Source: Pseudomonas violetae (GTDB lineage Bacteria; Pseudomonadota; Gammaproteobacteria; Pseudomonadales; Pseudomonadaceae). Taken from it: a DNA stretch of 64,000 nt. Where the stretch lies: NCBI RefSeq assembly GCF_023072615.1, contig NZ_JAKNRW010000008.1:62001-126000 (forward strand), read 5' to 3'. Positions 1-64,000 of this stretch are shown piece after piece. The position numbers were made by a program, and so were the translations under genes. The notes under the pieces are model-generated. The model had not been told where the DNA came from. It made no database searches and worked only from the letters and a program-made list of their open reading frames with translations. Position 1 is the first letter of the stretch. The number at the start of each line of letters is the position of its first letter.

Positions 1-87
1 AATTTTGTTTTAAAACAGCCGCTTATCGTATTCGCAGGATTGCACCGGCGACCCGGCTCATTTCACGGGGCCGCCGGACAGACCGGA

Positions 88-468
88 TCAGCCCTTGGCC
101 GCCATCGCCGTGACTTCCACGCGCATCCCTTCCACCGCCAGCGAGGCCACGCCGACAGCGGCGCGAACGGGCCATGGCTTGGCGAAGAAGCGCTTGTAGA
201 CTTCGTTGAAGGCAGCGCGATCGGCCATGTCAGTGAGGTAGATGGTCAGGTGCAGAACGCGATCCATGGAACTGCCGGCGCGCTCCAGCGCCACCTTGAG
301 TGCCTGCAGGGTGCATTCGCTCTGCACGGTGATGTCGCCCAGCTCCAGGCTGCCATCGGCGTGAGTCGGGATCTGCGTGGAAACCAGCAGACCGCCGAAG
401 CCGGCAACGTCGGAGGAGATGGAATCGGCGTCAGGGTCCGGGACGAAGGTGATGTCTTGGTTGGCCAT
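88..468 (-). CDS. RidA family (YjgF/UK114) protein
   Basis: The 126-residue product has the normal length of RidA-type proteins, cytosolic trimers that hydrolyse reactive enamine/imine products of PLP enzymes. The FNEVYKRFF stretch and the PWPVRAAVGVASLAVEG block near the C-terminus match the family, and the Arg in that block corresponds to the substrate-carboxylate-binding Arg. I start at the ATG at 466-468 (MANQDITF), preceded by an AAGAGA Shine-Dalgarno. The frame stays open upstream to about 669 but that part has no family similarity. The gene is monocistronic and no partner is visible. The family is clear. The subgroup, and hence the preferred substrate, cannot be decided from sequence reading. 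Confidence 0.88.
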   Translation of the reverse strand: MANQDITFVPDPDADSISSDVAGFGGLLVSTQIPTHADGSLELGDITVQSECTLQALKVALERAGSSMDRVLHLTIYLTDMADRAAFNEVYKRFFAKPWPVRAAVGVASLAVEGMRVEVTAMAAKG

Positions 469-622
469 GGGGGTCTCTTTTATAAAGTGATCGGCTGGGG
501 TACGCCTTGAGCGGGCATAGTCTACAGCTGCTGCGCGGTGGTGTGGATGGTTGAGGCGGCGGATCTGTGTCATGCGCAGGGAGACTGGCAACAGGGAGCT
601 ATTGTGGCCGGCAGAGATTGCT

Positions 623-651
623 GGGGGAGCAAAGCGTGCTTGCGATAGCGG
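623..651 (+). repeat. single degenerate REP-type element
   Basis: GGGGGAGCAAAGCGTGCTTG followed by CGATAGCGG resembles one arm of the Pseudomonas REP family seen intact elsewhere in this window (for example at 29404-29483). The second arm is not recognisable. It lies in the 469-797 intergenic stretch between the RidA and VOC genes, where I see no other feature. Confidence 0.5.
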
Positions 652-797
652 TCTGCCTGTCACATCCATGCTGGAATATGCGCACGAAAAACCGCCCGCG
701 GCCCCTCGCTACGCGCCTTGAGCTAGAGCGCGCAATGAGGGTTGAACAGGGAAAAAATGACCGGAAAAGCACATGAATTCTGAGAACGGCAAGCCGA

Positions 798-1280
798 TCA
801 GCCCTTGAGTGCCGCTTCGATACCGGCGACGTCTATCTTGCCCATCTGCATCATCGCTTCGAACGCGCGCTTGGCCGCTGCGGGGTCAGGGTCGGTGATC
901 GCGGCCGTCAGGATGCGCGGCGTGATCTGCCACGACAGCCCCCACTTGTCCCTGCACCAGCCACAGACGCTTTCCTCGCCACCGTTACTGACGATGGCAC
1001 TCCACAGCAGGTCGGTTTCCGCCTGGTCGTCGGTCGCCACCTGGAACGAAAACGCCTCGGTGTGCTTGAACGCATCGCCGCCGTTCAACCCCAGGCACGG
1101 GATGCCCATCACGGTAAACTCTACCGTCAGCACATCGCCCTGCTTGCCCGACGGATAGTCGCCAGGCGCATGATGAACGGCAACCACGGCACTGTCCGGG
1201 AATGTCCGGGCGTAAAAGTTGGCGGCGTCCAGTGCGTCGCCGTTGTACCAGAGACAAATCGTATTCTTGCTGATCATCAT
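798..1280 (-). CDS. VOC superfamily protein, PhnB-like
   Basis: A 160-residue vicinal-oxygen-chelate fold protein of the PhnB / '3-demethylubiquinone-9 methyltransferase' domain type. The start MMISKNTICLWYNGDALDAA, the central GNAFSF-equivalent AFSFQVATDD, the CGWCRDKWGLSWQITP segment and the C-terminal AFEAMMQMGKIDVAGIEAA are typical of this subgroup. Function is unproven for most members, and the methyltransferase name is historical. A GGAGAG Shine-Dalgarno sits just before the ATG at 1278-1280; a second ATG follows directly. It is transcribed divergently from the methyltransferase gene at 1386. Confidence 0.85.
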   Translation of the reverse strand: MMISKNTICLWYNGDALDAANFYARTFPDSAVVAVHHAPGDYPSGKQGDVLTVEFTVMGIPCLGLNGGDAFKHTEAFSFQVATDDQAETDLLWSAIVSNGGEESVCGWCRDKWGLSWQITPRILTAAITDPDPAAAKRAFEAMMQMGKIDVAGIEAALKG

Positions 1281-1385
1281 GGCTCTCCAGAACGAAGGTT
1301 CTCCAACAAAGAGTTAACCGGTTGAGTCTAGCCGCGCGGGGCCATGGCCTATCCTTCAACTCAAATGATCACTGTGAGTAACGCC

Positions 1386-2066
1386 ATGACCTCCCCCGAG
1401 TCCGCCCTCCTGCAAAGCTGGCACCACAACGCTCGCGCCTGGATCGAAGCCGTGCGCAGTGGCTCGATCGAAAGCCGCCGACAGGTCACAGACCAGGCCA
1501 TTCTGCTGGCGATCATGGGCCGCCAGCCCGAGCGAGTGCTGGACTTGGGTTGTGGTGAAGGCTGGTTATTGCGGGTGCTGGCTGAACGGGGCATCACGGC
1601 AGTGGGAGTGGACGGCGATGGGACGTTGGTCGAGGCAGCGCGGGCGGCGGGCAGCGCCCAGGTCTATCTGGCGAGTTACGAAGCCCTGGCCGACTCAACG
1701 GCAGACATCGGCGGCGATTACAATCTGATCTGCGCCAACTTTGCCTTACTGCACCAGGACATCATACCCCTGCTCAGCGCCCTGCATGCCCTGCTCGCCC
1801 CCGGCGGCGCGCTGGTGATCCAGACGCTGCATCCGTGGACTGCGGCAGCAGGCGACTATCAGGATGGGTGGCGGGAAGAGGCATTCACCGGGTTCAGTGG
1901 GCAGTGGCAACCGATGCCCTGGTACCTGCGCACCCTGTCCAGTTGGTTCAACGCGCTGGACATGGCCGGTTTTCAACTGGTGGGGCTGCAAGAGCCGCAG
2001 CACCCGCAAAGTCCGGTGCCGCAGTCGTTGCTACTGGTGGCTGAACAGCGCGTCCCGGCCGTTTAA
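1386..2066 (+). CDS. class I SAM-dependent methyltransferase
   Basis: About 226 residues. Motif I of class I methyltransferases is seen as VLDLGCGEGWLLRVLAERG (around residues 52-70), followed by the acidic motif II GVDGDGTLVEAAR and motif III/IV GDYNLICANFALLHQD; the post-motif PGGALVIQTLHPW is also typical. These bind S-adenosylmethionine. The methyl acceptor is unknown. I prefer the ATG at 1386 (MTSPESALLQSW); an upstream in-frame ATG at 1344 would add 14 unconserved residues. The gene ends 6 bp before the convergent DUF2628 gene. Confidence 0.86.
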   Translation: MTSPESALLQSWHHNARAWIEAVRSGSIESRRQVTDQAILLAIMGRQPERVLDLGCGEGWLLRVLAERGITAVGVDGDGTLVEAARAAGSAQVYLASYEALADSTADIGGDYNLICANFALLHQDIIPLLSALHALLAPGGALVIQTLHPWTAAAGDYQDGWREEAFTGFSGQWQPMPWYLRTLSSWFNALDMAGFQLVGLQEPQHPQSPVPQSLLLVAEQRVPAV

Positions 2067-2072
2067 CCTGGG

Positions 2073-2498
2073 TTACAGGCGCATGCCTTTGAACGGATTC
2101 CAGCCCTGCTCGCCCTTCTGCTCCTTGAGGTAGTACGCGTAGTTGGTGGACAGTGCGTAGAGCAGGTTAAACGCGAAGCCCACGGCAAAGTTGACCTGCT
2201 GGGCATACCTGAAACCAACCAGCTCAAAGACGAGCTCCAATACAAAGGACAGTGCCACGATTAGCGCAATCAGTGTCAGGTTCTTCTTCCACAGTCCCAA
2301 TACAAACAGGTAGATCGGGCCGAAGAAGAACGCGATGATGTTGGCATTGACGGTGATCTTGCTTTTGAACGGGAGTTGCTTGAGGGCGGTTTTGTAGCCA
2401 GGTGCATTGGGCGCCCCATGGGCATCGAAGAAGGCAAAACGCTCTTGCCATTTTGCGCTGTATTTACTCTGATCCTGCACTTGATCTGTAGTGTTCAT
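2073..2498 (-). CDS. DUF2628 membrane protein
   Basis: A 141-residue protein with a soluble N-terminus (KYSAKWQERFAFFDAHGAP) and then three hydrophobic segments (about 50-68, 70-90, 100-118), ending in a short basic tail. The WQERFAFFDAHGAP opening and the FNANIIAFFFGPIYLF-like first membrane segment are the signature of DUF2628. An AGGGA Shine-Dalgarno precedes the ATG. Function is unknown; no neighbour gives a hint. It converges with the methyltransferase gene. Confidence 0.82.
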   Translation of the reverse strand: MNTTDQVQDQSKYSAKWQERFAFFDAHGAPNAPGYKTALKQLPFKSKITVNANIIAFFFGPIYLFVLGLWKKNLTLIALIVALSFVLELVFELVGFRYAQQVNFAVGFAFNLLYALSTNYAYYLKEQKGEQGWNPFKGMRL

Positions 2499-2681
2499 TC
2501 GATAAATCCCTGTAGTCCCTGAATGGAGTGGTTCTTCCTGGAAATCCTTTGTCTCTTGTCTTTACCACCTGTCGCTTGTGCACCATAGCCTATCGGCCGC
2601 CCAGTCATTCGATTGATTGGGCGAAGATCCTGGCAATGGCGCTCGACACTCGCCTGGTGGACAAGCGAGCCAACCCGGCGG

Positions 2682-3182
2682 TCAGTTGAGCCTGCGTTTG
2701 CTCCTGAATTCGCTGACGAGCAACACGGCGGCCCCGGCCATGATCGCGATATCGGCAATGTTGAACACGCCGGTATGCACCGAGCCGAGATTGAGGATCA
2801 GATAATCGACCACATGTCCTTCACGGAACACCCGGTCGATCAAGTTGGACGCGCCACCCAGGGCGATGAAGTAGATAGCTACGGCCTTGCGTGGCGATTG
2901 CGCCCAATGGGTGAAAGCCCACCCGATGGCCCAGCACACCACCGCGCCTACGCCCAGGATGAAAATCAGTTGCTTGACGCCCGGCGCCAGCCCCGCGCCC
3001 AGACTAAGAAATGCGCCTGGGTTCAGGCTCAAGGCGACGTCCAGCCAGGCATAACTGCTACCAAACCTGAAGCTGTCGATTTGCAGTGAATGCAGCGCCA
3101 GAAGCTTCACCAACTGGTCGATGGCGACGAAGGCAATACCGATGAGCACTGCAAACAGCCGTTTTCTCATGACGTGTTCCAT
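2682..3182 (-). CDS. lspA: signal peptidase II (lipoprotein signal peptidase), probable second copy
   Basis: A 166-residue inner-membrane aspartyl protease with four hydrophobic segments. The two conserved catalytic blocks are present: GGASNLIDRVFREGHVVDY with Asp116, and FNIADIAIMAG with Asp144. LspA cleaves prolipoproteins after lipid attachment. I start at the ATG at 3180-3182, which has an AAGGA Shine-Dalgarno eight bases upstream; two upstream ATGs are less well placed. The housekeeping lspA of pseudomonads sits by ileS/fkpB, so this context suggests an additional paralogue. A short open stretch just upstream (3185-3260) is not recognised. Confidence 0.85.
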   Translation of the reverse strand: MEHVMRKRLFAVLIGIAFVAIDQLVKLLALHSLQIDSFRFGSSYAWLDVALSLNPGAFLSLGAGLAPGVKQLIFILGVGAVVCWAIGWAFTHWAQSPRKAVAIYFIALGGASNLIDRVFREGHVVDYLILNLGSVHTGVFNIADIAIMAGAAVLLVSEFRSKRRLN

Positions 3183-3406
3183 GAACGATCCTTTTTTCAT
3201 CACCGCGAACTCAATGCCTGGACCTGTCTGGCGTTAGCGGCGGCAAGATAACGCAGCTGATTCGTACGGTCCACAGGCACTCGCCTTACTCCAGACCGGC
3301 GCGCTTTCGGGCCGTGCCAAAGGCCGCTGTTGATACAGCAGCACGGCGCCTAACAGATGCAGGGGCGCTCAGGCGCGCGTTCATCGTAGTCATAACCGTC
3401 AGAGTC

Positions 3407-4218
3407 CTAGGACCGGAAACGCCCGGGGCGCTCGACCCAGCCTTGATAGCCGCCGTACACGCCCGAACGGGCATCGGGGCGGAACTCGGCGTCCTTGACG
3501 TGGAACATGCGGATGCGCTCGTGATAGCGATCGATAAAGCCCAGGTAGTCCATCTGCTGTAGCAACAGGTGGCTTGGGTCGTACAGGATTGCGGCCCGGG
3601 TATGGTGATCAACGGCCTGCAGAAAGCGCTCGAAAGAGGCGCCATCGTGCAGGTCTTCGCCGGGGTGGATTTCGTAGCACAGGTCAACACCGGCTTCCTC
3701 GAAACATTCAAGGATCGGCAACCAGCGCCGCGCCAATTCTTCAAAACCCTGCTCGACCAACCCACTGGGCCGTTGTGGCCACGGGTAGATGTACGGCCAA
3801 AACAGGGCTCCAGAGAAGGTCGCGTGGGCCTTCAAGCCCAAGCGCTGACTGGCCCGTGCCGCCAGCTTCAATTGCTCAATGGCCCACTCGGTTCGAACCT
3901 GGGGCTGGCCGCGAAGATGGGCCGGGGCGAAGTCGTCGAACAAGGCGTCGAACGCGGGATGCACGGCGACCAACCGACCCTGCAGGTGCGTCGATAACTC
4001 ACTGATCTCAACGCCCGCCTGCGCGCACACGGCGATCAGTTCGTCGCAGTATTCCTGGCTCTCGGCAGCGCGCACCAAGTTGATGAACTGGCTGCCCAAG
4101 GTCGGCAACTGAATCGCCTTGTGCCCTTGGGACGCGGCCCACCGGGCGATATTGGCCAAGGTGTCGAAGGTGCTTCGGCGGCCATGAATTGCGCGAGGAC
4201 AATCCCCGGGCCACGCAT
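3407..4218 (-). pseudogene. broken sugar phosphate isomerase/epimerase (TIM-barrel)
   Basis: The frame reads clearly as a xylose-isomerase-like TIM barrel protein: QLPTLGSQFINLVRAAESQ, ELSTHLQGRLVAVHP, HATFSGALFWPYIYPWPQRP, CYEIHPGEDLHDG, ILYDPSHLLLQQMDYLGFID and MFHVKDAEF. The N-terminus (MRGPGIVLAQFMAAEAP, from the ATG at 4216-4218) is in another frame: one base is missing around 4169-4171, between AEAP and FDTLANIARW. The 3' end stops at GRFRS with about 70 C-terminal residues absent. It lies 41 bp downstream of the equally broken oxidoreductase, so the two were probably co-transcribed. Not expected to give an active enzyme. Confidence 0.85.
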
Positions 4219-4259
4219 GCCGGATTGCGAAGTGCTGTTCACAGGCAAGCTCTCCGGGT

Positions 4260-4750
4260 TCATCCAGGGCAGACCAGTGCGGTCCATTTGCTGTCGCCGC
4301 AGTGATTGGCCACCTCCTCCTCGATAAAGGCCATGCCACGGTTGATCAAGCGCACGATGGATCAGGCTCGACGGCTCTTCCTGGCGCCACTCCAGGCCGC
4401 CCTTGTCACCGTACACGCGAATCTTCAGCGGGTTCTCCTCGCCGGCGCAGACCTGACTGGCAACCAACACACCGCTGGCGCCGTCGGCCATCTTTAACAG
4501 CATCGCGGCATCGTCATCCAGCTGCCGGCTGGCCATGTGGGTATTCAAAATTGCACACAGGTGACTGACCGGTTGATCTGCGACGAACTCGGCCAATGAA
4601 AAAGCATGGGTGCCGATATCACCGACGCAGCCGCCCAACCCCAACAGTTCAGGCTGATCGCGCCAGGTGGCCTGCTTGTTGCCCTGCCAATGAACGCCCC
4701 TCCCCGCCACCGACGAAGTCCATTCTTATTTTTGCCCGTGCATCGTTCAT
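4260..4750 (-). pseudogene. internally deleted Gfo/Idh/MocA oxidoreductase
   Basis: Three pieces of one NAD(P)-dependent sugar dehydrogenase remain. The start MNDARAKIRMDFVGGGEG carries the dinucleotide-binding glycines. The core runs from WQGNKQATWRDQPELLG through GGCVGDIGTHAFSL to IRVYGDKGGLEWRQEEPSS. The probable C-terminus RGMAFIEEEVANH is in another frame and ends at the TGA at 4260-4262. The first junction (near 4690-4700) contains CATTGGCAGG, which can encode both FIGR and HWQG. That pattern is expected of a deletion at short homology, and it removed roughly 180-200 residues. A second deletion lies near 4320-4335. Confidence 0.82.
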
Positions 4751-4784
4751 CGCAACTCTTCTCTGCCGATGTAGAATTTGAGTA

Positions 4785-4800
4785 ATGTAAACGGTTACAT
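4785..4800. promoter_or_regulatory. LacI-family operator-like palindrome
   Basis: ATGTAAACGGTTACAT is an imperfect palindrome (14 of 16 positions) centred on CG, the usual form of LacI/GalR-type operators. It lies about 35 bp upstream of the oxidoreductase ATG and directly before the surviving end of a LacI-type regulator on the other strand, so it was probably the shared operator of this divergent locus. Confidence 0.6.
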
Positions 4801-4817
4801 CGCTGCAGAAATTTAGG

Positions 4818-4928
4818 CGCTGGCAGGCGATTGCGCTGATCGAGAAAAACCCCCAGGCCGAACGGCACGTGATGTTGCCCTTTGAATTGACTCTGCGCGA
4901 GAGCACGGCGCGGGCTCGGCAACACTGA
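4818..4928 (+). pseudogene. C-terminal remnant of a LacI-family regulator
   Basis: In frame up to the TGA at 4926-4928 the plus strand reads AIALIEKNPQAERHVMLPFE then LTLRESTARARQH. This is the normal C-terminal end of LacI/GalR repressors (the 'LPFELTLRESTA' motif). Nothing of the HTH or most of the sugar-binding domain remains. The fragment begins within about 20 bases of the operator-like palindrome, so a deletion has brought the gene's tail next to its own promoter region. Confidence 0.78.
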
Positions 4929-4931
4929 CCC

Positions 4932-5426
4932 TCAGCGCCACTCCATATGAGTGGTTTGCCACTGCGGGTCGGCGTCCACGGCGATCACCTGGAAATCGCG
5001 CTTGCGCCAGAAGTCGATGGCACCCGGCAGGAAAGGATGAGTGTGCAAGTAGATCACCTCGACCCCGGCCTGCATCGCCAATGCCTTCAATGCGCCGTAC
5101 AACTGGCTGGCCAGCCCCGAACGGCGGAACCCTGGCAGCACGAACAGCCGCACCACTTCCACCACCTTGAGGCTGCGGTAATCGAGATGTGCAAAGCGGT
5201 GATCGTAGGGCAGATAGCCGATTGAGGCGACGATCCGCCCTTCGTCACGCGCCAGCAGAAACTGACCTTCGCCCTTGAGATACACTTGTTCGAAATTCAG
5301 CAGATCCGCAGGCGTGCCGGCACCACTAAGCGTTGGAAACAACTCGGCGCCGGCCTGCATGAGGAAGGCTTGAAGCTGTGGAATATCTGCCAGGCTTGCG
5401 GGCTCGAGGGTAGTTTGCTGATGCAT
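4932..5426 (-). CDS. GNAT family N-acetyltransferase
   Basis: About 164 residues. The acetyl-CoA-binding motif A is visible as VVRLFVLPGFRRSGLASQLY (R-x-x-G-x-A form), preceded by strand 4 VVEVV and followed by YLHTHPFLPGAIDFWRKRDF, the usual end of the fold. The acceptor is unknown. I use the ATG at 5424-5426 (MHQQTTLEP); a GTG at 5439-5441 overlapping the end of the LysE gene is an alternative. It lies immediately downstream of the LysE gene on the same strand and is probably co-transcribed with it. Confidence 0.84.
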   Translation of the reverse strand: MHQQTTLEPASLADIPQLQAFLMQAGAELFPTLSGAGTPADLLNFEQVYLKGEGQFLLARDEGRIVASIGYLPYDHRFAHLDYRSLKVVEVVRLFVLPGFRRSGLASQLYGALKALAMQAGVEVIYLHTHPFLPGAIDFWRKRDFQVIAVDADPQWQTTHMEWR

Positions 5427-5433
5427 GAACAAT

Positions 5434-6075
5434 TCAGACACCCTGTCGCCGCATGGTCAAAATGGCCGCGCCAAAACAGATGAACGTCGAGCCCACTACC
5501 CGGCTGACCCAGCGCGACAGGTCAGGCCGCGTCAACACACCCTTGGCCCGGGCTGCGATTGCCGCATACAGGCTCAGAGAAGAAATCGACAACCCCATGA
5601 AGATCGAAGTCAGGACCATGAACTGCGGCAACAGCGCCGAGCCCTGGTCGATGAACTGCGGGAACAGCGCGGTAAAAAACATCGTGGCCTTAGGGTTGGT
5701 CACCGCCGTCAGGAAAGCCGACTTGAACAGCCTGGTTCGGCCAGGCCGACTGTGTTTAGAGTCTTGCTCGATGCCCTGCGCCAGCATCGGGCTGCTCTTG
5801 AACAACTGCCTGGCCCCCAGGTAAAACAGATACCCGGCACCGAGAATTTTCACCGCGTTAAACAACCATTCGGAACTCGCCAGCAACGCGCCCAACCCCA
5901 GCATGGCAGCAGCCGACAGGCAGAACAGGCCGCTCGCATTGCCCAGCGAAGACCAGATGACGCTGCGCTGCCCGTGGGCCAGGCTGTTGTTGATGGCCAT
6001 CAAGGTGGCTGGGCCTGGGCTGGCGATGGCAATTGCGGCGACCAGGGTGAAGGTCAGTATCGAGTGAGAGTCCAT
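5434..6075 (-). CDS. LysE/RhtB family exporter
   Basis: About 213 residues with six hydrophobic segments. The opening SHSILTFTLVAAIAIASPGP with the SPGPATLMAINNSLAHG motif is the family signature, as is the NPKATMFFTALFPQF motif after the second helical hairpin. Members export amino acids or related metabolites through the inner membrane. The start is taken at the ATG at 6073-6075; the ATG six bases upstream (6079-6081) is equally possible. The following GNAT gene begins within a few bases of its stop. Confidence 0.87.
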   Translation of the reverse strand: MDSHSILTFTLVAAIAIASPGPATLMAINNSLAHGQRSVIWSSLGNASGLFCLSAAAMLGLGALLASSEWLFNAVKILGAGYLFYLGARQLFKSSPMLAQGIEQDSKHSRPGRTRLFKSAFLTAVTNPKATMFFTALFPQFIDQGSALLPQFMVLTSIFMGLSISSLSLYAAIAARAKGVLTRPDLSRWVSRVVGSTFICFGAAILTMRRQGV

Positions 6076-6186
6076 TTTCATTGCTCGGGAGTGCGTAGTG
6101 CGAATTGGAAAAGGCCACAGACTGAAGCTGCCTGGTTCATCAAGAAGGTAGCCTCCCATAAAAGGTCCCAATCGGCCAATACCCAA

Positions 6187-7137
6187 TCAACTGTCAGCTC
6201 GCCGCTCCGAACGTTCCGGGTCATATGCACCAAGCTCCCTCAGCCCAACAACCAGCGCATCAACCAACACCCGGACCTTGGGCAGCGCCTCGCGACTTTT
6301 GCTCCAGGCCAGGTGGATCTCCATCCCGTCGCTGGCCAACTGCGCAAGTACCTCTACCAGTGTCCCCTCTTTCAGCTGCTGCTCCACCAGCCACGATGGC
6401 AACTGCGCGATGCCGCAGCCGGCCACCGCGGCCATCCTCAGGCCCTCGCCATTGCCCACCACCAGATGCGGGTCTACCTGCCTCCTGTGCGTTGCGCCCT
6501 GTTCGCCCGCGTAACTCCAGGGATGAATGCTTCCGTCCACCCAGCCATAGGCAATGCACTGATGCTGTTCAAGGTCGTGTTCGGACAGCGGGGTGCCATG
6601 GCGGGCCAGGTAGTCGGGGGATGCACAGAGGATATGCCACTCGCGACCTAGCAAACGATGCCCGACGGTCTCCGGCCAGTCGTGTGCGCCACCGATGCGC
6701 AGCACAATGTCCGCGCCCTCCTGCAGCGGATCGATAAAGCCGTCGCTAAAGGAAATGTGCGGCATCAACAATGGATGATCCTTCGCAAACTGCAAGAGGA
6801 TCGGCAGCACCTGGGTGCGACCAAATGCGCCCGGCAGGTCAAGGCGTACACGCCCGCGAGGCTCGGTGTTTTCGCTCTGGAGTGACAGTTCAGCCTCTTC
6901 GAGATCGGCAAGCACGCCCTTGCACGTACGCAGGAACGCGACGCCTGCGTCGGTCAGCGACAACGTCCTCGTTGTCCGGCGGAACAGTTGCGCCCCCAGG
7001 CGTTTTTCCAGCCGGGCGACGCCTTTGCTGATGGCCGAAGCCGTCAGGTTCATTTTCTGCGCAGCCGCCGTGAAGCTGCCGAACTCCGCCACGCACACAA
7101 ATACATCGATACCCTTCAAGCGTTCGGAGGAAAACAT
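6187..7137 (-). CDS. LysR family transcriptional regulator
   Basis: About 316 residues. The N-terminal winged HTH reads FVCVAEFGSFTAAAQKMNLT then ASAISKGVARLEKRLGAQLF, followed by the linker helix and a LysR substrate-binding domain (GRVRLDLPGAFGRTQVLPIL; VGNGEGLRMAAVAGCGIAQLP). The C-terminal part after DALVVGLRELGAY is a short tail. I start at the ATG at 7135-7137, which has an AGGGTG Shine-Dalgarno; a GTG two codons earlier is possible. The gene diverges from the MFS gene at 7248, which is its likely target. Confidence 0.9.
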   Translation of the reverse strand: MFSSERLKGIDVFVCVAEFGSFTAAAQKMNLTASAISKGVARLEKRLGAQLFRRTTRTLSLTDAGVAFLRTCKGVLADLEEAELSLQSENTEPRGRVRLDLPGAFGRTQVLPILLQFAKDHPLLMPHISFSDGFIDPLQEGADIVLRIGGAHDWPETVGHRLLGREWHILCASPDYLARHGTPLSEHDLEQHQCIAYGWVDGSIHPWSYAGEQGATHRRQVDPHLVVGNGEGLRMAAVAGCGIAQLPSWLVEQQLKEGTLVEVLAQLASDGMEIHLAWSKSREALPKVRVLVDALVVGLRELGAYDPERSERRADS

Positions 7138-7247
7138 ATGCACCCTGTATTCATGAATTCAGTTCATGCGTTTCGATAAAAATCATCTTAAATCAGAATT
7201 CAGGGCAACAGTAAACTGTGAATCAACCCATTGATGATGAGTCTCGA

Positions 7248-8453
7248 ATGCTGGCCACGCTTAAACGTTATCCCTGCACCGTTAACCTGCTGCTGGCCGC
7301 GTCACTGGTGTTGACCCTGGCCCGCGCCATCACCTTGCCCTATCTGGTCATTTACTTGTCGGGCAATTTTGGCTTGAGCGTCGCCGATATCGGCCTGGTG
7401 ATCGGCAGCACGCTGATCATTGGTTCGCTGCTGAGCCTGTATGGCGGCTTCCTGGTGGACAGGATGTCCCGTTACCAGCTCATTCTCATAGGCTGCAGCG
7501 TGTTCAGCGGCGGATTTCTCGGGGCGTATCTCGCACCCCTCCTTTGGCTGTTCTACCTGTGCCTGGTGCTGATCAACCTGGCGTATGCCGTTATCGACAT
7601 CGCCGTGAAATCCGGATTCGGCAGCCTGCTCCCCGTGGACCGCCGCAGCGAAGCGTTTTCCATCAAGTACACGCTGACTAATATCGGCTACGCCGTCGGG
7701 CCATTTCTGGGAGCCGGGGTGGCGGCCCTGGACATCAGCCTGCCCTTTTTGCTATCGGCGGGACTGGGCGCCGGATTCTTTATGGTCTACTTCCTATGGG
7801 GCGACAGACGCCTGGCGAATGTCGGCACGAGCCTGCAGCCGACGCCATTCCTGGCGGTCGGCAGACTGTTGCTGCGCGACTACCGGCTGGTGTGCTTCAC
7901 CTTGGGCGGCTTGCTCAGTGCCGTGGTCTTCGGCCAATTCACCGCGTATCTCTCGCAGTACCTGGTGGTCACCACCACGCCCCAAGAGACGTACCGGATT
8001 ATCAGCACCGTAGTGGCGACCAACGCCTTGATGGTGATCAGTCTGCAATACAGCATCGGCAAACGGATCAGCCACCGACACCTGAACCTGTGGCTCGCAG
8101 GGGGACTCGGCATGTTCATCCTGGGGCTGGCAGGTTTTGCGCTGTCAACCACTCTGCTGCTTTGGGTCCTTTCCATGGCCATTTTCACCGTCGGTGAAAT
8201 CATCGTATTCCCGGCGGAATACATGTTCATCGACAACATCGCACCGAGTCATCTACGGGGCATGTACTACGCCGCGCAGAACCTGAGCAACGTCGGCGCA
8301 GCGTTAGGGCCGGTCCTTTGCGGAATGGTCCTGGCAACGCAACCTGTGCACTACATTTTCTACATGCTTGCGATGTTCGTGATCGCGGGTGGAATGCTCT
8401 ACTTGTTGGGGGTATCCATTTCAGCAGGGGTTACGACCGAATCTGAGAATTGA
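7248..8453 (+). CDS. MFS transporter
   Basis: About 401 residues with 12 hydrophobic segments. After TM2 the cytoplasmic loop reads GGFLVDRMSRYQLILIG, the MFS motif A (G-x-x-x-D-R), with a related loop after TM8 (QYSIGKRISHR). PYLVIYL and EAFSIKYTLTNIGYAVGPFLGAG are typical of drug/metabolite efflux members of the YttB/MdtH type. Substrate unknown. I prefer the ATG at 7248 with GATGAG six bases upstream; a GTG at 7218 is possible. It is divergent from the LysR gene, with which it probably forms a regulator/exporter pair. Confidence 0.86.
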   Translation: MLATLKRYPCTVNLLLAASLVLTLARAITLPYLVIYLSGNFGLSVADIGLVIGSTLIIGSLLSLYGGFLVDRMSRYQLILIGCSVFSGGFLGAYLAPLLWLFYLCLVLINLAYAVIDIAVKSGFGSLLPVDRRSEAFSIKYTLTNIGYAVGPFLGAGVAALDISLPFLLSAGLGAGFFMVYFLWGDRRLANVGTSLQPTPFLAVGRLLLRDYRLVCFTLGGLLSAVVFGQFTAYLSQYLVVTTTPQETYRIISTVVATNALMVISLQYSIGKRISHRHLNLWLAGGLGMFILGLAGFALSTTLLLWVLSMAIFTVGEIIVFPAEYMFIDNIAPSHLRGMYYAAQNLSNVGAALGPVLCGMVLATQPVHYIFYMLAMFVIAGGMLYLLGVSISAGVTTESEN

Positions 8454-8625
8454 ATGCCCAAGCCCGGCACCACACCGGAGCGAACACCAAGGTTCCACGG
8501 ATTTGTAACGGGCGGGCGCTATCGACACAGATACCTGTGCCGATCCTGCGTCCTCGCTCCCACCCTTTAACTGCCCAACCAAACGCGGCACAATCCCCGG
8601 CTTTTTCCCCGACAGGACCCCCCCT

Positions 8626-9171
8626 ATGCAAAGGATTGTGATTCTGGGCAACGCCGGTAGCGGCAAATCCACTCTGGCCCGCGCTTTAGGCAAACAACTG
8701 GGCCTGCCCGTCGTGCACCTGGACAAGCTGTTCTGGGAACCCGGCTGGGTCGAGCCGGATTCGGAGCAGTTTCGCGAACGGGTACGGGAGGCGATCGCCA
8801 CGGATGCCTGGGTGTGCGAGGGCAACTATGCGCGGCGCACCTTTGACCTGCGCCTGCCCCGTGCCGACCTGATCATCTGGCTCGACACGCCGCGCATCAC
8901 CTGTTTCACCCGGGTGATACTGCGCAGCATCATGAACCAACCACGTCCGGACATCGCCGCCGGCTGTTCAGAAAAACTCGACCGGGAGTTCCTGACCTTC
9001 CTCAAGTTCGTATGGAATTTCGATCGTGGCTACCGCCCCGGCATCGAGGCGGTGCGGCTGGCCGTCGGACCGCAGATTCCAGTCATACACTTGCGCGCAA
9101 CCGCGCACATTCAAGCATACCTCCACAGCCTGGCCACCGTCCCCGATACCTGCCGCTCCACGACCTTGTAG
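8626..9171 (+). CDS. P-loop kinase of the adenylate-kinase-like/FlaR type
   Basis: 181 residues. The Walker A motif GNAGSGKST (residues 8-16) follows the first strand IVIL, and HLDKLFWEPGW, WVCEGNYARRTFDLRL and ADLIIWLDTPR follow as in 'adenylate kinase / topology modulation' P-loop proteins. They are presumed nucleotide or small-molecule kinases; substrate is unknown. The last residues (CRSTTL) and the TAG stop lie at the start of the REP pair at 9167, so the original 3' end may have been altered by repeat insertion. Confidence 0.83.
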   Translation: MQRIVILGNAGSGKSTLARALGKQLGLPVVHLDKLFWEPGWVEPDSEQFRERVREAIATDAWVCEGNYARRTFDLRLPRADLIIWLDTPRITCFTRVILRSIMNQPRPDIAAGCSEKLDREFLTFLKFVWNFDRGYRPGIEAVRLAVGPQIPVIHLRATAHIQAYLHSLATVPDTCRSTTL

Positions 9172-9252
9172 GAGCCGGCTTGCTGGCAATGAATGCGACG
9201 CTGTGTGCCTGACAAAACGCGGTGTATGGATCGCCAGCAAGCAGGCTCCTAC
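9167..9252. repeat. REP pair (inverted REP elements)
   Basis: TGTAGGAGCCGGCTTGCTGG at the left end and CCAGCAAGCAGGCTCCTAC at the right end form long inverted arms around about 45 bp. This is the doublet REP/REPIN form common in Pseudomonas. It overlaps the stop codon of the kinase gene. Confidence 0.85.
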
Positions 9253-9363
9253 GGAGTTGCGTTGCATCAATGGACAGCGGTTGGCGCGGATTGGCCCGCT
9301 TCGATCGAACCCCTTGCGCCTCTACAGGTCTGCTCTTGTATCACTCCTCTGGAATCACACCCC

Positions 9364-10179
9364 ATGTCCGCACACCAGAGCCTCATCGTCCTTGCACGGG
9401 GCGGATACGCCGCTCGAGGCGTCATCTATTTGATCATCGGCATCTTCGCCTTGCTCGCGGCCCAGGACTCGACAAAACCCAAGGACAGCCATCGCAGCCT
9501 CGAGGCCTTGTTGAGTCAGCCATTTGGCTATGTGCTGGTCGGGGTAGTGGTGGCCGGCCTGCTCGCCTTTGCAGCCTGGCGAGTGCTGCAAGCCGTGCGC
9601 GACGTTGATCATCACGGCAGCCACTTCAAGGGGCTGGCAATCCGTGCTGGTTTACTGGCAGGAGGCCTGGTCAACGGTGCGCTGGCGTTTTTTGCCCTGG
9701 GCCTGCTGGCCAGTGGCCTCGAGAGTTCGGGCGGTGAAGCCGGCTCGCAAACCAAGGACCTGCTGGCGCACATACTCTCCTGGGAACATTCGAACCTGCT
9801 GATCTACCTGATCGCGCTCGTCCCCTTCGGCGTGGGCATTGCCCACCTGATCAAGGGCTGGAAGGCCTCGTTCGAGAAGTACTTTGAGGCAGACGAAGAC
9901 GTCATGCGTTATGTCCGTCCCGTTTCGCGCTTTGGCTTGATTGCCCGCGGCGTGGTGTTTCTCGAAATTGCCCTTTTGCTGGCGATCAGTGGTTCCGGCT
10001 ATAAGGCCATGGACCCACCGGGGATGAAGGACGCTCTCGATGCCTTGCAGCATTTACCGGCCGGAGCTGTGCTGTTGATGGTGATGGCCTTGGGGTTGAT
10101 CGCGTTCTCGGTCTACAGTTTTGCCGAAGCTGCGTGGCGCAAGATCAACATGGACGTGCCCGGAGTGGCCGACCGCTAG
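9364..10179 (+). CDS. DUF1206 membrane protein
   Basis: About 271 residues, six hydrophobic segments arranged as three repeats of two. Each repeat opens with a similar R-x-G-x-x-A-R-G-V-(I/V) element (LARGGYAARGVIYLIIG near residue 8; FKGLAIRAGLLAGGLVN near 86; VSRFGLIARGVVFLEIA near 183), which defines DUF1206. Function unknown. The start is the ATG at 9364 (MSAHQSLIV); the open frame upstream to 9193 lies in the REP region and is not conserved. Confidence 0.85.
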   Translation: MSAHQSLIVLARGGYAARGVIYLIIGIFALLAAQDSTKPKDSHRSLEALLSQPFGYVLVGVVVAGLLAFAAWRVLQAVRDVDHHGSHFKGLAIRAGLLAGGLVNGALAFFALGLLASGLESSGGEAGSQTKDLLAHILSWEHSNLLIYLIALVPFGVGIAHLIKGWKASFEKYFEADEDVMRYVRPVSRFGLIARGVVFLEIALLLAISGSGYKAMDPPGMKDALDALQHLPAGAVLLMVMALGLIAFSVYSFAEAAWRKINMDVPGVADR

Positions 10180-10189
10180 GGCTGCGGCA

Positions 10190-10262
10190 CTTCTCTCCCA
10201 CAGAATTCTTCCCGGGATACTTCCCCGTCCCTGTGGGAAGCAAGGCCTGCCCGCGATGAGGC
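10190..10262. repeat. REP-like inverted repeat
   Basis: TTCTCTCCCACAG and CTGTGGGAAGCAAGG are inverted arms flanking about 20 bp, followed by CCTGCCCGCGATGAG, the inner part of a REP arm. It lies between the converging DUF1206 and tspO genes and may also serve as transcription stop for one or both. Confidence 0.6.
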
Positions 10263-10271
10263 CCGGAGTCC

Positions 10272-10709
10272 TTAGTTGTTGCGCAGTATCGAGAAATTCA
10301 ACGCGCCGGCTACGCACAGCCAGATGAGATAGGGGAACAGCATCAACCCGGTCACTATATCCAGACGCAATGCCAGCACCACCATCGTCGCCACCACCAG
10401 CCACAGCAACGTGATGATTATCATCCCGGCGAATAGGTGATGGGCGCCGAAGAACACCGGGGTCCACAGCGTATTCAAGGCAATTTGCGCCGCCCACAGC
10501 GCCAGTACCACTTGGCTCCCCGGCATCAGGCTCAAGCGATACCCTGCCCAGGCGAGCAGCAGATAGATGATCGTCCACGCAACGGGAAACAACCATTTCG
10601 GTGGCGTGAAACTGGGCTTTTTAAGCGTTTCGTACCATTGACCGGGTTTGAACAGGGTACCGGTGCTTGCCGCAGCACCGCAGGCTATGAGAAAAATCAG
10701 GAAGGTCAT
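10272..10709 (-). CDS. tspO: TspO/MBR family protein
   Basis: A 145-residue, five-helix outer- or inner-membrane protein of the TspO/peripheral benzodiazepine receptor family, which binds tetrapyrroles and affects porphyrin-related stress responses. Seen: WYETLKKPSFTPPKWLFPVAW (the P-x-W-x-F-x-P-x-W signature), ALWAAQIALNTLWTPVFFGAH and PYLIWLCVAGALNFSILRNN at the end. Length matches the family. It stands alone between a REP-like element and trmK. Confidence 0.92.
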   Translation of the reverse strand: MTFLIFLIACGAAASTGTLFKPGQWYETLKKPSFTPPKWLFPVAWTIIYLLLAWAGYRLSLMPGSQVVLALWAAQIALNTLWTPVFFGAHHLFAGMIIITLLWLVVATMVVLALRLDIVTGLMLFPYLIWLCVAGALNFSILRNN

Positions 10710-10829
10710 CGTCTGTCCTTAGCTGAGGCCAGCTATCTGGGGTGGGAACACTGTGTTGGCAGTCTGAGGGTTGGACAACCCGATGAAGTGAAAAAGTCTG
10801 TGGGGGGCAATAGTTTTTCACCCCTGCCA

Positions 10830-11525
10830 TTACGCCAGCAGCGCAGAGATCCAACGGGCCTGCCGGGCGAGGTCTTGCACTTTCTCCTGCGGCACCGCCT
10901 GCCGCGCCTGGGCGAAACTGCCCAGGGTCTTGTGTTTCTGCTGTAGCAAACGCTGCCATTTGGCCAGAAATAATGGGCTGCGGGCCTGCATCTGCAGCGG
11001 GCCGAAGTACAGTTGCTCGGCGCAATACACTACGGGCCCGTCGCGCTCGGCGACGATGATTTCATAATAAAAGCGGTTTTCCTGCAGCAGCTCTTCGAAG
11101 TGGATGCGATAACCGTTGTCCATCAGCCATTGACGCAATGGCTGCTCGCCGCCGTTGGGCTGCAGGATCAGGCGCTCCTCGCCGCTCAGGTACGCCTTGC
11201 CGCTTTCGAGGATGTCGCGGATGGTCTCCCCGCCCATGCCGCAGATGCTGACCGCCGTGATCGCGTCTTGCGACTGAATCGCCGCGAGGCCGTTGGCCAG
11301 GCGCACGGTGATGTGCTGGTCAAGATCGTTCTCGCGCACAGTGCGTTGCGCCGACAGGAACGGCGTGATTGCTACCTCGCCCGCCACTGCCGACGCGATG
11401 GCGCCACGGCGCATCAACGCCACCGGCAGGTAACCGTGGTCCGAGCCGATATCCGCCAGGCGAGCGCCGGCGGGCACATGCGCAGCAACACGCTCGAGGC
11501 GCATGGACAGTGTATGTTGGTTCAA
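10830..11525 (-). CDS. trmK: tRNA (adenine(22)-N1)-methyltransferase TrmK
   Basis: About 231 residues. LSMRLERVAAHVPAGARLAD then IGSDHGYLPVALMRRG is the characteristic TrmK opening with the SAM-binding IGSDHGYLP; ICGMGGETIRDILESG and LILQPNGGEQPLRQWL are further family motifs. The enzyme methylates A22 of tRNAs. I start at a TTG at 11523-11525 preceded by AAGGAA; no ATG fits the family N-terminus, and the ATG at 11661-11663 would add 46 unconserved residues. Bacillus-type function is established; activity on Pseudomonas tRNA is inferred. Confidence 0.85.
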   Translation of the reverse strand: MNQHTLSMRLERVAAHVPAGARLADIGSDHGYLPVALMRRGAIASAVAGEVAITPFLSAQRTVRENDLDQHITVRLANGLAAIQSQDAITAVSICGMGGETIRDILESGKAYLSGEERLILQPNGGEQPLRQWLMDNGYRIHFEELLQENRFYYEIIVAERDGPVVYCAEQLYFGPLQMQARSPLFLAKWQRLLQQKHKTLGSFAQARQAVPQEKVQDLARQARWISALLA

Positions 11526-11751
11526 CTGCGGTTCCTTTTTACCACGGGCGTTCGGCAGGCATGGCCGGATCGGGAGGCGATTGTGTCGGGTGATGGTATG
11601 GATTTCAATAAGCGGCGGTCGTCGGAACAGTTGAACCACTGAAGAGCCAAACTCATCCAACATTCATATGTAACCAGCGCCACCGGTTTACTCCGTTCCA
11701 CTTCAATGATGGCTTCCAGGGAATGACGCGTTGAATAGAACCCGAGCAGGC

Positions 11752-14751
11752 ATGGCGAACGATACACGTGATGGCCCGGTTAATGCCCAAGCACAATCGT
11801 GGCGGACATTTGCATTGCCATTAAGCATTTTCCTGAGCGGAGTCGTCCTTTCCGTAGCCCTTGGCACCCTGGATTCACGAGAGGAATCCCAGGCCGCCAG
11901 AGCTCAGGTGATTTCCACACTGGCCAATATCAGGGCGCATCTTGAGAGCGAAGTGCGCTCGACGTTTGATGTGACCGAAGGCATTGGCCAATTGCTGCGA
12001 GTGGATGGTGAAATTTCAGCGGCTCATTTTGACGGCATGGCGCAGCAGGCGATTGCCTCCCAGCCGCACATTCGCCACATTGCGCTGGCGCCGGATGACG
12101 TCGTGCGTAATATCTTTCCGATGGAAGGAAACCAGGGAGTCCTGGGGTTGGACTATCGCAAGATTCCTGAGCAATACCGGGCGATCGAGCGATCTCGCGA
12201 ACTAAAAGAAGCACTTTTGGCGGGCCCCGTGCACTTGATTCAGGGCGGCCTGGGTTTCATTCATCGTCGTCCGGTTTTCATCACCCATTCAGCCGGCGAA
12301 GAAACTTACTGGGGCAATGCTTCAGTCGTCGCAGATGTGCTTCAACTGCTCACTGCCGGCGGTATCGTGGACAATAAAGACCTGCAACTGGCCCTTCGCG
12401 GAGAAGACGGATCAGGTGCAAGCGGCGCGATGATCTATGGCGACGCTAAAATATTCCAGGATGACGCAGTCACCACAGTAGTCGATGTTCCAGGTGGGGG
12501 CTGGGAACTCGCCGCATTGCCACTGCACGGCTGGCCGGCGGGCTCCTTGTTCAACTCACCGCTGTTTCTGGTCGCCCTCACCAGCACCGGTTTATTTACC
12601 TACTTCGCCGCGCAATTGAGCAAAAGTCATCTATTGGTTCGCCAGCGCCATGCTGATTTAGCGCACGAGATTCAAGAACGGCAGACGCAGAAAGCACTGT
12701 TGCTCGATATCGTCGATAACGCCCCGTCGCTCATTTACGTCTACGACACCGAAGGCAAACTTCGATTGTGCAACCGCATGTTCGAACAAGTCGCTGGGCA
12801 TACCTTCGAGGAAATGGAAGGTAAAACCCGCGAATACCATTTACCTCCGGCAGAAGCCAGGACCCTGCTCGACAACGACAGAAACGTGATTTTAAACGGC
12901 GGCAGTCTACGTTTTGAGGATCAGGTCAAAAAACAGGGTATGACGCGTACCTACCTGACCACCAAGTGCATTTTGAAAGGGGCCAATGGGCAAGCTTCCG
13001 GGGTGCTGGGGATTTCCACCGACATCACCGAGATCAAACAACGCACCGAGCAGTTACGTCTTGCGGGAATCGTTCTGGATAACACCGCTGACGGTGTGAT
13101 CATCACCAATGCACGCGGGCATATACTCTCGGTCAACGCAGCTTTCGTAAAGATTTCAGGCTTTAGCGCTGAGGAATCCATAGGTTTAAAGCCGAACACG
13201 CTCATCACCGACAAACAGGACAACGCCTTTTACCGGCATATTCTGAAAAGCCTAAAAAGTACCGGCTTGTGGCGCGGCGAACTGTGGAATCGTCGAAAAA
13301 ACGGCGAAATTTATCCGCAATGGCTGACCATCAACGCTGTTTACAATGAAGGTGGCAACGTCATTAATTACGTTGCGGTGTTTTCCGACATTTCAGCGAT
13401 CAACCAATCGCAATCTGATCTGGAGCGGATGTCCCATTACGACCCATTGACCGCCCTACCCAATCGAGCATTGTTCAATGAACGGCTGCAGCATTCCCTC
13501 GACCTGTCGCTGAGCTACAACCAGTTCCTGGCAGTGGTAGTGCTGGATCTTGATGGCTTTAAAACGGTTAATGACAGTCTGGGTCACTCCCTTGGCGACC
13601 TGCTTTTACAACAGGCATCGTCCAGATTCCTGGCGTGCGTGCGTTGCGAAGATACGCTGTCACGTTTAGGAGGTGATGAGTTTGCGCTGATACTGAACAA
13701 TCTCAGCCACCCCACCGACGCCATCATCGTTGCGAAAAAACTCCTGGTATCGCTTCAGGTACCCTTCGATTTAAAAGGCGCCTCCACGTTATTGACGGCA
13801 AGTATCGGCATATCAGTGGCGCCCCACGACTCCGAGACGCCTGAGCAACTGCTGAGGCAAGCTGATACTGCCATGTCCGGTGCCAAGAAAGGCGGACGCA
13901 ACGACTACCGTTTTTACCAGCCTGAAATGACCTTGCGGGCCCAGGAAAGACTGAATGCCGAGCGCTGCTTGAGGCGCGCCGTGCTTAACCATGAGTTTGA
14001 AATGTGGTATCAGCCAAAAATAAACCTGCTGGACAATACAGTTGCAGGCGCTGAAGCGCTCATTCGCTGGCGCGATCCTGATCAAGGCCTGATTTCCCCA
14101 GGCGAATTTATTCCTTTGGCAGAAAATACCGGGTTGATCATCCAGATCGGCGAGCAAGTTATCGACATGGTCTGCAGGGATATCAGGCGTTGGGCTGATC
14201 TGCAGATAGTGCACGGCGTCATTGCCATCAATGTCGCGCCGCTGCAAATCGACCGCAGCGATTTTGTCGAGACCCTGAGAAGTACCTTGCAAGAATACGA
14301 CTTGCCAGCGCACGTTTTGGAGGTAGAGGTCACTGAAGGCCTGATGATGGCAAGCCCCGACCATTCCAGGGAAGTCTTGAGTACGTTGCAAAACCTTGGC
14401 GTAACCACCTCCATCGACGACTTCGGTACCGGATATTCCTCGCTGGCTTACCTCAAGCTCTTGCCAATTGACCATCTGAAAATCGATCGCAGCTTCATAT
14501 CCGATCTACCGAATGATTCGCGCGATGTGGCAATTACTAAAACTATCGTGGAATTAGGGCATGCCCTGGGCTTCAAAATCATTGCAGAAGGCGTGGAAAC
14601 CTCAGAACAAAGCAGCTTTCTCAAGGAGATTGGCTGCGATCAGGCCCAGGGTTATCTGTATGGCCGGCCAATGCCCGCAGCAGATTACGAGGCCTGGTTG
14701 AATGGAAGGCAGCAGTCGGTCCTGACTACGTCGACGACACTTTTGAGCTGA
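11752..14751 (+). CDS. c-di-GMP enzyme: CHASE-PAS-PAS-GGDEF-EAL
   Basis: About 999 residues. A signal-anchor helix (20-40) is followed by a periplasmic CHASE-type sensor domain (about 50-250; HIRHIALAPDDVVRNIFPMEG), a second membrane helix (near 280), two PAS domains (about 310-430 and 435-560), GGDEF (about 570-735) and EAL (about 745-990). The GGDEF site is intact (RLGGDEF near 640) with an inhibitory RCED five residues before it. The EAL domain has EALIRW, EVTEG, DDFGTGYSSLAYL, KIDRSF and AEGVET, so synthesis and hydrolysis are both plausible. Start at the ATG at 11752 with GAGCAGG upstream rather than the TTG at 11731. Confidence 0.92.
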   Translation: MANDTRDGPVNAQAQSWRTFALPLSIFLSGVVLSVALGTLDSREESQAARAQVISTLANIRAHLESEVRSTFDVTEGIGQLLRVDGEISAAHFDGMAQQAIASQPHIRHIALAPDDVVRNIFPMEGNQGVLGLDYRKIPEQYRAIERSRELKEALLAGPVHLIQGGLGFIHRRPVFITHSAGEETYWGNASVVADVLQLLTAGGIVDNKDLQLALRGEDGSGASGAMIYGDAKIFQDDAVTTVVDVPGGGWELAALPLHGWPAGSLFNSPLFLVALTSTGLFTYFAAQLSKSHLLVRQRHADLAHEIQERQTQKALLLDIVDNAPSLIYVYDTEGKLRLCNRMFEQVAGHTFEEMEGKTREYHLPPAEARTLLDNDRNVILNGGSLRFEDQVKKQGMTRTYLTTKCILKGANGQASGVLGISTDITEIKQRTEQLRLAGIVLDNTADGVIITNARGHILSVNAAFVKISGFSAEESIGLKPNTLITDKQDNAFYRHILKSLKSTGLWRGELWNRRKNGEIYPQWLTINAVYNEGGNVINYVAVFSDISAINQSQSDLERMSHYDPLTALPNRALFNERLQHSLDLSLSYNQFLAVVVLDLDGFKTVNDSLGHSLGDLLLQQASSRFLACVRCEDTLSRLGGDEFALILNNLSHPTDAIIVAKKLLVSLQVPFDLKGASTLLTASIGISVAPHDSETPEQLLRQADTAMSGAKKGGRNDYRFYQPEMTLRAQERLNAERCLRRAVLNHEFEMWYQPKINLLDNTVAGAEALIRWRDPDQGLISPGEFIPLAENTGLIIQIGEQVIDMVCRDIRRWADLQIVHGVIAINVAPLQIDRSDFVETLRSTLQEYDLPAHVLEVEVTEGLMMASPDHSREVLSTLQNLGVTTSIDDFGTGYSSLAYLKLLPIDHLKIDRSFISDLPNDSRDVAITKTIVELGHALGFKIIAEGVETSEQSSFLKEIGCDQAQGYLYGRPMPAADYEAWLNGRQQSVLTTSTTLLS

Positions 14752-14790
14752 GACGTTTCAGCCGATACCCCGATAATCCAGGGCTAACGG

Positions 14791-16161
14791 ATGAAAACGT
14801 CGAGGTTCAGCATACCAAGCGCCACCGCACAGCAGGTCAGCCCCAAGCCCCTGAGAAAAGTGATTGTCGCCGCCGCGATCGGCAATTTTGTCGAATGGTT
14901 TGATTTTGCCGTCTACGGTTTTCTGGCGACGACCATCGCCCAGCAATTTTTCCCCAGTGGCGATGCCAGCGTGGCCCTGCTGAAAACCTTCGCCGTGTTC
15001 GCCGTGGCCTTTGCGTTTCGGCCTCTGGGCGGTATTTTCTTTGGCATGCTGGGGGACCGGATTGGGCGCAAGCGCACCCTGGCAATGACTATCCTGCTGA
15101 TGGCCGGCGCGACCACCCTGATCGGCTTGTTACCCACTTATGCCGCGATTGGCGTCATGGCACCGGTGCTTTTGAGCTTGATCCGCTGCGCCCAGGGGTT
15201 TTCCGCGGGCGGTGAATACGCAGGCGCGTGCGCCTACCTGATGGAGCATGCGCCCAATCACAGAAGGGCCTGGTACGGCAGCTTTATCCCGGTATCAACC
15301 TTTGCCGCATTTGCCTCGGCGGCGGTGGTGGCTTATGCGCTTGAGGCGTCATTATCGGCTGAAGCCATGGGTAGCTGGGGCTGGCGCCTGCCGTTCCTGA
15401 TTGCCGCACCACTGGGGCTGGTGGGGCCGTACCTGCGCTGGAAACTCGATGAAACCCCGGCGTTCCAGGCCGTGACCCAACAGCATGCAGTGGCGCACTC
15501 CCCGCTCAGGGACACCTTGCGCGACCACGGCAAAGCAATCTGCTGCCTGGGCGCATTCATCTCGCTGACGGCCCTGTCGTTCTACATGTTCACCACCTAC
15601 TTCGCGACATACCTGCAAGTTGCCGGTGGCCTGAGCCGGGCGACAGCGTTGCTGGTGTCGCTCATTGCGCTGATTTTCGCCGCACTGATTTGCCCGCTGG
15701 CCGGCCTGTACTCGGACCGGGTCGGGCGACGGATGACCGTGGTCAGCGCCTGCGTGTTGCTGATGGTGGTGGTGTACCCATCGTTCCTGATGGCCAGTTC
15801 CGGGTCGTTCGCCGCGTCCATCCTCGGCGTGTTGCTGCTGGCGATTGGCGCGGTGCTGTGCAACGTGGTGACCGCGGCATTGCTCTCGGAAACCTTCCCC
15901 ACCCGCACTCGCTACACGGCGTCGGCAATCACCTACAACATGGCCTATACCCTGTTCGGCGGCACAGCGCCGCTGATGGCGACCTGGCTGATCAGCACTA
16001 CCGGCAGCAACCTCTCGCCGGCGTTCTACCTGATCGCCATTGCCTTGCTCGCGTTGGCCGGGGGTTTGGGGCTGCGCGAGACATCAAGGATTTCGCTTCA
16101 TGATATCCCGACCGGCAACGTATCCAGCAGCGCCTCCAGCCCCATCGGCTTGGCAAAATAA
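14791..16161 (+). CDS. MFS transporter, metabolite:H+ symporter (MHS) family
   Basis: 456 residues, 12 hydrophobic segments. The opening AAIGNFVEWFDFAVYGFLA is the MHS signature (N-x-x-E-W-F-D-F-x-x-Y); FRPLGGIFFGMLGDRIGRKR is motif A; SLIRCAQGFSAGGEYAGACA and LDETPAFQ are also typical of this family (citrate, shikimate, proline/betaine uptake). The substrate cannot be read off. It follows the GGDEF/EAL gene by 40 bp, and its 3' end overlaps the convergent second GGDEF/EAL gene by 64 bp. Confidence 0.9.
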   Translation: MKTSRFSIPSATAQQVSPKPLRKVIVAAAIGNFVEWFDFAVYGFLATTIAQQFFPSGDASVALLKTFAVFAVAFAFRPLGGIFFGMLGDRIGRKRTLAMTILLMAGATTLIGLLPTYAAIGVMAPVLLSLIRCAQGFSAGGEYAGACAYLMEHAPNHRRAWYGSFIPVSTFAAFASAAVVAYALEASLSAEAMGSWGWRLPFLIAAPLGLVGPYLRWKLDETPAFQAVTQQHAVAHSPLRDTLRDHGKAICCLGAFISLTALSFYMFTTYFATYLQVAGGLSRATALLVSLIALIFAALICPLAGLYSDRVGRRMTVVSACVLLMVVVYPSFLMASSGSFAASILGVLLLAIGAVLCNVVTAALLSETFPTRTRYTASAITYNMAYTLFGGTAPLMATWLISTTGSNLSPAFYLIAIALLALAGGLGLRETSRISLHDIPTGNVSSSASSPIGLAK

Positions 16162-18998
16162 TACCCCTGGGCTTGCGTCGCCCCGATGTCGCGCAGCAAG
16201 TCCAGCGTCGCCTGATCCTCGACCCCTTCGGCCACCACAGTGAGGTCCAGTGATTCAGCCATCCGCACAATCGCCCGCACGATCGCCCGACTACGAGGGC
16301 TGGAGGTGAGCTCGAGGATGAACGATTTGTCGATCTTCAAGCCACTGAAACGGTACTGGTGCACATAGCTCAGGGAGGAGAACCCGGCACCGAAGTCATC
16401 GAGCACCACCGACATGCCGTTGTCGGCCAATTGCTGCATGGTCAGGCGGGCAATGGCCGGTTCCGCCACCAGTGCGCCTTCGGTCAGCTCCAGGCAGATA
16501 CGCGAAGGTGCAACGTGGTGGCGGGCCAACAGGGCCAGGACATCACTGGCGAAATCCGGGCGCGTCATGCTGTAGCTGGAGCAATTGACGTGCACCGGCG
16601 GCCAGCTCGCGTGCTCGGGTTGGGCGAGGATCACCGCGATGCAGTTGAGCATGTACAGGTCCAGCCGACCGATCAGGCGCAAGCCTTCGACATCCGGCAG
16701 GAACTCGCCCGGCCCGATAACCCTGCCCCCCGGCTGATGCCAGCGGATCAGCGCTTCCAGGGCCAGCAATTGGCCGGTGGCGACGCTGACAATCGGCTGG
16801 AAATACGGCAGCAGCTCATCGGTCCGTTTGAGCGCGTTGCGTAACGCCCCCTCGCGCTCGACCTGGTCCGAGACTTCACGGCGAACCTCCTGATTGAACA
16901 CCGCATAGCTGTCGCGCCCGGCACTCTTGACCCGGTACATCGCCACATCGGCATCACGCAGCAAGTCGGCCGGCTCGTGATGGAACTGACTGTCAGCGCT
17001 GACGATCCCGATGCTGCAGGACGAAAACACTTCAAGGCCATTGATGAAAAACGGCAGGTCGAACGCCACCAGGATCCGTTCGGCAATTTCGATCACTACT
17101 TCCAACGGCGCGTCCGGTGCCAGCACCGAAAACTCGTCGCCGCCCAAGCGTGCCAGCAGGTCGGTTTCGCGCAGGCAACCACGCAGGCGTTGGGCAGCCT
17201 GCATCAACAACAGGTCGCCGAAGTGATGGCCCAGGCTGTCATTGACCATCTTGAACCGGTCGAGGTCGATGAACATCACCGACAGATGCCCGCCTTCGCT
17301 GCCGAACCGCGACCAGGCCAGGCCAAGGCGTTGTTGCAGACAGGTACGATTGGGCAGCCCGGTCAGCGCGTCGTGCAGGTTCTCGTGTTGAAGCTTGGCA
17401 TTGGCGTGATCGAGCTCGCGAGTGCGATTCTGCACCCGGGCTTCGAGCTTGAGATTGGCGGCATGGATCGCCTCGGCTGCAGTACGGCGCGACAACGCCG
17501 TGTCGATGTGCCGAGAGACGAACGTCAGCAGTTCCTGATCACGCAGGGTGTAGCGTACCTGGGAGGTATAGCTTTGCACCGCAAGCACGCCACGTACCAC
17601 TTCGCCATCGAATAAAGGAATACCTAGCCATGAGTAAGACCGTACATGCGCCTCGGCCAGTTCGGCTTCATGGGTGGCAGACAAGCGCTCGGCCTCGGCG
17701 CAATCAACCAGACATGGTCGACGCTGGCGGATCACATACTCGGTCAAGCCCCGGCGCCCACGTCGCGCCAGTGGGCGGGTGGTCTGACGCTCATCGACGT
17801 AATAGGGAAAGGTCACCTCGCCAGTGGCATCGTCGAACAGCGCGATGTAGAAGTTGTGGGCGAACAGCAGCTCGCCAACGATGCCGTGCAATGCCTCAAA
17901 CAACTCGGTCATGTCGCCCGGGCGGCTCGACAATTCGGCAATCTGGAACAGCGCGCTCTGCAGGTGTTCGGCGCGTTCGCGCTCGGCCACTTCCTGGCGC
18001 AGCGCGTCGTTGAGGGCCGACAGCTCCAGGGTACGGCGCAGCACCGTCGCTTCCAGGTCCTCGCGGTGCAGAATGCGGTCCAGCGCCATGGCCACGTGGC
18101 GGGCCACCACCAGGAACAGCGCGCGGTCTTCAGCGCTGTAGGTGCGCGATACCTCGTAGACCTGCATGGCCAGCATGCCGAAGACTTCATCCGAGGCATT
18201 TTTCAGCGGCGCCCCCATCCAGAACTCCGGACGGTCTCCCACGCAATAGAAACGACCCTCAGTCTGGGCCACGAGAATACCGGCGGCGTCGATCAGCAGC
18301 GGCTGGCCACTGGTCAATACCTGCCCGGTCAACGACAGGTGCGCGGGGTCAAGGTACTCGTAGTGCTCGGCCTCCACGGCATCCACGTCGATGATGTCGA
18401 CGTAGTACGGGTAGTCGATTTTACCCGTGTGCGGGTCGTACAGCGCGAGATAGAAGTTCTCGGCGTCAATCAGGCTGGCCAGCAGCCGGTGCACCCCCAC
18501 CAGGAACACGGAGCGGTCACGGGTCGAACTCGCCAGATAGGTAATTTCATAGAGCACACGCTGGGTAATCTGCGCGCGAGCCAGGGTATTGGTCTGCACC
18601 TCGACGCCCAGGCGCTGGGCAAACTCGGCCAGCGCCGGGTCTGCGGCATCGTCCTGGGGCGCAAGCAACCAACCCAGCACCATTTCGCCCCTGCCGGTCG
18701 GCCAGCGGTGCAAGCGCCGGCTCAGGCAGAACACCTCAAAATCTTCATTGGCAACGAACGCCGGCCATTGCACCTGCGGATCGCCCTGCCCCACCAGATG
18801 CAGTTGCTCACCGGCGCGGTAAGCCGCCCAACGGGGGGTATGAGCGTCGCTGCGCGCCGAGTCGAGCAGTCGTTCTATCGTGTCATGTCCGCCAGCGACG
18901 CCCCTGCCTACTGGGTCCGTGTGGCGTGGAGGCAGAGCGGCGTCGGCTGCGCATTCGCTCGATGGCTGCGGGGAGCCCTGCAATGGATCAAAACTCAT
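16098..18998 (-). CDS. c-di-GMP enzyme: GAF-GAF-GGDEF-EAL
   Basis: About 966 residues, no signal peptide or membrane segment. Two GAF-type domains are visible (about 130-320 with DAENFYLALYDPHTGKIDYP; about 350-520 with AHNFYIALFDDATGEVTFP), each followed by heptad-like linkers, then GGDEF and EAL. ARLGGDEFSVL is intact with RETD five residues earlier (inhibitory site). EALIRW, ELTEG, DDFGAGFSSLSY, KIDKSFI and AEGVED complete a canonical EAL. Start at the ATG at 18996-18998 (AGGGAG upstream); a GTG at 19032 is the alternative. The 3' end overlaps the MHS transporter gene convergently, so the two transcripts are antisense there. Confidence 0.92.
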   Translation of the reverse strand: MSFDPLQGSPQPSSECAADAALPPRHTDPVGRGVAGGHDTIERLLDSARSDAHTPRWAAYRAGEQLHLVGQGDPQVQWPAFVANEDFEVFCLSRRLHRWPTGRGEMVLGWLLAPQDDAADPALAEFAQRLGVEVQTNTLARAQITQRVLYEITYLASSTRDRSVFLVGVHRLLASLIDAENFYLALYDPHTGKIDYPYYVDIIDVDAVEAEHYEYLDPAHLSLTGQVLTSGQPLLIDAAGILVAQTEGRFYCVGDRPEFWMGAPLKNASDEVFGMLAMQVYEVSRTYSAEDRALFLVVARHVAMALDRILHREDLEATVLRRTLELSALNDALRQEVAERERAEHLQSALFQIAELSSRPGDMTELFEALHGIVGELLFAHNFYIALFDDATGEVTFPYYVDERQTTRPLARRGRRGLTEYVIRQRRPCLVDCAEAERLSATHEAELAEAHVRSYSWLGIPLFDGEVVRGVLAVQSYTSQVRYTLRDQELLTFVSRHIDTALSRRTAAEAIHAANLKLEARVQNRTRELDHANAKLQHENLHDALTGLPNRTCLQQRLGLAWSRFGSEGGHLSVMFIDLDRFKMVNDSLGHHFGDLLLMQAAQRLRGCLRETDLLARLGGDEFSVLAPDAPLEVVIEIAERILVAFDLPFFINGLEVFSSCSIGIVSADSQFHHEPADLLRDADVAMYRVKSAGRDSYAVFNQEVRREVSDQVEREGALRNALKRTDELLPYFQPIVSVATGQLLALEALIRWHQPGGRVIGPGEFLPDVEGLRLIGRLDLYMLNCIAVILAQPEHASWPPVHVNCSSYSMTRPDFASDVLALLARHHVAPSRICLELTEGALVAEPAIARLTMQQLADNGMSVVLDDFGAGFSSLSYVHQYRFSGLKIDKSFILELTSSPRSRAIVRAIVRMAESLDLTVVAEGVEDQATLDLLRDIGATQAQGYYFAKPMGLEALLDTLPVGIS

Positions 18999-19102
18999 CA
19001 ACGCTCCCTGAACCAGAAAACTGGGGATACTCACTTACCGATTGTGAGCAACGTGCCGCCAAGCATCCCGTTTAAGGCTTATAGGAGTTTTTTTCAACCC
19101 AT

Positions 19103-19366
19103 TTATTTGCTTTGCGGCCAAGTTGGCGCTTTCGGCAAGCAATCACCCAGGTATTGCAAGATGGCCGGCCCCGCACGCAGGAAAGTGCCGTCGTCCAACT
19201 CGACCGCAGGTACGTAGCCAAAGCTGTTGACCTTAAAGTAATCGTCGCCCGTTTCGGTGCAGTGGGTCTTGTGATCGACCTTGATCAGCGTGAGGTCAAG
19301 CCCCAATTCATTGAGGGTGATATGCGAGGCAAGAGAACAGGACGCAGGGATGTAATACAGCTTCAT
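19103..19366 (-). pseudogene. glutathione S-transferase, N-terminal half only
   Basis: [25 protein letters not shown] begins exactly like GstA-type transferases; the thioredoxin-fold domain continues through [20 protein letters not shown] and [10 protein letters not shown] (VPA cis-proline and the glutathione-binding segment present). Then the frame ends after about 87 residues where the family has about 200. The all-helical C-terminal domain is missing, so this is a 3'-truncated gene. The remaining 68 bp to the GGDEF/EAL gene carry nothing recognisable. Confidence 0.82.
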
Positions 19367-19433
19367 TGGCAGACTCCAGAATATGAGTGAGCGCCGTCGA
19401 TTACAGCGCATGTCCAATCTAGAGGCAGGGTAT

Positions 19434-19457
19434 AAAATAGTAAGAAGGCACTATTTT
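19434..19457. promoter_or_regulatory. palindromic operator in the promoter of the GST remnant
   Basis: AAAATAGT-aagaaggc-ACTATTTT: eight-base perfect arms with an eight-base spacer, about 70 bp upstream of the GST start. The layout resembles operators between divergent winged-helix (HxlR-type) regulators and reductase/transferase genes. The regulator that should face it is gone, and a LysR remnant ends inside the palindrome. Confidence 0.55.
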
Positions 19458-19850
19458 GTAGGACGGTAATCCAGCGCCTCGCTGACCACGTCACCGTCGC
19501 GCGGTGCAGGCAGGTCACGCAGGCTCAATCGCACCCCGGGAGCGACTCGTGCCCGTTCAAGACTTATGGCGGGCAGGAGTACTCCGACCACGTAATCCGA
19601 GGCCACCAAAGTGAATTGACGGGTACAGGTGGCCGGGTCAAACCCGACCGGCGAATCGACGATGTCCCGTGTTAGCGCCAGGGCTTCACGCACTTTGGGC
19701 AGCAACTCAAGGCCCAGCGCTGTCGGCTCCAGGCGCCGGCCAACCTGCACCAGCAACGGGTCGTTGAAGTGTTCGCGCAGGCGCCCCAGCGCTGAACTTG
19801 CCGCAGACTGGCCCAGGCACAAGCGCTCCGCCGCCCGGCTCACACTTCGC
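19451..19850 (-). pseudogene. LysR regulator fragment, both ends lost
   Basis: SVSRAAERLCLGQSAASSALGRLREHF, DPLLVQVGRRLEPTALGLEL and ASDYVVGVLLPAIS read as a LysR protein from the middle of its HTH into the first part of the effector domain (about 135 of 300 residues). The first helix of the HTH is replaced by sequence shared with the end of the Lrp fragment. The 3' end runs into the operator-like palindrome and stops at DYRPTK. It cannot encode a working regulator. Confidence 0.82.
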
Positions 19851-20175
19851 CGGTGACGTAGTAGCACTGCTGCACTTCGGGCACGGCAAAGTGCGCTTTC
19901 ATGGCCTCCAACGCATCGATGCTGGTGCGCTCGGCCATCACTTCGACAATGATGGTGAGCGGCCGGCCAACGGCAGTGGGGTCGACGATGGCCACGTTGC
20001 CGGTGATCACGCCCTTCTCTTCCATGCGCTTTATGCGGCGCTGCACGGCGGCCGTGGACAGGTTGACCTGCTCGGCCATCAGCCGCAACGTCGTGGTGTT
20101 GTCGCGTTGGACAAGGTCCAGGATCGCCCGTTCGAATTTATCCAGTGATTCAAATGCAGCGTCCTTGTTAGCCAT
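19840..20175 (-). pseudogene. Lrp/AsnC regulator, C-terminally truncated
   Basis: 111 residues: SLDKFERAILDLVQRDNTTT then LRLMAEQVNLSTAAVQRRIK is the Lrp HTH, followed by the RAM-domain start GNVAIVDPTAVGRPLTIIVE and VPEVQQCYYVTGEV. The family continues with D-(F/Y)-(V/L)-L and about 40-50 more residues; here a TGA follows at once. The last bases (CGAAGTG) also encode part of the LysR fragment, a short-homology deletion junction. It diverges from the permease at 20305, and such pairs are common. Partial activity of the HTH cannot be excluded. Confidence 0.82.
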
Positions 20176-20304
20176 GCGAGCCCCGCGAGAAATTTTCTCG
20201 AAAACCAGCGGAAAAGCGCGACCCTTTGTCTAGCCACGAGAAATATTATCTTGCGTGCAGCCTGCCTCCGCAGCCTGACCGGCCACTCAAACAGGCTATT
20301 CGGC

Positions 20305-21339
20305 ATGCTCGCACTGTTTGATCTTTCCCCCGTCCTGCTGGTCACCGCAATGCTGGTGGTGCTACGCCGCCCGCCGGTGCACGCCGCCCTCGCCGGCACG
20401 TTACTGGTGGTGGTGCTGTGGCTGGCTGGTGCTGACGACGCGTGGCACCTGGGCAGCCTGCTGGCCGCTGCGCAAGACACCTCCGTGCTGTTTGCCAGCA
20501 CCGCCTTCGTGATCGTGCCGGGGCTGGCGTTCGTGATTTGCATTGAGCGCCTGGGCGTCAACCTGGCGCTTAACCAATGGGTGCAATCCCTGGGCCTGCG
20601 CCGCGGCGATCAACTGGTGTTCATCGTCCTCGGCCTGGTGCCGTTACTGGAGGCAATGACCGGTTTTGGCGTATCGCTGATCGCAACGGTGCCGCTGCTG
20701 CTGAGCCTCTTTGAGCGCCGGGTTGCAATGCGCATCGCATTGGCCGGCATGGCGATCATGCCGTGGGGCACCCTGGGCCTGGCGTCAGTGATCGGCGCCT
20801 CGCTGGCACATCTGGACGCGCCGGCCCTGGCTGCGACTTCGGCCCTCACCAGCGCCCCGGTGTTTCTGGCCCTGAGTGCCATGGCGTTGTACCTGGCTGG
20901 CGTGCGCGATCCGCGGGAATGGCAGGCGTTGGGTGTTTTCTGGCTGCTGTTCGTGGCCGTGCTATACGCTGCCAGCCGCTGGCTGGGTCCGGAAGTAGCC
21001 GGCGTTGCCGCCGGCCTGGTAACCGCCAGTGCCGTACTCGCTGCCGGGCTATGGCGCCTGCGGCGCAGCGCGACCACGCGCGGTGCGGTGCAATGGCCGC
21101 GCCAGGCATGGCCTTGTGTGCTGCTGATCGTCTTCTTCGTCGGCTTGAAGACGCTGTGGAGCATCACCGGCTGGCAGAATTTCTGGATCGTCCAAGGTGC
21201 CCAGGTGACGTGGAAACCCTTGGCTTCACCGGGCGTGGCGCTGATCGGCCTGGGCTCTAGCGTGGCCATCGCGATAATCTCCTGTGCCGTGCCAGCAACG
21301 CCAACGCCAACGCCAACGCCCAATATCTTTGCCGAGTAG
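20305..21339 (+). pseudogene. L-lactate permease family, 3'-truncated
   Basis: About 345 residues with at least nine hydrophobic segments. GLVPLLEAMTGFGVSLIATV and MPWGTLGLASVIGASLA are signatures of the LctP/LldP permeases, which are normally 500 residues or more. The native sequence is lost after SSVAIAIISCAVP, and the frame ends in a proline-threonine tail encoded by four CAACGC repeats. The start is the ATG at 20305 (MLALFDLSP). Likely inactive, since about a third of the transporter is missing. It is divergent from the truncated Lrp gene. Confidence 0.75.
21296..21319. repeat. (CAACGC)4 hexanucleotide repeat
   Basis: Four perfect tandem CAACGC units (21296-21301 to 21314-21319) at the truncated end of the permease. 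Two further copies plus one variant (AAACGC) occur at 53876-53893, upstream of the TetR gene, also at an unexplained border. Confidence 0.8.
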
Positions 21340-21991
21340 GTATTGCATGCACGCGGCAAAGTCTTGGCAGGCATCATATCCGGCTAATGCGATACGGCTC
21401 TGTCGTCTGTACTCATTAGCTCGCGAGCTATCAAATTTTTTAGCTGTGTTGCCAGGGAATGATTTCAAGGCCGCTCACCATGTCCTCAAATCAAGCTACG
21501 GCAAATCTAAGCATAATAAAAATTCATTAATTTTATGCACCACATTCCTGCATGGAATGAGTGTCCTTGGAAATAGTGCATCAGTCGCACGTTTGACCAC
21601 CCACCACGACGGTCGATTGATCCCGAACTAACTGATGATCCGAAAAACACTCAACGTCGTGAGTAGGCTCCCCAGTGGTTCTGATACCTGAGTTCTGACG
21701 AGCTGAAACCCGACTTTTTCAGCGTCATCGCCCAAAACCAGCCGCTGGCTGGAGCAATGGCAGTTGTACATCTAAGCTCTGACTGCTGGAAGAACCGATC
21801 AAGCAGAACGTGCTGCTCCGACAGTGGTGCGCGATATTTGTAGTAGGTCATCCGAGCCAACCAGACCGGCACCACTCAGAGATGACTTGAGCGCAACGAG
21901 TGTGACTGACCGCGCGCTGAGAAAAATCACTGCGCCATCAGTTCCTAAGTTTGGGTAGTCAATGCATTTGGCATCCGTCAAGGAGAACTCT
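21340..21991. other. gene-poor stretch with a perfect palindrome
   Basis: About 650 bp with no recognisable gene on either strand; the short open frames have no family motifs. It contains the perfect 14-base palindrome TAGCTCGCGAGCTA (21417-21430) followed by TCAAATTTTTT, which could act as a terminator. Base composition is more AT-rich than the flanks between 21400 and 21560. The last 20 bases hold the AAGGAG Shine-Dalgarno of the DUF1254 gene. Confidence 0.5.
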
Positions 21992-23614
21992 ATGACGCAA
22001 TCTCTCAAACCAATAACCGTGCTGACGGCCTTCGCCTCACTGGCAATACCTGCGTTTATCATGGTGCAAGCTGCCGGCGAAATCCCCCCGGCGATCACTA
22101 CGCCTGATCGCATCGAGACCCGTATCGGCGTGTTGGAGTTCAAGGATGGCGCTCCGAGCGCGAAAACCACACAAGATGTCTACGATACCTTGGCGTTCAC
22201 TCGCGGCATAGACGCGTTCGTGAACAGTTTTTCGGGCGCCTCGGCTTATGCGATTCGCGAGGGCTTTCACAGCATTGGGGCCGAAGACAATGCGGTGCTC
22301 ATCTTCTCTGAGTTGATGGACTCCAAATCGCTGTTCCTCACCGCCAACGCTGATACCGTCTATTCGCTTGCGATTCTCGATCTGACGAAAGGACCGTTGG
22401 TGGTTGAAGTGCCACCTAAATCGCTCGGCACGCTTAATGACATGTGGTTTGGCTGGATCATTGACATCGGTGCACCAGGCCCTGATCGAGGCGAAGGCGG
22501 GAAGTATCTGGTCGTGCCGCCAGACTATGACGGTCCACTGCCCGACAGCGGCTTTTTCGTCGGCCACTCAAAAACCAACCACGTTCTTTACGCCGTTCGT
22601 GCCTTCATGGAGAACAATGATCCGAAACCTGCTGTCGACCTGATCAAAGGCAAGCTCAAGATCTACCCCTATACACCGGGTGGATTCGGCACAAGTATTG
22701 CCACGGCGCTCGCGGGTCAAGTCAGGCTGGAGGTCAACCCGCCTATTGCTCCAACGAAGTTCATTGAGGGGAGTGACAAGTCGTTCAATACCATTCCGCC
22801 AAACGATTTTTCCTATTTCCAGATGCTCGACAAGCTCGTGCAGTTGGAGCCGGCAACCTCGTTCGACCCGGAACTGCTGGGCCAACTGGCCGCCATCGGC
22901 ATCGTCAAAGGTCAACCCTTCAACCCGGATGACCGGATGAAGAAGATCCTCACCGACGCTGCGGCCGTGGGCAACGCAGCGGGTAGGTCCCTAAACTGGC
23001 GCGCTGCCGACTATCCCGGTTGGGCCTACTATCCAAATTCGATGTGGTCCAGCATGTTGTGGCAGGGCGGTTTTAACTTCGAGACACCGCCGCCGATGAT
23101 TACCAAGGAAGGCTTGTTCAAACCCTTACCGCCAACCGGCGCGCGGACGCTCGATTCCCGTACGGCGTTTTATTACGGCTACACCATGGACTCTCCGGGC
23201 ATGATTATGCGGTTGCCTAACGTGGGCTCGCAGTACCTCATGGGCTTTACGGATGCCCAAAAGAATCCCTTCGATGGTGGCAAGACCTACAAGGTAACCC
23301 TGCCGCCGAAGATTCCTGCGGCAAAATTCTGGTCGTTCACCGTTTACGACAACCAAACGCGCTCCATGCTCCAGACACCGCAGCGCTACCCGCGCGCCGG
23401 AAGCCAGAACTATCCTACACCGGCAGCAACAGAAAACGCCGATGGGTCCACGACCCTCTACTTCGGCCCCTCCAAGCCAGCTGACGTCAAGGCAGGCAAC
23501 TGGGTCCAGACCATGCCCGACAAAGGTTGGTTTACGATCTTGCGCCTCTACAGTCCACTTGAGTCGTTCTTCACCAAAGAGTGGCGGCCGAGCGAGATCG
23601 AATGGGTTCAGTGA
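21992..23614 (+). CDS. DUF1254/DUF1214 exported protein
   Basis: 540 residues beginning with a Sec signal peptide (MTQSLKPITVLTAFASLAIP; cleavage expected near AAG). The N-terminal half is DUF1254 (RGIDAFVNSFSGASAYAIRE, TANADTVYSLAILDLTKGP), the C-terminal half DUF1214 (FYYGYTMDSPGMIMRLPNVG, FWSFTVYDNQTRSML, PDKGWFTILRLYSPL). Proteins of this type are periplasmic; their reaction is unknown. The ATG at 21992 has AAGGAG nine bases upstream. The outer-membrane gene follows after 72 bp, so the two probably form an operon. Confidence 0.88.
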   Translation: MTQSLKPITVLTAFASLAIPAFIMVQAAGEIPPAITTPDRIETRIGVLEFKDGAPSAKTTQDVYDTLAFTRGIDAFVNSFSGASAYAIREGFHSIGAEDNAVLIFSELMDSKSLFLTANADTVYSLAILDLTKGPLVVEVPPKSLGTLNDMWFGWIIDIGAPGPDRGEGGKYLVVPPDYDGPLPDSGFFVGHSKTNHVLYAVRAFMENNDPKPAVDLIKGKLKIYPYTPGGFGTSIATALAGQVRLEVNPPIAPTKFIEGSDKSFNTIPPNDFSYFQMLDKLVQLEPATSFDPELLGQLAAIGIVKGQPFNPDDRMKKILTDAAAVGNAAGRSLNWRAADYPGWAYYPNSMWSSMLWQGGFNFETPPPMITKEGLFKPLPPTGARTLDSRTAFYYGYTMDSPGMIMRLPNVGSQYLMGFTDAQKNPFDGGKTYKVTLPPKIPAAKFWSFTVYDNQTRSMLQTPQRYPRAGSQNYPTPAATENADGSTTLYFGPSKPADVKAGNWVQTMPDKGWFTILRLYSPLESFFTKEWRPSEIEWVQ

Positions 23615-23686
23615 GACAACGTCAGGGTCAGCACCACCGTTCGGTCGGTGCTGAGCTTGAGTTTGGTTTGCCGAAGAGGAGGAAAC

Positions 23687-24505
23687 ATGTTGCGAGTAAA
23701 ATTACCGTTAGCACTGCTGCCGGCCACTGTTATCGCGATGCAAACTGGCTTGGTACATGCCGAGGACTCTGCGGAACTGGCAAAAAAGGCACTCAACCCG
23801 GTCGCCGCGATGTACAGCCTCCCGGTGCAGTACAACTGGGATCAGAAGATGGGACCTACGGGCGACGGCATGCACAGCGTCACAAATATCCAGCCCGTAC
23901 TGCCCTTTCGTTTAAACGACGACTGGAACCTTATCTCACGTACCATCCTGCCCGTTATTGACCAGCATGGCCTGGCGCCCAATGGCGCAGCGGATAAATC
24001 TGGTCTGGGCGATGTGACTCAGAGTTTTTTCTTCTCGCCGACAAAACCCACCGACAGCGGCTGGATACTCGGCATTGGCCCGGCACTGCTGATTCCCACC
24101 GGCAGCGATAAACTACTCAGCAGCAAGCAATGGGGCCTGGGCCCTACGGCAGTCGCGCTAAAACAGTCAAACGGCTGGACTCGCGGCATTCTCGCCAACC
24201 ACATCTGGGGCTTGGAGGACAGCCCGCCGGATGACAAAGAAAAGGTTAACCAGACCTTCCTGCAACCTTTCCTCTCATACACAACAGCGACTTACACAAC
24301 TTACGGCGTGAACACCGAGTCGAGCTATAACTGGCAATCCCGGGAATGGTCGGTGCCGGTCAACCTGACAGTTACCCAGCTCCTGAAAATCGGCGCTCAG
24401 CCTCTAACGGTGCAAGCTGGCCCTCGATACTGGCTTGATAGCCCTGAGGATGGCGCAAGAGGCTGGGGCTTTCGCATTGCTCTAACGTTACTGTTTCCAC
24501 GCTGA
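23687..24505 (+). CDS. outer-membrane beta-barrel protein of the 'transporter'/MetA-pathway type
   Basis: 272 residues with a signal peptide (MLRVKLPLALLPATVIAMQT, cleavage after VHA). The mature protein has NPVAAMYSLPVQYNWD, SVTNIQPVLPFRLNDDWNLI, GLGDVTQSFFFSPTKP and GWILGIGPALLIPTGSD, the pattern of a family of small outer-membrane 'transporters', and ends in a terminal aromatic-hydrophobic strand (LTLLFPR). A strong AGGAGGAAAC Shine-Dalgarno precedes the ATG. It probably provides an outer-membrane route or a lipid-related function for the DUF1254 partner upstream; this is inference from context. Confidence 0.8.
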   Translation: MLRVKLPLALLPATVIAMQTGLVHAEDSAELAKKALNPVAAMYSLPVQYNWDQKMGPTGDGMHSVTNIQPVLPFRLNDDWNLISRTILPVIDQHGLAPNGAADKSGLGDVTQSFFFSPTKPTDSGWILGIGPALLIPTGSDKLLSSKQWGLGPTAVALKQSNGWTRGILANHIWGLEDSPPDDKEKVNQTFLQPFLSYTTATYTTYGVNTESSYNWQSREWSVPVNLTVTQLLKIGAQPLTVQAGPRYWLDSPEDGARGWGFRIALTLLFPR

Positions 24506-24963
24506 TCGGTGCACGACATGTCGATGTCGATGATTTTTACTGGATGCTCACCAATCCTCTTTTTACGAGCAAGCGACCTCCCAGTGAGCGAGTGTCATTG
24601 ATCCAGCAAAAATTCTCTGACGAAGATGGAGTACTGACCGGCTCTTGTATGGCTTGGGGAGATGCGCTGATTGCCCATGTCGATCTGATTGTATTCGTTG
24701 TGACACCAACGCCCGTTCGCCTTGAACGGCTGGCCGGACGGGAAAAGCAGCGATTTGGCAATCGGATAGCCCCAGGTGGTGACATGCATGGGATACATCT
24801 GGCCTTTCGGGAATGGGCTTCGCAATATGACGACCCGAGCTTTTCAGTGCGCAACCGGGCGTGGCACGAGGCTTGGTTATTAGAGCAAACGGCTCCGGTG
24901 TTGCGGATCGACGGGACGAAAAGCCCTGAAAAGATGGCTGCGGATGTGATTCGACACGCGTAG
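24502..24963 (+). pseudogene. AAA/P-loop kinase, 5'-truncated
   Basis: From 24502 the frame reads LIGARHVDVDDFYWMLTNPL, then SKRPPSERVSLIQQ, VLTGSCMAWGDALIAHVDLI, VVTPTPVRLERLAGREKQRFG and APVLRIDGTKSPEKMAADVI: the C-terminal three quarters of a small nucleotide-kinase-like ATPase. The P-loop and first strand are missing; the fragment starts inside the stop region of the outer-membrane gene. Translation from the ATG at 24544 would give 139 residues with no ATP-binding loop. A second, shorter relic of the same family lies at 49745-49887. Confidence 0.8.
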
Positions 24964-25040
24964 CGCAATGTAGGCGCTGTTGATGTCTTTGCCTTGATAG
25001 GTCGCGTCTACACGGTAGTGATAATGTCGCTAGTCTCACA

Positions 25041-25057
25041 ATGACCTGACAGGTCAT
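25041..25057. promoter_or_regulatory. operator-like inverted repeat upstream of the XRE gene
   Basis: ATGACCT-GAC-AGGTCAT: perfect seven-base arms with a three-base spacer, 34 bp before the ATG at 25092. The position fits autoregulation by the XRE/MmyB-type regulator, or control of its promoter by another dimeric regulator. Confidence 0.55.
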
Positions 25058-25091
25058 GGACACTCTTCACATGGACAGTCAGAGTTGAATC

Positions 25092-25925
25092 ATGGGCCAC
25101 CACTCCTTTCATCCTACGTACTCGATACCCCGCACTGCCGCTGGCGAGCATCTACGACGATTGCGTCAGCAAGCAGGGCTCAGCCAGCTGGATCTTTCCT
25201 TGCTAGTCGGCGTATCTCAGCGTCACCTGAGCTGTGTCGAGACAGGTCGTGCCAAGGCTAGCCCTGGGACATTGCACGCTCTATTAACAGCCCTCGACGT
25301 ACCCCTTGATCACTGTAACGCTGTATTTGTTGCGGCTGGCTATGCGCCCCGCTACGTTGCTTCCGCGCTCGACGCTCCAGCGTTGGAGATTGTGCGTGCC
25401 GCGATTGACCACATCCTGCAAGCTAACAACCCTGCGCCAGCCATTGTCATCAGCAGCAACTGGGACATTACCGCAGCCAATGCCAGCGCGGGATTGCTAT
25501 TCGAGATGGCCGGTGTTTCAGGCGATGGCGAGTCACGTTTCAACCTGCTCGACACTTTGTTGCGTCCCGGCGGTTTGGGCGATTGTCTGGTGAATGCACA
25601 AGAGATACGGGCTATTGCGTGGCAACGCGCCGCAAGAGAAGCTACTAATAATCCCGATTTAGCTCGCCTCCTGCAAGACTTGGCTGCGCCGACAGAAATA
25701 CCACTGGACGCACCACCATCCCCCCTGATACTGACCCGAGTGCGCACCGAAAACGGGGAACTGCGGTTTCTATCCACATTTACAACATTCGGAATGCCGC
25801 TCGACATCACCGTTGCGTCATTGCGAATCGAACACCTCATCCCCGCCGACCCTCATACCTGGCAGAGGATGAAAGAAGCTTACGATCAGTGGTCGGCGGT
25901 TGGGGCTGAGACGTCGCATGGATAA
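25092..25925 (+). CDS. XRE family regulator with MmyB-like ligand domain
   Basis: 277 residues. The HTH is LRRLRQQAGLSQLDLSLLVG followed by SQRHLSCVETGRAKASPG (about 20-70). The rest is an MmyB-like ligand-binding domain (AIVISSNWDITAANASAGLL; FNLLDTLLRPGG; LRFLSTFTTFGMPLDITVAS). Such regulators sense small molecules and usually control a neighbouring oxidoreductase or transporter. No intact target is adjacent: downstream on the other strand are only VOC and SDR remnants. A perfect inverted repeat precedes the gene. The stop lies before the VOC remnant. Confidence 0.88.
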   Translation: MGHHSFHPTYSIPRTAAGEHLRRLRQQAGLSQLDLSLLVGVSQRHLSCVETGRAKASPGTLHALLTALDVPLDHCNAVFVAAGYAPRYVASALDAPALEIVRAAIDHILQANNPAPAIVISSNWDITAANASAGLLFEMAGVSGDGESRFNLLDTLLRPGGLGDCLVNAQEIRAIAWQRAAREATNNPDLARLLQDLAAPTEIPLDAPPSPLILTRVRTENGELRFLSTFTTFGMPLDITVASLRIEHLIPADPHTWQRMKEAYDQWSAVGAETSHG

Positions 25926-25959
25926 ACCTGACGGAGTAAAACGACCGTCCACTCCATGG

Positions 25960-26117
25960 CACGTCATTGAAACCACCACTACAACTGCCAACATCCACAA
26001 AAACGGGCCTGGTGAAACGTGGGCGGGATCGGCGGCTGAAAAAACAGCGGCATAAAAGTCGTAGAAACTGATCGAGCGCTTGATGTCGCCGACCAAAAGA
26101 AAAATATGATCCAGCAT
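25960..26117 (-). pseudogene. VOC/glyoxalase-like gene remnant
   Basis: MLDHIFLLVGDIKRSISFY is a normal start of a glyoxalase-fold protein, but it runs directly into DFYAAVFSAADP, which looks like the last third of the same protein, and then into unrelated sequence. Most of the about 125-residue fold is absent. Read as an internally deleted relic; the open frame continuing to 25818 overlaps the XRE gene and is not conserved. Confidence 0.62.
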
Positions 26118-26134
26118 GCTGTGGCCCTCGCGGT

Positions 26135-26246
26135 TCAGATGTTGTAGCCGCCGGCGACTTCGATGGTCAGGGCATTGATCCAGGCGCCGTCCTCGGACAG
26201 CAGCATGGCAATTACCCGTGCCACATCTTCCGGCTCGCCGACCCTG
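26135..26246 (-). pseudogene. C-terminal remnant of a short-chain dehydrogenase (SDR)
   Basis: Up to the TGA at 26135-26137 the minus strand reads RVGEPEDVARVIAMLLSEDG and AWINALTIEVAGGYNI, the usual C-terminus of classical SDR enzymes (the R-x-G-x-P-E-D-V and (I/V)-x-V-(A/D)-G-G motifs). Nothing of the Rossmann N-terminus or catalytic Y-x-x-x-K is left. It begins at the 3' end of the ECF sigma gene, where its partner anti-sigma gene would be expected. Confidence 0.75.
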
Positions 26247-26249
26247 CTA

Positions 26250-26795
26250 TCAAGCTGCGGTCGAATTCAGCCTGAATCTCTTGCCGACATACCCTCGCTC
26301 CATGCACGCCCGACAGTGCTGCATACCCTTGGCGATCTGTTTTTCCACGGTGCTTTCATTGATATTCAGTTGCGCGGCTATCTCGCGCCGGGTAAATCCT
26401 TCGCAGCGGGACAGCAGGAACACAGCACGATATTTCTCTGGGAGATCCCCAAGTGCTTGGGCCAGTAACTCCAGTTCCTGACGAGTTCCGGCAGCCTTCT
26501 CGGGGTGGGTCAACGGGCACTCGGCCTCCTCGGCCCATTCGCTGTCGCCGAAGTAACGGCCATGGGTCGAGTCCTGACGCTGCTTGTCCAGCAACAGGTT
26601 GGTCGCCGTGCGGTAGAGATAGGCCAGGGGCTTGTCGGGCTGCCTGGCGCAATGCTTCGCCGCACGCAGCCAGGTTTCCTGGACAACGTCCGAGGCGATG
26701 GCTGCGGAGCCAGCCCTGCGCTGAATATAACCCTTGATGTCCTCGTAATGGATCTCAACCAATTGAGTCAGGGTGAGGCGTTCATGTAGGGCCAT
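26250..26795 (-). CDS. ECF sigma factor, FecI-like (iron-starvation type)
   Basis: 181 residues: sigma region 2 as LVEIHYEDIKGYIQRRAGS and ASDVVQETWLRAA, YLYRTATNLLLDKQRQ in region 2.4, and region 4 as LPEKYRAVFLLSRCEGFTRR with EIAAQLNINESTVEKQIAKG. FecI-type factors normally transcribe an adjacent TonB receptor and are held by a FecR anti-sigma encoded immediately downstream. No fecR is present here; an SDR fragment follows, and the last residues (GYVGKRFRLNSTAA) may be partly junction-derived. A Fur-like box lies 46 bp upstream. Confidence 0.88.
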   Translation of the reverse strand: MALHERLTLTQLVEIHYEDIKGYIQRRAGSAAIASDVVQETWLRAAKHCARQPDKPLAYLYRTATNLLLDKQRQDSTHGRYFGDSEWAEEAECPLTHPEKAAGTRQELELLAQALGDLPEKYRAVFLLSRCEGFTRREIAAQLNINESTVEKQIAKGMQHCRACMERGYVGKRFRLNSTAA

Positions 26796-26840
26796 AAATC
26801 AGGAAATGGTCAGGTCAGAGAGGTATGACGCTAACACAAT

Positions 26841-26855
26841 TGATAAGCATTACCA
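26841..26855. promoter_or_regulatory. Fur box-like site, ECF sigma side
   Basis: TGATAAGCATTACCA matches the 7-1-7 Fur consensus (TGATAAT-n-ATTATCA) at 12 of 14 positions, 46 bp upstream of the sigma gene. It suggests repression by Fe-Fur. The wider divergent region 26796-26938 is AT-rich. Confidence 0.65.
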
Positions 26856-26896
26856 AATAGCATCGGCCTCGCTTCACATTCGATTGCATTTGCGTA

Positions 26897-26911
26897 TGAT
26901 ACTGATTCGCA
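26897..26911. promoter_or_regulatory. Fur box-like site, receptor side
   Basis: TGATACTGATTCGCA matches the same 7-1-7 Fur consensus at 11 of 14 positions and lies 28 bp before the chosen start of the TonB-dependent receptor, where it could block the receptor promoter under iron sufficiency. Confidence 0.5.
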
Positions 26912-26938
26912 ATTATAGCAAACCGAATGAGAATTCGC

Positions 26939-29194
26939 ATGATCGCTCCAATCTCCTCGCGCTCACCAAACTCCGTCACGCTGCGCTCGCCTTCCCAGCT
27001 GCGTCCCCTGGCGCTGGCGGTGCACGTACTTGCCGCCGGTATAGCCCTGACCGCACCCTCCGTGCAAGCGGCGGAAAAGACTGCACAAAAAGAGAATGGA
27101 AGTTCTCTGACCTTGGCTCCGATCGCGATCACGGAAACTGCCGCCCGCGAACGCAACGCCGTGACCGAGGACACCAACTCCTACACGACAGAAGCGGCAC
27201 GCACCGCAACGCCATTGAGCATGTCGCTGCGCGAGACCCCGCAGTCGGTCAGCGTGGTCACCCAGCAGCGCATCCAGGATCAGGATCTGCACACGATCCT
27301 CGACGTGGTCAACAACACCACAGGTGTGTCCGTCAACCGCTACGAGACCAGCCGGGCGCAGTTCAACGCGCGTGGGTTCGAGCTCAATTCGTTGATGATC
27401 GATGGCGTGCCCACCATCTACGAGCAGCCGTGGAGTTCAGGGGAGATTTTCAGCAGCCTTGCCATGTATGACCGCGTTGAAGTGGTGCGCGGCGCCAACG
27501 GCTTGATGACGGGTGCGGGCGACCCTTCGGCGTCGATCAATATGGTACGCAAGCGCGCCAACAGCGCCGCCCTCAAAGGTTCGGTGGAACTGAGCGCTGG
27601 CACCTGGGACACCTATGGTGTCGAGGCCGATGTGTCCACCGCGCTGAACGAGGAAGGCACGATTCGAGCGCGTCTGGTTGGCGAGACCAATGAAGGCGAC
27701 ACCTGGATCGACATGAACTCGAACAAGCGCCAGACCCTCTACGGCACCATGGACATAGACCTGACGCCAGACACAACGCTCTGGTTTGGTTTGAGCCACC
27801 AGGAAAACAAGGCGGACTCGCCAATGTGGGGTGGCCTGCCGGTCTGGTACGCAGACGGCGGCCGGACCAACTGGAGCCGCTCCAAGACCACTTCGGCCAA
27901 ATGGAGCAAGTGGGACACCACTTACGACACCTACTTCGTCAATCTCGATCACCAATTTGCCAACGACTGGCAGATGAACCTCAGCTACAACCGTGGCCAG
28001 CGCACCGGCGATTCGTCCCTGCTGTACCTCTCCGGCAATCCAGGCCGCAACGGTAGCGCGGCTATATCTTCGTTTCCGGCAACCTACAAGACCGAGACCA
28101 CCCAGGATGACTACGCCATTCGCTTCAATGGGCCGTTCTCGCTGCTGGGCCGCGAGCATGAACTGGCATTCGGTTACGTGGACAGCAAACAGAAATTCGA
28201 CGCCGACTCACTCGATGCGCAAACCGGTTTTGAGGGCGTGGCCGACTTTGATGCCTACAGCGGCAATTTTGCCGAGCCGCTCTGGGGCCCGCGCACCGAT
28301 TACGGCTACAGCGAGACTCGCCAGAAGGGTCTTTATGCCGCCACCCGCCTGAACGTGACCGACGACTTGAAAGTGATCCTGGGCGCACGCGCGAGCTGGT
28401 ACGAAAAGACCAGTGACGACGTGTTCTCGGAAGTCAGCAAGGTCGATGTTGACCATGAATTGACCCCCTATACCGGCGTGGTCTACGACCTGACCGACAA
28501 CATCTCGGCCTATGCCAGCTACACCGAAATCTTCCTGCCGCAATCGGTGCGCGACAGCAGTGGCCAAACACTGGAGCCTATCGTCGGCGAGAGCACCGAA
28601 ATGGGTCTGAAGGGCGAGTTCTTCGGCGGCCGCTTGAACACCTCCGCAGCGATCTTCCAGATCAAACAGGACAATCTGGGGCAAAGCACCGGCGTGCTGA
28701 TCGATCCTTCGAACCCGGTCGGCGGTTATGCCTACGACGCCAGCGAAGGCGCAACCAGCAAGGGCTTCGAGCTGGAAGTGTCCGGCGAACTCGCCACCGA
28801 TTGGAATGCCTCGGTGGGCTACACCCAGTTCACCGCTGAAGATGCTCAAGGCACCGACGTGAACACGCTGTACCCCACCAAGTTGCTGCGAACCTTCACC
28901 ACCTACCGCCTGCCCGGCGCGTTCAACAAGCTGACCATCGGCGGCGGCGTCAACTGGCAGGACTCGATCTACACCTACGCCACCAACCCGGCCGGCAACC
29001 CCGAGAAAATCCAGCAGGATGCCTACGCACTGGTCAATCTGATGGCTCGCTACAAGATCACCGACAATCTCTCGGCACAGGTCAACGCGAACAACGTGAC
29101 CGACGAGAAGTACTTCGACATCTTCGATGCCTACGGTGCCCTGACCTACGGCGCCCCGCGCAGTATCACAGCTTCGGCGAAGTACCGGTTCTAA
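26939..29194 (+). CDS. TonB-dependent siderophore receptor
   Basis: About 751 residues. A long signal peptide (cleavage near PSVQA-AEKTA) is followed by a TonB-box-like LTLAPIAITE, the plug domain (LRETPQSVSVVTQQRIQDQD; MIDGVPTIYEQPWSSGE; YDRVEVVRGANGLMTGAGDP) and a 22-strand barrel with the TonB receptor end YGAPRSITASAKYRF. There is no N-terminal signalling (STN) domain between signal peptide and TonB box, so it should import a ferric siderophore without signalling to the neighbouring sigma factor. I prefer the ATG at 26939 (GAGAA upstream); the ATG at 26927 adds four residues. Confidence 0.92.
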   Translation: MIAPISSRSPNSVTLRSPSQLRPLALAVHVLAAGIALTAPSVQAAEKTAQKENGSSLTLAPIAITETAARERNAVTEDTNSYTTEAARTATPLSMSLRETPQSVSVVTQQRIQDQDLHTILDVVNNTTGVSVNRYETSRAQFNARGFELNSLMIDGVPTIYEQPWSSGEIFSSLAMYDRVEVVRGANGLMTGAGDPSASINMVRKRANSAALKGSVELSAGTWDTYGVEADVSTALNEEGTIRARLVGETNEGDTWIDMNSNKRQTLYGTMDIDLTPDTTLWFGLSHQENKADSPMWGGLPVWYADGGRTNWSRSKTTSAKWSKWDTTYDTYFVNLDHQFANDWQMNLSYNRGQRTGDSSLLYLSGNPGRNGSAAISSFPATYKTETTQDDYAIRFNGPFSLLGREHELAFGYVDSKQKFDADSLDAQTGFEGVADFDAYSGNFAEPLWGPRTDYGYSETRQKGLYAATRLNVTDDLKVILGARASWYEKTSDDVFSEVSKVDVDHELTPYTGVVYDLTDNISAYASYTEIFLPQSVRDSSGQTLEPIVGESTEMGLKGEFFGGRLNTSAAIFQIKQDNLGQSTGVLIDPSNPVGGYAYDASEGATSKGFELEVSGELATDWNASVGYTQFTAEDAQGTDVNTLYPTKLLRTFTTYRLPGAFNKLTIGGGVNWQDSIYTYATNPAGNPEKIQQDAYALVNLMARYKITDNLSAQVNANNVTDEKYFDIFDAYGALTYGAPRSITASAKYRF

Positions 29195-29200
29195 CAACCT

Positions 29201-29300
29201 TGTAGGAGCGAGCTTGCTCGCGATGGAGGATAACGATAACGCGGGGCATCAGGCGCCCCGCAGCGTCCTCAGGTTTTTCGCGAGTAAGCTCGCTCCTACA
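29201..29300. repeat. REP pair (REPIN-like)
   Basis: TGTAGGAGCGAGCTTGCTCG at the left and CGAGTAAGCTCGCTCCTACA at the right are near-perfect inverted arms; the middle contains a further hairpin GCGGGGC-atcag-GCGCCCCGC. It begins six bases after the receptor stop codon. Confidence 0.9.
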
Positions 29301-29305
29301 AACCA

Positions 29306-29367
29306 ACGGTGCCCTGACCTACGGCGCTCCGCGCAGCATCACGGCTTCGGCAAAGCACCGGTTCTAA
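29306..29367 (+). pseudogene. duplicated 3' tail of a TonB receptor
   Basis: These 62 bases match the last 62 bases of the receptor gene (29133-29194) at 57 positions, including the stop codon. Four of the five changes are silent and one changes Tyr to His in the last codons. It lies between two REP pairs. It is either a tandem partial duplication that has diverged, or the remaining end of a second receptor gene deleted between REP elements. Confidence 0.85.
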
Positions 29368-29403
29368 CGATCGCGGCGATGCCGGTGTTGTATGCACGAC
29401 CTC

Positions 29404-29483
29404 TGTGGGAGCAAAGCTTGCTCGCGATGGCGGTGTGACTGGCACACCGCGGTGCTCCGATCGCCGGCAAGCCGGCTCCCACA
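29404..29483. repeat. REP pair
   Basis: TGTGGGAGCAAAGCTTGCTC at the left and GCAAGCCGGCTCCCACA at the right form inverted arms around a short hairpin (GCGGTGTG...CACACCGC). It belongs to the same family as 29201-29300 but with a 'GTGGGAGC' rather than 'GTAGGAGC' arm. Confidence 0.85.
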
Positions 29484-29547
29484 AGACAGTCGCAGGGTGC
29501 GTGTTATAGAATAACATTACCTGCCAATCACTGCCTGCGATTTCCTC

Positions 29548-30720
29548 ATGACAATCCCTGTCCACATCCCCGCCGCCACACGCCTGAACCAGCGCCTGCT
29601 ATCCATCGATGCCCTGAGGGGATTAGTCATCCTGTTCATGCTGCTCGACCACGTGCGCGAGACGTTTTTACTGCACCGCCAGGTAGCCGACCCCATGGGC
29701 ATCGAGACCACTGAACCGGCCTTGTTCTTCAGCCGCACCCTCGCCCACCTGTGTGCCCCGGTATTTGTCCTGTTAACCGGTTTGTCCGCCTACCTCTACG
29801 GCGAAAAACATCAGGGCAAAAGCGATGTCTCCACCTTCCTGTTCAAGCGCGGCCTGTTCCTGGTGGTGCTGGAATTCACCTTGGTAAATTTCGCATGGAC
29901 CTTCCAACTCCCGCCCAGCGTGATCTACATGCAAGTGATCTGGGCCATCGGCGTCAGCATGATTGCCCTTGGCATCCTGGTGTGGCTGCCAAGACCCGTC
30001 CTGTTTGTTGTGGGCGCGCTTATCGTCGCCGGGCACAATCTGCTCGACGGCCTGCACTTCCCGGTCAGCTCAAGCCTGCACGTACCTTGGGCGATCCTGC
30101 ATGATCGCGGCTGGATCGAGGTGTCCGAGCAGCTGAGGTTACGCACGTCCTATCCGGTCCTGCCCTGGGTGGGTGTGATCGCCCTCGGTTACTGCATCGG
30201 CCCCTGGTTTGCCGGCGCAGCCTGCGTCAACTCACGTCAACGCAAACTGCTGGTGGCAGGTTCAGGGGTGTTGCTGGGGTTCTTTGCATTGCGCCTTGCC
30301 AATGGATACGGTGAAGCGCAATGGGTCGCCTACGAAGGCACCATTCAAACCTTGATGAGCTTCTTCAACATCACCAAATACCCGCCTTCCCTGCTGTTCC
30401 TTGCCCTGACACTCGGGGTGGGCCTGTTGTTGCTACTGGGCTTCGAGCGCGCCCAGCAACGCAAGTGGATCAACACCCTGGCGGTGTTTGGTGCCGCGCC
30501 GATGTTCTTCTACTTGTTGCACCTTTATGTGCTCAAGGTGCTGTACCTGATAAGCGTCGCGGCGTTTGGCTTGAATCAGGGCAACTACTTCGGTTTTGAC
30601 AGCATTTGGGCGGTGTGGGTGACGGCGCTAATACTGGCCGCATCGCTGTATCTGCCAGTGCGCGGGTTTGCTGCATTGAAGGCGCGGCGTCGGGATATTG
30701 GCTGGCTGAAGTATTTCTGA
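29548..30720 (+). CDS. DUF1624 / heparan-alpha-glucosaminide N-acetyltransferase-like membrane protein
   Basis: 390 residues with about ten hydrophobic segments. The N-terminus RLLSIDALRGLVILFMLLDH with H-V-R-E is the DUF1624/YeiB signature (the R-G-...-D-H element where the acyl-transfer His lies), and PWVGVIALGYCIGPWF and FFYLLHLYVLK are further conserved blocks. Related eukaryotic enzymes move acetyl groups across membranes; the bacterial acceptor is unknown. No strong Shine-Dalgarno is visible. A 13-bp hairpin follows the gene. Confidence 0.82.
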   Translation: MTIPVHIPAATRLNQRLLSIDALRGLVILFMLLDHVRETFLLHRQVADPMGIETTEPALFFSRTLAHLCAPVFVLLTGLSAYLYGEKHQGKSDVSTFLFKRGLFLVVLEFTLVNFAWTFQLPPSVIYMQVIWAIGVSMIALGILVWLPRPVLFVVGALIVAGHNLLDGLHFPVSSSLHVPWAILHDRGWIEVSEQLRLRTSYPVLPWVGVIALGYCIGPWFAGAACVNSRQRKLLVAGSGVLLGFFALRLANGYGEAQWVAYEGTIQTLMSFFNITKYPPSLLFLALTLGVGLLLLLGFERAQQRKWINTLAVFGAAPMFFYLLHLYVLKVLYLISVAAFGLNQGNYFGFDSIWAVWVTALILAASLYLPVRGFAALKARRRDIGWLKYF

Positions 30721-30728
30721 GTGACGGC

Positions 30729-30756
30729 GATTCAGGTCGGCTTGCCGACCTGAATC
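30729..30756 (+). terminator. perfect inverted repeat after the DUF1624 gene
   Basis: GATTCAGGTCGGC-tt-GCCGACCTGAATC: 13-base perfect arms with a two-base loop between two converging genes. No T-run follows on either strand, so it may work as a bidirectional or Rho-assisted stop. Confidence 0.6.
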
Positions 30757-30796
30757 ATGGGTGATTGAACCGGTCACCCCGATGACCCAATAGCCA

Positions 30797-31588
30797 CTAA
30801 ACAATCGCAGGATAAACATCACTGCTATCCGGCCAAACCGACAACACCTCAAAGCCATCCGCAGTCACCGCCACCATGTGCTCCCACTGCGCTGAGAGGG
30901 ACTCATCCTTGGTCACAACAGTCCAGCCATCCGCCAGGGTCTTCACATGTCGCTTACCGGCATTGAGCATTGGCTCAATGGTGAAAATCATCCCGGCTTT
31001 CAACTTCAGGCCATGCCCCGGATAGCCGTAATGCAGGATCTGCGGCTCATCGTGATAGACCTTGCCGATGCCGTGACCACAGTATTCGCGCACCACACTG
31101 AAGCCATCCCGCTCGGCGACCGTTTGAATGGCATAACCAATGTCACCCAGGGTTGCACCAGGCCGCACCGCCCGAATCCCGGCGCACATGGCGTCATAGG
31201 TGGTCTTGACCAGGCGGCGCGCCTCGGGGGCCGGTTCGCCGACAAAGTACATGCGGCTGGTGTCGCCATACCAGCCGTCCTTGATCACAGCGATGTCGAT
31301 GTTGAGGATGTCGCCGTCTTTCAAAGGCTCATCAGTTGGAATGCCATGGCAGACCACCTGATTGACGGAAGCGCACACGGTTTTCGGAAAGCCGTGATAG
31401 CCGATATTGCCAGCTATGGCTTTCTGCACGTTGACGATGTGGTCGTGGCAGAGTCGATCAAGTTCGTTGGTGGTGACCCCCGCTTTCACATAGGGGGCAA
31501 TCATGGCCAGCACTTCGGCAGCCAATTGTGCAGCTGTGCGCGACTGGGCTATTTGCGCCGCCGTGTTGATCAGGACTATTGCCTTCAT
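30797..31588 (-). CDS. map: type I methionine aminopeptidase (probable second copy)
   Basis: 263 residues. The dinuclear metal ligands of the pita-bread fold are in DILNIDIAVIKDGWYGDTSR (two Asp), EYCGHGIGKVYHDEP (His), FTIEPML (Glu) and QWEHMVAV (Glu). The enzyme removes N-terminal Met from nascent proteins in the cytosol. The housekeeping map of pseudomonads lies next to rpsB, so this copy is probably an accessory paralogue. Its ATG overlaps the stop of the upstream ParD-like gene (ATGA), which implies translational coupling. It converges with the DUF1624 gene. Confidence 0.93.
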   Translation of the reverse strand: MKAIVLINTAAQIAQSRTAAQLAAEVLAMIAPYVKAGVTTNELDRLCHDHIVNVQKAIAGNIGYHGFPKTVCASVNQVVCHGIPTDEPLKDGDILNIDIAVIKDGWYGDTSRMYFVGEPAPEARRLVKTTYDAMCAGIRAVRPGATLGDIGYAIQTVAERDGFSVVREYCGHGIGKVYHDEPQILHYGYPGHGLKLKAGMIFTIEPMLNAGKRHVKTLADGWTVVTKDESLSAQWEHMVAVTADGFEVLSVWPDSSDVYPAIV

Positions 31589-31851
31589 TTGCCGGCTCCA
31601 CTGGCTGCCGCTAGCTGAAGGCCTTGCGCGTTTTGCGCCAGGTCACACAGTTGATTCAGGTCCAGGCCACCCGCCAGTTCGGCACGAACCAGCAAGCGGC
31701 AGATGTCGCGGTGGTCCAGGTTTGGATGTAGCTCGGCGAGCATGCCGATGCGCATCCAGTGCTCGGCCTGCGCGTTGATCGAGCGACTCAGCGCGTCGCT
31801 GGCAACACGTAGATTTTCGTGCATGCCTTCGGAGATCTTGACAATACCCAT
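31585..31851 (-). CDS. ParD-like family protein
   Basis: 88 residues: MGIVKISEGMHENLRVASDA then LSRSINAQAEHWMRIGMLAE, the ribbon-helix-helix part of the ParD-like family. The C-terminal PNLDHRDICRLLVRAELAGG is specific to the subfamily fused in operons with Map. Typical ParD antitoxins have a ParE partner; none is here. The gene overlaps map by four bases. I start at the ATG at 31849-31851; the frame upstream crosses an AT-rich stretch (ATATATGAATCGTATAT) that looks like a promoter or operator. Confidence 0.82.
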   Translation of the reverse strand: MGIVKISEGMHENLRVASDALSRSINAQAEHWMRIGMLAELHPNLDHRDICRLLVRAELAGGLDLNQLCDLAQNAQGLQLAAASGAGK

Positions 31852-31938
31852 GACTTCAACCATACGAAATATATATGAATCGTATATTAACCGCTTTGCA
31901 GGTGAAGTCAAAGGTCCGAGGCTCGGCCCCGGCGTCAG

Positions 31939-32301
31939 TCAATCGAGCCCAAGTTCAACCATGCCACTGTTCAAGCGCACGGGCCAAACCCGCAACCGCT
32001 GTTGCGACGACTCCAGGCAGTGGCCATCTTCCAGGCGAAAATGCTGCTTGTAGATAGGCGACGCCACCACCATTTCCCCCTTGATGTTGCCGATCAAACC
32101 GCGACCGATCACATTCGCCCCGGATTGCGGGTCGTGATTGTCGATCGCATAAAGCGACCGGCCCTGGGCCTCAGGCAAGTAGAACAGCGCCACTTGCGCA
32201 CCCTCGAACCAGACGACGACCCCGGAGTTGCTCACCAGGTCCTGTTCACTGCAAACCGTTTTCCAGGCTGCAAGGTTTTGCTGAGTGTTGGACTGGCTCA
32301 T
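31939..32301 (-). CDS. nirD: nitrite reductase (NADH) small subunit NirD
   Basis: 120 residues with the Rieske-like fold of NirD (WKTVCSEQDLVSNSGVVVWF; LYAIDNHDPQSGANVIGRG; ASPIYKQHFRLEDGHCLE), in which the usual Rieske Cys/His cluster ligands are absent, as is normal for NirD. It is required with NirB for cytoplasmic assimilatory reduction of nitrite to ammonium. The start ATG overlaps the nirB stop by one base. Genes further downstream on this strand are 88 bp away and unrelated. Confidence 0.93.
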   Translation of the reverse strand: MSQSNTQQNLAAWKTVCSEQDLVSNSGVVVWFEGAQVALFYLPEAQGRSLYAIDNHDPQSGANVIGRGLIGNIKGEMVVASPIYKQHFRLEDGHCLESSQQRLRVWPVRLNSGMVELGLD

Positions 32302-34862
32302 CAGGCAATCTCCTCGATGACAGGAATGACGTTGAGTTCGGTGGCCATGATCGGACGGCGCTGACCGCGCTCCTGGACAAAATGGATATCCGGATCCGGG
32401 CGCTTGTCGTTGACGAAGGTGCGGAAGCGCTTGAGCTTTTCCGGGTCCTTGAGGGCGTTGGCCCACTCGCACTCGTAGCGTTCGACCACCAGTTGCATCT
32501 GCAATTCAAGTTCGGCGCCCAGGCCCAGGCTGTCGTGGATGATCACGTCCTTGAGGTAATCCAGGCCGCCCTCCAGGCTTTCGCGCCAGACCGAGGTGCG
32601 CTGCAATTTGTCGGCGGTGCGGATGTAAAACATCAGGAAGCGGTCGATGTAGCGGATCAGGGTTTCATCGTCCAGGTCAGTGGCGAAGAGCTCAGCGTGG
32701 CGCGGACGCATGCCGCCATTACCAGCGATGTAGAGGTTCCAGCCTTTCTCGGTCGCGATCACACCGACGTCTTTGCTCTGGGCCTCGGCGCATTCCCGAG
32801 TACAACCGGACACGGCAAACTTGAGCTTGTGCGGCGAGCGCAGGCCCTTGTAGCGGTCCTCGATCGCCAGGGCCATTTTCACGCTGTCCTGCACGCCGTA
32901 ACGGCACCAGGTGCTGCCCACGCACGACTTTACGGTGCGGGTGGATTTGCCGTAGGCATGCCCGGTTTCAAAACCCGCCTCGATCAACTCCGCCCAGATG
33001 CCCGGCAACTCGTGCAATTGCGCGCCAAACAAGTCGATCCGCTGACCGCCAGTGATTTTGGTGTAGAGCTCGTATTTCTTCGCCACGACCCCGATCGCAA
33101 TCAACTTATCGGCAGTGATTTCGCCACCGGGAATGCGCGGGACTACCGAATAAGTGCCGTTTTTCTGCATATTGGCCATGAACGTGTCATTGGTGTCCTG
33201 CAACGGCACCAGCGAGGCGTCCATGATGGGCTGGTTCCAGCACGACGCGAGGATCGATCCCACGGCTGGTTTGCAGATATCGCAACCGGTATGACCACGG
33301 CCATGTTGGGCCAACAATTCTTCAAAGGACTTCACCCCTTCCACCCGCACCAGGGCATACAGTTCCTGGCGGGTATAGGCGAAGTGTTCACACAGGCTTC
33401 TGTCGACGCTGACCCCGCGGGCAATCAACTCATGCTCGAAAACCTGCTTGAGTAAACCGGCACATCCGCCGCAGCCAGTGCCGGCCTTGCTCTGCGTCTT
33501 GAGTATGGCGAGGTCGGTGCAACCACCATCGATCGCCGAGCAGATGGAGCCTTTGGTGACGTTGTGGCAGGAGCAGACGGTCGCGGATTCAGGCAGCGCG
33601 CCCGGGCCCAGCATCGGAGCGCCTGAGGACGATGGCAAAATCAAGCTGGCAGGGTCCTGCGGCAGCACGATGCTGTTTTGCATATATTGCAGCAGGGTGT
33701 CGTAGTAGCTGTTGTCGCCAACCAGCACGGCGCCCAGTACATGTTTGCCCGTCGCGTCCACCACCAGACGTCGATAGCTGGCTGTCGCCTCGTCGATGAA
33801 CTGATAGCTGCGCGAGCCAGGGGTGTGGGCATGCGCGTCGCCGATTGAGCCAACGTCGACGCCAAGTAGCTTGAGCTTGGTCGACATGTCCGCGCCCATG
33901 AACGGCTCGGCGGCCTGCTCGCACAACAGGGCGGCAACGCCGCGGGCCATTTGGTAACCCGGCGCAACCAAGCCGAACAGGCTGCCGTTCCAGGACGCAC
34001 ACTCGCCAATCGCGTAGATGTTCGGGTCGCTGCTCAGGCACTCGTCGTTAATGGCCACCCCCCCGCGCGGGCCTGTCTCCAGGCTGGATCGGCGGGCTAA
34101 TGCGTCCTGGGCGCGGATACCGGCGGAGAATACGACCAGGTCGGTTTCAAGGAACTCGTCATTGGCAAAATTCATCCGATAACGGTAATCCTCACCAGCG
34201 CTGATCGACTGAGTGGCACGCGACAAATGCACGCCAACCCCAAGCCGTTCGATTTGGGTCTTGAGTGCCAGACCACCCAGGTCGTCCAGTTGCACTGGCA
34301 TCAACCGTGGAGCAAATTCAACGACATGCGCTTCAAGGCCCAGGCTTTTGAGCGCATTGGCGGCTTCAAGCCCCAGCAGGCCACCGCCCACCACCACGCC
34401 ACGCCGGGCGTTGACCGCAGCAGCCCGAATGGCGTCGAGGTCCTCAAGGGTGCGGTACACCAGACGCGAGTCACCTTCGGCACCCTCGATCGCCGGCACA
34501 AACGGATAAGAACCGGTGGCCAGCACCAACTTGTCATAGGCGATACAACCTTGCGCGGTGACTACAGCACGACGGGCGCGGTCGATTTCCAGTACCGGTA
34601 CCCCAAGGTGCAGCGTGACACCCGGCGTCTGGTACAACGACGCATCAGACAGCGCCAAGGATTCGGCATCCCGGCCGGTGAAGTATTCGGAAAGGTGCAC
34701 GCGATCGTAGGCACGCATCGGCTCCTCGCCGAACACATGCAGCCGATAGTGCTCCAGGGCACCGCGTTCGATCAGTTGCTCGACACAATGATGTCCGACC
34801 ATGCCATTACCGACCACGATCAGTGTTTTCAACTTGTTCAACGCGGCAACATTGGAATTCAT
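32301..34862 (-). CDS. nirB: assimilatory nitrite reductase (NADH) large subunit NirB
   Basis: About 853 residues. Domains in order: FAD/NADH oxidoreductase (LIVVGNGMVGHHCVEQL; GVVVGGGLLGLEAANALKSL), BFD-like [2Fe-2S] region (CSCHNVTKGSICSAI and GTGCGGC), nitrite/sulfite reductase half-domain, and the siroheme/[4Fe-4S] domain with CVGSTWC (C-x5-C) and SGCTRECAEAQ (C-x3-C). It carries out six-electron reduction of nitrite to ammonium in the cytosol with NirD. I use the ATG at 34860-34862; a GTG three codons earlier is possible. A sigma-54-like promoter and a terminator-bearing leader lie upstream. It forms an operon with nirD. Confidence 0.95.
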   Translation of the reverse strand: MNSNVAALNKLKTLIVVGNGMVGHHCVEQLIERGALEHYRLHVFGEEPMRAYDRVHLSEYFTGRDAESLALSDASLYQTPGVTLHLGVPVLEIDRARRAVVTAQGCIAYDKLVLATGSYPFVPAIEGAEGDSRLVYRTLEDLDAIRAAAVNARRGVVVGGGLLGLEAANALKSLGLEAHVVEFAPRLMPVQLDDLGGLALKTQIERLGVGVHLSRATQSISAGEDYRYRMNFANDEFLETDLVVFSAGIRAQDALARRSSLETGPRGGVAINDECLSSDPNIYAIGECASWNGSLFGLVAPGYQMARGVAALLCEQAAEPFMGADMSTKLKLLGVDVGSIGDAHAHTPGSRSYQFIDEATASYRRLVVDATGKHVLGAVLVGDNSYYDTLLQYMQNSIVLPQDPASLILPSSSGAPMLGPGALPESATVCSCHNVTKGSICSAIDGGCTDLAILKTQSKAGTGCGGCAGLLKQVFEHELIARGVSVDRSLCEHFAYTRQELYALVRVEGVKSFEELLAQHGRGHTGCDICKPAVGSILASCWNQPIMDASLVPLQDTNDTFMANMQKNGTYSVVPRIPGGEITADKLIAIGVVAKKYELYTKITGGQRIDLFGAQLHELPGIWAELIEAGFETGHAYGKSTRTVKSCVGSTWCRYGVQDSVKMALAIEDRYKGLRSPHKLKFAVSGCTRECAEAQSKDVGVIATEKGWNLYIAGNGGMRPRHAELFATDLDDETLIRYIDRFLMFYIRTADKLQRTSVWRESLEGGLDYLKDVIIHDSLGLGAELELQMQLVVERYECEWANALKDPEKLKRFRTFVNDKRPDPDIHFVQERGQRRPIMATELNVIPVIEEIA

Positions 34863-35067
34863 ATCAAGCACCCGACAAAGCCCATCACGGTTAAAAAAAG
34901 CAAAAAAAAACGCCTGAAACCTTGCGGTTCCAGGCGTCTTTGCCTGTTCTTATGCGGGATCAACCGGGCGACTTCGCCTGATCCTCCGCTGTTGCCCATG
35001 GCCTGTCTGGCCGATCGATCGTCGTTGATCGAGAGGGCAGCCTACCTGGATTATTTCCGGTAGACCT
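34863..35067 (-). ncRNA. nirB 5' leader with hairpins (probable attenuation/antitermination leader)
   Basis: Between the predicted sigma-54 start (near 35067) and the nirB ATG lie about 205 transcribed bases with no open frame of interest. They contain inverted repeats GGCC-agaca-GGCC (near 35002-35014) and a longer hairpin GCGGAGGATCA...TTGATCCCGC enclosing GGCG-aagt-CGCC (34953-34992), followed by an intrinsic terminator. Assimilatory nitrite/nitrate operons of pseudomonads and Azotobacter are known to be controlled by the NasS/NasT (ANTAR) antitermination system acting on such leaders. That NasT acts here is inference from layout. Confidence 0.6.
34902..34937 (-). terminator. intrinsic terminator within the nirB leader
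   Basis: On the minus strand ACGCCTGGAACC-gcaa-GGTTTCAGGCGT (one mismatch pair in the stem) is followed immediately by eight T residues, then GC and a second T-run, ending 40 bases before the nirB ATG. A strong terminator in front of the operon it precedes implies conditional read-through. Confidence 0.82.
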
Positions 35068-35077
35068 GCTGGGCACC

Positions 35078-35093
35078 TGCAGTCTTTGTGCCA
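35078..35093 (-). promoter_or_regulatory. sigma-54-type promoter of nirBD
   Basis: TGGCACAAAGACTGCA on the minus strand has the -24 GG and -12 GC elements with ten bases between them (consensus TGGCAC-N5-TTGCA, one mismatch). It is about 215 bases upstream of nirB and correctly oriented. Sigma-54 dependence fits nitrogen (NtrC) control of nitrite assimilation. Confidence 0.65.
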
Positions 35094-35249
35094 GAACGCT
35101 GAGCAGCAAGCCCATATGAGTGGGAACCTGGGTAATCGCGCAAGCGGGGAGCCTTGCGATGACTGGATTCCAGGGCTTCTGCGAGCCGTAGCGAAGAGCT
35201 TTATGTGCACATGACCAGTCACTGGCGAAGCAAAGAAGCGGCCCGCTTT

Positions 35250-35463
35250 TCGCTTCCAACTGGTGCGCACCATCGTCAACCCGCTTTATAGAAGTGCGCC
35301 ACGGGCACAACAACGCACGCATGTGCTCATCGGTAGACAGCATCCACAGGAGGTTGCGCTGTTCTGGTGGTTTCCCGGAAAAGTTGAATAACATATCGCC
35401 TGCAGTATTCCATGCGAGCACGTCCCAACGCAGATTCAGAATAGATGGAAAAATCCTGCGCAT
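35250..35463 (-). pseudogene. fragment of an XRE/MmyB-like regulator
   Basis: The minus strand reads NLRWDVLAWNTAGDMLFNFS then GKPPEQRNLLWMLSTDEHMR, the hallmark of the MmyB-like ligand domain (RWDVLAWN...RNLLWLLFTD). No HTH is present upstream: the sequence abuts a truncated MFS gene on the other strand. After SIKRVDDGAHQLEA the similarity fades, probably through frameshifts. About 70-80 of 270 residues are recognisable. Confidence 0.72.
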
Positions 35464-35464
35464 C

Positions 35465-35812
35465 CTGATGGCCTCTGTGCTGGCTGCGGTTTCCCGCTTG
35501 GGGATGTATAGCTTCATCGCCCCTTTCAGCACTGATCCTGCCTACGGAGGCGTCTACCAAAACAACGAGTTGATCGCAGAGCGGGAGCGCCATGGAGATG
35601 GTAATTTAGCGGTCGCGTTGAATGAATCAGCACTTTATCTGGGCAGTGCATTGGGCGCTGGGGTGGGAGGTTTGCTGTTCCTGTTGCACCTGCCTGTCTG
35701 GACAGTGCTGATTAGCGCCGCAGCTGTGGCGTTTCTTGGCATTGTTTTGCAACTGCTGAATCTGCGCACGGATCAATTTCGCCTGCTCGGCACTCTAAGC
35801 GAAAAATCATGA
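35465..35812 (+). pseudogene. C-terminal remnant of an MFS transporter
   Basis: GDGNLAVALNESALYLGSAL then GAGVGGLLFLLHLPVWTVLI and AFLGIVLQLLNLRT form the last two membrane segments of a DHA1-type MFS protein, and a preceding VLAAVSRLGMYSFIAPF looks like an earlier segment of the same protein joined by an internal deletion. No start or N-terminal half is present. It is divergent from the XRE fragment, and both have lost their facing 5' ends. The stop lies 10 bp before yghU. Confidence 0.75.
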
Positions 35813-35822
35813 GGTTTGTCCG

Positions 35823-36662
35823 ATGAGTAAAGCACCCTACATCCCGCCCAAAGTCTGGGTAAACAACGCCCCGTCCGGCGGGCAATTCGCCAACATCAAC
35901 CGCCCCACTGCTGGCCCGACTCACGAGAAGACCTTGCCGTTGGGCAAGCACCCGTTGCAGCTCTACTCGCTGGCTACGCCCAATGGCGTGAAAGTCACGA
36001 TCCTGCTTGAAGAGTTGTTGGCGCTGGGGCACAGCGATGCCGAATACGATGCGTGGTTGATCCGCATCGGTGAGGGCGACCAGTTCTCCAGTGGTTTTGT
36101 CGAGATCAATCCAAACTCGAAGATTCCCGCGCTGCTGGATCGCACTGTCCAACCACCCCTACGCGTATTCGAATCCGGCGCCATCCTGCTGTACCTGGCC
36201 GAGAAGTTCGGCGAGTTCCTGCCCACCGACCTCGCCGGACGTACCGAAACCCTGAACTGGTTGTTCTGGCAGATGGGCGCGGCGCCGTACCTGGGCGGCG
36301 GCTTCGGGCACTTTTATGCGTATGCGCCGGAGAAATTCGAGTACCCGATCAATCGCTTTACCATGGAAGCCAAGCGTCAACTGGATGTGCTGGATCGCCG
36401 CCTGGCTGAAAGCCCGTACCTCGGTGGTGACAGCTACTCGATTGCGGATATCGCGGTGTGGCCCTGGTATGGCCAACTAGTGCGAAACAACGTGTATTCG
36501 GCCGCCGAATTTCTGTCGGCCGACCAATACACCCATCTGCAGCGATGGGCAGAGAAAATCGCCAACCGGCCTGCGGTCATCCGTGGCCAGCGGGTCAACC
36601 GGACCTGGGGCGATGAAGCGAGCCAGGTTGCGGAACGGCATCAGGCACAGGATCTGGGTTAA
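35823..36662 (+). CDS. yghU: glutathione-dependent disulfide-bond oxidoreductase YghU (Nu-class GST)
   Basis: 279 residues: the N-terminal extension PYIPPKVWVNNAPSGGQFAN then INRPTAGPTHEKTLPLGKHP precedes the thioredoxin fold (LQLYSLATPNGVKVTILLEE; NPNSKIPALLD), and the helical domain includes GGGFGHFYAYAPEKFEYPIN and YSIADIAVWPWYGQL. All are YghU signatures. It reduces disulfides with two glutathiones in the cytosol. Shine-Dalgarno is GAGGTTTGTCCG. A seven-base-pair hairpin follows the gene. The upstream MFS tail is a remnant and may contribute read-through transcription. Confidence 0.93.
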   Translation: MSKAPYIPPKVWVNNAPSGGQFANINRPTAGPTHEKTLPLGKHPLQLYSLATPNGVKVTILLEELLALGHSDAEYDAWLIRIGEGDQFSSGFVEINPNSKIPALLDRTVQPPLRVFESGAILLYLAEKFGEFLPTDLAGRTETLNWLFWQMGAAPYLGGGFGHFYAYAPEKFEYPINRFTMEAKRQLDVLDRRLAESPYLGGDSYSIADIAVWPWYGQLVRNNVYSAAEFLSADQYTHLQRWAEKIANRPAVIRGQRVNRTWGDEASQVAERHQAQDLG

Positions 36663-36682
36663 ACGGCTGATACCTATTGAAG

Positions 36683-36702
36683 TCCCGCCAATCCAGGCGG
36701 GA
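36683..36702 (+). terminator. hairpin after yghU
   Basis: TCCCGCC-aatcca-GGCGGGA: seven-base perfect arms 20 bp after the yghU stop, lying between converging yghU and the HxlR gene. No T-run follows. Confidence 0.5.
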
Positions 36703-36754
36703 TGTCTCAAGGCCGATGCTGCATGATCCACCGCTATCGCCAGCGAGCCGGGCG

Positions 36755-37213
36755 CTACAGATCCGATGCAACGACTCTCACCCGACGGCAATCGGTAGGC
36801 CCAAGCCTCTGACCACTTGCTGAGCGAACCTCAATCGGCATCAAAGACTCCCCAGACGCCTTGTCCAATAACACCGACTGCGTCTCCCCCGCCTCGAACA
36901 AAAACCGTTCCCCCCACTGCCTCATGCTGACCACCACGGGAAAAATCTCCCGCCCCTTGTTGGTCAGCACGTATTCCTTGTACGCACTTCCATCCGACGC
37001 CGGGCACACATCAAATACCCCGACCTCGACCAGTTTCTTCAAGCGCGATGCCAGAATATTCTTCGCCACGCCCAGGCTCTTCTGAAACTCGCTGAACCGG
37101 CGAATGTCGTCGAAAGCATCACGGATGATCATCAGCGACCAGCGATCCCCGATGGCTTCCAGCGTCCTTGCTACCGGGCATTCGCTGCCTGGCAGTGAAG
37201 TGTGTTCGAGCAT
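36755..37213 (-). CDS. HxlR family winged-helix regulator
   Basis: 152 residues. CPVARTLEAIGDRWSLMIIR is the HxlR opening (conserved Cys in C-P-V-A/I), followed by RRFSEFQKSLGVAKNILASR (HTH) and the wing YVLTNKGREIFPVVVSMRQWGE. Members respond to electrophiles or aldehydes. It diverges from an MFS transporter gene, and a perfect seven-base inverted repeat lies between them, so it most likely represses that exporter and itself. Confidence 0.9.
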   Translation of the reverse strand: MLEHTSLPGSECPVARTLEAIGDRWSLMIIRDAFDDIRRFSEFQKSLGVAKNILASRLKKLVEVGVFDVCPASDGSAYKEYVLTNKGREIFPVVVSMRQWGERFLFEAGETQSVLLDKASGESLMPIEVRSASGQRLGPTDCRRVRVVASDL

Positions 37214-37237
37214 GGTTTCCTGTCCCCGCGCAACGTA

Positions 37238-37252
37238 GTTGCAATTTGCAAC
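37238..37252. promoter_or_regulatory. operator-like palindrome between hxlR and MFS genes
   Basis: GTTGCAA-t-TTGCAAC: perfect seven-base arms with a one-base spacer, 25 bp upstream of the HxlR start and 63 bp upstream of the MFS start. A half-copy (AATTGCAAC) recurs at 37282-37290. Strong candidate for the HxlR binding site. Confidence 0.65.
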
Positions 37253-37314
37253 CCGTTACAGCAACAATTGAACGGGTTTTTAATTGCAACCAGATTAGCA
37301 CTCAGGAGCCTCAC

Positions 37315-38577
37315 ATGCCAGCCGATGCCAATTCAGCCACCTTACCCTCGGCCAAGGATTTACCCACTGCACAATGCCAAAGAACGGAGCCATCTGCGGG
37401 CCTTTCTCCAGCGCTGATCTTCCTGTTCTCCGTCACCTGCGCCCTGGCAGTCGCCAACGTGTACTTCGCACAACCGCTACTCGATTCGATGGCCCAGAGC
37501 CTGGGCGTCGCCTCATCCATGATCGGGGTCGTGGTCACGGCGACTCAGGTGGGCTACGCCCTTGGGTTGCTGTTTATTGTGCCACTGGGCGACCTGGTCA
37601 ACCGGAAACGGTTGATCCTGACTCAGGTCCTGCTATCGGCTGCCGCCCTCGCGGCAGTCGGCGCAGCACAGCAATGGCTGGCCCTGTTGGGCGCGATGAT
37701 CGCGGTAGGTTTGCTGGCCGTGGTGGTGCAAATACTCGTGGCATACGCTGCCGTGCTCGCCACGCCGTCACAACGCGGCCAGGCGGTGGGGACAGTCACC
37801 AGTGGCATTGTCCTGGGCATCCTCTTGGCACGGTTTGCCTCGGGCCTGATTGCGGACGTCGCGGGATGGCGCGCGGTTTACTTCGCGTCTTCGGGATTGA
37901 TGCTGAGCATCGCAGCGGTGCTGTGGAAAGTGGTGCCGGTCACTGCGTCGCCGACGCATCGGGAGTCCTACCTGGGGCTTATCGGTTCGCTATTCAAACT
38001 GTTCATCACCGAACCGGCGCTTCGCGCCAGAGGCCTGCTGGCCTTGCTGATTTTCGCCGCTTTTTCGGTGCTGTGGACTTCCATGGTGTTGCCCTTGAGC
38101 GCCCCGCCACTTTCGCTTTCCCACACCGCCATCGGTCTATTTGGCCTGGCCGGGGTTGCCGGGGCACTGGCGGCCAGGAGGGCCGGCCGTTGGGCCGATC
38201 GAGGACTGGGACAACGGGTGACCGGCATTTCCCTGGTGCTGCTGACGCTGTCCTGGTGGCCCATCAGCTATACCGAAACGTCCCTGGTTGCGCTGGTGTG
38301 CGGCGTGATCCTGCTCGACTTCGCGGTGCAGGCCGTACACGTCACCAACCAGAGCATCATCTTTGCCGCCCGACCCGATGCCCAAAGCCGCATGGTCGGC
38401 GCTTACATGTGTTTCTACTCGCTGGGTAGCGCGCTAGGGGCCGCGGCGGCGACCCAGGTTTATGCACTTTCGGGCTGGCCGGCAGTAAGCCTGCTGGGCG
38501 CCTTGATCAGCGCTACGGCACTGGTGGTGTGGTATCTCACCGCTCGCTCAATGAATCGGCAAGGAAGACCTTCATGA
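37315..38577 (+). CDS. MFS transporter, DHA1-type exporter
   Basis: 420 residues: a 30-residue polar N-terminus and 12 membrane segments. ANVYFAQPLLDSMAQSLGV (TM1), VPLGDLVNRKRLILTQVLL (motif A: G-D-x-x-x-R-K) and GTVTSGIVLGILLARFASGL (motif C region) mark the YnfM/'NarK-like' DHA1 exporters. CAGGAG lies nine bases before the ATG at 37315; the open frame upstream crosses the operator region and is not used. The next gene overlaps by four bases (ATGA), so exporter and EamA protein are translationally coupled. Confidence 0.88.
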   Translation: MPADANSATLPSAKDLPTAQCQRTEPSAGLSPALIFLFSVTCALAVANVYFAQPLLDSMAQSLGVASSMIGVVVTATQVGYALGLLFIVPLGDLVNRKRLILTQVLLSAAALAAVGAAQQWLALLGAMIAVGLLAVVVQILVAYAAVLATPSQRGQAVGTVTSGIVLGILLARFASGLIADVAGWRAVYFASSGLMLSIAAVLWKVVPVTASPTHRESYLGLIGSLFKLFITEPALRARGLLALLIFAAFSVLWTSMVLPLSAPPLSLSHTAIGLFGLAGVAGALAARRAGRWADRGLGQRVTGISLVLLTLSWWPISYTETSLVALVCGVILLDFAVQAVHVTNQSIIFAARPDAQSRMVGAYMCFYSLGSALGAAAATQVYALSGWPAVSLLGALISATALVVWYLTARSMNRQGRPS

Positions 38578-39458
38578 AAACCAGGCATCTGCTTCTCGCC
38601 ATCACGATCACTGCCATATGGGGCGTGAATTTCTCGGTGATCAAGCTGGGCCTGACCACAGTCGATCCGTTCATTCTTGCTGGCATCCGCTTCACGCTGT
38701 GCGCGATCCCGGCGATTTTCTTCATTCCAAAACCTGATGTGCAGTGGCGCTATATCATCGGCTACGGCCTGGTGTTCGGTATCGGCCTCTGGGGCTTGGT
38801 CAACCTCGGCATCCAGTCGGGTTTGTCGGCGGGTATCGCTTCGCTGGTGCTTCAGTTCAGCGCGTTTTTCACAATCTTGCTGGGCTCGTGGATCTTCAAG
38901 GAATCGATTTCGCGCTTCCAGTACGCAGGCATGGGCCTGGCCCTTTGTGGTTTGTTGAGCATCATCTCCATCGCTGACGCAACCGTCACCAGCGCCGGGT
39001 TGCTACTGGTGCTGCTGGGAGCGCTGGCCTGGAGTGCCGCCAACGTCATCAACAAGAAAGCCAGGACCACCCAGGTTTTCGCCTTCCTGGTGTGGTCCAG
39101 TGTGTTTTCGCCGATGCCGCTTTTTGCCCTGGATTACCTGGTCAACGGCTCGACGGGTTACCGCACCTTGGTCAGCCAACTCGACTACCGCGCAGTGCTG
39201 TCGATCCTGTTCCAGGTCTACCCCAACACGCTGTTCGGCTACTGGGTGTGGAACTCCTTAATGAAACGATATCCGGTGTCCACAGTCGCGCCTTTATCTT
39301 TGTTGGTACCGGTGTTCGGTCTGCTCGGCTCGTTGCTGATTTTCAATGAGAACCTGTCGTTCAATAAAATATTGGCGGTGGTTCTTATCGTGTCCGGCCT
39401 TGGCGTAGGCTTATACGGACAACGGATAGTGCATGCGGTTTGCAAGGGCTCGGTGTGA
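38574..39458 (+). CDS. EamA/DMT superfamily transporter (O-acetylserine/cysteine exporter-like)
   Basis: 294 residues, ten hydrophobic segments in two EamA repeats. The start LLLAITITAIWGVNFSVIKL then GLTTVDPFILAGIRFTL and the end LLVPVFGLLGSLLIFNENLS are the RhaT/EamA signatures; the first helix W-G-x-N-F is typical of the cysteine/OAS exporter EamA. The ATG is within the MFS stop (ATGA overlap), so it belongs to the HxlR-controlled operon. A GC-rich hairpin follows. Two exporters from different families in one unit suggest that several related toxic metabolites are handled; this is inference. Confidence 0.88.
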   Translation: MKTRHLLLAITITAIWGVNFSVIKLGLTTVDPFILAGIRFTLCAIPAIFFIPKPDVQWRYIIGYGLVFGIGLWGLVNLGIQSGLSAGIASLVLQFSAFFTILLGSWIFKESISRFQYAGMGLALCGLLSIISIADATVTSAGLLLVLLGALAWSAANVINKKARTTQVFAFLVWSSVFSPMPLFALDYLVNGSTGYRTLVSQLDYRAVLSILFQVYPNTLFGYWVWNSLMKRYPVSTVAPLSLLVPVFGLLGSLLIFNENLSFNKILAVVLIVSGLGVGLYGQRIVHAVCKGSV

Positions 39459-39470
39459 GCAACGGGTTGA

Positions 39471-39491
39471 CCCGGCGGCGAATCCGCCGGG
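39471..39491 (+). terminator. GC-rich hairpin after the EamA gene
   Basis: CCCGGCGG-cgaat-CCGCCGGG: eight perfect base pairs, 12 bp after the stop. No T-run, but it is the only obvious stop for the MFS-EamA operon. Confidence 0.6.
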
Positions 39492-39599
39492 GCAAGCCAT
39501 GGGTCATAGCCGCTACAAATTACCCAACTCACATGAAACCTCGTGGTATCCAGAAAATGCAATGGTTACCATGAGTTCATGTTCACATGGAGAGGCCCA

Positions 39600-40055
39600 A
39601 TGGACCTGAAGTTCAGTCACGTAGACGTACTGGTCGAGAATCTTGAAGAAGCGTGTACCTACTACGCGCAGATACTGAATGCCAGAATCTCCAACGCTCT
39701 CGTTTGGGAACGAGGCGGTTTGCACGTGCGCTACGCGATAGCACTGATCGGCCAGGAGCGCTTCATGTTGGTACAGCCTTTGGCGGGGAACCTGAAGGAA
39801 TTACTAGATAGGTGCGGAGCGGGGATGATCTACCGCCATTGTTACTCGACCCCAGACATCGAATCCGCCTACGACGAATTGATCGCCCAAGGCGTTCAGC
39901 CCGAAGACGAAAATGGCAAGCCACTGGCCCGCGAGAGCCTTCAATCCCCTTCCGGGACTCGCATCATCTGGCTGCCAAAGCGCTTCGGGCATTTCTCCAT
40001 CGAAATTCTGGAAGAGAAGACGCTTGAGGCATTCATCCAGGATGCGTTTTCTTGA
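39600..40055 (+). CDS. VOC family (glyoxalase/epimerase-like) protein
   Basis: 151 residues. DLKFSHVDVLVENLEEACTY then YAQILNARISNALVWERGG opens the fold, with the first metal-type His in FSHVDV; a second half follows from GMIYRHCYSTPDIESAYDEL to FGHFSIEILEE, whose H and E are at ligand positions. The reaction is unknown; the layout resembles methylmalonyl-CoA epimerase-like VOC proteins. The ATG at 39600 has GGAGAGG upstream; an earlier ATG at 39543 is less likely. No operon partner is visible. Confidence 0.84.
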   Translation: MDLKFSHVDVLVENLEEACTYYAQILNARISNALVWERGGLHVRYAIALIGQERFMLVQPLAGNLKELLDRCGAGMIYRHCYSTPDIESAYDELIAQGVQPEDENGKPLARESLQSPSGTRIIWLPKRFGHFSIEILEEKTLEAFIQDAFS

Positions 40056-40146
40056 GAGGTCTCTTGATGGGCGGCCGCTTTTGACCCTGCTTGGACGATC
40101 AGACGAGGTGTGCCGGTAATTGTAGTGATCTGCGAGGGGAGTATTT

Positions 40147-40596
40147 TCAATCCATCGGTTTCTTCTCTGGAACCCTAAAACTCACTGTCGTGCTGGTGAG
40201 GATCTTGTGAGTCGGATCTGCGACTTCGAGCAGTACCTTGTGCGCGCCTGGGGTCAGGCCGACCAGGATAATCGGGTCTTCACTGGTGTGCGCCCAAGTA
40301 CCCTTCCAGTCATCGACGGTCACGTGAAGGTGGCCGAGACGGGGCGATACCTCAACGGCCGCTTTACCGAACACCGGCATGATTCTTGTGCGCTCGGTTC
40401 GATACTGGACGATCACCACACCGCGGGTCAGCGGCTCGGCCAGGGGTGGATAGGCGATCAGTGCTGGCACCGTCTCCGATTCCAGAGGAAGTACTGCCGG
40501 AGGGTGATGGAGATCTGCCTCGCCTTGGCCGAATGCGGCTGTCCAATACAAAACACCCAAGGCAAGGGCATATAGACTTCCGACCGGGATGGGCAT
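40147..40596 (-). CDS. DUF6130 exported protein
   Basis: 149 residues with a signal peptide (MPIPVGSLYALALGVLYWTA, cleavage near AFGQG). The mature part has SPRLGHLHVTVDDWKGTWAH then TSEDPIILVGLTPGAHKVLL, a small Ig-like beta-sandwich pattern with conserved His, matching DUF6130. Function is unknown. I use the ATG at 40594-40596; an upstream ATG at 40618 would add a basic MISRGRKI before the signal sequence and is also possible. Confidence 0.75.
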   Translation of the reverse strand: MPIPVGSLYALALGVLYWTAAFGQGEADLHHPPAVLPLESETVPALIAYPPLAEPLTRGVVIVQYRTERTRIMPVFGKAAVEVSPRLGHLHVTVDDWKGTWAHTSEDPIILVGLTPGAHKVLLEVADPTHKILTSTTVSFRVPEKKPMD

Positions 40597-40666
40597 GATT
40601 TTTCTCCCGCGTGAGATCATTCAAGGCTAGTTCAAACCGCTCGCCTTTACGAATCCCCATTGCCCC

Positions 40667-40692
40667 TTGTAGGAGCGAACATGCTCGCGATG
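40667..40692 (+). repeat. single REP arm
   Basis: TTGTAGGAGCGAACATGCTC with GCGATG matches the left arm of the REP pairs at 29201. The inverted partner is missing: the following GACGTTAACGATGACGC resembles REPIN interior, but the sequence departs before the right arm, 100 bp ahead of the IS3 element. Confidence 0.65.
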
Positions 40693-40857
40693 GACGTTAA
40701 CGATGACGCACGCTCGCTGAATCGACGTGGTGTCCTTACGTGTTTTGAGGACGGGATATGGTCAGGAAATAGATCCGTCCATTTTGTGGTGGCTGTAGTG
40801 GTCTGATGAACCCGGACACCCATTTAGGCGAGAATGCTCGCCAGATCGAGGTGTCAG

Positions 40858-41136
40858 ATGACCAAACAACGGCGCTCCTTTACTCCTGAATTCAAGCGCG
40901 AGGCTGCCGGCCTCGTGCTCAAACAAAACTACAGCTACATCGAAGCCAGCCGTTCACTCGGCATTGGTGAGTCGGCATTGCGCCGCTGGGTCGACCAGAT
41001 TCAGAAAGAACATAAAGGTGTTACCCCGCAGAGCAAGGCGCTGACGCCGGAACAGCAAAAAATTCAGGAGCTGGAGTCCCGGATCGCTCGGCTTGAGCAA
41101 GAAAAATCCATATTAAAAAGGCTACCGCGCTCTTGA
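40858..41136 (+). pseudogene. IS3 transposase OrfA, frameshifted
   Basis: MTKQRRSFTPEFKREAAGLV then LKQNYSYIEASRSLGIGESA and LRRWVDQIQKE is the IS3 OrfA HTH, followed by the leucine zipper ELESRIARLEQEKSILK. The family continues KKATALLM...; here one A is missing from the A-run near 41116, giving RLPRS and an early stop. This is not the programmed frameshift, because the reading needed for the normal OrfA end is itself lost. Confidence 0.85.
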
Positions 41137-42013
<877 letters not shown>

Positions 42014-42021
42014 CCACTACA

Positions 42022-42267
42022 AAGTACCAACCCTTGCGGGATAAAAATATTGCGCTGACTTACGAAAAGTTGTTCACCCAGGAGAAATTATCCTCTTTAG
42101 CAACTGAATTTCAATCTTCCAAGTACGTGCCGAAAGTCATGGCGAAACAAGCCGAAATTGGCCAGGAGATGGAATCATCTTCCCAACCGATCCTGAAAAA
42201 CCTGGTCACCGATGCCCTCAATGCGACGCTTTCCAGCTACAGGTCGGAATTGTCCGGGAATGATTGA
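42022..42267 (+). pseudogene. C-terminal fragment of a DUF2059-like protein, cut by the IS
   Basis: Directly after the right IS end the plus strand reads ALTYEKLFTQEKLSSLATEF then QSSKYVPKVMAKQAEIGQEM and LVTDALNATLSSYRSE, ending at a TGA at 42265. The helical pattern (...FT-x-E-x-L-x-x-L-x-x-F...) resembles the end of DUF2059 proteins. Its only start would be a TTG inside the IS terminus, and the left flank of the IS does not carry the missing 5' part. The family assignment is tentative. Confidence 0.45.
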
Positions 42268-42456
42268 AACTACAAACTTGGCTTCCAACATTGAGCATCT
42301 GAACCACCCTTCCAGACAGTGCAACGCAACCTTCGCCACTGCTACTAATACCGCCAATTAATCGCATCACTCCGCCAATGAGTCGGGGCCACCTTGACGA
42401 CCGCAGGATCTACGCTTTAATGCGCGTGCTGAATCCACTCAAGGAAGATAAAAACA

Positions 42457-43506
42457 ATGAAAAGCGCTATCGGCACCCTGCTACTCATCTGCCTGGCCAC
42501 CACCGCGGTCGCTGACACCACCCCTATCGGCTTCCAGACCTCCACGCTCGCCGACCCGCAAAAAGATCGCCCCCTGGAAATGGTCGTCTGGTATCCCGGT
42601 ACCACCACGGCCACACCACAATTGATCGCTGACAATCCGGCATTTGTCGGTGTCCTTGCCGTACGCAACGCACCCGCGGCGGCCGGTGAGCATCCTCTGG
42701 CAGTGATCTCCCACGGTTACCGCGGTAACTGGAGCAACCAGGCGTGGCTGGCCACGGCCCTTGCCCATAAGGGCTACATCGTCGCCTCTGTTAACCACCC
42801 TGGCACCACCACCCATGACCGTAGCCCCAAAGCCGCAGCACAGTTATGGCAGCGCCCGGCCGACCTGCGCCGGGTCATTGATGCGGTGCTGGCTCAGCCG
42901 CAGCAATTTGGCGCAGTCGCGAAGGGTCGAGTGGCCGTAGTGGGCCATTCACTCGGCGGCTGGACCGCGCTGGAAATCGCCGGGGCACGTTTTGATCCCG
43001 AACGCTTCGACCAGGAATGCGCAGTCCACACCCAGTTGGCCAGTTGCTCGGTGTACTACCAGATCAACCCCGCCAGCACCCCCGCCGCGAAAGCCCGGCT
43101 GGCTGGCGATTTGCGCGATAAACGTGTCACCTCGGTCGTCAGCCTGGACTTGGGCCAGTCACGCGGAATGACCGATGTCAGCCTGGCCACGCTGGCGGTG
43201 CCTACGCTGGTGATTGCCGCAGGCGTGCCATCTGCCGACCTTCCCGCTGAGCTGGAATCCGCAGATCTGGCCAGACGCCTGCCCCAGGCCTCCAGTCGTT
43301 ATGTCGAGATCAGCGATGCCAGCCACTTCAGCTTCCTGTCGTTGTGCAAACCGGGTGCGGTGGCGATGCTTGAAGAGGACGTGCCAGGCGACGGGATCAT
43401 CTGCCAGGATGGCGTAGGCGGACGCTCTCGCGAGGCGATCCAGCAGCAGGTCGTAGGGCTGATCGATGAGTTTCTGGCGCAGCCATTGATCACTAGCCAG
43501 CGTTGA
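42457..43506 (+). CDS. exported alpha/beta hydrolase (dienelactone-hydrolase/PAF-acetylhydrolase-like)
   Basis: 349 residues with a signal peptide (MKSAIGTLLLICLATTAVA). PLEMVVWYPG and PLAVISHGYRGNWSNQAWLA (oxyanion region), VAVVGHSLGGWTALEIAGA (nucleophile Ser in G-H-S-L-G-G), an acid around VPTLVIAAG, and the catalytic His in ISDASHFSFLSLC give a complete triad pattern. Mature Cys residues suggest periplasmic disulfides. Substrate unknown. AAGGAAG lies nine bases before the ATG. The 3' end overlaps the convergent GNAT gene by 14 bp. Confidence 0.86.
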   Translation: MKSAIGTLLLICLATTAVADTTPIGFQTSTLADPQKDRPLEMVVWYPGTTTATPQLIADNPAFVGVLAVRNAPAAAGEHPLAVISHGYRGNWSNQAWLATALAHKGYIVASVNHPGTTTHDRSPKAAAQLWQRPADLRRVIDAVLAQPQQFGAVAKGRVAVVGHSLGGWTALEIAGARFDPERFDQECAVHTQLASCSVYYQINPASTPAAKARLAGDLRDKRVTSVVSLDLGQSRGMTDVSLATLAVPTLVIAAGVPSADLPAELESADLARRLPQASSRYVEISDASHFSFLSLCKPGAVAMLEEDVPGDGIICQDGVGGRSREAIQQQVVGLIDEFLAQPLITSQR

Positions 43507-44044
43507 GCTGGAGGTGATAGCGAGTCAGCGGCAGTGGCTCGCCGTTTTCCTCGAAGGTGCGCTGACTGGCCGTCTCCGCCGTGAAACCGAGTTTGCGGTA
43601 GAAGCGGCTGGCGCGCTCGTTGCCGTCCAGCACCCAGGCACTGACTCGCTGAAAACCCTCAACGACCAGCACCTCGCGTGACACAGCCCACAGCGCCGGG
43701 CCGATGCCCAGGCCCCAAGCCTGTGGATCAAGGTAGATGGCCTTCAGTTCGCCATCGCTTGTGCGAGCATCCTCGTCACGGCTGGGCCCGAATGAGCTCC
43801 AGCCGACCAGGCTGCCGTCCAGCTCTGCCACCCGGATTGCCTGGTTATCATCCTCGATGGCCTTGGACAGAAAGGCCACGCGCCGATCTACGCTGGCGTC
43901 CAGTGCACTCAGGTATCCATCCGAAAGCAGCCCCCGATAGGTCGCCTGCCAGCTGCGGATGTGCAGCGTGGCGATCGCGCGAGCGTCAGCGGGGATGGGC
44001 TGACGGACGAGCAACCCGGGAAGGTCGCAGGAGGTTTTGTCCAT
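43493..44044 (-). CDS. GNAT family N-acetyltransferase
   Basis: 183 residues. VRQPIPADARAIATLHIRSW then QATYRGLLSDGYLSAL is a common GNAT N-terminus; motif A reads LKAIYLDPQAWGLGIGPALW (Q-x-x-G-x-G), and SAWVLDGNERASRFYRKLGF is motif B. Acceptor unknown. Its 3' end overlaps the hydrolase gene on the other strand. It diverges from the small DUF2986 gene at 44109. Confidence 0.88.
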   Translation of the reverse strand: MDKTSCDLPGLLVRQPIPADARAIATLHIRSWQATYRGLLSDGYLSALDASVDRRVAFLSKAIEDDNQAIRVAELDGSLVGWSSFGPSRDEDARTSDGELKAIYLDPQAWGLGIGPALWAVSREVLVVEGFQRVSAWVLDGNERASRFYRKLGFTAETASQRTFEENGEPLPLTRYHLQLNAG

Positions 44045-44108
44045 ATGTGGATCTGGCTCAATTTGTAAGCTGATATCATTGATGAACTTACAAGTTGGGC
44101 AGAAAAAA

Positions 44109-44267
44109 ATGAACCGTCAGAAAAAAATAAAGCAGTTGTTGAAGGCTCACGCGAAAAAGGCCAGTGCCAAATTGGCACCGGCCAAGGCGAAATACATCAG
44201 CAAGGCTGACCGATTGAAAATAGAAGCTGAGGCGGGTCAAGAGCCAAACACTGCTGCTGAAAGCTGA
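44109..44267 (+). CDS. DUF2986 small basic protein
   Basis: 52 residues, very rich in Lys and Ala: MNRQKKIKQLLKAHAKKASA then KLAPAKAKYISKADRLKIEA. This matches the short DUF2986 family, of unknown function; the composition suggests nucleic-acid or ribosome binding. The Shine-Dalgarno is weak (GGGCAG), and an upstream GTG/ATG extension to 44037 has no conserved residues. Confidence 0.75.
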   Translation: MNRQKKIKQLLKAHAKKASAKLAPAKAKYISKADRLKIEAEAGQEPNTAAES

Positions 44268-44292
44268 TAAGTGCAGACACACCTCCACATGC

Positions 44293-44556
44293 CTACCGCG
44301 CGCGCACAGTCCATGCCACAAGCCTGGCAACTATAGGCCTTACAACGAGTACGCACACAAACGCCGATGGCATCGCTAGCCGATAAGCATTCATCACATT
44401 TTCCAAGTAATGCTCATCCAGACCGAATTCGGCTATGGTGATCACCAGGCACATCAGGAATGCCATTATTATCGCCATGTAAAGAGCGAATACGTAAGGC
44501 GTAGCGCGGCTCGGCAAGCGCAGCCTGGAAGAATATGTCGTGGACTCGGCGGTCAT
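44293..44556 (-). CDS. DUF2798 membrane protein
   Basis: 87 residues with two membrane helices (YVFALYMAIIMAFLMCLVITI; YRLAMPSAFVCVLVVRPIVA) separated by a short loop. The A-x-x-x-x-x-M-S/A-F-x-M-S/C pattern and the R-P-I-V/A-x-x-(L/V)-V-x-x-(T/I)-V end match DUF2798. Function unknown. It diverges from the LysR gene at 44676. Confidence 0.83.
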   Translation of the reverse strand: MTAESTTYSSRLRLPSRATPYVFALYMAIIMAFLMCLVITIAEFGLDEHYLENVMNAYRLAMPSAFVCVLVVRPIVARLVAWTVRAR

Positions 44557-44675
44557 CAGTGGCTCTCGGATAATCAGTGAGAGGCAACGTTAACAATCCT
44601 CATAGTCAACCAGTACCCGCGCTGTCATTGAATCAATACTAAATATTATCAACGAATCGAGCAGACAGTCAGTTA

Positions 44676-45605
44676 ATGGATACTCTGGGTTTGATCAACA
44701 CCTACATCCGGGTGGTGGAAACCGGCAGCATTGCCGCCGCAGCCCGCGCCCAGGGCCAGAGTGCGGCGGCTGTCAGCCAGAGCCTCTCGCGGCTGGAGGC
44801 GCACCTGGGTGTACGCCTGCTGTCGCGGACTACCCGCAGCATGGTGCTCACTGAAAGCGGTGCGCGCTACTTCGAGAAAGTTCGGCACATTCCACGCGAT
44901 ATCGACCTCGCAGCGCAATCGGCCACCATGACCAGCGAGCCGCAAGGCGCACTGCGCGCGGCGACCACGACGGCATTCGGTCGTCATGTGCTCGCACCCT
45001 TGATGCCTGCGTTCAAGGCAGCCTACCCGCGCATCGGCATCGAGTTGATCAGTACTGACCGGCGCGTCGATCACCGACTGGAGGGCATCGATGTCAGCAT
45101 TCGGATCAAGGCGCAGTTGAGCGAAAGCCTGGTTGCCCGCCCAATTGCCTCGCGCCCTTTCATATTCTGCGCCTCCCCTGCCTATCTGCAGCGAGCCGGC
45201 GTACCCGCAACACCCGAGGACTTGCAGAAACATGCGTGCCTGGTGTTTCGCTATCCCACTGATGGACGTTACCTGCCCTGGAATTTCGTCCGGCACGGCC
45301 ACACCTTCGAGGTGAAAACCAATCCTGAGTTTGTCTGCGATGACATCGACATGCTCGCGCAAATTGCCGTGAATGGCGGCGGTATTGCTCGCCTCGCTGA
45401 CTTCGTGGCTCAGCCGCTGATCGAGCTTGGATTACTGGTGCCGTTGTTCGAACCGCATCATCCAGACGCTGCCACTGCGCAGCCTGAGCCTATGGATATC
45501 TACGCGTGCGTCACCGAGCGTTCCGCGCTGAATTCCAAGGTGCGCGCGCTCATCGATTTCCTGGAGCACGCGCTGCGAGCCGACCCGCCGCGCCACCTCG
45601 GGTAA
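44676..45605 (+). CDS. LysR family transcriptional regulator
   Basis: 309 residues. HTH: TYIRVVETGSIAAAARAQGQ then SAAAVSQSLSRLEAHLGVRLL; LSRTTRSMVLTESGARYFEK is the turn to the linker helix. The effector domain (GALRAATTTAFGRHVLAPLM; GIDVSIRIKAQLSESLVARP) is of the CrgA/DsdC-like subgroup that often controls a divergent gene. The only divergent neighbour is the small DUF2798 gene, which may be its target. The AT-rich upstream stretch (44580-44675) has room for a T-N11-A site. Confidence 0.9.
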   Translation: MDTLGLINTYIRVVETGSIAAAARAQGQSAAAVSQSLSRLEAHLGVRLLSRTTRSMVLTESGARYFEKVRHIPRDIDLAAQSATMTSEPQGALRAATTTAFGRHVLAPLMPAFKAAYPRIGIELISTDRRVDHRLEGIDVSIRIKAQLSESLVARPIASRPFIFCASPAYLQRAGVPATPEDLQKHACLVFRYPTDGRYLPWNFVRHGHTFEVKTNPEFVCDDIDMLAQIAVNGGGIARLADFVAQPLIELGLLVPLFEPHHPDAATAQPEPMDIYACVTERSALNSKVRALIDFLEHALRADPPRHLG

Positions 45606-45630
45606 GCCGCGCTTGAATTTCTGACTTGCT

Positions 45631-45671
45631 TAATACATATGGTTATCCGTATATTCAATTATCCACATATA
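45631..45671. promoter_or_regulatory. ars promoter/operator
   Basis: An AT-rich stretch ending 14 bp before arsR with two imperfect direct copies, ATATGGTTATCCGTATAT and ATTCAATTATCCACATATAT (shared element TTATCCxxATAT). It resembles the imperfect dyads bound by ArsR in pseudomonad ars promoters. Confidence 0.55.
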
Positions 45672-45684
45672 TGAAGCCCTTGCG

Positions 45685-46032
45685 ATGATCACGCCTCCTG
45701 AAGTCTTCAAGAGCCTGGCTGACGAGACCCGAGTTCGCGCCACCCTGCTGATTGCCGAGCAGGGAGAGTTGTGTGTCTGCGAACTGATGTGTGCGCTCGA
45801 CGATAGCCAACCGAAAATCAGCCGCCACCTCGCGCAACTGCGCAGCAACGGCCTCCTGCTGGATCGGCGTCAGGGCCAGTGGGTCTATTACCGTCTAAAC
45901 CCGGATCTGCCAGGTTGGGTTAATGAAATCCTGCGAGTGACGTCGAAGGCCAACGCCGACTGGCTCAAGGATAATTCCTCCCGTCTGCAGAACATGGATG
46001 GACGACCTGTGCGCGAAAGCGCCTGCTGCTAA
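45685..46032 (+). CDS. arsR: arsenic-responsive repressor ArsR
   Basis: 115 residues, winged helix. EVFKSLADETRVRATLLIAE opens the fold; ELCVCELMCALDD carries Cys30, Cys32 and Cys36, the As(III)-binding cluster of classical ArsR; QPKISRHLAQLRSNGLLLDR is the recognition helix and QGQWVYYRLN the wing. As(III) binding releases the operator. It is first gene of arsR-arsC-arsH; the usual second gene, the efflux pump, is missing. Confidence 0.94.
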   Translation: MITPPEVFKSLADETRVRATLLIAEQGELCVCELMCALDDSQPKISRHLAQLRSNGLLLDRRQGQWVYYRLNPDLPGWVNEILRVTSKANADWLKDNSSRLQNMDGRPVRESACC

Positions 46033-46086
46033 ATCCCGTTTAATCACCCTTCCTTCGATGTCCGCTCGACGCGGCAGGAGCACCCC

Positions 46087-46557
46087 ATGCGAGTCCTGTT
46101 CATGTGCACAGCCAACAGCTGCCGCAGCATCCTGTCCGAAGCCATGTTCAATCACCTTGCGCCGGCCGGATTCGAAGCAGTGAGCTCCGGGAGCTTCCCC
46201 AAGGGGCAGGTCTTGCCGCGCAGCCTGTCCACTTTGCAACAGGCCGCAATCTCGATTGACGGCTTGCACAGCAAGGGCAATGACGCCTTCGAGGGCAACC
46301 CGCCGGACATCGTCATCACCGTCTGCGACAAAGCCGCCAGCGAAACCTGTCCGGTGTACTTCGGCCCGGCGCTGAAAGCCCATTGGGGGCTGGTAGATCC
46401 ATCCGACGTTACCGGTGACAAAGCGCTGATCGACGCTGCCTTTCGCTCAACGTTGGCGCACATCAAGCAACGCTGCGAGGCCTTCCTCGAGCTGCCCTTC
46501 CACCGCCTCAGCCGCGATGAGCTCAAACACGAACTCGATCGTATCGGCACTCTCTAA
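46087..46557 (+). CDS. arsC: arsenate reductase ArsC (low-molecular-weight phosphatase type)
   Basis: 156 residues. The phosphate-type loop MCTANSCRS gives the C-x5-R signature (Cys7, Arg13); VITVCDKAASETCPVYFGP has the redox pair Cys80/Cys88 found in thioredoxin-linked arsenate reductases; HWGLVDPSDV holds the general-acid Asp. It reduces As(V) to As(III). CAGGAG precedes the ATG. It lies 54 bp after arsR and 12 bp before arsH. Its product As(III) would normally leave through ArsB or Acr3, not encoded here. Confidence 0.93.
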   Translation: MRVLFMCTANSCRSILSEAMFNHLAPAGFEAVSSGSFPKGQVLPRSLSTLQQAAISIDGLHSKGNDAFEGNPPDIVITVCDKAASETCPVYFGPALKAHWGLVDPSDVTGDKALIDAAFRSTLAHIKQRCEAFLELPFHRLSRDELKHELDRIGTL

Positions 46558-46569
46558 GGAGGACTAATC

Positions 46570-47268
46570 ATGTCGGAACACCTACCCAATCTCGATCCCA
46601 CTCTGTTCGATGGGCTGCAAACGTCGACTCCGGGCGAACACAAACCGCGCATCCTGTTGCTGTACGGATCGACCCGCGAACGCTCCTTCAGCCGTCTGCT
46701 GGTGGAAGAAGCGGCCCGCCTGCTCGAGCACTTCGGCGCTGATGTGCGGATCTTCAATCCATCCGGCTTGCCGCTGCCCGACGATGTTCCAGTCGAACAC
46801 CCCAAGGTGCAGGAACTGCGCGATCTGGTGGTGTGGTCAGAAGGTCAGGTCTGGTGCTCGCCGGAACGCCATGGCGCGATGTCGGCGGTATTCAAGGCGC
46901 AGATCGATTGGATCCCCCTGGAGCTCGGTGCGGTCCGCCCGACCCAAGGTAAGACGCTGGCGGTGATGCAGGTGTGTGGCGGCTCGCAGTCCTTCAATGT
47001 GGTCAACCAACTGCGCGTGCTGGGGCGCTGGATGCGCATGTTCACGATCCCCAATCAGTCGTCGGTGCCAAAGGCCTTCATGGAGTTCGACGAAGCAGGC
47101 CGGATGAAACCTTCGCCGTTTTACGACCGCGTCGTCGATGTGATGGAAGAACTGGTGAAATTCACCCTCCTGCTCCGCAACCACCAAGGCGTACTGGTAG
47201 ATCGGTATTCCGAACGCAAGGAAACTGCCGGGCAACTGATGGAGCGGGTTAATCAGCGTTCGATCTAA
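46570..47268 (+). CDS. arsH: NADPH-dependent FMN reductase ArsH (organoarsenical oxidase)
   Basis: 232 residues, flavodoxin-like. [20 protein letters not shown] is the FMN-phosphate loop (G-S-x-R-x-x-S-x-S-R); [20 protein letters not shown] and [20 protein letters not shown] are ArsH-specific, as is the N-terminal extension [11 protein letters not shown]. ArsH oxidises trivalent organoarsenicals and gives broad redox protection. AAGGAGG precedes the ATG by seven bases. Last gene of the ars operon. Confidence 0.94.
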
Positions 47269-47449
47269 GGTTGGCATTGCGACGGAGTGGATTGCTGGCG
47301 ACTGTTTTACTCGTTCGATCCTGAACTAATGATTCGCATGCGAACCAGATTTACCTTGGATAGGTGAGCGCCCTGAGGAAGTCGGTCAACCTAAATCGAG
47401 GTTCTTGTGGCGCGGTGAGCCACGCCTCCTCAAGGCATTCAAAAGGATT

Positions 47450-48019
47450 TTAAACTTCAAATAGTCGACGTACCTGCACGGAATCGGCGCTTCCGCTTTG
47501 TTCAAAAGGAAGGAAGTATCGTAGTTGCCATTGTTGTGTCCTGACGGCCTCTTTGGCGCCTGGTTTGGCCCAAGGTGGATAAACGCGGATAGCGCGCTTA
47601 CCGCCTTTACCGTTAATCGCCATGATGCCCTTTGATGCCAGTATCTTCTGGTCGAAAACAAACTGTCCACGATGAGTTGCATCGAACACACTTACCACAA
47701 CAAAGGCCACGCCATCATCGACATCAAAAGGTGCAATGATGCGGCCTGACGTCGGACGCTTCCATATTGTGACGAACTGTCCAATTTTCGTTGGCGTTGT
47801 TTTAGCCACACGGAAGACAATGGTGTGGCCGTCGAGGCCAAAGCGGGAGGCACCATACTCGGCGCTCTCAGCCTCGCGGAGAGCCAGATCCGTCAATTGC
47901 ATTCCCGCCGGCGTGTACACATCCCGGATAGCAGCGATCAGATCGTTCGGAATTTGGCCGAGGGCCGGGTCTGCCGCGCCTGCATATTTTGTATCTAGTT
48001 CAGTTAAATCGGATTTCAA
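47450..48019 (-). CDS. MepB family protein
   Basis: About 189 residues. FVTIWKRPTSGRIIAPFDVD and DDGVAFVVVSVFDATHRGQF then VFDQKILASKGIMAINGKGG, KRAIRVYPPWAKPGAKEAVR and TQQWQLRYFLPF are the conserved blocks of MepB, named from the staphylococcal mepRAB operon but of unknown function. I start at a TTG (48017-48019) with AGGAG nine bases upstream; this overlaps the stop of the upstream LysR remnant (TTGA). The TTG at 48026 would place the Shine-Dalgarno against the start codon. Confidence 0.8.
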   Translation of the reverse strand: MKSDLTELDTKYAGAADPALGQIPNDLIAAIRDVYTPAGMQLTDLALREAESAEYGASRFGLDGHTIVFRVAKTTPTKIGQFVTIWKRPTSGRIIAPFDVDDGVAFVVVSVFDATHRGQFVFDQKILASKGIMAINGKGGKRAIRVYPPWAKPGAKEAVRTQQWQLRYFLPFEQSGSADSVQVRRLFEV

Positions 48020-48968
48020 TGGGAACAACTCCTAAACGACTCATTGACCATACGACCCATTCCAGAACAAAGCCACCCCCCTAACAGAGCAGCAAAGGTC
48101 AACAGCCTCGGCCAAAGGCAGTTGCCCACTACTGACCTCACGCGCTGACACTCAAAGCCATGGCTGATCAATCTCACCAACACCTCCCCCGCCTCGCTCA
48201 ACTCCCCGGGGGCCAACATCAGCCGTAATTCATGCAAGGGCAACTCAGGGAATCCATCGGCAGCCGTCAGCACGCGCATGCCTTGACGCACTCGAGCCCG
48301 GTCGACGATACCAATGGCCAATCCGGCCTCGATGGCGGCTTCCAATGCGATCACCCCGGCGCTCATGATCACCGCTCGCCAGCGTCGACCTTGCTGGGTC
48401 AGCGCATCAACAGCCACGCTTCGATACGGGCAACCCTTGCCGTGCAATGCGAGGGGCACCGGTTTGGTGATGTCCTGTATGAAATCGTGGGCGGCAACCC
48501 AGACAGGTTGGGTGATGCCGAAGGTCTTCATGCAACGCGTCTGCGGCGCCGCAACATCAGCCGACGCCACTAACAGCGCCATATCCAACTGCCCACTCTG
48601 GAGGCGAGTGTTCAAGCGACCACTGGCACCAGTTTCGACCTCCAACTCTATGTACGGAAAATCCGCCGTCAGGTGCGGCAGCGTGCAAGCCAGTACAGCG
48701 CCCGCGTACTCCTCGGAAATGCCCAGCCTGACTCGACCACTGGCCACCGGCACGATAAAGCTGGCAAGCAGCCCGTCGTGGAGCCGCAACAGTTCGGCGC
48801 TTTGCAACGCAAAGCGACGGCCCAGTGGTGTCAGGCTCACTGTTTGATTATCGCGTTCCAACAAGCGCTCCCCGGCCACAGCTTCCAGGCGACGAACATG
48901 CAGGCTGACCGCAGATGGGCTTTTGTTCAAAAAGCTTGCAGCAGCCAGGAATTGTCCAAACCGCAAGA
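48016..48968 (-). pseudogene. LysR regulator lacking its N-terminal helix
   Basis: From 48968 the frame reads GQFLAAASFLNKSPSAVSLH then VRRLEAVAGERLLERDNQTV, i.e. the LysR HTH from its middle, then a full effector domain (GRVRLGISEEYAGAVLACTL; LNTRLQSGQLDMALLVAS). About 15-20 N-terminal residues and the start codon are gone, replaced by the reverse side of a truncated EamA gene. The open frame extends to 49122 through that foreign sequence. The C-terminus FAALLGGWLCSGMGRMVNES is unusual for LysR. DNA binding should be impaired. Confidence 0.75.
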
Positions 48969-49743
48969 TCGATGGCGCTTCATCCTGGCGACGGCGGCGG
49001 TGTTGCTGCCCTTCGCCTGGGCGGGCTTGCGGGAATTGCGCGGCCGTGATGTAGCCCATCAAGGACTGCTGGGGTTGTTCGCGATAGGTGGCTACATAGG
49101 CCCCATCGCCGGCTCCATTCAACTGGGCGTCGCGCCGGGCACTGCCTCACTCACCGCCAATCTACTGCCACTGACGATTGTGCTGCTGGCAGCTAGCGTG
49201 CCAGGGCAGCGCACGCGCGGATGGCAGTGGGCGGGCCTGGCGCTGTGCCTGACCGGTGTGCTGGTGGCCAGCGGTGCTAACGTGGATTGGGATGCCGCTG
49301 ACCTCTGGGCGTACTGCTTGCCTTTGCTGGCTGTCTTTTCCCTGGCTGCGGCCACGCTGTTCCAAAAGGCGTCGCCCGGCACATCCATGCCGGCCTCGAC
49401 CGCGCTGTTCATGCAGGTATGCGCAGTGATCCCGGTGTTTGCTGTGCTGGCCTGCCTCGAAGGGGAAGTATGGCCCCCGACTAGCGCAGGGTTTGCAGGT
49501 GGCGTGCTGTGGCTAGTGGCCTTCGCAACCTTGGGTGGCTATGGATTTTATTGGGTGTGCTTGCAACGTTTCAGCATTCAACGCATCAGCGGTGCGCTTT
49601 TTCTGACGCCCCCTGTGACCATTATCTGGACATGGCTGCAATTCGGCGATCCATTGACCCTAAGTGCAATAACGGGCGTCGGCTTGACCCTGCTGGGATT
49701 GCCATTGCTGGGGATGAGTCCGGTGGACGGGCTTGGTTCCAGC
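48955..49743 (+). pseudogene. EamA/DMT transporter lacking its N-terminus
   Basis: From about 48960 the plus strand reads RWRFILATAAVLLPFAWAGL then RELRGRDVAHQGLLGLFAIG, TASLTANLLPLTIVLLAAS, and the second repeat through ISGALFLTPPVTIIWTWLQF. That is eight of ten helices of a DMT permease; the first 50-60 residues are missing. There is no start codon of its own: the frame is open leftwards only through LysR antisense. The 3' end (LPLLGMSPVDG) is near the native end and joins a kinase relic. Confidence 0.76.
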
Positions 49744-49744
49744 A

Positions 49745-49887
49745 AGGCCGCCCGGCACAGCAGCTGCTCTTTATGAAGCAGGGAGCGCCGGTCTTACGGA
49801 TTGACGGATTGACTGGATGGCGGGATGAACAGTGCTAAACAGATGGCAGCGGATGTCATCCATACGTTGTCGCAAGTATCACAATAG
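49745..49887 (+). pseudogene. C-terminal relic of an AAA/P-loop kinase
   Basis: One frame reads AWFQQGRPAQQLLFMKQGAP then VLRIDGLTG; another continues MNSAKQMAADVIHTLSQVSQ to the TAG at 49885. The same order (QTAPVLRIDG...SPEKMAADVIRHA) ends the kinase fragment at 24502-24963, so this is the tail of a paralogue with one frameshift near 49820. It directly abuts the truncated EamA gene. Confidence 0.65.
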
Positions 49888-50068
49888 CTTAAAACCGGTA
49901 CGGCCGAGGCACGACTATTCACACGCTTTGTGATGCTATGACTGCCCTGCCCCGGCAACCAAACCTTCAAAGCTAACTACCACCAGCACCATACCTCAAC
50001 TTCGCAAAACCCTCTAAGCAACCGTTCAATGGCAGAATCCCCTTAACTTGATCGTTTTGGAGAACACT

Positions 50069-51934
<1,866 letters not shown>

Positions 51935-51984
51935 CGGGTGCTCAGCAGAGTGTATAAAAACGCTCACAGGCGTTATCGGTTGGA

Positions 51985-52209
51985 GCATCAACACTCGTTG
52001 GCTGTGCGTTCGCACGGTCAATGCTGCCTTTTGCATCGTTCGCGCCCTGGAACACGTCAGCGCTGTTTTTACAGGCTCTGAAGTGGGCCAAATCAGCGCC
52101 CCTCCTGCCGGGCAAAATGTAATGGTTTTTTGCCGCGTCATAAATGAAGGCATCGTTATTGGCACGCCCTCAGCCTTGGCTCCAGAGGTCATCGGCCTGG
52201 GTACCTAGG
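51985..52209 (+). other. possible coding relic after the ABC exporter
   Basis: The 51935-52219 interval has no complete gene. One plus frame ending in the TAG at 52207 reads TVNAAFCIVRALEHVSAVFT then GSEVGQISAPPAGQNVMVFC with natural codon composition. It vaguely resembles the N-terminal FAD-binding part of siderophore-interacting reductases (VFTG-x-x-L), but there is no start codon and the similarity is weak. Confidence 0.25.
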
Positions 52210-52219
52210 AACAGTTGCA

Positions 52220-53197
52220 TTAGTTTTGGCGAGTGCCAGTTATCGCACCATTCAACTCGATGTGTGTTCTTCTGCGATAAAAGGCGTGAATAGCCCACAC
52301 CACCCCAACGAATAGCAGTGTTGTCCCGAGCGCTTCCATAGGAGAGGGCCAGCGTTGGTTGATGAGCAGGCCCATGGCAGTCGCATAAAGGGTTCCGCTG
52401 GCGATCAATTGCCCGCTGAGAGCCAAAGGTAGGCGCCGAGTTGCGATTGACCATGCCCAGGCACCGGCAAGGGTGGCCCCTAGCCCCTGAATTAGCCCAC
52501 ATACTACTAGCGCCTGAGTACCTGCTAATCCACTCGGATGGCTGGCGAAATGGGACAGTTTCAAGTACAGCCCAACTGGGATGAAGGCCAGCATTTCGAC
52601 GCTGCACATGAAGATCAGCATGGCTGACCACAGCATGGGGGACATGCTTGGGCGTTGAGCCAAAGCACTTTCATTTAATAGGCCAAAACCAGTCCAAAAT
52701 CCGATTGCCAGCAACGCTGCGAGCAGCCCAAACCATATTGAAGTTGTCGGGAGCACCACCGTCTCGCTGCTAAAATCAAACACGCTCAAATTGACCAAGC
52801 TTATGCCCAAGGCCGCCACCACCAGCGGCCCGGAAATAGCGCGCCAGGGCACGCTGGAGCTTCGCATGTTACCGGCAATCGCAAGCACGATCGGAACTGA
52901 GCCCATCATCACCGGCGGGATCACCGGCCCCGCAGCCAAGACCGCAGTGGTGATCAGGAAGAAATAGCCGATGTATCCTAAAAAGCCCAATAGCGCTGCA
53001 CAGGCCCAGTCGCTCAGGCGCAATTGCCGCACTTCGTTTCGGTAAACAAGTAGGATTATCAGGCTGCCTAGCCCGGCAAAGGCATAACTCACCACAGCCA
53101 GATCGAAAAGGCTGTAATCGCCGACTAGCCCTGGAAAGATGTAGAGCAGCGACCAGGAAAAAGTGGCGGCAATGGCAGCTAATAAGCCTAGGGTCAT
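52220..53197 (-). CDS. EamA/DMT superfamily transporter
   Basis: 325 residues with ten hydrophobic segments. ATFSWSLLYIFPGLVGDYSL (first helix, W-S variant of W-G), GYIGYFFLITTAVLAAGPVI then PPVMMGSVPIVLAIAGN (end of repeat 1) and RRLPLALSGQLIASGTLYAT (repeat 2) fit DMT exporters with an unusually polar substrate path. Substrate unknown. Its ATG overlaps the stop of the TetR gene (ATGA), so regulator and transporter form one operon read from the TetR promoter. Confidence 0.86.
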   Translation of the reverse strand: MTLGLLAAIAATFSWSLLYIFPGLVGDYSLFDLAVVSYAFAGLGSLIILLVYRNEVRQLRLSDWACAALLGFLGYIGYFFLITTAVLAAGPVIPPVMMGSVPIVLAIAGNMRSSSVPWRAISGPLVVAALGISLVNLSVFDFSSETVVLPTTSIWFGLLAALLAIGFWTGFGLLNESALAQRPSMSPMLWSAMLIFMCSVEMLAFIPVGLYLKLSHFASHPSGLAGTQALVVCGLIQGLGATLAGAWAWSIATRRLPLALSGQLIASGTLYATAMGLLINQRWPSPMEALGTTLLFVGVVWAIHAFYRRRTHIELNGAITGTRQN

Positions 53198-53766
53198 ACG
53201 TTATGCTCCTGCCGGCCCAGCTTGCGGATCCAGCAATCAGCAATTTGCCGGGCCGTGTCGAATACCCGAGCGCCCTGCCCCATGGCGCCGCTGATAAAAC
53301 TACCCTCCAGCAAGATAAACAGCCCCTCAGCAGCTACGCCAGGGTTGCTAACACCGGCGCTCATGGCCAATGCAGCGAGATTTTCGCGTATCCCTTGCTT
53401 ATGCCTAATCACTGCCAGATGCACAGGGTGGCTAAACTGAGGGAATTCAGCCGCGCTGTTGACGAACAGGCACCCGCGCTCGCTATCTTGTAAAAGAAAG
53501 CGTTGATACAAATCGAAAAACGCGAGCATGCCACTGATCGGGTCAGGGTGACCCGCCAGGGTGCGAGCAACCTCTTCGCGCCAACGCCGGTCACGCTCCT
53601 CTAGGCACGCCACTATCAGCGCATCCTTGGAGGGGAAATGGCTGTAGAGCGTCATCTTGGTAACACCCGCCATCGCGGCGATGGACATCACACCAGTAAT
53701 GTATATGCCTTGTGACAGGAACAACTTTAGCGCTGAATCAATCAAGCGCTCGCGGGTATTGTCCAA
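53194..53766 (-). CDS. TetR family regulator
   Basis: About 190 residues. TRERLIDSALKLFLSQGIYI then TGVMSIAAMAGVTKMTLYSH and FPSKDALIVACLEER form the TetR HTH (Y-S-H-F variant). The C-terminal domain resembles the TetR_C subgroup with SERGCLFVNSAAEFP. I place the start at the TTG at 53764-53766; the in-frame ATG at 53847 would add 27 residues through a promoter-like stretch (TATACTGACCGGTA at 53802-53812 region). The start is therefore uncertain. It is translationally coupled to the EamA gene, whose efflux it probably controls together with itself. Confidence 0.82.
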   Translation of the reverse strand: MDNTRERLIDSALKLFLSQGIYITGVMSIAAMAGVTKMTLYSHFPSKDALIVACLEERDRRWREEVARTLAGHPDPISGMLAFFDLYQRFLLQDSERGCLFVNSAAEFPQFSHPVHLAVIRHKQGIRENLAALAMSAGVSNPGVAAEGLFILLEGSFISGAMGQGARVFDTARQIADCWIRKLGRQEHNV

Positions 53767-53877
53767 TTTAAGGCACTCGGGAATGGGGATGGAGATAACT
53801 ATACTGACCGGTAAGATCGAGGCGCATCCAAATACGACTCGAATCATGGCCGTTACGACACCGACCGCCGCACGCAA

Positions 53878-54260
53878 ACGCCAACGCCAACGCAGCAGTG
53901 ATTCGTAGGAGTTGGCCCATCATGAAGTTCGGCACGCCAGCTGCTTGCTTCGATGTGATTCCCCGATCGGCTACTCCGCTGCACGTGACTACAGGTAAAT
54001 CGAGGCCAACAAACGCGCTCGGTAAATGCACTCGCTGCTCGTTCAGCAAGCGACTCAGAGATTTGCGGAGGTTGGCGCAAAGGTCACTGTAGATCCACGC
54101 ACCGATCTGAGGGTGGTCAACCAGTTTTCTACTAGAATACTTAAGGTCGTCTTAACAGCAAGGTACTTGCCGTTCTAACACAGAGGCATATTCGCCAAAT
54201 TGCGACTGACCACACTGAGCGAAATTGCTGTTATAAAAATAATGATAATGAGGCTGGCAG
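53878..54260. other. intergenic region upstream of the cytochrome operon
   Basis: About 380 bp without an assignable gene. It starts with the CAACGC-type repeat (53876-53893). A minus-strand frame reads LLNEQRVHLPSAFVGLDLPV but has no family match or start. The last 130 bp are AT-rich and probably contain the tsdBA promoter (TTATAAAAATAATGATAATG just before the start). Confidence 0.45.
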
Positions 54261-54896
54261 ATGAAAATCTCGCGAAGGGCATTAGTCTGTATTTTATCCA
54301 GTGCATTTACGACACCTGCCTTCGCATCGGACGCACAAAAAATATTCTCCCAAGGGGGGGCTAATTCAGGAGCCATAGCCTGCTCAACCTGTCATGGCGC
54401 AGACGGTCTAGGTATGCCTTCGGCGGGTTTTCCAAGGCTTGCAGGCCTACCTGCTGATTATCTGACGAAGCAAATCACTGATTTTCGTTCAGGTTCCAGA
54501 GGTAATCCAATCATGCAACCAATCGCTCAGGCATTGAGCGAAGACGAATCAAAAGCCCTCGCGGTGATGCTCACCAAAATGCCAAGTCCAGCAGTAAAAC
54601 CAGTGAATCGCGCACACGTAGCGAAAGACCCTGGGGAAATCCTGGCCTTGAGAGGCTCATGGGATCGAAATATTCCAGAGTGCGTCGCGTGCCATGGTCC
54701 AGGTGGCATCGGTGTCGGTGCCACCTTTCCGCCGCTCTCCGGTCAGTCGGCTCAGTACCTCAAATCACAACTGAACGCCTGGCGGCAGAAAACCCGAAAA
54801 AATGATCAAGACGATCTCATGGGCCACATTGCGCGCTCACTCACCGATACCGAGGTCGAGGCTGTTTCCCAATATTTTGCTGAGCTCAGTCAGTAG
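54261..54896 (+). CDS. tsdB: diheme cytochrome c4-type protein, probable TsdB
   Basis: 211 residues: signal peptide (MKISRRALVCILSSAFTTPA, cleavage after FAS), then two monoheme domains with CSTCH (41-45) and CVACH (141-145), each followed by a Met ligand region (NPIMQPIA; DDLMGHIA), the two-domain layout of cytochrome c4. It is followed after 10 bp by a TsdA-like gene. In Pseudomonas stutzeri tsdB-tsdA have the same order, and TsdB is the electron acceptor of thiosulfate dehydrogenase. Periplasmic. Confidence 0.8.
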   Translation: MKISRRALVCILSSAFTTPAFASDAQKIFSQGGANSGAIACSTCHGADGLGMPSAGFPRLAGLPADYLTKQITDFRSGSRGNPIMQPIAQALSEDESKALAVMLTKMPSPAVKPVNRAHVAKDPGEILALRGSWDRNIPECVACHGPGGIGVGATFPPLSGQSAQYLKSQLNAWRQKTRKNDQDDLMGHIARSLTDTEVEAVSQYFAELSQ

Positions 54897-54906
54897 AGGC
54901 CTGGCC

Positions 54907-55824
54907 ATGAAATCCATCATCACTGCATTTTTTACTTTCAACATTATATCGATGGCTTGTGCGACTGAAATTGTAGAACCAACCGCACCACCCAAAAGCC
55001 AGAATCCAACTCAGAATCAGGCTCTCACCTTTCGCCCTCCCGCGGAGGAGACGCTGCTTGACAATGCTTTTGGTCGATTAGTCCAGCAAGGCCACGCCAT
55101 CTTTGTAGAGACGAAAGCCAATGCATCCGAGTTCGTAGGCAACGGATTAAATTGCACCAACTGCCATTTAGACCAAGGAAGAAAAGCCAACTCTGCTCCT
55201 CTTTGGGGGGCTTACACAATGTACCCGGCCTATCGAAAAAAGAACGACAAGGTCAATACCTACGCCGAGCGCTTACAAGGGTGTTTTCAGTTCAGCATGA
55301 ACGGAAAACCGCCTCCAGCGGACAGTCCAGTCATCGCTGCTCTTACCGCATACTCGTACTGGCTCGCCACTGGTGCACCTACTGGACAAGAACTGCCAGG
55401 ACGTTCTTATCCCGAGACTCCTGAACCTGCTGGAGGTTTCGATCTTGCCAAGGGAAAGACTATCTACGCCAAGCAGTGTTCTATATGCCACGGAGCTGAA
55501 GGTGAAGGCCAGAAAGCAGGAAGCGAATATGTGTTTCCACCACTGTGGGGTAAAGATTCATTCAACTGGGGTGCGGGGATGCATCGAATCAATACTGCCG
55601 CAGGCTTCATAAAATCGAATATGCCGCTAGGTAAGGGGGGAACGCTATCCTCCGATGAGGCGTGGCACGTTGCAGCCTATATGAACAGCCACGAACGACC
55701 AAAAGACCCAAGGATGATTGCCGGCTCTGTCGAGCAAACCAGAATAAAATTTCACGCCCATGATGGGGTCAATCTCTATGGGCAAAAGGTGAACGGAGTG
55801 ATAATCGGCCAAGGTACTGAATGA
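54907..55824 (+). CDS. tsdA: diheme thiosulfate dehydrogenase / tetrathionate reductase, TsdA-like
   Basis: 305 residues with a signal peptide (MKSIITAFFTFNIISMACAT). Heme sites are CTNCH (83-87) and CSICH (191-195). LNCTNCHLDQGRKANSAPLW then YPAYRKKNDKVNTYAERLQG-CF (Cys126) and FSMNGKPPP are strongly TsdA-like; in TsdA a Cys in this G-C-F element is the second axial ligand of heme 1. SNMPLGKGG offers a Met for heme 2. The reaction is 2 thiosulfate to tetrathionate plus 2 electrons, or the reverse, in the periplasm. The direction cannot be told from sequence. Confidence 0.82.
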   Translation: MKSIITAFFTFNIISMACATEIVEPTAPPKSQNPTQNQALTFRPPAEETLLDNAFGRLVQQGHAIFVETKANASEFVGNGLNCTNCHLDQGRKANSAPLWGAYTMYPAYRKKNDKVNTYAERLQGCFQFSMNGKPPPADSPVIAALTAYSYWLATGAPTGQELPGRSYPETPEPAGGFDLAKGKTIYAKQCSICHGAEGEGQKAGSEYVFPPLWGKDSFNWGAGMHRINTAAGFIKSNMPLGKGGTLSSDEAWHVAAYMNSHERPKDPRMIAGSVEQTRIKFHAHDGVNLYGQKVNGVIIGQGTE

Positions 55825-55839
55825 GTCAGCTCGATAGAC

Positions 55840-55964
55840 AATGGACTTGCCGCCAAGCGCCTGAGCACCCTCGGTGAGCGATAATTTAAGGCTCTGGGCA
55901 GATGTTGCTCGTTGTAGTGTTCGAAGGCAGTAAATTCAACGCCGTCAGCAAACGCGACCGCCAT
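55840..55964 (-). pseudogene. C-terminal relic of an IS3-family transposase
   Basis: The minus strand reads FTAFEHYNEQHLPRALNYRS then PRVLRRLAAS, the usual end of IS3-type OrfB (E-x-Y-N-x-x-H-P-H-x-A-L-x-x-x-S-P-R-x-F/L-R-R). It is a different subgroup from the element at 40794. Only about 30 residues remain and no inverted repeat is seen. It lies between tsdA and the formylglycine enzyme gene, marking this block as a rearranged or acquired segment. Confidence 0.7.
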
Positions 55965-56029
55965 TTCACCAGCGCCAAGCTGAAGCTGCAGTCATTCGTG
56001 TTTTCCCGCATGGCCCAGTGCATTTGTTA

Positions 56030-57145
56030 TCAACGGTTCTTTTCCCATTGGTCATTGCTCATCGCCAAGCGAAAGCCTAGATGCGACATGGAATTCATAG
56101 GGTCTGCACCCTGCCTGGCACTGGTTCGAAAACTCGTGCAGTAGCTGTCGCTACAAAGAAAAGATCCGCCTCGGATTACACGCTGCGGTGCATTGGCCGT
56201 CACTCCAAGTTCGGGGTCATAGCTGTCAGATGGCCCCACCGGGTTTACCGCCGCGTCACCCGCCGGTTGACGCCTGAGCCCAACTCTAAAGGCATCGGCA
56301 CGATACCAATCGGCGACCCATTGCCAAACATTCCCGGACATATCGTAGAGCCCGTAGGCGTTGGGCGGGTAACTGCCTACCGGCTTGGTGCCAATTTTGA
56401 ATCTGTTGCTAGCTCCGGTCACGGGAAACGGCTGTATCTCATCCCAGGTATTCGCCATCTTTTCCCCTCCGGGCGAGAAGTCATTCCCCCAGGCATAATT
56501 CGCCTGTTCCAGTCCGCCTCTTGCGGCGTACTCCCATTCAGCCTCGGTGAGCAGACGCTTGTGCGCCCATGCGGCATACGCCTGCACGTCTTCACGTGAA
56601 ACCTGAACAACCGGATGGGTTTCCTTGCCCTCGATGGTACTGTCTGGCCCCAGCGGGTGACGCCAGTCAGCCCCCGGCACAAATGCCCACCACTGGCTGA
56701 AATCATTGAGAGGGATGGGTCTGTCTGTGCCGACAAAAACCAGTGCGCCAGGGACCAAGTCGCTGTCATCCGGCTCAGGCGTCCCAGGCGGCAGTTGGTC
56801 TTTCAGATCTTCCCATTTGGGTTTGCGTTCGGCGGTGGTGACGTAATGCGTTTCAGAAATGAAACGGGTGAAATCGGCATTGGTCACGTCGTAGCGGTCG
56901 ATCCAATACCCGTCAAGTCGAACCTTGTGGGCCGGTCCTTCGTTTGGACGGGCCTGCTTATGATCGCTGCCCATCAAAAATTCGCCGGCAGGAAGCCAGA
57001 CCATTTCCAGGGGGCCATTTTCTCCATCACCCAGCGTCAAAGGCATAGGGCCGCGGATCTGCTGATACACCACAAACGCCAGGCAAACCGACACGATCCC
57101 GGCGCAGACCATGACGATACCAAAACGCCGTTTCCTGATAAGCAT
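56030..57145 (-). CDS. formylglycine-generating enzyme family protein, membrane-anchored
   Basis: 371 residues. An N-terminal basic patch and one hydrophobic segment (MLIRKRRFGIVMVCAGIVSV; about 8-27) indicate a signal anchor. The FGE-sulfatase domain follows (MVWLPAGEFLMGSDHKQARP; PVVQVSREDVQAYAAWAHKR then LLTEAEWEYAARGG; DMSGNVWQWVADWY; RVIRGGSFLCSDSYCTSFRT). Cys331 and Cys336 in FLCSDSYC correspond to the copper-binding catalytic pair of aerobic FGE, which converts a sulfatase Cys to formylglycine. A type I sulfatase gene is divergent from it. I start at the ATG at 57143-57145; an upstream ATG at 57232 is possible. Confidence 0.9.
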   Translation of the reverse strand: MLIRKRRFGIVMVCAGIVSVCLAFVVYQQIRGPMPLTLGDGENGPLEMVWLPAGEFLMGSDHKQARPNEGPAHKVRLDGYWIDRYDVTNADFTRFISETHYVTTAERKPKWEDLKDQLPPGTPEPDDSDLVPGALVFVGTDRPIPLNDFSQWWAFVPGADWRHPLGPDSTIEGKETHPVVQVSREDVQAYAAWAHKRLLTEAEWEYAARGGLEQANYAWGNDFSPGGEKMANTWDEIQPFPVTGASNRFKIGTKPVGSYPPNAYGLYDMSGNVWQWVADWYRADAFRVGLRRQPAGDAAVNPVGPSDSYDPELGVTANAPQRVIRGGSFLCSDSYCTSFRTSARQGADPMNSMSHLGFRLAMSNDQWEKNR

Positions 57146-57326
57146 TTGCGCGCCTCTTGAGTTCAGTCTGTGGCCATTGCCGAACCTGCTCGGTATCAAG
57201 ATCAGGTATAGACACCACTCCTCCAAAGTCAACGACCACTCAGGTTAACGTTGAGATGGACTGGCGAGAGAAAAAAACGGTTCTACACTTCGAGCTTGGG
57301 GTTTCGGGGGCTTACAGGAGCTGGCC

Positions 57327-59813
57327 ATGGCCACCGCACACTGGAATAAACCTTTATGGCTGCGCAAGCGCATCAATTCAGGACTGGCAGTCGCCCTGCT
57401 GACCTGCGCTTGCGCCAATGCAGCGACACAGGAAGTCAACGGCACGCCCGGTTCGCCCAGCGCGACCACGACCATCGATGGGAGATACCTCCCTAATCCT
57501 CCAGCAGCATTCGGCGGCGTCATCAACCTCGACGCCACGAACTCGACGCCCTACTGGCCCCCAACTGTCGTACCTCCCAAAGACGCACCGAATGTCTTGT
57601 TGATCATCACTGACGACGTCGGCTTCGGTGCGCCCAGTACGTTCGGCGGCCTCATCCCGACGCCGAGCATGGATCGCGTCGCCGCAGCCGGATTGCGCTT
57701 CACGCAATTCAATTCGACGGCACTGTGCTCGCCGACGCGTGCCGCCTTGATTACCGGGCGCAATCACCACTCTGTCGGTTTCGGCGTCATCACCGAAATT
57801 TCAACGGGCTATCCTGGCTACAACAGCGTCATCACCAAAGATAAGGTGACCATTGGCAAAATCCTCAAGGACAACGGCTATGCAACATCGTGGTTTGGCA
57901 AAAACCACAACACGCCGTCATTCCAGATCAGTCAGGCCGGTCCGTTTGATCAATGGCCCATTGGTATGGGCTTTGACTATTTCTTCGGGTTCATGGGCGG
58001 TGAAACCAATCAGTGGCAACCGGGCAATCTGATGCGCAACACCACGCCAATCCATCCTTACGTCGGAAAACCGGAGTGGAACCTGATCACCGCGATGGCG
58101 GATGACGCCGTTGGCTATGTCAATGAATTGAATGCGCTCGATCCGAAGAAACCGTTCTTTCTTTACTACGCGCCCGGCGGTACCCACGCGCCGCATCACC
58201 CGACGCCCGAATGGATCGACAAATTCAAGGGCAAATTCGACATGGGTTGGAACGCCGCGCGCGACCAGATCTTCGCCAATCAAAAGCGCCTGGGCGTCAT
58301 TCCCCAGGAAGCCAAGCTCACGCCGTGGCCGGATTCACTGAAGAAATGGGACGAACTGTCGGCGGAGGAGAAAAAACTGTATGCCCACCAGATGGAAGTC
58401 TATGCAGCCTATCTGGCGTACACCGATCATGAAATCGGTCGGGTGATCCAGGCGATTGATGACATGGGCAAGCTCGACAACACGCTGGTGATCTATATCA
58501 GTGGTGACAACGGCAGTAGCGCAGAAGGCACCCCCAACGGCACACCAAACGAAATGACCACTTTCAACGGAATCGACGTGCCAGTCGCCGATCAGATGAA
58601 GTATCTGGACGCTTGGGGCTCGGACCAGACCTATCCGCATATGGCCGTGGGCTGGACCTGGGCCATGGATACGCCCTTCAAGTGGACCAAGCAAATTGCA
58701 TCACATTTTGGCGGTACCCGTCAGGGCATAGCCATCTCCTGGCCGAACCGAATCAAGGATGCCGGCGGCATCCGTAATCAGTTTCACCACGTCATCGACA
58801 TCGAGCCGACGATCCTCGAAGCCACCAGCATTGATGCGCCGCTCCAGGTAGACGGCATTGCGCAAAAACCCATCGAAGGCACGAGCATGGCTTACCTCTT
58901 CGATAAGCAGAATGCCGAAAAGCCTTCTACACGCACCACGCAGTATTTCGAGATGTTTGGTATGCGCGCGCTTTACCACGAGGGCTGGATGGCATCGACA
59001 ACGCCTTACCGCGCACCATGGGACATCACCGTCCAGCCACCCAAGGACATCGTCAATGGCGTGAAATGGGAGCTGTACGACATTACCAAGGACTGGACGC
59101 AGAATGACGATGTCGCCGCTGCCAACCCTGCAAAACTCAAGCAGCTACAGGATCTGTTCTGGGTGGAAGCGAACAAATATCAGGTATTGCCGCTCGACGC
59201 CTCCGGCTTTACACGCGTCGTTACACAGAGGCCGAGCATCGTCGCCGGGCGCACAGAGTTCAATTACCTTTCACCCGTGAGTGGCATTCTTCCAGGCAAC
59301 GAGCCCAACGTGTTGAACAAGTCTTACGTCATTACGGCTGACATCACTGTTCCGGAAAATGGTGTCGACGGAGTACTGGTGACCGACGGCGGCCGCTTTG
59401 GCGGTTATGCGCTCTACCTCCTGAAAGGTAAGCCAATTTTCAACTACAACCTTGAAGGTGTTGCGCGATTCCGTTGGGAAGGGGGCGAGGCGCTTACGCC
59501 CGGCAAGCACAGTATCAGCTTTGATTTCAAATACGCTGGGCCGGGATTCGGTAAAGGTGGCACCGGCGTGCTGTCGGTGGATGGCAAGCAACTGGCGAGC
59601 CATGAGATTCCCCACAGCGTTCCATTCGTCTTCGGTGTGGATGAAAGTTTCGATGTCGGCTCCGATACCGGCACTCCTGTCGATGACAAGGATTACCAGG
59701 TGCCGTTTGCATTCACCGGTTCATTGCACAAACTTACCGTCAAGCTCGAACCAACGCAGTTGAATGTCGCAAGCAAGGAAGAAGCTCAGGACAAGGTCGG
59801 CAAAAAAGACTAA
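57327..59813 (+). CDS. type I (formylglycine) sulfatase, exported
   Basis: 828 residues. A Sec signal peptide without twin arginines (WLRKRINSGLAVALLTCACA, cleavage near NAA) precedes the sulfatase domain: NVLLIITDDVGFGAPSTFGG (metal Asp pair), NSTALCSPTRAALITGR with the C-S-P-T-R motif (Cys134 becomes formylglycine), WFGKNHNTP, GGTHAPHHPTPEWID and YISGDNGSSAEG. The last 180 residues (LNKSYVITADITVPENGVDG on) form a separate beta-sandwich. It hydrolyses sulfate esters, probably aryl or alkyl, in the periplasm. It is divergent from the membrane-anchored FGE that should activate it. Confidence 0.92.
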   Translation: MATAHWNKPLWLRKRINSGLAVALLTCACANAATQEVNGTPGSPSATTTIDGRYLPNPPAAFGGVINLDATNSTPYWPPTVVPPKDAPNVLLIITDDVGFGAPSTFGGLIPTPSMDRVAAAGLRFTQFNSTALCSPTRAALITGRNHHSVGFGVITEISTGYPGYNSVITKDKVTIGKILKDNGYATSWFGKNHNTPSFQISQAGPFDQWPIGMGFDYFFGFMGGETNQWQPGNLMRNTTPIHPYVGKPEWNLITAMADDAVGYVNELNALDPKKPFFLYYAPGGTHAPHHPTPEWIDKFKGKFDMGWNAARDQIFANQKRLGVIPQEAKLTPWPDSLKKWDELSAEEKKLYAHQMEVYAAYLAYTDHEIGRVIQAIDDMGKLDNTLVIYISGDNGSSAEGTPNGTPNEMTTFNGIDVPVADQMKYLDAWGSDQTYPHMAVGWTWAMDTPFKWTKQIASHFGGTRQGIAISWPNRIKDAGGIRNQFHHVIDIEPTILEATSIDAPLQVDGIAQKPIEGTSMAYLFDKQNAEKPSTRTTQYFEMFGMRALYHEGWMASTTPYRAPWDITVQPPKDIVNGVKWELYDITKDWTQNDDVAAANPAKLKQLQDLFWVEANKYQVLPLDASGFTRVVTQRPSIVAGRTEFNYLSPVSGILPGNEPNVLNKSYVITADITVPENGVDGVLVTDGGRFGGYALYLLKGKPIFNYNLEGVARFRWEGGEALTPGKHSISFDFKYAGPGFGKGGTGVLSVDGKQLASHEIPHSVPFVFGVDESFDVGSDTGTPVDDKDYQVPFAFTGSLHKLTVKLEPTQLNVASKEEAQDKVGKKD

Positions 59814-59821
59814 AAAAAGTA

Positions 59822-59851
59822 CGCGGATCAACTCGCACGAGATGATCCGCG
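59822..59851 (+). terminator. hairpin after the sulfatase gene
   Basis: CGCGGATCA-N12-TGATCCGCG: nine-base perfect arms starting 8 bp after the stop. An A-run precedes the hairpin, and there is no T-run after it. Confidence 0.6.
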
Positions 59852-59932
59852 ATTAATCGGGGATTGCCTCCTTAATACGATTCTGATTTTCTGCTAACGA
59901 AAAATGACGCAATCCATGGAGCACACACCACT

Positions 59933-60610
59933 ATGAACCTGTCACAAAAATTCTTCATCGGCGCTGCAATGGCGAGTCTGCTGCTCGGCGGATGCACCTC
60001 GAAGGTGACCGACAAAGCGCAATACTCAGGCTACCTCTCCAACTACAACAACTTGCAAGAAGTGACCACCACCACAGGTGAGAAGGCGATGCGCTGGGTG
60101 AGTCCCTCATGGAACCCAAATGCCTATGACACCGTAATGTTCAACGGGTTGGAATTCTATCCGGTACCGAAACCCAATGAGCGGGTGAACCAGCAGACAC
60201 TCGACGATATTCATAACTACATGACCACAAACGCTAAAGGCGTGTTAGGTCAGAAATACCGGCTGGTGTCTCACCCGGCCGCAGCACCAGCCGGGTCGAA
60301 ACCCCTGATTCTGCGTGCAGCTATCACCGGGGTAAATGCCTCAAACGAAGGCATGAAATGGTATGAAGTAGTGCCGGTCGCGGCTGTCGTCGGTGCAGCG
60401 CAAGCGGCCACTGGACATCGGGACCAAGACACTAACCTTTTCATCGAAGCCGAATTCATCGACGCTAAAACCAATCAGACTGTGGCCAAAGTGGTGCGTA
60501 AGGTGTCCGGCACCCAACTTTCAAACGCTAGCCAACAAATTACCACTCAGGACTTCAAGTCTGCGATTGACAAATTGAACGCCGATCTAGGGGCCTTCAT
60601 CCGTAGATAA
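59933..60610 (+). CDS. DUF3313 lipoprotein
   Basis: 225 residues with a lipoprotein signal peptide (MNLSQKFFIGAAMASLLLGG-C, lipobox LLGGC). YSGYLSNYNNLQEVTTTTGE and MRWVSPSWNPNAYDTVMFNG then LEFYPVPKPNERVNQQTLDD are typical of DUF3313, a family of membrane-attached lipoproteins without known function. The Ser at +2 excludes the inner-membrane retention Asp, so outer-membrane sorting is expected. It follows the sulfatase in the same direction but is separated by a hairpin; an intrinsic terminator follows it. Confidence 0.85.
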   Translation: MNLSQKFFIGAAMASLLLGGCTSKVTDKAQYSGYLSNYNNLQEVTTTTGEKAMRWVSPSWNPNAYDTVMFNGLEFYPVPKPNERVNQQTLDDIHNYMTTNAKGVLGQKYRLVSHPAAAPAGSKPLILRAAITGVNASNEGMKWYEVVPVAAVVGAAQAATGHRDQDTNLFIEAEFIDAKTNQTVAKVVRKVSGTQLSNASQQITTQDFKSAIDKLNADLGAFIRR

Positions 60611-60712
60611 AACTTGCTTCAATCGCCAACACCTCACCCGGCGCAAAGGCGGTAATGGTCGTATATGAGCAGATTCGGCCTGTCACAGCCGATTGCCGGG
60701 TGTTCCGGCAAG

Positions 60713-60749
60713 ACGGCCACGGATTACGTTGAGGTAATGGCCGTTTTTG
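60713..60749 (+). terminator. intrinsic terminator after the DUF3313 gene
   Basis: ACGGCC-(acgg bulge)-ATTAC-gttgag-GTAAT-GGCCGT followed by TTTTT on the plus strand, between the converging DUF3313 and response-regulator genes. Confidence 0.7.
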
Positions 60750-60758
60750 CCAAGCCGG

Positions 60759-61121
60759 TCAGGTCAAGGCCAGAAGTTCCCGAGTCTTGGCAATCACCAG
60801 ATCAATATTGAACGGCTTTTTCAGCACCGCATCGAACAGGTCCGATCGCTCCAAACCGATATGGGCCTGGGCGCCGCTAATCAGGATGATCGGCAAATGA
60901 CTGACAAGAGGCAACGCTCGAACTGCCTTGGCGAATTCGAGGCCATCCATCACCGGCATCATGAAGTCCGTGATGATCAGCGACGGACGTTCGCGTTCCA
61001 GCACTTCGAGTCCTTTTTGGCCGTTGCTGGCCTTTACGACCATGAACCCCTCATCCTCCAGCGCGTAGCCAAGAATATCAGCGATCAAGTACTCGTCGTC
61101 GACGACGAGGATGGTGGTCAT
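60759..61121 (-). CDS. single-domain response regulator
   Basis: 120 residues, only a receiver domain: TTILVVDDEYLIADILGYAL (acidic pair Asp8-Asp9), the phospho-acceptor Asp52 in LIITDFMMPVMDGLEF, ILISGAQ (switch Ser) and LKKPFNIDLV (conserved Lys and Pro). There is no output domain, so it must act by protein contact. It lies 24 bp downstream of the KaiC-like gene and is the last gene of the kinase-KaiC-receiver operon. Confidence 0.93.
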   Translation of the reverse strand: MTTILVVDDEYLIADILGYALEDEGFMVVKASNGQKGLEVLERERPSLIITDFMMPVMDGLEFAKAVRALPLVSHLPIILISGAQAHIGLERSDLFDAVLKKPFNIDLVIAKTRELLALT

Positions 61122-61145
61122 GTCAATTCAACCCAACTCACAGAT

Positions 61146-62618
61146 TTAGGAGATTGAACCGGGCAGCGCTGAATCATTAGGGACTGCCGTTGCATGTCGT
61201 GAGGCCTTTTTCAGTTCAACGCCGTGTTCATGGATAACCACTTCAAGGAGCGAGGGGTCATAGAAGCTGTCTCGTACCTTGAGAATAGAAAGCAGTCGTC
61301 GGAGTTCTGACTGAGTCTCGAAGAAACGCATCAGCATCAGGTTATCGACGATACTCGAAAGGTCCGGTGTCGGCGTACTGACCTCGGAACCGAACAGGTC
61401 ACGCATCTCCCACGAGCCAAACACCGTCACGCCCCGGGCGCGCAGTTCGCTCATCAGGGCACTGTAGAAATCGGTGATCCGTGCCGGCGTGGTCGACACC
61501 CGTGCCATACCACTGAGGCTGTCGATGAACAGGCGCTTGATGCCTTTCTGCTCAACGATGCTCAACAGGTGCGCGCCAAGGCCGTCGAGCAAACCCTCCG
61601 TGGTGGGCTGCCAGGCAATGCTCAGCGCACCACTTTCTTCCATGCCCTTGATATCGATCCCCAACGACTGGCCTTTGAGCCGTAACCGTTGCGGACTTTC
61701 GTAAAAACCAAAATGCAGGCCAGGTGCGTCCACCGTTGATTCGGCAAGAAACTTAAGCCCCAAGGTGGTTTTACCGACCCCGGATGGACCCATCACCAAG
61801 GTCATGGAGGAACTGTGCAAGCCGCCGTCGATCAGGCCATCGAGTGCGCCAATGCCGCTGGGGATGCGCGTCAGATCTGCGCTGTCGGGCTGGGACGGAT
61901 GGCTGTAGAGACTTTCCAGGCGCGGATAGACCACCAGACCGTCGTCGGTGATTTCGCACTCGTGCAGGCCGGTGAGCGCGCCGCTACCCCGGGTCTTGCG
62001 CATCTGGATGCGTCGAACTGAACGGGTGCCGAACAGTTCTTCACCTATTTCAATGACGCCATCGACCATGGTGTGCTCGGGGCTGCCGTCATCCAGCCGG
62101 GAACTGGTGAGAAACAGAACGGTGCAGCCGGCAAAGGCGGCATGGCCCTGCAGCTCGGAGATGAATTTTTTCGTGTCGATTGGCGAGTCGGCCTTGGAGC
62201 GCGCATTGAGCAAGCCGTCGACCACCAGCACCGTGGCCTTCTGCCGGCTGATTTCACGGCGCAGCAGTTTGACGACTTCGTCCAGGCCTTCGTTTTCCAG
62301 GGTATCGAAGGCGCTGACAAACTGAATCTCGGCGCCGACCCGGGCCGGATCGAAGAAGCTCAGGGTCGAGAGAAACTGAAACAGGCGATCATGGGATTCG
62401 GCCAGCAGCGTGGCGACCAAGACCCGACCGCCGTTGCGCGCATGATGGAACCCCAACTGGTTGGCGAGAATTGTTTTACCAGAGCCAGGACGTCCTTGGA
62501 TGATGTAGGACGAACCCGCGACCAGCCCACCCTTGAGCAGAGCATCAAGCCCCTCGATTCCGCTTTGAAGGCGTTTTAGCTTTTCCACACTGCAACCCTG
62601 ATCTGAACAACAGGCCAT
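61146..62618 (-). CDS. KaiC-like double RecA-fold ATPase
   Basis: 490 residues with two KaiC domains. Domain 1 has LQSGIEGLDALLKGGLVAGS, Walker A GRPGSGKT (42-49) and VLVVDGL; domain 2 has IPSGIGALDGLIDGGLHSSS, Walker A GPSGVGKT (277-284) and RLFIDSLSGMARV. In each domain one catalytic Glu follows in (A/Y)-E-S (LLAESHDRLF; GFYESPQRLR). KaiC relatives outside cyanobacteria are hexameric ATPases/kinases tied to stress or two-component signalling; kaiA and kaiB are absent here. An opening with three Cys (MACCSDQGCS) is unusual. It sits between a histidine kinase gene and a receiver gene. Confidence 0.9.
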   Translation of the reverse strand: MACCSDQGCSVEKLKRLQSGIEGLDALLKGGLVAGSSYIIQGRPGSGKTILANQLGFHHARNGGRVLVATLLAESHDRLFQFLSTLSFFDPARVGAEIQFVSAFDTLENEGLDEVVKLLRREISRQKATVLVVDGLLNARSKADSPIDTKKFISELQGHAAFAGCTVLFLTSSRLDDGSPEHTMVDGVIEIGEELFGTRSVRRIQMRKTRGSGALTGLHECEITDDGLVVYPRLESLYSHPSQPDSADLTRIPSGIGALDGLIDGGLHSSSMTLVMGPSGVGKTTLGLKFLAESTVDAPGLHFGFYESPQRLRLKGQSLGIDIKGMEESGALSIAWQPTTEGLLDGLGAHLLSIVEQKGIKRLFIDSLSGMARVSTTPARITDFYSALMSELRARGVTVFGSWEMRDLFGSEVSTPTPDLSSIVDNLMLMRFFETQSELRRLLSILKVRDSFYDPSLLEVVIHEHGVELKKASRHATAVPNDSALPGSIS

Positions 62619-62677
62619 CAGGCCGGAGGTCTAAGATGCTAACGCCATTTTCGCATTCGGGCTATCGGGCCGCGCGC

Positions 62678-63988
62678 TTAAGCGCAAGGTAAATACAAGG
62701 TAAAGGCACTGCCTTGGCCCAGGCAACTCTCCACGCGGATTTCGCCACCCGACTGTTTGGCAAATCCGAACACCTGACTCAAACCCAGGCCCGTGCCCTG
62801 ACCAACGCTCTTGGTGGTAAAAAAAGGTTCGAAGATTCGCTCGATGCAGAACGGGGCAATACCCGAACCGTTGTCGCTGACAGAGATGGCGATGAAGTTT
62901 CCGTCAATGGAAGGATCACCCCGGGTAGCCGGAATACCGTCAGCCCGGGTCACGTTGATGATCAGTTTACCGTTGCCGTGCATGGCGTCACTGGCGTTTT
63001 TGACCAGGTTGACGAGCGCCGTTTCGAACTGGCCAGGATCTGCGTGAATCGAACAGATTTCTTCAAGCTCATCGATGACCACGTCGACACCGGGCCCAAC
63101 CTGCAACCTCATGGCCTCGCCGATGGCCATGACACTGGCATTCACGTCCAATGCCGACGGATTGAGCGCTTGGCGGCGCGCAAATGAGAGCAACTGACCG
63201 GTAAGGCTACTGCCTCTTTCGACGGCCTCGGAAATAGCTTCAACCAGGCGCAGACGGCGCTCCTCAGAACTGCCAGGGCGCTTGAGCAGGTCACAGGACG
63301 AACGGATGACGGTCAGCAGGTTGTTGAAGTCATGGGCAAAGCGGCCGGTCAACTGCCCCACTGCCTCCATCTTTTGCGACTGTCGCAGTTGTTCCGTGCG
63401 CACCTGGACCTGGTGTTCTAGCGAAGCGGCAAGTTCGCGCAGATCGTCCCGGGCACGACAGCGCTCGGTTGCCATGCGGGTGCGTTCGGCGACTTCGCGA
63501 ATCAGCGCCAGTTCATCAGCCGTCCAGTCGCGAGCCTCGGAATGGTTCAGGTAGAGCAGTGCTACCGGCCGACCTTTTTCGATGATGGGCATATTAATGA
63601 ACGAATGGGCACTGATAGCCTTGAGCTGTTGCGTACTTTCACGAGTTCGAGGGTCCTCGCCGACATCGCGCACGACGACCGTCTCGCTTTTTTTAAGATC
63701 TTCGATGTAGCTACCGTACTCGCGAAAACTCAAGACCCCGGCCAGGGTCTCGATACCCGGCGCGTTCCAGTCGCGCTCGATAGTGATGGTCTCGGCAACC
63801 GGGTCAATGGTGCCGTAGCCCACCCTGCTGACCTGCAGGGTCCGTCCGAGAATCTCCGCCGCTGCATAGGCCAGCGTCGGCGTGTCATCCAGGTCGCGAA
63901 TTCGCTCGCCGATTTCTATCAAGGCAAGACGGTGGGTTTCGTAAGCCAGGAAGCCAGTGCCGGACCCTGGTAAATAGTTCGTTGGCAT
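62678..63988 (-). CDS. GAF-domain sensor histidine kinase
   Basis: 436 residues, no membrane segment. A GAF domain occupies about 20-175 (AAEILGRTLQVSRVGYGTID; VALLYLNHSEARDWTADELA), then a coiled coil, and the phospho-acceptor helix MEAVGQLTGRFAHDFNNLLT with His219. The ATPase domain has the N box LVNLVKNASDAM, G1 VSDNGSGI, F box ERIFEPFFTTK and G2 GQGTGLGLSQVFGFAKQSGG. It is a cytosolic sensor, probably first gene of an operon with the KaiC-like ATPase and receiver. Only 12 bp remain to the window edge, so its promoter is mostly outside. Confidence 0.93.
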   Translation of the reverse strand: MPTNYLPGSGTGFLAYETHRLALIEIGERIRDLDDTPTLAYAAAEILGRTLQVSRVGYGTIDPVAETITIERDWNAPGIETLAGVLSFREYGSYIEDLKKSETVVVRDVGEDPRTRESTQQLKAISAHSFINMPIIEKGRPVALLYLNHSEARDWTADELALIREVAERTRMATERCRARDDLRELAASLEHQVQVRTEQLRQSQKMEAVGQLTGRFAHDFNNLLTVIRSSCDLLKRPGSSEERRLRLVEAISEAVERGSSLTGQLLSFARRQALNPSALDVNASVMAIGEAMRLQVGPGVDVVIDELEEICSIHADPGQFETALVNLVKNASDAMHGNGKLIINVTRADGIPATRGDPSIDGNFIAISVSDNGSGIAPFCIERIFEPFFTTKSVGQGTGLGLSQVFGFAKQSGGEIRVESCLGQGSAFTLYLPCA

Positions 63989-64000
63989 GTTGAGTTCGGC

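Follow-up and report, generated by a model that had tools for sequence, protein, structure and literature searches.

KaiC-like proteins are widespread beyond cyanobacteria, and for most of them it is unclear which partners they have. The closest described arrangements are given here as they stand in excerpts of the papers cited. A kaiC gene followed by a receiver gene was reported in 2011 by de Luca et al. as the 'third kaiC context' (PMC3164672). In M. extorquens the kaiC2-kaiR2 pair includes a KaiC2 phosphorylated on a conserved serine needed for plant colonisation (PMC8069551), fusions of KaiC with a receiver (KaiC-REC) are known in Methanosarcinaceae (PMC5847659), and KaiC-like proteins of environmental Pseudomonas have been given roles in osmotic and oxidative stress and in biofilm (Terrettaz et al. 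2023, cited in PMC11832031). Neighbourhoods of kaiC with a receiver and phenotypes of Pseudomonas KaiC are both already in the literature. The pair described below names one partner of a KaiC-like protein with strong genomic support and occurs in culturable Pseudomonas, and the kinase gene next to it should not count as core. Because one partner is named and the kinase lies outside the core, a direct test would be small (one ATPase and one receiver).

Layout and domain content of the locus

An initial annotation of the window (the whole stretch of 64,000 nucleotides of Pseudomonas violetae DNA that was analysed) described three closely spaced genes on one strand, encoding a GAF kinase, a two-domain KaiC and an output-less receiver. 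Coordinates and strand agree with this layout, and all three domain calls were upheld by Pfam:

62678-63988, minus strand: histidine kinase of 436 aa when read from the ATG at 63988, with GAF, HisKA and HATPase_c domains (Pfam)
61146-62618, minus strand: double-domain KaiC-like ATPase of 490 aa, with two stretches matching PF06745 (E 7.2e-54)
60759-61121, minus strand: stand-alone receiver of 120 aa, a response regulator that has no output domain, PF00072 (E 1.2e-20)

The intergenic gaps are 59 nt between the kinase and KaiC-like genes and 24 nt between the KaiC-like and receiver genes. No terminator-like site was found between the three genes on the minus strand, in a scan that gave fewer sites than its shuffles, and no sigma-70-like promoter site was found in the scanned stretch of the locus. 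The reported lack of kaiA and kaiB was confirmed for the P. violetae genome: KaiA was not found there (the sole genome searched besides controls), nor was KaiB, which is present in 4 of 298 Pseudomonas genomes.

To describe conserved residues we counted over 68 rows, which are tblastn matches with identical ones counted once and with six KaiC rows of less than 36% identity set aside as paralogs; the structure alignment alone dropped about four rows with an internal stop (L015, L069, L079). The receiver contains a Response_reg domain and no other Pfam family. Its residues D9, E10, D52 and K102 are kept in 68/68 rows and residue 82 is either Ser (65 rows) or Thr (3 rows), so that by its sequence it is a single-domain response regulator with an intact phosphorylation site.

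In the KaiC-like ATPase the Walker A lysines K48 and K283 are invariant. The catalytic Glu pairs of KaiC, which we take to be E77/E78 in CI and E318/E319 in CII, are each represented by a single Glu (E74 and E307, both in 68/68 rows), as the initial annotation had it, and in this the protein departs from clock KaiC. The residue before E74 is Ala in 51 and Ser in 17 of the 68 rows, the placement of this CI-domain Glu (A/S73-E74) being by motif only. Tyr306 precedes E307 in 64/68 rows and, in the alignment to solved KaiC, falls on the first Glu of the CII pair, KaiC Glu318; autophosphorylation may therefore be weak or changed. The same alignment puts S421 and S422 in the place of KaiC S431/T432. 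S421 is kept in 67/68 rows and S422 in 56/68 (Gly in 7, Ala in 5), and phosphorylatable residues are thus present at the positions aligned with the clock sites. The AlphaFold model of the ATPase (mean pLDDT 87, pTM 0.84) has KaiC 3k0c as its best solved-structure match (TM 0.81), and in having two KaiC domains in one chain and the KaiC fold the protein agrees with clock KaiC. The Cys-rich start pointed out in the initial annotation is present in the window's sequence; as a conserved feature it was rejected, with Cys at positions 3, 4 and 9 in 21, 8 and 4 of the 68 rows, many of which begin later because they are tblastn matches.

The ATPase-receiver pair in other genomes

We looked for the receiver gene next to every kaiC copy of this type. 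It lies directly downstream of kaiC and on the same strand in 124 out of 125 copies, which come from 118 of the 298 Pseudomonas genomes. The remaining copy is truncated where its contig ends, so that the pair is found in 124/124 judgeable copies. Two sets of loci were used, 40 hand-picked for diversity out of the 125 copies and 80 named loci. Among the matches listed the named loci are the best 80, so that close relatives make up the larger part of them; the two sets share some genomes (L123 = L038). Within the named loci kaiC and receiver are adjacent in 80/80. Outside Pseudomonas the pair was present in 12/12 loci of this type (9/9 at 37-61% identity and 3/3 further ones), and in two of the three further loci a distantly related kinase core, 26-28% identical, immediately precedes kaiC. 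The conserved unit is, on this genomic evidence, the KaiC-like ATPase and the receiver, with the kinase outside the core, and the two proteins very probably work together. The initial annotation had treated frequent separation of the three genes in other genomes as counting against the system; such separation is seen for the kinase and not for the receiver.

The receiver also occurs without this KaiC in 8 of 132 receiver matches (298 Pseudomonas genomes). Two of these come after a GGDEF kinase and a different, truncated KaiC (G048, one of the two, has its receiver split over two frames), two follow a PAS kinase, one lies beside a KaiC remnant and three are others. In the two loci of the PAS type (L117 and L119) the kinase is directly before the receiver, KaiC is missing and the kinase core belongs to the same clade as the PAS kinases linked to kaiC. 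This arrangement fits a transfer from kinase to receiver.

Gene fusions were considered separately. A single in-frame KaiC-REC frame of 602 aa was seen in a Pseudomonas; being one copy, it could be an assembly or sequencing error. Joint MAFFT alignments of this fusion with both sets of relatives put receiver rows on the KaiC part and were discarded. A candidate HK-KaiC fusion, an 895-aa frame in G103, was rejected, the translated frame having 483 codons between stops.

The upstream kinase

Presence of a kinase was defined as a match to the core of the window's kinase at E <= 1e-4, a definition that other kinases would escape. With it, a kinase of this general type was found at most 2.6 kb upstream in 23 of the 80 named loci among the matches listed, and a hand count of these gave 19 PAS kinases, 2 GAF kinases, 1 of a second PAS type and 1 hybrid. 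No match was found within 2.6 kb upstream in 55/80 of these loci (two with a shorter flank). By lineage, and again among the matches listed, the upstream slot holds a PAS kinase in many and is empty in most close relatives. By sequence the kinase is thus exchangeable, and a place for it as a fixed third member found no support. The GAF kinase itself was found beside kaiC in the P. violetae genome, P. gregormendelii and P. mandelii RIT-562 (among the matches listed) and is a lineage-specific neighbour, not a conserved member.

Both trees, of KaiC and of the kinase, were built by a quick method and have flagged long branches. In the kinase tree, which omitted matches shorter than about 180 residues, 33 PAS kinase cores from kaiC loci form one clade and the window's kinase falls outside it. 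A PAS-labelled kinase (L187) whose core match is 63% identical to the window's kinase is absent from this tree, and the tree may therefore separate GAF from PAS kinases more cleanly than is warranted. A search of 199 Pseudomonas genomes gave, as next nearest full-length relatives, proteins with 43-49% identity whose frames span 608-888 aa. A near full-length relative occurs in 66/199 genomes besides P. violetae, away from kaiC in the six whose positions were compared, and the one that was scanned is a PAS_4-GAF-HisKA-HATPase-REC hybrid. A KaiB domain is absent from the window's kinase and from two scanned PAS kinases, the sensors being GAF and PAS; no SasA-like kinase (with a KaiB-like domain) was found beside kaiC, where the neighbour is a GAF kinase in a genome without a KaiB match.

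In both P. gregormendelii and P. mandelii RIT-562 a gene of 704 aa lies ahead of the kinase, separated by 25 nt from the kinase's open frame and by about 175 nt from the ATG used here. The P. gregormendelii protein is a REC-PAS-GGDEF-EAL protein according to a domain scan. In the P. violetae genome DNA similarity begins within the last ~70 bp of this gene (with a 20-residue match) and only this 3' remnant is retained, so that the kinase may first have served the REC-PAS-GGDEF-EAL protein. A serious contender is accordingly that the window's kinase stands outside the system, as the former partner of a lost CfcR-like REC-PAS-GGDEF-EAL protein, and lies near kaiC by chance gene order. The 704-aa gene, present before the kinase in both sister genomes, is the likelier first partner, the kinase relatives away from kaiC point the same way, and P. 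putida CfcR requires a CHASE3/GAF hybrid kinase, as stated in an excerpt of PMC6849547. Against this, the kinase has outlasted the other gene in this genome, and PAS kinases in the same upstream slot of many lineages make a kinase there a recurrent arrangement, which argues against chance placement. The GAF kinase can be put forward only tentatively as the main kinase of this receiver. A kinase outside the system concerns the kinase alone and is compatible with the two-gene switch proposed below.

A c-di-GMP output for the whole family was considered and rejected. Among the matches listed, 10/80 named loci have GGDEF/EAL genes at a distance of up to about 4 kb, and several of the ten are sister pairs. 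Genomes of this kind have roughly 40 GGDEF/EAL genes each, so that about 4 loci would be expected as compared with the 10 found, and this gives no firm link to c-di-GMP.

A putative two-gene switch and its relation to known systems

Taken with a slight preference, the genomic data point to a two-gene switch with exchangeable input, in which the KaiC-like ATPase and the receiver-only regulator form the core. A histidine kinase would phosphorylate the receiver on Asp52; that the receiver is a target of histidine kinases is highly probable. The input kinase would vary, being a PAS kinase in many lineages, perhaps the GAF kinase here, and in other cases some other kinase of the cell. Of its two states, one would let the receiver dock on a presumed KaiC-like hexamer and bias ATP hydrolysis and the phosphoserine state (Ser421, often Ser422), and in this way the receiver would fill the role held by KaiA and KaiB in the clock. 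Output would come from the ATPase, which would influence functions in stress and surface growth through protein contacts. That the action runs from receiver to ATPase, and not the other way, is reasonably probable. A bolder proposal, which we regard as rather unlikely, is that in this clade the phospho-receiver replaced KaiA/KaiB and the KaiC ring became the detached output domain of an ordinary two-component system; Tyr instead of the catalytic Glu of CII would then be the sign of a ring that has given up timekeeping of its own and is set by outside kinases.

In the reverse direction, which we judge improbable, a KaiC-like ring would sense ATP/ADP and gate the flow from kinase to receiver, and the phosphorylated receiver would be the output and bind other proteins. 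Cyanobacterial KaiC offers a precedent, its state reaching RpaA through the kinase SasA (excerpt of PMC13001216), and the eight receivers without this KaiC, two of them right behind a PAS kinase, suggest that the receiver may have a role beyond feeding KaiC and would also fit a downstream part. However, SasA binds KaiC via a KaiB-like domain (excerpt of PMC5520375) and no KaiB domain is present in the window's kinase or in the two PAS kinases scanned, the pair is kept in the 55 of 80 named loci (among the matches listed) that have no nearby kinase of this type, and a receiver that lacks an output domain makes a weak end point. A timer of KaiC type, circadian or hourglass, to which the KaiC fold, the two-domain layout and Ser-Ser at the clock phosphosite would be suited, is extremely improbable because KaiA and KaiB are missing from the P. 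violetae genome and the ATPase scores far under the NCBIfam circadian KaiC cut-offs (TIGR02655, 126.3 vs 546.25 bits; NF006799, 186.4 vs 408 bits), and it also has a single Glu in each domain, with Tyr at the position of Glu318, while an excerpt of PMC11832031 cites a Pseudomonas KaiC study as giving no evidence for circadian function.

The two-gene switch can be set beside several known systems. With cyanobacterial KaiABC the locus shares the KaiC fold and the double ATPase layout, and it differs in having neither KaiA nor KaiB in the genome, no adjacent SasA-like kinase and one Glu per domain. The CfcA/CfcR c-di-GMP system is likened to the sister loci by description, not by sequence, through the REC-GGDEF-EAL gene and the GAF kinase in both sisters; its kinase, however, is a CHASE3/GAF hybrid in the source excerpt, whereas Pfam found neither a CHASE3 nor a receiver domain in the window's kinase. 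The Pseudomonas proteins of Terrettaz et al. 2023, as cited, belong to the same genus and protein superfamily. The likeness to kaiC2-kaiR2 of Methylobacterium (Methylorubrum) extorquens AM1 is again by description and lies in one adjoining regulator gene, a conserved phosphoserine and, in that organism, a role in stress and plant colonisation (PMC8069551, excerpt). In the archaeal KaiC-REC proteins of PMC5847659, as excerpted, a KaiC ATPase is likewise joined to a receiver, in one chain there and in two genes here, with one fused Pseudomonas copy. The nearest description is the third context of de Luca et al. (PMC3164672): in the excerpt used, it is kaiC without kaiB and then a single-domain receiver, as found here, and the Ser-Ser profile is that given for PSEEN2280. 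That context is described there as heterogeneous, whereas the present set is one KaiC clade in which the receiver follows in every judgeable copy and the kinase varies.

The KaiC-receiver pair and its distribution

As the initial annotation had described, three genes are closely packed on one strand of the window (60759-63988). They lie on the minus strand in the order kinase, KaiC, receiver, with intergenic gaps of 59 nt (kinase/KaiC) and 24 nt (KaiC/receiver). A scan of the minus strand found no terminator-like sites between the following genes:

62678-63988, minus strand, first transcribed: GAF histidine kinase, 436 aa
61146-62618, minus strand, second transcribed: KaiC-like ATPase, 490 aa
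60759-61121, minus strand, third transcribed: receiver, 120 aa

The genome measures 6.45 Mb; among the matches listed, P. gregormendelii LMG 28632 and P. mandelii RIT-562 have the nearest named KaiC proteins (97% and 96%, respectively). Convergent with the receiver gene lies a gene for a DUF3313 protein (PF11769; 59933-60610) with a lipoprotein-like start, and two divergent genes next to each other at 56030-59813 presumably encode formylglycine-generating-enzyme-like and arylsulfatase-like proteins.

With KaiC as query (E up to 1e-80), 298 Pseudomonas genomes yielded 125 copies in 118 of them; the receiver as query (E up to 1e-28) gave 132 matches in 119. When the positions from both searches were compared, a receiver was found downstream of KaiC on the same strand in 124 of the 125 copies, at a distance (taken between matches, not gene ends) of 19-92 nt, median 32; the sole exception, in genome G140, runs into a contig edge. 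The receiver also adjoins KaiC in the loci of 80/80 named genomes (the best 80 among the matches listed), in 9/9 loci of other genera with 37-61% identity and in 3/3 further other-genus loci. In this survey of the three-gene order, as the initial annotation had suggested making, KaiC and receiver prove conserved but the kinase does not, being variable upstream. Window-type KaiC is scarce beyond Pseudomonas: a phylum search (E up to 1e-45) gave a KaiC match in 17/398 genomes, five of them Pseudomonas including the window's own, and nine of the twelve others hold a KaiC of the window's type. Order-level searches with relatives as queries reached 2/249 and 3/249 genomes, the queries' own genomes included.

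Eight of the 132 Pseudomonas receiver matches lack a window-type KaiC. In G048 and G261 a truncated copy of the other KaiC plus a GGDEF-kinase precede the receiver, a CHASE-PAS-GGDEF-EAL gene adjoins it, and the G048 receiver is itself broken over two frames. In G279 and G290 a PAS kinase is followed directly by the receiver, KaiC being missing, and each genome carries a complete KaiC-receiver pair elsewhere. G151 retains a leftover match to the KaiC C-terminus beside its receiver, and no KaiC match was found at receiver loci L120, L121 and L122, the last near a gene that we take to be phytochrome-like. The receiver thus persists without KaiC, while KaiC is never seen without a receiver where this can be judged. 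Such an asymmetry is expected of an ATPase having no other regulator, and is also compatible with a receiver having additional targets. In the second copy of G217, KaiC and receiver share one read-through frame of 602 codons; this single fusion, in a genome listed as 86% complete, may be an error. KaiC-REC fusions have been published for Methanosarcinaceae (PMC5847659).

The variable kinase and its possible origin

Within 2.6 kb upstream of the 80 named loci (the best 80 among the matches listed), 19 hold a PAS kinase, two the window-type GAF kinase, one a second PAS type and one (L188, domain scan) a hybrid kinase; at two (L152 and L154) the sole match is weak and falls on the kinase belonging to an adjacent other kaiC, and 55 give no kinase match. 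A second set of 41 loci, the window's own and 40 that we selected for diversity, comprised 18 with a PAS kinase, two with a GAF kinase, one with the second PAS type, two with a kinase only downstream and 17 with none; in L039 a 68-residue kinase match looks like a remnant, and its sister locus bears the kinase. No upstream kinase was found in the nine other-genus loci. The kinase slot nevertheless recurs beyond Pseudomonas, since in two of the three further other-genus loci kaiC directly follows a kinase core that is distantly related (identity 28% and 26%). Kinase presence switches at least seven times along the KaiC tree. In a quick, unrooted kinase tree with long branches, 33 PAS kinase cores of kaiC loci form with those of L117 and L119, two receiver loci lacking KaiC, one 35-row group (SH-aLRT 99), and the window's GAF kinase falls outside it.

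Both sister genomes (P. gregormendelii and P. mandelii RIT-562) have a gene of 704 aa upstream of the kinase, whose P. gregormendelii product is REC-PAS-GGDEF-EAL by domain scan; the gene ends 25 nt ahead of the kinase's open frame, or about 175 nt ahead of the ATG taken here as the kinase start. DNA similarity between the window's genome and the sisters starts within the last ~70 bp of this gene, 20 residues from the end of its protein being matched, and the break lies about 230 bp past the window's end. By hand count, near full-length kinase relatives (43-49% identity) occur in 66/199 genomes besides the window's own, and core-only matches (E up to 1e-85) in four more. Their frames span 608-888 aa, the one scanned being a PAS_4-GAF-HisKA-HATPase-REC hybrid, and in six genomes compared (G004, G039, G118, G139, G174, G178) the relative is located away from kaiC. 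The P. putida GGDEF/EAL response regulator CfcR is described as requiring CfcA, a CHASE3/GAF hybrid kinase (PMC6849547). Taken together, the sister gene, its 3' remnant, the kinase relatives located away from kaiC and the CfcR/CfcA case suggest that the window's kinase may have arrived with a c-di-GMP response regulator, and stayed beside kaiC and the receiver after the regulator gene was lost.

Conserved sites and a candidate signalling path

Across 68 family rows the ATPase is invariant at Walker A K48 and K283, Asp134, Asp366, Glu74, Glu307, K208/R210 and K447, and R449 is present in 67, the other row having a gap. The single catalytic Glu per KaiC domain, noted initially, is confirmed in Glu74 and Glu307. 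A Tyr precedes Glu307 in 64/68 rows and aligns with Glu318 of solved KaiC (KaiC numbering). Ser421 (KaiC S431) is kept in 67/68 rows and Ser422 (T432) in 56/68. The Tyr in the Glu318 position argues that any self-phosphorylation by the KaiC ring would proceed in an altered manner. The receiver carries D9, D52 and K102 in 68/68 rows, with Ser (65) or Thr (3) at residue 82. A structure model built for the ATPase from 35 sequences (mean pLDDT 87, pTM 0.84, below 50 pLDDT at residues 1-12 and 477-490) resembles KaiC structures over the full length (3k0c, E 1.9e-40, TM 0.81, 22% identity).

Beside the demonstrated gene content, gene order and conserved sites, the reading that we favour is a path whose contacts and direction we infer throughout: an exchangeable kinase would signal to the receiver, the receiver would act on the KaiC ring, and the ring would be the output stage.

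Other kai genes and known systems

The window's genome encodes two more KaiC proteins of the double-domain type, with 30-31% identity; a histidine kinase comes after one of them and a hybrid kinase after the other. Six loci hold KaiC paralogs of less than 36% identity. In four of them (L006, L007, L104, L105) kaiC is followed by a kinase, in some cases a hybrid; L102 has a 446-aa frame with a receiver-like match at its end, and L103 gave no match to the KaiC-neighbour queries, kinase or receiver. L006 (4201-7255), outside the window and about 67 kb from the cluster, is a second kaiC of the window's genome and has a histidine kinase of its own. Its kaiC is preceded, with a 49 nt overlap, by a 189-aa open frame that has no Pfam match; this frame recurs across several species, six loci showing 63-74% identity and L113 and L114 about 40%. 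Both kaiC systems are adjacent in a few Pseudomonas (L045, L143, L152, L154), with a gene between them in L152 and L154, that of L152 being PAS-GGDEF by domain scan. Two adjacent kaiB-like genes occur in 4/298 Pseudomonas genomes (G067, G119, G165, G228; loci L107-L112), all of which carry window-type kaiC on a different contig.

No biochemical study of a KaiC-receiver pair appeared among the open-licence literature matches listed; a study of Pseudomonas KaiC-like proteins (Terrettaz et al. 2023) is cited in PMC11832031. The present analysis contributes the count of KaiC-receiver linkage, the removal of the kinase from the conserved unit, the GGDEF-EAL gene remnant, the Tyr found where KaiC has Glu318, and a single natural fusion. 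The KaiC-receiver pair itself is real, conserved and of a kind already described: de Luca et al. 2011 classified kaiC neighbourhoods, one group of which often has a receiver after kaiC and is named as including PSEEN2280, with a Ser-Ser profile (PMC3164672), and kaiC2-kaiR2 has been described in M. extorquens (PMC8069551).
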